Positions 1-12,876 of a DNA stretch of 12,876 nt are shown here, in pieces. A model generated the notes under the pieces. The model was not told where the DNA came from and ran no database searches. It was given only the letters and a program-made list of their open reading frames with translations. This DNA comes from an uncultured Ruminococcus sp. (GTDB lineage: Bacteria > Bacillota > Clostridia > Lachnospirales > Lachnospiraceae): NCBI GenBank assembly GCA_900555215.1, contig USKR01000009.1:1-12876 (forward strand), in the 5' to 3' direction. Position 1 is the stretch's first letter. Every line of letters begins with the position of its first letter. The position numbers were made by a program, and so were the translations under genes.

Positions 1-2
1 GA

Positions 3-863
3 GTCGGCATGCTGGAAGCTCATCGGGAGGCATGGGAAAACAGCGGGCGGAAGATCAGGGGTTTTGGAGATATTGCGGTGCTGTACCGGACGAACCATCA
101 GGCGCGCCTTCTGGAGAAATGTCTGCGGAAAGAAGGAATCCCGTATATCGTGGCTGGCAGGGAAGAGTTTCTACAGGAAGAAACTGTGCAGGGCAGTATC
201 TGTTTCTTTCGATATCTGAGGGATGCGGAAGATCTGCCGGCTGCGCAGGAGTGCGCGAAGCTGCTCTGGAAGCTTCCGTGGAATGATATGGCAGCAGAGG
301 TGATCAGAAATGCAGCGGATAAATTCGGCGGAGCTTATCATAAGAAAAAGCCGCAGAAATTCCTGGGGGAATGGATGGCAGAGATGAACCTGGAAAATGA
401 TCAGGCGATGGGACAGTTTGCCGGAATGACGGTATTTTACAGGACCATGGATGAACTCCTGAGCGCTCTGGAGCTTGGCGTGGAGAGTGACCTGAAGCGG
501 TGCGGGAATAAAAAATACACGGCAGAAGCGGTGACTATGATGACGCTCCATGGCTCAAAGGGACTGGAGTTCCCGGCAGTGTTCATCTGCGGGGCGGAAA
601 ACGGATTGATCCCGCTGGAGAGTGAAAAACACCCTTCGGATAAGGAAGAGGAGCGCCGGTTATTTTATGTGGGGATGACCAGGGCAAAAGAAGAGCTGGT
701 CATAACTGCCTCAGGTGAGTTCTCCGAATTCCTTGAAGAACTGAAAAACGGAAAGGGAGAAACAGGCGGGGGGCTTCTGCCTGCCGGCTGCATAAAATGG
801 GAACAGGCAGCGGAAAAGAAAAAGGAAGAGGATTTTCACCAGATGAGTCTCTTTGAACTATAA
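3..863 (+). CDS. UvrD/Rep-family DNA helicase, C-terminal part (5' truncated by window edge)
   Basis: The open frame runs in from the window edge without a stop, so only the C-terminal part is present; the ATG at 9 is internal and is used here only for numbering. Superfamily 1A helicase signatures are in order: motif [11 protein letters not shown] (residues 20-28), motif [15 protein letters not shown] (175-188), and motif [16 protein letters not shown] with the TRA arginine at 225. These belong to the RecA-like 2A domain of UvrD/PcrA/Rep enzymes, which unwind DNA with ATP. The segment between motifs IV and V is short for a full 2B domain. The Walker A and DExx motifs must lie upstream. The protein ends in QMSLFEL (278-284), matching the beta-clamp binding consensus QxxLF. 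It could be a PHP-UvrD fusion protein, but that cannot be judged from this part. The family call is secure; the exact subfamily is not. Confidence 0.88.
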
Positions 864-865
864 CA

Positions 866-894
866 TTGACATTCTTCCCTCGATACTTTAGATT
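866..894 (+). promoter_or_regulatory. Sigma-A-type promoter for cvfB
   Basis: A consensus -35 TTGACA (866-871) is followed by a 17-nt spacer and -10 TAGATT (889-894). It starts three bases after the helicase stop and points at the cvfB start, giving a leader of about 60 nt. No intrinsic terminator is visible between helicase and cvfB, so readthrough from the helicase gene is also possible. Confidence 0.7.
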
Positions 895-962
895 AGAGTG
901 AGACGAAAATACCGGGAAAAGCCTGATAAAAAGGAAATGCCCCGAAAAGGAGATCAGTAGAT

Positions 963-1793
963 ATGAGATTAGGAGAAAAACAGGTGCTCACCGTGGTCAA
1001 GGTCGTAGACTTCGGCGTGTACCTCGGAAGTGATGAAGAGCGGGTGCTGCTCCCGAAAAAGCAGGTGCCGGAAGGGATCGAAGCGGGAGACCCGGTGGAA
1101 GTGTTCCTCTATAAAGATTCCTCGGACCGAATGATCGCTACGACGAAGGAACCCAAAATCACCCTTGGACAACTGGCAGTGCTTGAGGTGGCTGACGTGG
1201 GGCGTATCGGAGCGTTTCTCGACTGGGGGCTGGAGAAGGATCTTCTCCTGCCGTTTAAGGAACAGACGGTAAAAGTGGAAAAAGGGGACCGTTGCCTGGT
1301 CAGCCTCTATGTGGACAAGAGCGGACGTCTGTGCGCGACGATGAAAGTGTATCCCCTGCTGCAGACAGATTCCCCATATAAAAAGAATGACATGGTCAGG
1401 GGGACGGTCTATGAGATCAGCCGGGAATTTGGCGTATTTGTCGCTGTAGATAACAAATATTCCGCTCTGATCCCGCGCAGAGAAGTGTATGGCAGGATGT
1501 TTATCGGACAGCAGATAGAAGCGCGGGTGACGGATGTGAAGGCGGACGGAAAACTGGATCTGAGCGTGAGAGGCAGGATTCCTGAGCAGATGGACGAGGA
1601 TGCCCGTATAATCATGGAACGCATCAGTAAGAATGGCGGCTTTCTTCCGTTTACAGATAAGGCGGAACCGGAGAGGATCAAAGCAGAGTTCGGCATGAGC
1701 AAAGCGGCGTTTAAGCGTGCGGTGGGGAGACTGTTAAAGCAGGGAAGGATAACCATAGATGAAAATCAGGGAAAAATCTTGCAATCCAGGTGA
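963..1793 (+). CDS. cvfB: CvfB/YitL-type S1-domain RNA-binding protein
   Basis: This 276-residue protein has the CvfB (YitL) layout: three S1-like OB-fold segments (roughly residues 1-62, 65-130 and 140-205) and a C-terminal winged-helix segment (about 215-270, including FGMSKAAFKRAVGRLLKQGRI). S1 hallmarks are seen in KVVDFGVYL, GRIGAFLDWG and the third repeat YEISREFGVFVAV...ALIPRREV. The length fits the family. CvfB proteins bind RNA and affect expression of virulence and surface genes in staphylococci and streptococci; the role here is unknown. The start is ATG 963 with AAAAGGAGAT about ten bases upstream. It has its own promoter at 866-894. Its last codons overlap the -35 box of the next promoter (1779-1784). 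Confidence 0.88.
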   Translation: MRLGEKQVLTVVKVVDFGVYLGSDEERVLLPKKQVPEGIEAGDPVEVFLYKDSSDRMIATTKEPKITLGQLAVLEVADVGRIGAFLDWGLEKDLLLPFKEQTVKVEKGDRCLVSLYVDKSGRLCATMKVYPLLQTDSPYKKNDMVRGTVYEISREFGVFVAVDNKYSALIPRREVYGRMFIGQQIEARVTDVKADGKLDLSVRGRIPEQMDEDARIIMERISKNGGFLPFTDKAEPERIKAEFGMSKAAFKRAVGRLLKQGRITIDENQGKILQSR

Positions 1794-1806
1794 AATCGGT
1801 TATAAT
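1779..1806 (+). promoter_or_regulatory. Sigma-A-type promoter for the HPr-like gene (and possibly dnaE)
   Basis: The -35 TTGCAA (1779-1784) lies inside the end of cvfB. A 16-nt spacer is followed by a perfect -10 TATAAT (1801-1806). The predicted start at about 1813 leaves a leader of about 95 nt whose first bases form a hairpin (1814-1847). Confidence 0.72.
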
Positions 1807-1813
1807 AGGCATA

Positions 1814-1847
1814 GGAGCGGCTTGCGCGTCAAACGCATTTGTGCTCC
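1814..1847 (+). other. Leader hairpin at predicted transcript 5' end; 9-bp direct repeat downstream
   Basis: GGAGC (1814-1818) pairs with GCTCC (1843-1847), and inside it GCGT (1826-1829) pairs with ACGC (1833-1836) over a CAA loop. No T-run follows, so it is not an intrinsic terminator for cvfB. It starts almost exactly at the predicted transcription start. Downstream in the same leader AAGAACAGT occurs twice (1860-1868 and 1871-1879), one helical turn apart. Confidence 0.45.
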
Positions 1848-1907
1848 GTGACAGATATTAAGAACAGTAAAAGAACAGTTAACAGAGTATAGAAAGGAGA
1901 ACACGAA

Positions 1908-2147
1908 ATGAAAGTTCAGAACATCACAGATATAGAAGGTTTTTTCAAAGTCATTGATTCCTGCAAAGGAAAAGTAGAGCTGGTAACAGGAGAGGGAGAC
2001 AGACTTAACCTGAAGTCAAAGCTGTCCCAGTATGTTTCCATGGCAAATATCTTTTCAAACGGAGAGATTCCGGAGCTGGAGATCATCGCATATGAGAAGG
2101 AAGACACAGATAAACTGATCCATTTTATGATGGAAGGCGCAGAGTAA
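1908..2147 (+). CDS. Small HPr-like protein without an evident phosphorylatable histidine
   Basis: This 79-residue protein starts at ATG 1908, with AAGGAG (1894-1899) eight bases upstream. Length and pattern (an N-terminal beta strand and helix with DIEGFFKVIDSCKGKVELV, then KSKLSQYVSMANIFS, then ELEIIAYEKEDTDKLIHFM) resemble the HPr-like proteins often encoded before dnaE in Clostridia. In true HPr the residue after the first strand is a phosphorylated His; here the only His is near the C terminus (HFM), so ordinary PTS phosphotransfer is unlikely. The HPr link is an inference from pattern and neighbourhood, with no strict motif match. It has its own strong promoter and precedes dnaE by 100 bp, with a possible weak terminator between. 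Function unknown. Confidence 0.75.
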   Translation: MKVQNITDIEGFFKVIDSCKGKVELVTGEGDRLNLKSKLSQYVSMANIFSNGEIPELEIIAYEKEDTDKLIHFMMEGAE

Positions 2148-2195
2148 ACTTCCTTTAGCGGCAGTTGCCTGCCGGATAGAAATGACAGAACAAAC

Positions 2196-2233
2196 AAGGG
2201 CAGTTTCCGAGAAGGGAGCCGCCCTTTTACTTT
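2196..2233 (+). terminator. Weak terminator or attenuator-like hairpin before dnaE
   Basis: CCCTT (2222-2226) can pair with either of two AAGGG copies: 2212-2216, giving a compact 5-bp hairpin with loop AGCCG, or 2196-2200, giving a longer hairpin extended by a C-G pair. The hairpin is followed by TTACTTT. The T-run is interrupted, so termination would be partial. It sits between the HPr-like gene and the dnaE ribosome binding site (GAGGTGA, 2238-2244). Confidence 0.4.
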
Positions 2234-2247
2234 AGCTGAGGTGAGAG

Positions 2248-5200
2248 ATGAGTTTTGTACATTTGCACGTCCATACAGAATACAGTCTTCTGGATGGCTC
2301 GAATAAGATAAAAGAATATGTTTCCAGAGTGAAAGAGCTCGGGATGGACAGTGCGGCGATCACAGACCATGGCGTGATGTACGGTGTGATCGATTTCTAC
2401 AGGGAAGCGCGCCGGCAGGGAATCAACCCGATCCTGGGATGCGAAGTCTATGTGGCGCCGAACTCCCGCTTTGACCGTGAAGTTACGGGCGGAGACGACA
2501 GATATTATCACCTGGTTCTTCTGGCTGAAAACAATAAAGGCTATGCAAATCTCATGAAAATCGTATCAAAAGGCTTTGTAGAGGGATACTATTATAAGCC
2601 CCGCGTTGATAAAGCGCTTTTGAGGGAATATCATGAAGGCATTATCGCGCTGAGCGCGTGCCTGGCGGGAGAAGTGCAGCGTTATATCGTGAAGGGACTT
2701 TATGACGAGGCGGTAAAAACAGCGCTGGAATATCAGGATATCTTCGGCGAGGGCAATTATTTCCTCGAACTGCAGGATCATGGAATTCCGGATCAGGCGC
2801 TGGTAAACCAGCAGCTTTTGAAAATGTCACAGGAGACGGGGATCGAGCTGGCGGCGACCAATGATGTCCATTACACATATGCGGAAGATGCGAAACCGCA
2901 CGATATACTGCTCTGCATACAGACAGGGAAGAAGCTCTCTGATGAAAACAGGATGCGGTATGAGGGCGGACAGTATTATGTGAAATCTCCGGAAGAGATG
3001 GAGAAGCTGTTCCCCTATGCCCTCCAGGCGCTGGACAATACACAGAGGATCGCAGACCGGTGCCGCGTGGAGATCGAGTTCGGAGTCACGAAGCTGCCGA
3101 AGTATGACGTCCCGGACGGACTGACTTCCTGGGACTATCTTCAGAAACTTTGTTATGAAGGGCTTGAGAAGCGTTACGGAGAACCGTCCCGGGAGCTTAA
3201 GGACAGACTGGCGTATGAGCTGGATACGATCCGGAACATGGGGTATGTAGATTACTTCCTCATTGTGTGGGACTTTATTAAATACGCTAAGGATCACGGC
3301 ATTGCAGTAGGACCCGGGCGCGGATCAGCCGCAGGAAGCATTGTTTCTTACTGTCTGGGCATTACCACCATCGATCCGATCCGTTATCAGCTTCTGTTTG
3401 AGCGGTTCCTCAATCCGGAACGTGTGTCCATGCCGGATATCGACGTGGATTTCTGCTTTGAGCGCAGGCAGGAAGTGATCGATTATGTCGTACGCAAGTA
3501 CGGGAAAGACCGTGTCGTCCAGATCGTTACGTTCGGAACGCTTGCCGCCCGGGGCGTCATCCGGGATGTGGGAAGGGTTATGGACCTGCCGTATGCATTT
3601 GTAGACAGCATTGCCAAAATGATCCCCCAGGAACTGAATATAACGATCGACAAGGCCTTGAAGGAAAATCCGGAGCTGAGGCAGACCTATGAAAATGACG
3701 AGCAGGTGAAGAACCTCATCGATATGGCGAAACGTCTGGAAGGGCTTCCGCGACACAGTTCCATGCATGCGGCGGGCGTGGTCATCAGCCAGAAATCTGT
3801 GGATGAATATGTGCCTCTTTCCCGGGCCGCGGACGGTACGATCACTACACAGTTTACCATGACGACTCTGGAAGAGCTGGGTCTGCTGAAGATGGATTTC
3901 CTGGGGCTGCGTACCCTGACCGTGATCCAGAACGCTGTCCGGATGGCGGGAAAGAAAAATCCGTCTATTGATATGGAGAAGATTGATTATAACGATGCAA
4001 AGGTACTGGACTACATCGGGACGGGAAAGACTGACGGTATCTTCCAGCTTGAGAGCGCGGGGATGAAGAGCTTTATGAAGGAACTGAAACCCCACAGCCT
4101 TGAAGATATCATTGCCGGCATCTCACTGTACCGTCCGGGTCCCATGGACTTTATCCCGCAGTATATCCGTGGGAAGAATGACGCATCGTCTATCGCGTAT
4201 GACTGTCCCCAGCTTGAACCGATCCTTGAGCCGACATACGGGTGTATCGTGTACCAGGAGCAGGTCATGCAGATCGTGCGCGACCTGGCAGGATATACGC
4301 TTGGAAGGAGCGATCTCCTGCGCCGCGCCATGTCCAAGAAAAAAGGCGATGTCATGCAGAAAGAACGACAGATCTTTGTCTACGGGGATGAAGCGGCGAA
4401 TGTGCCGGGCTGCGTGAAGAATGGGATCGATGAGAAGACTGCGAATAAGATCTACGATGAGATGATCGATTTTGCAAAGTATGCGTTTAATAAATCCCAT
4501 GCGGCGGCATATGCGGTTGTGGCATATCAGACCGCATGGCTGAAATATTATTATCCGGTGGAGTTCATGGCTGCGCTCATGACGTCAGTGATAGAAAATC
4601 CGCCGAAAGTGGCTGAGTATATTTACAGCTGCCGGCAGATGGGCATCCGGATACTGCCTCCGGATATCAATAAAGGTGAAGCAGATTTTTCCGTTGACGG
4701 AGAAAATATCCGCTACGGGCTTGCTGCGATCAAGAGCATCGGGCGTCCTGTCGTGCAGGCGGTGATCGAGGAGCGGAATACATTCGGACCGTTTAAGAAT
4801 CTGGAGGACTTCATCACCAGGATGTCATCAAAAGATGCTCTCAATAAAAGAGCGATCGAGAACTTTATCAAAGCCGGCGCTCTTGATACACTGGGCGGCA
4901 CGAGAAAGCAGTTCATGAGCATCTATATACAGATCGTGGATCATGTGAACCAGGAGAAGAAATACTCTATGTCGGGTCAGATGAGCCTTTTTGACCTTGC
5001 GGGAGAGGAAGAAAAAGCGGATTTCCAGATCCGCATGCCGGATGTGGGAGAGTATGCCAAGGAAAATCTGCTTGCATTTGAGAAGGAAGTGCTGGGAATC
5101 TATATCAGCGGACATCCTCTGGAAGAGTATGAGGACAAATGGAGGAAATCGATCTCTGCGACCACCCTGGATTTTCAGCCGGATGAGGAGACGGGCAGAA

Positions 5201-5721
5201 CAAAGGTGCGTGACGGTTCTAAACAGATCATAGGCGGCATGATCACCGATAAGACAGTGAAGCATACAAGGACGAACCAGATGATGGCCTTTGTGACCGT
5301 GGAAGATCTGCTCGGCACGGTTGAGGTTGTTGTATTTCCAAGGGATTATGAGGCAAACAGAGAATTTCTCGAGGTGGACAGTAAGGTGTTTATACGCGGG
5401 CGTGTGTCAGAGGAGGATGAGAAAGCGAGTAAACTGATCTGTGAGAAGGTGATCCCCTTTGAAAGGACAAAACGCGAGCTGTGGATCCAGTTCCCTGATA
5501 AAGATACTTATCTTGACGAAGAGCAGATCGTGTACGGGTATCTGGCAGATTCTGAAGGCAATGACGAAGTGGTGATCTATTGCGCGAAAGAACGGGCGGT
5601 CAAGCGTCTGCCCAGAAACCGGAATATCCGTATCAATGACCAGGTTTTGAGCAGACTGATGAATCATTTCGGAGAGAGCCGTGTAAAAGTGGTGGAAAAA
5701 GCTATTGAAAACCACTTCTAA
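2248..5721 (+). CDS. dnaE: DNA polymerase III alpha subunit (DnaE) with an intact PHP domain
   Basis: This 1157-residue C-family polymerase is near the E. coli DnaE length of 1160. The N-terminal PHP domain (about 1-270) begins HLHVHTEYSLLDG and keeps all expected metal ligands: H7, H9, D16, H41, E66, H88, C138, D206, H208. The polymerase core has GPGRGSAAGS and the catalytic MPDIDVDF (D397, D399), with the third aspartate at D550 in KMDFLGLRTL. QMSLF (911-915) sits where E. coli DnaE carries its internal clamp-binding motif. An OB-fold segment (about 993-1070, IIGGMITDKTVKHTRTNQMM onward) and a short tail follow. The start is ATG 2248 with GAGGTGA upstream. The protein copies DNA at the replication fork. 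Clostridia usually also have PolC, so this may be the second replicative polymerase; PolC is not in the window. Confidence 0.97.
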   Translation: MSFVHLHVHTEYSLLDGSNKIKEYVSRVKELGMDSAAITDHGVMYGVIDFYREARRQGINPILGCEVYVAPNSRFDREVTGGDDRYYHLVLLAENNKGYANLMKIVSKGFVEGYYYKPRVDKALLREYHEGIIALSACLAGEVQRYIVKGLYDEAVKTALEYQDIFGEGNYFLELQDHGIPDQALVNQQLLKMSQETGIELAATNDVHYTYAEDAKPHDILLCIQTGKKLSDENRMRYEGGQYYVKSPEEMEKLFPYALQALDNTQRIADRCRVEIEFGVTKLPKYDVPDGLTSWDYLQKLCYEGLEKRYGEPSRELKDRLAYELDTIRNMGYVDYFLIVWDFIKYAKDHGIAVGPGRGSAAGSIVSYCLGITTIDPIRYQLLFERFLNPERVSMPDIDVDFCFERRQEVIDYVVRKYGKDRVVQIVTFGTLAARGVIRDVGRVMDLPYAFVDSIAKMIPQELNITIDKALKENPELRQTYENDEQVKNLIDMAKRLEGLPRHSSMHAAGVVISQKSVDEYVPLSRAADGTITTQFTMTTLEELGLLKMDFLGLRTLTVIQNAVRMAGKKNPSIDMEKIDYNDAKVLDYIGTGKTDGIFQLESAGMKSFMKELKPHSLEDIIAGISLYRPGPMDFIPQYIRGKNDASSIAYDCPQLEPILEPTYGCIVYQEQVMQIVRDLAGYTLGRSDLLRRAMSKKKGDVMQKERQIFVYGDEAANVPGCVKNGIDEKTANKIYDEMIDFAKYAFNKSHAAAYAVVAYQTAWLKYYYPVEFMAALMTSVIENPPKVAEYIYSCRQMGIRILPPDINKGEADFSVDGENIRYGLAAIKSIGRPVVQAVIEERNTFGPFKNLEDFITRMSSKDALNKRAIENFIKAGALDTLGGTRKQFMSIYIQIVDHVNQEKKYSMSGQMSLFDLAGEEEKADFQIRMPDVGEYAKENLLAFEKEVLGIYISGHPLEEYEDKWRKSISATTLDFQPDEETGRTKVRDGSKQIIGGMITDKTVKHTRTNQMMAFVTVEDLLGTVEVVVFPRDYEANREFLEVDSKVFIRGRVSEEDEKASKLICEKVIPFERTKRELWIQFPDKDTYLDEEQIVYGYLADSEGNDEVVIYCAKERAVKRLPRNRNIRINDQVLSRLMNHFGESRVKVVEKAIENHF

Positions 5722-5733
5722 ATAGGGTAGAAT
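5705..5733 (+). promoter_or_regulatory. Sigma-A-type promoter for pfkA-murI-DUF1934, overlapping the end of dnaE
   Basis: TTGAAA (5705-5710) lies in the last dnaE codons. A 17-nt spacer is followed by TAGAAT (5728-5733), just after the dnaE stop (5719-5721). The predicted start at about 5740 gives a leader of about 78 nt. A second pair, TTGACA (5771-5776) and TTTAAA (5794-5799), has good spacing but would start transcription at the pfkA ribosome binding site, so it is less likely. Confidence 0.65.
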
Positions 5734-5740
5734 AATTTCG

Positions 5741-5764
5741 AAATTGTTAAAAAATTTACAATTT
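5741..5764 (+). other. AT-rich leader hairpin at the predicted pfkA transcript 5' end
   Basis: AAATTGT (5741-5747) pairs fully with ACAATTT (5758-5764) over a 10-nt A/T loop, then two more T and a G-run. It begins at the predicted transcription start. It could also be a weak dnaE terminator, but the all-A/T stem with one G-C pair would be poor at that. Confidence 0.4.
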
Positions 5765-5817
5765 TTGGGTTTGACAGTTATCTGACTTTGACTTTTAAAG
5801 GAAAGGTGGAAAAAATC

Positions 5818-6837
5818 ATGGCAGAGAACAGTATGATGGACAAAGAAAAATATTTAGATGAGATCGAAGACAGCATCCGTACGATCGGCGTCCTGACCAG
5901 CGGCGGAGACGCCCCGGGGATGAACGCTGCGATCCGTGCCGTTGTAAGAAGAGCTCTTTCAAAGGGATTAAAAGTGCGCGGCATCCGCAGAGGCTATCAC
6001 GGTCTTCTTAAAGAAGAGATCATAGATCTTTCCGCACGGGACGTGTCTGATACGATACAGCGCGGAGGAACGATCCTGCAGACTGCGCGCTGCAAATCAA
6101 TGAGAACAGAAGAAGGACAGCAGAAAGCAGCTGCGATCTGTAAGAAATACGGCATCGATGGCCTTGTAGTCATCGGCGGCGACGGATCATTTGCAGGTGC
6201 TCAGAAGCTGGCGAACCTGGGAGTAAATACGATCGGCGTGCCGGGAACGATCGATCTGGATATTGCCTGCACAGATTATACGATCGGTTTTGATACCGCA
6301 GTTAATACAGCGATGGAAGCGATCGACAAAGTGCGCGATACATCTACATCACATGAGAGATGCAGTATTATCGAGGTTATGGGACGTGACGCGGGATATC
6401 TGGCACTGTGGTGCGGTATCGCCAACGGAGCAGAACGTATTCTGATGCCGGAGGAGCATGATTTTGACGAGCAGGCGCTGATCGAGGATATTATGAAGAA
6501 CAAGAAGCGCGGCAAAAAGAACTATATCATCATCAATGCCGAGGGTATCGGTGATTCCATCAATATGGCAAAAAGAATCGAGGAAGCAACAGGCATTGAG
6601 ACGAGAGCGACTATCCTGGGACACATGCAGCGCGGCGGAAGCCCGACATGTAAAGACAGGGTATATGCTTCTATCATGGGAGCGATGGCTGTGGATCTTC
6701 TCTGCCAGGGCAAGACAAACCGCGTAGTCGGATACAAGAACGGACAGTATGTGGACTATGATATCGAAGAAGCTCTCGCAATGAAGAAGACAATCTCAGA
6801 TTACCAGTATAATATCGCAAAATCACTTGCAATTTAA
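5818..6837 (+). CDS. pfkA: ATP-dependent 6-phosphofructokinase
   Basis: PfkA phosphorylates fructose 6-phosphate to fructose 1,6-bisphosphate, the committed step of glycolysis, in the cytoplasm. The 339 residues carry TIGVLTSGGDAPGMNAAIR (22-40), the nucleotide-binding GGDGS (D122-G123) and PGTIDLD (142-148) with catalytic D146 and D148, then DTAVNTAMEAIDKVRDTSTSH and MGRDAGYLAL. Gly at GGDGS and at PGTID (not Asp and Lys) points to ATP, not pyrophosphate, as donor. The position between the two aspartates is Leu where E. coli has Asn, a variant I associate with clostridial enzymes. ATG 5818 is chosen over an in-frame TTG at 5788 because AAGGTGG (5803-5809) lies eight bases before it. murI follows after 28 bp. 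Confidence 0.96.
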   Translation: MAENSMMDKEKYLDEIEDSIRTIGVLTSGGDAPGMNAAIRAVVRRALSKGLKVRGIRRGYHGLLKEEIIDLSARDVSDTIQRGGTILQTARCKSMRTEEGQQKAAAICKKYGIDGLVVIGGDGSFAGAQKLANLGVNTIGVPGTIDLDIACTDYTIGFDTAVNTAMEAIDKVRDTSTSHERCSIIEVMGRDAGYLALWCGIANGAERILMPEEHDFDEQALIEDIMKNKKRGKKNYIIINAEGIGDSINMAKRIEEATGIETRATILGHMQRGGSPTCKDRVYASIMGAMAVDLLCQGKTNRVVGYKNGQYVDYDIEEALAMKKTISDYQYNIAKSLAI

Positions 6838-6865
6838 TCAGAGCAGGGTCAGGAGAGATCAGGAC

Positions 6866-7693
6866 GTGAATATAGAAAACAGGAAGACAGCGCCGGTAGG
6901 CGTGTTTGATTCCGGAGTAGGGGGGCTGACAGTGGCGAGAGAAATCGCCCGTCAGCTCCCTGACGAAAATATCATATATTTTGGAGATACCGCGCGCGTG
7001 CCGTACGGAAGCAAATCTCAGAACACGATCATCCGGTTCTCGGAGCAGATCATCCGTTTTCTTAAGACAAAAGAAGTCAAGGCGATCGTTATTGCGTGCA
7101 ATACAGCGAGCGCGCTCGCTCTGGATGCGGTGCGGGACGAATTTGACATTCCGATCCTGGGCGTGGTGATCCCGGGCGCAAGGGCTGCTGTGGAGGCGAC
7201 CAGGAACAAAAAGGTGGGAGTTGTCGGGACAGACGCCACGGTGCAGAGCGGGATGTATACTAAGGTCATCCATGAGATGGCTCCGGATGTCACGGTCATT
7301 GAGAAAGCCTGTCCTCTTTTTGTGCCTTTGGTGGAAGAAGGGTTTAAGGAACATGTGGTGACCCGGGAAGTGATCGAGTATTACCTGGAATCCATGCGCA
7401 GCACAGACATTGACGCAATGATACTCGGGTGTACGCATTATCCTCTTCTCCGTTCAAAGATCCGTGATTATATGGGCGAGAGGATACAGATCGTTAATCC
7501 GGCGTATGAGACGGCAATGGATCTGAAAAAACTGCTGCATGAGATGAATATGGAAAATGACGGATCAGATGCACGGCACAGCAGGTATTCATTCTATGTG
7601 AGCGATGCGGCGGAGAAATTCCGCAGATTTGCGAACACGGTCATGCCATTTGATGTGCCGACCACAAATGTGGTAAATATTGAGGAGTATTAA
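6866..7693 (+). CDS. murI: Glutamate racemase
   Basis: MurI interconverts L- and D-glutamate, supplying D-Glu for UDP-MurNAc-peptide synthesis. The 275-residue product has the family motifs in order: GVFDSGVGGLTV with the acid/base D15, YFGDTARVPYGSKS, IACNTAS with catalytic C78, ILGVVIPGARAAV, KVGVVGTDATVQSGMY, CPLFVPLVEEG, and LGCTHYPLL with the second catalytic C189 and H191. The start is GTG 6866 with AGGAGAG (6851-6857) eight bases upstream; the in-frame TTG at 6827 overlaps the end of pfkA and has no Shine-Dalgarno. No promoter is visible in the 28-bp gap after pfkA, so cotranscription is likely. The DUF1934 gene starts 3 bp after the stop, with its ribosome binding site inside murI. 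Confidence 0.95.
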   Translation: MNIENRKTAPVGVFDSGVGGLTVAREIARQLPDENIIYFGDTARVPYGSKSQNTIIRFSEQIIRFLKTKEVKAIVIACNTASALALDAVRDEFDIPILGVVIPGARAAVEATRNKKVGVVGTDATVQSGMYTKVIHEMAPDVTVIEKACPLFVPLVEEGFKEHVVTREVIEYYLESMRSTDIDAMILGCTHYPLLRSKIRDYMGERIQIVNPAYETAMDLKKLLHEMNMENDGSDARHSRYSFYVSDAAEKFRRFANTVMPFDVPTTNVVNIEEY

Positions 7694-7696
7694 TTA

Positions 7697-8191
7697 ATGA
7701 CAAAAGATGTACTGGTCAGTATTTCGGGAAAACATATTGATATAATGAACGATCCTTTGGAGGGATATGAGACCGGGGATGACGCCATTGAAGTTGTTAC
7801 TCCGGCTGATTATTACTGCCGGAACGGCAAACACTATATTATCTACGATGAAGTTTTCGAGGGGATGACAGGCACTGTCAAAAACAAGATCAAGATCACG
7901 GGAACAGACGTGGTGGAGATCATGAAGAGCGGCCTGACCACCTCACACATGGTTTTTGAAAAAAATAAAAAGAATCTGACATATTATAAAACTCCGTACG
8001 GTCAGATGCTCATAGGAGTGAATACTAAAAATATGGAGATCAGCGTGGAAGACGATAAGATCGGCGTCCTGGTAGACTATGAATTAGATGTAAACCATGA
8101 ACCTCTTGCTGACTGCAAGATCAAAATGAGCATCATGCCCAAAGAACAAGTGGAGTGGACAAAGGGACCGTCCGCGGGGTGCGCATCATAA
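7697..8191 (+). CDS. DUF1934 (YwiB-like) beta-barrel protein; 3' end and stop lie in a palindromic element
   Basis: This 164-residue protein opens MTKDVLVSISGKHI and continues YYCRNGKHYIIYDEVF, TVKNKIKITGTDVVEIMKSG, MVFEKNKKNLTYYKTPYGQM and a strand-rich end IGVLVDYELDVN...DCKIKMSI. This matches the DUF1934/YwiB family of small calycin-like proteins with unknown role. B. subtilis YwiB is about 142 residues and ends near the equivalent of KMSI. Here about 18 more residues follow, and those from about 8157 onward are encoded by the left arm of the repeat element at 8170-8339; the TAA (8189-8191) belongs to the element's conserved TATCATAA/CATCATAA box. GAGGAG (7682-7687) sets the ATG at 7697. 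The gene is translationally close to murI (3-bp gap), so it is probably in the pfkA-murI unit. Confidence 0.85.
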   Translation: MTKDVLVSISGKHIDIMNDPLEGYETGDDAIEVVTPADYYCRNGKHYIIYDEVFEGMTGTVKNKIKITGTDVVEIMKSGLTTSHMVFEKNKKNLTYYKTPYGQMLIGVNTKNMEISVEDDKIGVLVDYELDVNHEPLADCKIKMSIMPKEQVEWTKGPSAGCAS

Positions 8192-8339
8192 CGCGGGACC
8201 CGCTCCGCTTTACCTCAAAGATTGTGTAGATGTAACAGAGAAGAGAGATGTTCGTCCATTGGGACTCCACATCTAAAACCAATGCTTTTCGGAACGCTCC
8301 CGCGGGATGTCCCGCTTTTATGATACCCACCCCGCGGAC
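8170..8339 (+). repeat. Palindromic structured element, copy 1
   Basis: The terminal inverted repeats are 8170-8199 and 8309-8339, about 30 nt each. Both read GTCCGCGGGGTG, then ATCATAA, then GCGGGAC from the outside in, with a few mismatches and one bulge. Looser similarity may extend them outward (GGACAA at about 8158; complement of TTATCC at 8345-8350). Inside lie TACCTCAAAGATT (8211-8223), a stem TAGATGT (8227-8233) with ACATCTA, a small hairpin GTCC-ATTG-GGAC (8254-8265), and ATGCTTTTCGGAACGCT (8282-8298). The core matches the reverse complement of copy 2 (8482-8665). No coding potential is credible. No clear target-site duplication is seen. It could be a MITE/REP-like element or a structured 3'-UTR RNA. 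Confidence 0.85.
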
Positions 8340-8360
8340 TCACCTTATCCAAACCGGAAG

Positions 8361-8379
8361 AAAAAAGCCCCTGCGGGGC
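8361..8379 (-). terminator. Intrinsic terminator on the minus strand
   Basis: Read on the minus strand, GCCCC (8379-8375) pairs with GGGGC (8371-8367) around a GCA loop and is followed at once by TTTTTT (8366-8361). This is a textbook rho-independent form. On the plus strand the stem is followed by AAAAG, so it acts in one direction only. It would end the transcript of the membrane protein gene (8697-9128), giving a 3' UTR of about 335 nt that contains copy 2 and the branched fold. Confidence 0.75.
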
Positions 8380-8390
8380 AAAAGTCAAGT

Positions 8391-8445
8391 GGCATATTGG
8401 CGCGAAGCGCCTCATGCCGCAGGCGAGCATCTTTGATGCAATGCC
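8391..8445 (-). ncRNA. Candidate branched RNA fold upstream of the terminator
   Basis: GGCAT (8391-8395) pairs with ATGCC (8441-8445) and encloses three hairpins: GGCGC-GAA-GCGCC (8399-8411), GCC-GCA-GGC (8416-8424) and GCATC-TTT-GATGC (8427-8439). The result is a cloverleaf-like four-way junction of 55 nt. It is not a tRNA: there is no T-arm, acceptor stem or anticodon stem of the right size. The fold is symmetric, so strand is assigned only because the terminator lies downstream on the minus strand. This rests on one sequence, so it is a candidate only. Confidence 0.3.
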
Positions 8446-8481
8446 GGAAATCCGCTCCTCCTCCCGTCTTAGAAAAAACAA

Positions 8482-8665
8482 GTTCCCGGACTGTATATCA
8501 TAAAGCAGGACATCCCGTGAAGCGTTCCGAAAAGCATTTGTTCCGGATGTTAGCTGGCGGCAAATGGAGCCCCGCTGGGCGAACATTTGACTCCGGCGTT
8601 ACATCCGTTCAAATCTTTGAGGTAGAGCGCAGCGGGTCCTGCGTTATGATATACAGTCCGGGAAC
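8482..8665 (-). repeat. Palindromic structured element, copy 2 (inverted relative to copy 1)
   Basis: The terminal inverted repeats 8482-8511 and 8636-8665 match over 30 nt with one mismatch: GTTCCCGGACTG, TATATCATAA, GCAGGAC. On the minus strand the inner part aligns with copy 1: CCGCT.CGCT.TACCTCAAAGATT near one end, ATGCTTTTCGGAACGCT near the other, and GATGTAAC and ATGTTCG.CCA in the middle. The nested stems are CGGATGT/ACATCCG, CAAATG/CATTTG and GCCC-AGCG-GGGC. Compared with copy 1 the paired bases change together. It begins 32 nt after the stop of the minus-strand membrane protein gene and is sense-oriented to it, as copy 1 is to DUF1934. Confidence 0.85.
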
Positions 8666-8696
8666 GGATCTTTTACTAAACCAGCAGGGGAGCGAT

Positions 8697-9128
8697 TTAC
8701 CGCTTAAAGAACCCTTTCTTTTTCTGCGGCGGCTCTATGGAGCCTCCTCTGACACTTTTGATTTCCGTTATGTAAAGTCCGCTGACAACAGCCTTGATCT
8801 CCTTCTTTACAGGCATGACTTCAAAAACTTTATTTTCGCACATGAGGGTCATGATCCTTGGGCCGATCTTTGCCTTTACAACAGGGATTTTCGTACGTCT
8901 TAAATACTTGGGAGTATTCTCGATGACAGCAGCGGGCAGTCCCGCTTCTTTTAGTTTCATTTTCTTTTTATCAATGATAAGCATGCTGATGACCTGGGCA
9001 GCTGCTTCCATCTGCTCTCTCTGAGCCGCCTGCTTTTTCTCTGCTTTTTTCCCGAAGATATACAGAGCGATGCACGCTGCGATCACCAGTACAAGAATAA
9101 CGATCAGTACGATGGTTAATGGACTCAC
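8697..9128 (-). CDS. Membrane-anchored protein of unknown function
   Basis: This 143-residue protein begins with one hydrophobic helix (about residues 4-26, PLTIVLIVILVLVIAACIALYIF) followed by a basic and polar stretch GKKAEKKQAAQREQMEAAAQ, likely helical or coiled-coil. A conserved-looking domain follows: MLIIDKKKMKLKEAGLPAAVIENTP, then a basic, beta-rich part with PKYLRRTKIPVVKAKIGPRIMTLMCENKVFEVMPVKKEIKAVVSGLYI. The tail is basic (PPQKKKGFFKR). The layout recalls YajC by size and single anchor, but I see no YajC motif and do not assign it. Topology is probably N-out with a cytoplasmic basic domain. The start is GTG 9128 with AGGAGG eight bases upstream. It is transcribed divergently from cls from its own promoter (9176-9204). 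Confidence 0.85.
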   Translation of the reverse strand: MSPLTIVLIVILVLVIAACIALYIFGKKAEKKQAAQREQMEAAAQVISMLIIDKKKMKLKEAGLPAAVIENTPKYLRRTKIPVVKAKIGPRIMTLMCENKVFEVMPVKKEIKAVVSGLYITEIKSVRGGSIEPPQKKKGFFKR

Positions 9129-9175
9129 GTTATAATCCTCCTAAATCATAGATTTTCCGCTTTTGCGCAACTAGT

Positions 9176-9204
9176 ATTGTAACATTCTTTCAGGGGAAGT
9201 GCAA
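9176..9204 (-). promoter_or_regulatory. Sigma-A-type promoter for the membrane protein gene
   Basis: On the minus strand TTGCAC (9204-9199), a 17-nt spacer and TACAAT (9181-9176) form a good promoter. The predicted start at about 9169 gives a leader of about 40 nt. It is back to back with the cls promoter. Confidence 0.72.
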
Positions 9205-9212
9205 GCAAATAA

Positions 9213-9245
9213 GGCATATTTGGAGAGTACTTTCGGCATATTTGG
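9213..9245. promoter_or_regulatory. 11-bp direct repeat between divergent promoters, possible operator
   Basis: GGCATATTTGG occurs at 9213-9223 and 9235-9245, exactly 22 bp apart, which is close to two helical turns. AGTACT lies between them. The pair sits just upstream of both -35 boxes, a usual place for a regulator controlling divergent genes. The binding protein is not known. Confidence 0.45.
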
Positions 9246-9247
9246 GG

Positions 9248-9277
9248 TTTACTTTTCATTAGGGGAGCGGGTATACT
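9248..9277 (+). promoter_or_regulatory. Sigma-A-type promoter for cls
   Basis: TTTACT (9248-9253), an 18-nt spacer and TATACT (9272-9277). The predicted start is about 9284, leaving a 100-nt leader that begins with a 9-bp hairpin. Confidence 0.65.
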
Positions 9278-9288
9278 GTTAGAGTAGT

Positions 9289-9323
9289 CTTTCCGTGAAG
9301 GAGTTGTGATCCGGCACGGAAAG
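9289..9323 (+). other. cls leader hairpin with a Shine-Dalgarno-like loop
   Basis: CTTTCCGTG (9289-9297) pairs perfectly with CACGGAAAG (9315-9323), nine base pairs around a 17-nt loop. The loop carries AAGGAG (9298-9303) and a GTG (9306-9308) that is in frame with cls. No T-run follows, so it is not an intrinsic terminator. Confidence 0.5.
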
Positions 9324-9383
9324 CCGCAGCCTTTCCCGATGCCGGCAGGAACTGGCGGAAGGAAATTAAAAAGGAGTTTTATC

Positions 9384-10859
9384 ATGGCAGAAATGATTTG
9401 GAACGGAGCGGTAATGGTCTATGATTTTATCATGGACAATATCCTTATCATTAATATCATCTTCGCGCTGATCATCGTCTTTTTCCAGAGAAGGTCCCCT
9501 CAGACTGTCTGGACATGGCTGCTTCTGATGTATTTTATACCCATCCTGGGATTTATCCTGTATCTGGTCATCGGACAGGATTTTCACAAGAGCAGGATGT
9601 TTAAGGCAAAAGAGATCGAAGGCGAGCTGAAATATGCGGTGCGGAGGCAGGAGGAGACAATCTATCACAAAAAGCTGAGGCTGGCAAATCCTGAGATGGC
9701 AAGGTTTAAAGATCTGATCCTGTATAATCTCGAGGCCGGCGAGGCAGTCCTGACGGATAACAATGACATCAGGATCTATACGGACGGCAAAGCGAAATTT
9801 CGAGCGCTTTTGGAAGAGATGAAGCAGGCGAAAAGATATATCCATGTCCAGTATTATATCATCCGCAATGATGAACTGTGGCAGGAGATCGAAAAAGTCC
9901 TGATCAAAAAAGTGCATGAGGGTGTGGAGGTACGGGTGCTTTTTGACAGCATGGGCTGCCGCACCATGAAGAACCGGGACTGGGAACGGCTGGAGAAGGA
10001 AGGGATCCAGGTGGCGGAGTTTTTTCCCGCGCTTTTAGGAAAACTTCAGCTCCGCGTTAATTACCGGAATCACAGGAAAATCGTGGTCATTGACGGAAGG
10101 ATCGGATTTGTCGGCGGTTTTAACGTGGGAAGGGAGTATCTCGGCAGAGATAAGAAGTTCGGTTATTGGAGGGATACACACCTCTGCATCGAAGGGGCGG
10201 CTGTCACTTCGCTTGCAGTGCGCTTTGTGCTCGATTGGAATTATGCGTCCAAGGAAAATCTGTTCCTGGAGGATAAGCTGTTTGAGATTCCGGAATATGT
10301 CCGGAAAGGACGCGATCCGGTACAGATCATATCCAGTGGTCCCGATTCTCAGATTAAGACGATCCACGATAATTATTTAAGACTGATCCACAGTGCAAAG
10401 GATCATGTATATATTCAGACGCCGTATTTTATACCGGATGAATCGATACTGGACGCTCTGAAGATCGCCAGCAGATCAGGAGTGGATGTGCGCATTATGG
10501 TGCCCTGTAAGCCGGATCATCCGTTTGTCTACTGGGCGACATACTCTTACATAGGAGATATGGTCGCGGCAGGGGCGAAGTGCTATGTGTATAACAATGG
10601 GTTCCTGCATGCCAAGACGCTGAGCATAGATGGAATGGTCGCATGCGTGGGTACCGCTAATATGGATATCCGAAGTTTTGGATTAAATTTTGAGGTCAAT
10701 GCTGTTATTTACAGTGAGCGGACTGTTCAGCGACTGGAACGTGCGTTTGAAAATGATATGACACAGTGCACTCATGTGACGAGAAAGGTCTATGATGAGA
10801 GAAGCCTGGTCATCAGAGGGAAGGAACAGTTCTCAAGGCTTCTGTCACCGCTTCTGTAA
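9384..10859 (+). CDS. cls: Cardiolipin synthase (phospholipase D superfamily)
   Basis: Cls joins two phosphatidylglycerol molecules into cardiolipin plus glycerol at the membrane. The 491 residues start with two hydrophobic helices (about 18-36 and 43-62), followed by two PLD catalytic motifs: HRKIVVID (H230, K232, D237) in NHRKIVVIDGRIGFVGGFN and HAKTLSID (H409, K411, D416) followed by GTANMDIRSFGLNFEVN. Length and order are standard for bacterial Cls. ATG 9384 is preferred, with AAGGAG (9371-9376) seven bases before it. The in-frame GTG at 9306 would add 26 residues rich in Pro, Gly and Arg before the first membrane helix, its AAGGAG is only two bases away, and both lie in the leader hairpin loop. 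Confidence 0.95.
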   Translation: MAEMIWNGAVMVYDFIMDNILIINIIFALIIVFFQRRSPQTVWTWLLLMYFIPILGFILYLVIGQDFHKSRMFKAKEIEGELKYAVRRQEETIYHKKLRLANPEMARFKDLILYNLEAGEAVLTDNNDIRIYTDGKAKFRALLEEMKQAKRYIHVQYYIIRNDELWQEIEKVLIKKVHEGVEVRVLFDSMGCRTMKNRDWERLEKEGIQVAEFFPALLGKLQLRVNYRNHRKIVVIDGRIGFVGGFNVGREYLGRDKKFGYWRDTHLCIEGAAVTSLAVRFVLDWNYASKENLFLEDKLFEIPEYVRKGRDPVQIISSGPDSQIKTIHDNYLRLIHSAKDHVYIQTPYFIPDESILDALKIASRSGVDVRIMVPCKPDHPFVYWATYSYIGDMVAAGAKCYVYNNGFLHAKTLSIDGMVACVGTANMDIRSFGLNFEVNAVIYSERTVQRLERAFENDMTQCTHVTRKVYDERSLVIRGKEQFSRLLSPLL

Positions 10860-10970
10860 GCCGCAGGAGCTGCAGAGACCAAGAGCCGGAAAAGAGAGGG
10901 TTATCAGACCGGCGCAGGAGTGCCGGAGCAGATAAAATAAAATATACCAAGGTTATAAGGAGAAAAAGAA

Positions 10971-12044
10971 ATGAAAAAGAAGATCATCGCAATCATGCTT
11001 GCCGCAGCTTTGGCCGGTACACTTCCGGGATGCAGCAGCGGGGAAGTATCCAATGAATATGTGACAGTGACCCAGTATAAAGGTCTGGAAGTGGCGCAGG
11101 TGGAAAAGACAGAAGTGACTGATGAACAGGTGGAGCAGGCTATTCAGACAAACCTTCAGGGCACGGCGGAGAAAGTACCCGTTACGGATCGCGCGGCAGA
11201 GATGGGCGACTGGGTCAATATTGATTTTACAGGATATCTGGATGGAGTGGCGTTTGACGGAGGGACTGCCCAGGCGCAGGATCTCCAGCTCGGGGCCGGC
11301 GGATACATTGGAGCTTCGGGAGATTATGCGGGCTTTGAAGATCAGATCGCGGGGCACCAGACCGGAGAGGAGTTTGATATCACGGTGCAGTTCCCGGATG
11401 ATTATACCCCGGATATGGCTGGCAAGGTAGCTGATTTCCATATTGTCCTGAATGAGATATATACAGAAAATATCCCGGAACTGACAGATGAGTGGGTGAA
11501 AGCGAATATTGAGGGAACAGACACAGTAGACCAGTATCGCGCTGACCTGAAAAAGCAGATGGAGGAGCAGGCAGAGCAGACTGTGCAGGCGCAGTTAAAA
11601 AATTCCGTGCAGACAGCTCTTATGGATAAGATAGAAGTGGAAAAATATCCGGAAGATACTGTCAATGAGCAGGTACAGCAGATGGAGGATTACTATACGC
11701 AGATGGCGTCCATGTACGGCGTCGAGTTGCCGGAGTTTATCGAGACTTATCTCCAGACGACAGAAGATGATTTCCACGCAAGGATCAAAGAAACAGCGCA
11801 GCAGACGGCGGCTCTGAAGGAGGCGGTCAGGCTGATCGCAGAAAAGCAGAAGCTGGTGCCTTCTGACAAAGAATATGAGGAGAAGATCAAAGAGTATGCA
11901 GAGCAGGCAGGCGCGGAAGATGTGGATGCCTATAAGGAGCAGGTGGGAGAAGACGTACTCAAAGATGCTATCCTGGTCGATATAGTGACAGATTACCTGG
12001 TGGAGGAATGTGTCCAGGTGGAGGAGTCGGATACAGCAGAGTAA
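10971..12044 (+). CDS. Trigger-factor-like FKBP prolyl isomerase lipoprotein
   Basis: This 357-residue protein begins with a lipoprotein signal, MKKKIIAIMLAAALAGTLPGC, with lipobox LPGC and lipidated Cys21. The mature part lacks the ribosome-binding domain of trigger factor. It has an FKBP-type domain (about 70-165: GDWVNIDFTGYLDGVAFDGG, YAGFEDQIAGHQTGEEFDITVQFPDDY) and a helical C-terminal chaperone-like part (about 168-345: IPELTDEWVKANIEGTD onward). I infer an extracytoplasmic foldase tethered to the membrane outer face, similar in role to PrsA but from another family. Relative to cytosolic trigger factor, a few residues appear added before GFED. Start ATG 10971, with AAGGAG (10957-10962). 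No promoter is clear in the 111-bp gap after cls, so readthrough is possible. Confidence 0.9.
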   Translation: MKKKIIAIMLAAALAGTLPGCSSGEVSNEYVTVTQYKGLEVAQVEKTEVTDEQVEQAIQTNLQGTAEKVPVTDRAAEMGDWVNIDFTGYLDGVAFDGGTAQAQDLQLGAGGYIGASGDYAGFEDQIAGHQTGEEFDITVQFPDDYTPDMAGKVADFHIVLNEIYTENIPELTDEWVKANIEGTDTVDQYRADLKKQMEEQAEQTVQAQLKNSVQTALMDKIEVEKYPEDTVNEQVQQMEDYYTQMASMYGVELPEFIETYLQTTEDDFHARIKETAQQTAALKEAVRLIAEKQKLVPSDKEYEEKIKEYAEQAGAEDVDAYKEQVGEDVLKDAILVDIVTDYLVEECVQVEESDTAE

Positions 12045-12094
12045 GCTGCCGGATAAGCCTTCGGACAGACGAAAAAGAAAAGGAGGAGAATGAA

Positions 12095-12876
12095 ATGAAG
12101 CTGGAAAATGACAGACTCTGCGTGGAGATCGCAGAGCAGGGAGCGGAAGTGACAAGGATCTACGACAAAAAGAAGGATACAGAGCTTCTGTGGAACGGAG
12201 ATCCCGCATACTGGAAGAGGCATTCCCCGATCCTGTTCCCGAATGTGGGGAAGACGTACCATAATACGGTGCTCATTAACGGGACGCAGTATCCGACCTC
12301 ACAGCACGGGTTTGCAAGAGACAACAGATTTAAATGTGTCAGGGAGACAGCAGACACAGTTTCTTTCCTGTTCTCCTCCACAGAAGAGACAAAAGAGGTA
12401 TACCCCTTTGATTTTGACCTGACTGTCACATACAGGCTTGAAGGAGATGAACTTCAGGTAAAATGGGAAGTGCAGAACACCGGGGAAGAGGAGATGTGTT
12501 TTACCATCGGCGGCCATCCGGCCTTTTGTTTTGAGGATGCGGCAGATGAAAAAAAGGACTATATCCTGAAATTTCCGGGGAAAACATCGCTGGACTATAT
12601 CCTGATCGATCTCGCGGAACTTGCGGCGGATACAGGGAAGGTATACAGGCTGGAACTGGAGAATGAGTGCTGTCCTCTGACTGAGGAAATGTTTGAAAAT
12701 GACGCCCTGATCTTTGACCACGGGCAGATCAGCGAGGTGTGGCTCTGCCGTAAGGACGGCACGCCGCGTGTGGGAATGCGGTGCGAAGGCTTTCCGAATT
12801 TCGGCATCTGGTCGGTAAAAGACGCGCCGTTTGTGTGCCTGGAGCCATGGATGGGAAGATGCGATGATATCGGATT
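12095..12876 (+). CDS. Aldose 1-epimerase family protein (LacX-like), 3' end cut by window edge
   Basis: A frame stays open for 260 codons from ATG 12095 to the window end. It begins MKLENDRLCVEIAEQGAEVTRIYDKK, then LLWNGDPAYWKRHSPILFPNVG, typical of galactose-mutarotase-like proteins. Catalytic-type residues are in place: H71 in SQHGFARD, H141 in GGHPAF, and the glutamate E250 in CLEPWMGRCDD. The family is usually near 290 residues, so about 30 are missing. Such proteins interconvert alpha and beta anomers of hexoses or hexose phosphates; the substrate is not evident. AGGAGGAG (12081-12088) precedes the ATG; an upstream ATG at 12090 meets a stop after two codons. It follows the lipoprotein gene by 50 bp with no visible promoter or terminator. 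Confidence 0.9.
   Translation, partial: MKLENDRLCVEIAEQGAEVTRIYDKKKDTELLWNGDPAYWKRHSPILFPNVGKTYHNTVLINGTQYPTSQHGFARDNRFKCVRETADTVSFLFSSTEETKEVYPFDFDLTVTYRLEGDELQVKWEVQNTGEEEMCFTIGGHPAFCFEDAADEKKDYILKFPGKTSLDYILIDLAELAADTGKVYRLELENECCPLTEEMFENDALIFDHGQISEVWLCRKDGTPRVGMRCEGFPNFGIWSVKDAPFVCLEPWMGRCDDIG

What the first reader, a model, noticed from the sequence alone, without database searches (positions are those of the whole stretch)
8170..8665. Two inverted palindromic elements whose stems co-vary
Copies 8170-8339 and 8482-8665 (minus) share a core but differ in their paired arms, and the differences compensate. In the terminal stem, GTCCGCGGGGTG in copy 1 is GTTCCCGGACTG in copy 2, and each is matched by its own opposite arm. 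GCGGGAC versus GCAGGAC is also matched on both sides. The inner stem TAGATGT/ACATCTA becomes CGGATGT/ACATCCG, and the small hairpin GTCC/GGAC becomes GCCC/GGGC. Roughly eight positions change with their partner, while single-stranded parts (TACCTCAAAG, ATGTTC, CTTTTCGGAACGCT) stay the same. This fits selection for a folded RNA, or for a DNA hairpin used in mobility. Arm-to-arm gene conversion could also produce it in the terminal stem.
Basis: seen in the sequence. Interest (0 to 1): 0.78.

Follow-up and report, generated by a model that had tools for sequence, protein, structure and literature searches.

The report
Self-copying palindromes beside gene ends
The two elements belong to a multi-copy family of large mobile DNA palindromes that sits against the ends of genes in the gut bacterium Mediterraneibacter, and their matching mutations look more like one arm being copied from the other during DNA replication than like selection on a folded RNA.

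Summary
In detail: both copies exist, fold far better than shuffles, and change in step. They belong to a family with model hits in 44 of 58 Mediterraneibacter genomes and no Rfam match. Close pairs face inward (29 of 29). In two genomes a subtype forms sharply bounded units of about 680 bp with 13-bp terminal inverted repeats. 34 of 48 unit flanks lie within 10 nt of the stop codon of a converging frame (3% of random, 7% of intergenic positions). At three sites relatives have short junctions, ordinary hairpins or other palindromes instead.

The covariation is real (27 of 43 pairs) but almost purely Watson-Crick: 2% G-U on the element strand, against 16% in 6S RNA and T-boxes. Terminal repeats share variants, asymmetric loops become perfect complements, one loop and four of six orthologous units are inverted, and cores collapse. 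I read this as replication template switching that maintains the palindromes. The mobiliser, the role of the core and any RNA function stay open.

The parts
8170..8339 (+). Copy 1 of the palindromic element
   Evidence: R1 hit 8184-8330, 110 bits (the copy is one of the sequences the model was built from)
8482..8665 (-). Copy 2, inward-facing partner of copy 1
   Evidence: R1 hit 8491-8651, 162 bits (also a model sequence)
8170..8191 (+). Outer arm of copy 1 (pairs with 8318-8339, 91%); also supplies the stop codon of the DUF1934 gene
   Evidence: (I8)
8318..8339 (+). Opposite outer arm of copy 1
   Evidence: I8
8482..8503 (-). Outer arm of copy 2
8644..8665 (-). Opposite outer arm of copy 2
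8212..8220 (+). Core segment ACCTCAAAG of copy 1
   Evidence: Invariant in A1 only because the search pattern required it; copies found by the model keep ACCTC but can differ after it
8285..8296 (+). Core segment CTTTTCGGAACG of copy 1
   Evidence: Required by the search pattern; model-found copies keep TTCGGAACG with other bases before it
8523..8623 (-). Core of copy 2, between the same two segments
8221..8284 (+). Inner hairpin region of copy 1; 15 nt of its 3' arm are missing relative to orthologous copies
   Evidence: window against L253, L257, L262
8340..8481 (.). Spacer between the two inward-facing copies, with a short G+C-rich hairpin
   Evidence: by eye
7697..8191 (+). DUF1934 gene; its last codons and stop lie in the arm of copy 1
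8697..9128 (-). Converging 143-aa gene, no Pfam match; it ends 31 nt from copy 2

Best explanation
The window holds a decaying pair from a Mediterraneibacter family of non-autonomous, mobile, interspersed palindromes that behave like very large BIMEs or MITEs. A unit is two inward-facing quasi-palindromes; in the amplified subtype it is bounded by short terminal inverted repeats. Units occupy very short gaps next to stop codons, mostly between converging genes, where a native terminator would sit (shown for the subtype). The arms keep their complementarity mainly because DNA replication at hairpins switches templates: an arm, a terminal repeat or a loop is recopied from its counterpart, giving double Watson-Crick changes in one step, inverted loops and units, and collapsed cores (the patterns are shown; the mechanism is inferred). 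The core is probably the recognition signal of an unknown mobilising enzyme acting in trans, and the hairpins probably act as terminators for the flanking genes (both inferred, neither tested).
For: Genus-wide, multi-copy: hits in 44 of 58 genomes. Sharp ends: 19 of 20 S-type units measure 676-684 bp, one 619, at 14 distinct sites with unrelated flanks. Sites without the family: araC|pepP site, 3 bare junctions and 10 ordinary hairpins among 20 loci fetched, by eye; home locus, 13 of 27 loci with both flanks lack an R1 hit; sigK|ABC site, 16-56 nt between flank anchors in 7 relatives, 16 being the unit's own flanks closed up. Stop adjacency: 34 of 48 flanks at 10 nt or less, against 547 of 17029 random positions and 1063 of 14616 intergenic ones. 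Compensation: G-U share 0.020 (+) or 0.051 (-), against 0.157 for 6S and 0.164 for T-box; double to single changes 8.8 (+) or 5.9 (-), against 0.0 and 0.96. Outer stems: 75 distinct, 1759 Watson-Crick, 37 G-T, 55 A-C and 71 other cells. Terminal repeats: 10 mismatches within 24 units; 0 of 20000 permutations as low. Nine copies with a symmetrised internal loop; L271 with inverted loop and perfected arms where the same site in L277 has the usual form. Four of six orthologous units inverted (by eye). Template switching is reported to homogenise arms and invert spacers (PMC8604942) and to create and maintain RNA hairpins (PMC8794818); abstracts read.
Against: No mobilising enzyme, autonomous copy or target duplication was found. 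119 of 148 distinct copies keep the asymmetric internal loop, so some constraint acts. The opposite strand folds better in 121 of 125 copies, and on the element strand A-C cells outnumber G-T cells 49 to 19; a symmetric DNA process does not predict this. Copies lie in sense orientation behind a gene (62 of 74 by a crude gene caller), which would also fit an RNA in the 3' untranslated region. In the controls the wrong strand also gave a high G-U share (T-box 0.174, 6S 0.081), so that share is not specific to real RNA, and long perfect palindromes have few G-U pairs by nature. The terminal-repeat result rests on few events: shared variants are ATTTG (5 units, 2 of them one orthologous pair), ATTCGGG (1) and ATACG (1), and 6 of 24 units have unequal ends.
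Confidence: 0.62

Rival explanations
1. The element is a functional structured RNA, either the 3' untranslated region of the upstream gene or a transcript of the opposite strand, and the stems co-vary because selection keeps the fold.
For: Strong folds, 27 of 43 pairs with double changes, sense position behind stop codons, asymmetry in favour of the opposite strand, core segments ACCTC and TTCGGAACG kept even in model-found copies.
Against: Few single (G-U) intermediates compared with T-box leaders of the same genomes; shared variants in repeats 680 bp apart; internal loops rewritten as perfect complements; core collapse and unit inversion. No Rfam match.
Confidence: 0.22
2. The stems are kept complementary because a single-strand transposase (HUH/Y1 type) must recognise a DNA hairpin, so selection for mobility rather than template switching makes the arms match.
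For: Mobility and sharp ends; nearly pure Watson-Crick pairing fits a DNA hairpin; Y1 transposase genes occur in 49 of 58 genomes.
Against: The Y1 gene of G001 (269 aa) is flanked by different palindromes. R1 finds no element in 11 of 12 stretches fetched around Y1 genes; in the twelfth, L233, elements lie about 2 kb away. Selection alone does not explain inverted loops and units.
Confidence: 0.1
3. The copies are ordinary intrinsic terminators that grew into long palindromes in place, with no mobility.
For: They take the place of native hairpins at gene ends, and some have T-tracts behind the outer stem.
Against: Eleven and nine copies of one 680-bp unit in two genomes, with sharp ends and unrelated flanks, are not expected from independent growth.
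Confidence: 0.03

Closest known systems
REP sequences and BIMEs (bacterial interspersed mosaic elements)
   Same: Many interspersed palindromes outside genes, inverted pairs, some close behind stop codons; mosaics of several module types (recalled for BIMEs). Passages of the RepRanger paper seen (PMC12306157): 446 of 4,072 predicted E. coli REPs lie within 15 nt of a stop codon, and REPs that close can stall ribosomes.
   Different: Modules of about 160 nt and units of about 680 bp; RepRanger reports REPs of 10-71 nt in E. coli. No RAYT partner found. Terminal inverted repeats bound the whole S-type unit.
MITEs (miniature inverted-repeat transposable elements; definition recalled)
   Same: Short, no recognisable gene, multi-copy, terminal inverted repeats, variable site occupancy.
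   Different: No target duplication seen, no parent transposase found, nested quasi-palindromes inside, position tied to stop codons.
ERIC, YPAL and similar large palindromic repeats (recalled, not tested)
   Same: Imperfect palindromes of more than 100 bp dispersed between genes.
   Different: Other hosts; no sequence comparison was made here.
Replication template switching / quasipalindrome correction (PMC8604942, PMC8794818; abstracts read)
   Same: Arm homogenisation, spacer inversion, multibase compensatory changes.
   Different: Reported there for yeast coding DNA and for RNA gene histories; here it would act on a mobile repeat family of a bacterial genus.

Membership tests
MITE | Terminal inverted repeats at both ends | tested here: met
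   ATTCGTGTTTGTT-like ends on S-type units; not resolved for the window's own subtype
MITE | Multi-copy, no gene inside, flanks unrelated | tested here: met
   20 S-type units at 14 sites. Reading frames inside 24 units reach 139 aa but differ in length and frame between copies; four of the longest have no Pfam match
MITE | Target site duplication | tested here: not met
   None seen by eye in the 25-nt flanks or the junctions
MITE | Parent transposon with matching ends | tested here: inconclusive
   Repeat pattern sought in 6 genomes, matches in 3; the extra sites fetched showed short repeat pairs or single ends; ORFs there were not searched
REP/BIME | Interspersed inverted palindromes outside genes | tested here: met
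   29 of 29 close pairs are in + then - order; 112 of the 120 hits were used, the 8 weakest left out
REP/BIME | Unit size of tens of bases | tested here: not met
   About 160 nt per module, about 680 bp per S-type unit
REP/BIME | Associated RAYT (Y1) transposase flanked by the repeat | tested here: not met
   The one Y1 locus inspected for repeats (L223) has a different palindrome; no R1 hit in 11 of 12 Y1 stretches fetched; the other Y1 loci were not examined
Structured RNA family (Rfam) | Match to a curated covariance model | tested here: not met
   No gathering-level match in the window; three element loci gave one microRNA hit at E 0.62, far below its gathering score
Structured RNA under selection | Compensation that passes through G-U pairs, as in known RNAs of the same genomes | tested here: not met
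   the 6S set (92% identical) has little power, T-box (80%) is the fair comparison, and wrong-strand controls also carry G-U pairs
Structured RNA under selection | Transcript of the element | not testable with these tools
   No expression data

The most novel reading that the evidence does not exclude
A genus-specific class of mobile 'terminator palindromes' that takes over the gap between converging genes, replaces the native terminators, and keeps itself palindromic by self-templated copying. The whole unit, terminal repeats included, then evolves as one self-correcting hairpin, so that it imitates RNA covariation without RNA selection.
Probability: 0.38. Interest if true: 0.72.

Novelty: new variant of a known kind. 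Interest (0 to 1): 0.57.

Why it matters
Compensatory base changes are often taken as the best proof of a functional RNA. Here is a family with 148 distinct copies in hand in which that statistic is strong but the details (few wobble intermediates, shared variants in repeats 680 bp apart, an inverted loop, symmetrised bulges) point to DNA copying. It offers a natural system for testing how often template switching creates covariation, and a warning for searches that rest on covariation alone. It also adds a mobile repeat family that reshapes gene ends in a gut genus.

Tried and rejected
Rfam: nothing usable. Phage and plasmid collections by DNA similarity with copy 2: no match. Viral contigs with three exact patterns: none. 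Two of the 70 loci (L015 Nitrospirota, L043 Acidimicrobiaceae) look like chance matches and were dropped. Integron attC sites were considered from recall and rejected by eye; no tool test. Y1/RAYT transposase as mobiliser: not supported. Repeat-bounded autonomous copies: none recognised. Breadth: 2 of 299 genomes in a family draw, one being the query genome itself; that search scored only 9 candidates per genome and uses stricter filters, so members may be missed, and the same filters apply to the 14 genus genomes without a hit (50 candidates scored per genome, so the count of 50 in G024 is a ceiling). Hits are not copies one for one: a palindrome can match on both strands.

Rows dropped before counts: 16 of 77 copies as 97% or more alike; the 8 weakest hits; four units with poor ends and those outside 400-720 bp. 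In one search the expressions left 26 of 148 apical loops and 19 of 148 internal loops unclassified. L239, scored there as inverted and as 5'-templated, is by eye a fusion of left and right modules and is counted neither as a loop inversion nor among the nine symmetrised copies; which state is ancestral is inferred from the majority.

Literature: listings name nothing like this family; only PMC12306157 (passages), PMC8794818 and PMC8604942 (abstracts, with the opening of the former) were opened. PMC2267715, on stem-loop families in bacterial genomes, was seen in a listing only.

Full report
What is there. The window has two inward-facing quasi-palindromes, 8170-8339 (+) and 8482-8665 (-), between the converging genes DUF1934 (7697-8191) and a 143-aa gene without a Pfam match (8697-9128, minus). 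Both fold better than all 200 shuffles (z -6.06 and -9.43). The stop codon of DUF1934 lies inside the arm of copy 1.

Family. A pattern from two core segments found 70 stretches in one genome per species; 68 have titles naming Mediterraneibacter, Lachnoclostridium, Ruminococcus or Lachnospiraceae, and two look like chance matches. The scan gave 79 copies with the window's two; 77 remained after the two chance matches were dropped. Sixty-one copies less than 97% alike gave alignment A1. It has 44 invariant columns, but 21 of them were fixed by the search pattern itself. Copies found later by the model keep ACCTC and TTCGGAACG while the bases next to them vary (read by eye). The consensus fold has 43 pairs, 27 with changes on both sides.

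Breadth. Covariance model R1 hits 10 of 10 seed genomes (120 hits), 44 of 58 genomes of the genus (50 candidates scored per genome, so the largest count, 50, is a ceiling), and 2 of 299 in a family draw with 9 candidates scored per genome; one is the query genome, the other has two weak hits.

Architecture. In ten genomes 29 close pairs are all in + then - order and 54 hits stand alone (112 of 120 hits). In two genomes, G001 and G005 (reached through loci titled Candidatus M. surreyensis and M. intestinigallinarum), there are 11 and 9 copies of a sharply bounded unit: 19 of 20 measure 676-684 bp, one 619; six sites are shared, so there are 14 distinct sites (the alignment also held one other pair, L082). 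The ends are AAATTCGTGTTTGTT and its complement, with variants. Inside are a left module, a central hairpin and a right module in which another helix replaces AAAGATTTG/CAAATGCTTT. Shorter repeat-bounded stretches exist. Reading frames inside the units reach 139 aa but are not conserved between copies, and four of the longest have no Pfam match.

Position. Of 48 flanks of 24 units, 34 have the stop codon of a converging frame (60 codons or more) within 10 nt. Random positions in the same loci give 547 of 17029 (3.2%) and positions outside called genes 1063 of 14616 (7.3%). In 16 of 24 units both flanks have such a stop within 60 nt; in three neither has. Six sites are counted twice, once per genome. 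Relatives show that native gaps can be tiny: at the home locus G043 has 59 nt between my flank anchors, with a hairpin overlapping the coding end; at the sigK|ABC site seven relatives have 16-56 nt. Gene names at these sites (araC, pepP, sigK, ABC, ferredoxin, acyltransferase, symporter) are my reading of the sequence, not a family search.

Occupancy changes. At the araC|pepP site (20 loci, read by eye) three relatives have a bare junction, ten an ordinary hairpin, three a member of this family (L169, L174, L177), and four other large palindromic sequence (L164, L165, L175, and L170 behind a different gene). Some of these loci end at a contig edge or have a different downstream gene. At the home locus 30 loci were returned; 27 have both flanks, of which 14 have an R1 hit at E 0.001 or better and 13 do not. 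Some keep outer arms but have lost the core (L256, L265, L267, L275, L277; by eye). Orthologous S-type units in G001 and G005 lie in opposite orientation in four of six cases (L081/L105, L084/L117, L090/L110, L092/L104, against L083/L111 and L087/L102; matched by eye).

Why I do not read the covariation mainly as RNA selection. (1) Against 6S (17 distinct sequences, 92% identical) and T-box leaders (12, 80% identical) of the same genus, the element (61, 76%) has a G-U share of 2.0% on its strand and 5.1% on the other, against 15.7% and 16.4%; double changes exceed single ones 8.8 (or 5.9) to 1, against 0 and 0.96. Two cautions: wrong-strand folds of the controls also give G-U shares of 8.1% and 17.4%, and long perfect palindromes have few G-U pairs by nature, so the ratio of double to single changes is the better figure. 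(2) 75 distinct outer stems give 1759 Watson-Crick, 37 G-T, 55 A-C and 71 other cells. (3) The two 13-bp terminal repeats of a unit tend to share variants: 10 mismatches within 24 units, never as low in 20000 permutations. The shared variants are ATTTG in five units and ATTCGGG and ATACG in one each; six units have unequal ends, so few events carry this. (4) In one search six distinct copies have the 5' side of the asymmetric internal loop rewritten as the complement of the 3' side, and three the reverse (L118, L271, L282); 119 of 148 keep the usual form. (5) L271 carries the apical loop inverted, with perfected arms, where the same site in L277 and L265 has the usual form; L282 is palindromic through the loop. 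Arm homogenisation and spacer inversion are the reported products of polymerase template switching (PMC8604942, abstract), and template switching has been proposed to create and maintain RNA hairpins (PMC8794818, abstract and opening).

What stays open. The opposite strand folds better in 121 of 125 copies, and A-C cells outnumber G-T cells 49 to 19 on the element strand; a transcript of the opposite strand is possible. Copies lie behind a gene in sense orientation in 62 of 74 cases by a crude caller. No mobilising enzyme was found: Y1 genes occur in 49 of 58 genomes, but the 269-aa Y1 gene of G001 is flanked by other palindromes. The window's copy 1 lacks 15 nt of an inner arm, so this pair looks like a decaying one.

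Verdict. Observation confirmed; interpretation partly supported. The thing is a family of large interspersed palindromes, found here almost only in one genus, BIME- and MITE-like in behaviour but failing a defining test of each, whose covariation is best explained by DNA template switching. The mechanism rests on patterns between genomes; no mutation was observed as it happened.

Noticed in passing
L164, L165, L170, L175 (araC|pepP site): Other large palindromic sequence types start at the same place behind the stop codon; L170 seems to join two types. They look like further module families (by eye).
   Followed up: partly
L041:655-2537 and L016:4699-6099: At what reads as one acyltransferase|symporter locus the two element copies enclose different genes in different species: ParE- and RelB-type toxin-antitoxin genes with DUF2000, or a membrane protein weakly like CAAX peptidases, below its cut-off.
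   Followed up: partly
L223:1250-2217: Y1 transposase gene (269 aa; the only Y1 hit in this genome) between arms carrying GGGACGTAGTAAAAT palindromes, an arrangement like RAYT and REP (recalled), separate from this family.
   Followed up: partly
window:8140-8191: The end of the DUF1934 reading frame runs into the element arm, so the element supplies the last codons and the stop.
   Followed up: partly
125 copies; A1: The strand opposite to the element's reading direction folds about 11 kcal/mol better on average, in 121 of 125 copies; a symmetric DNA process does not explain it.
   Followed up: no
G289: Two weak model hits in the only genome of the family draw, besides the query genome, that has any.
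   Followed up: no
L114 right flank: The unit begins right behind the T-tract of what looks like a ferredoxin gene's own terminator hairpin (by eye).
   Followed up: no
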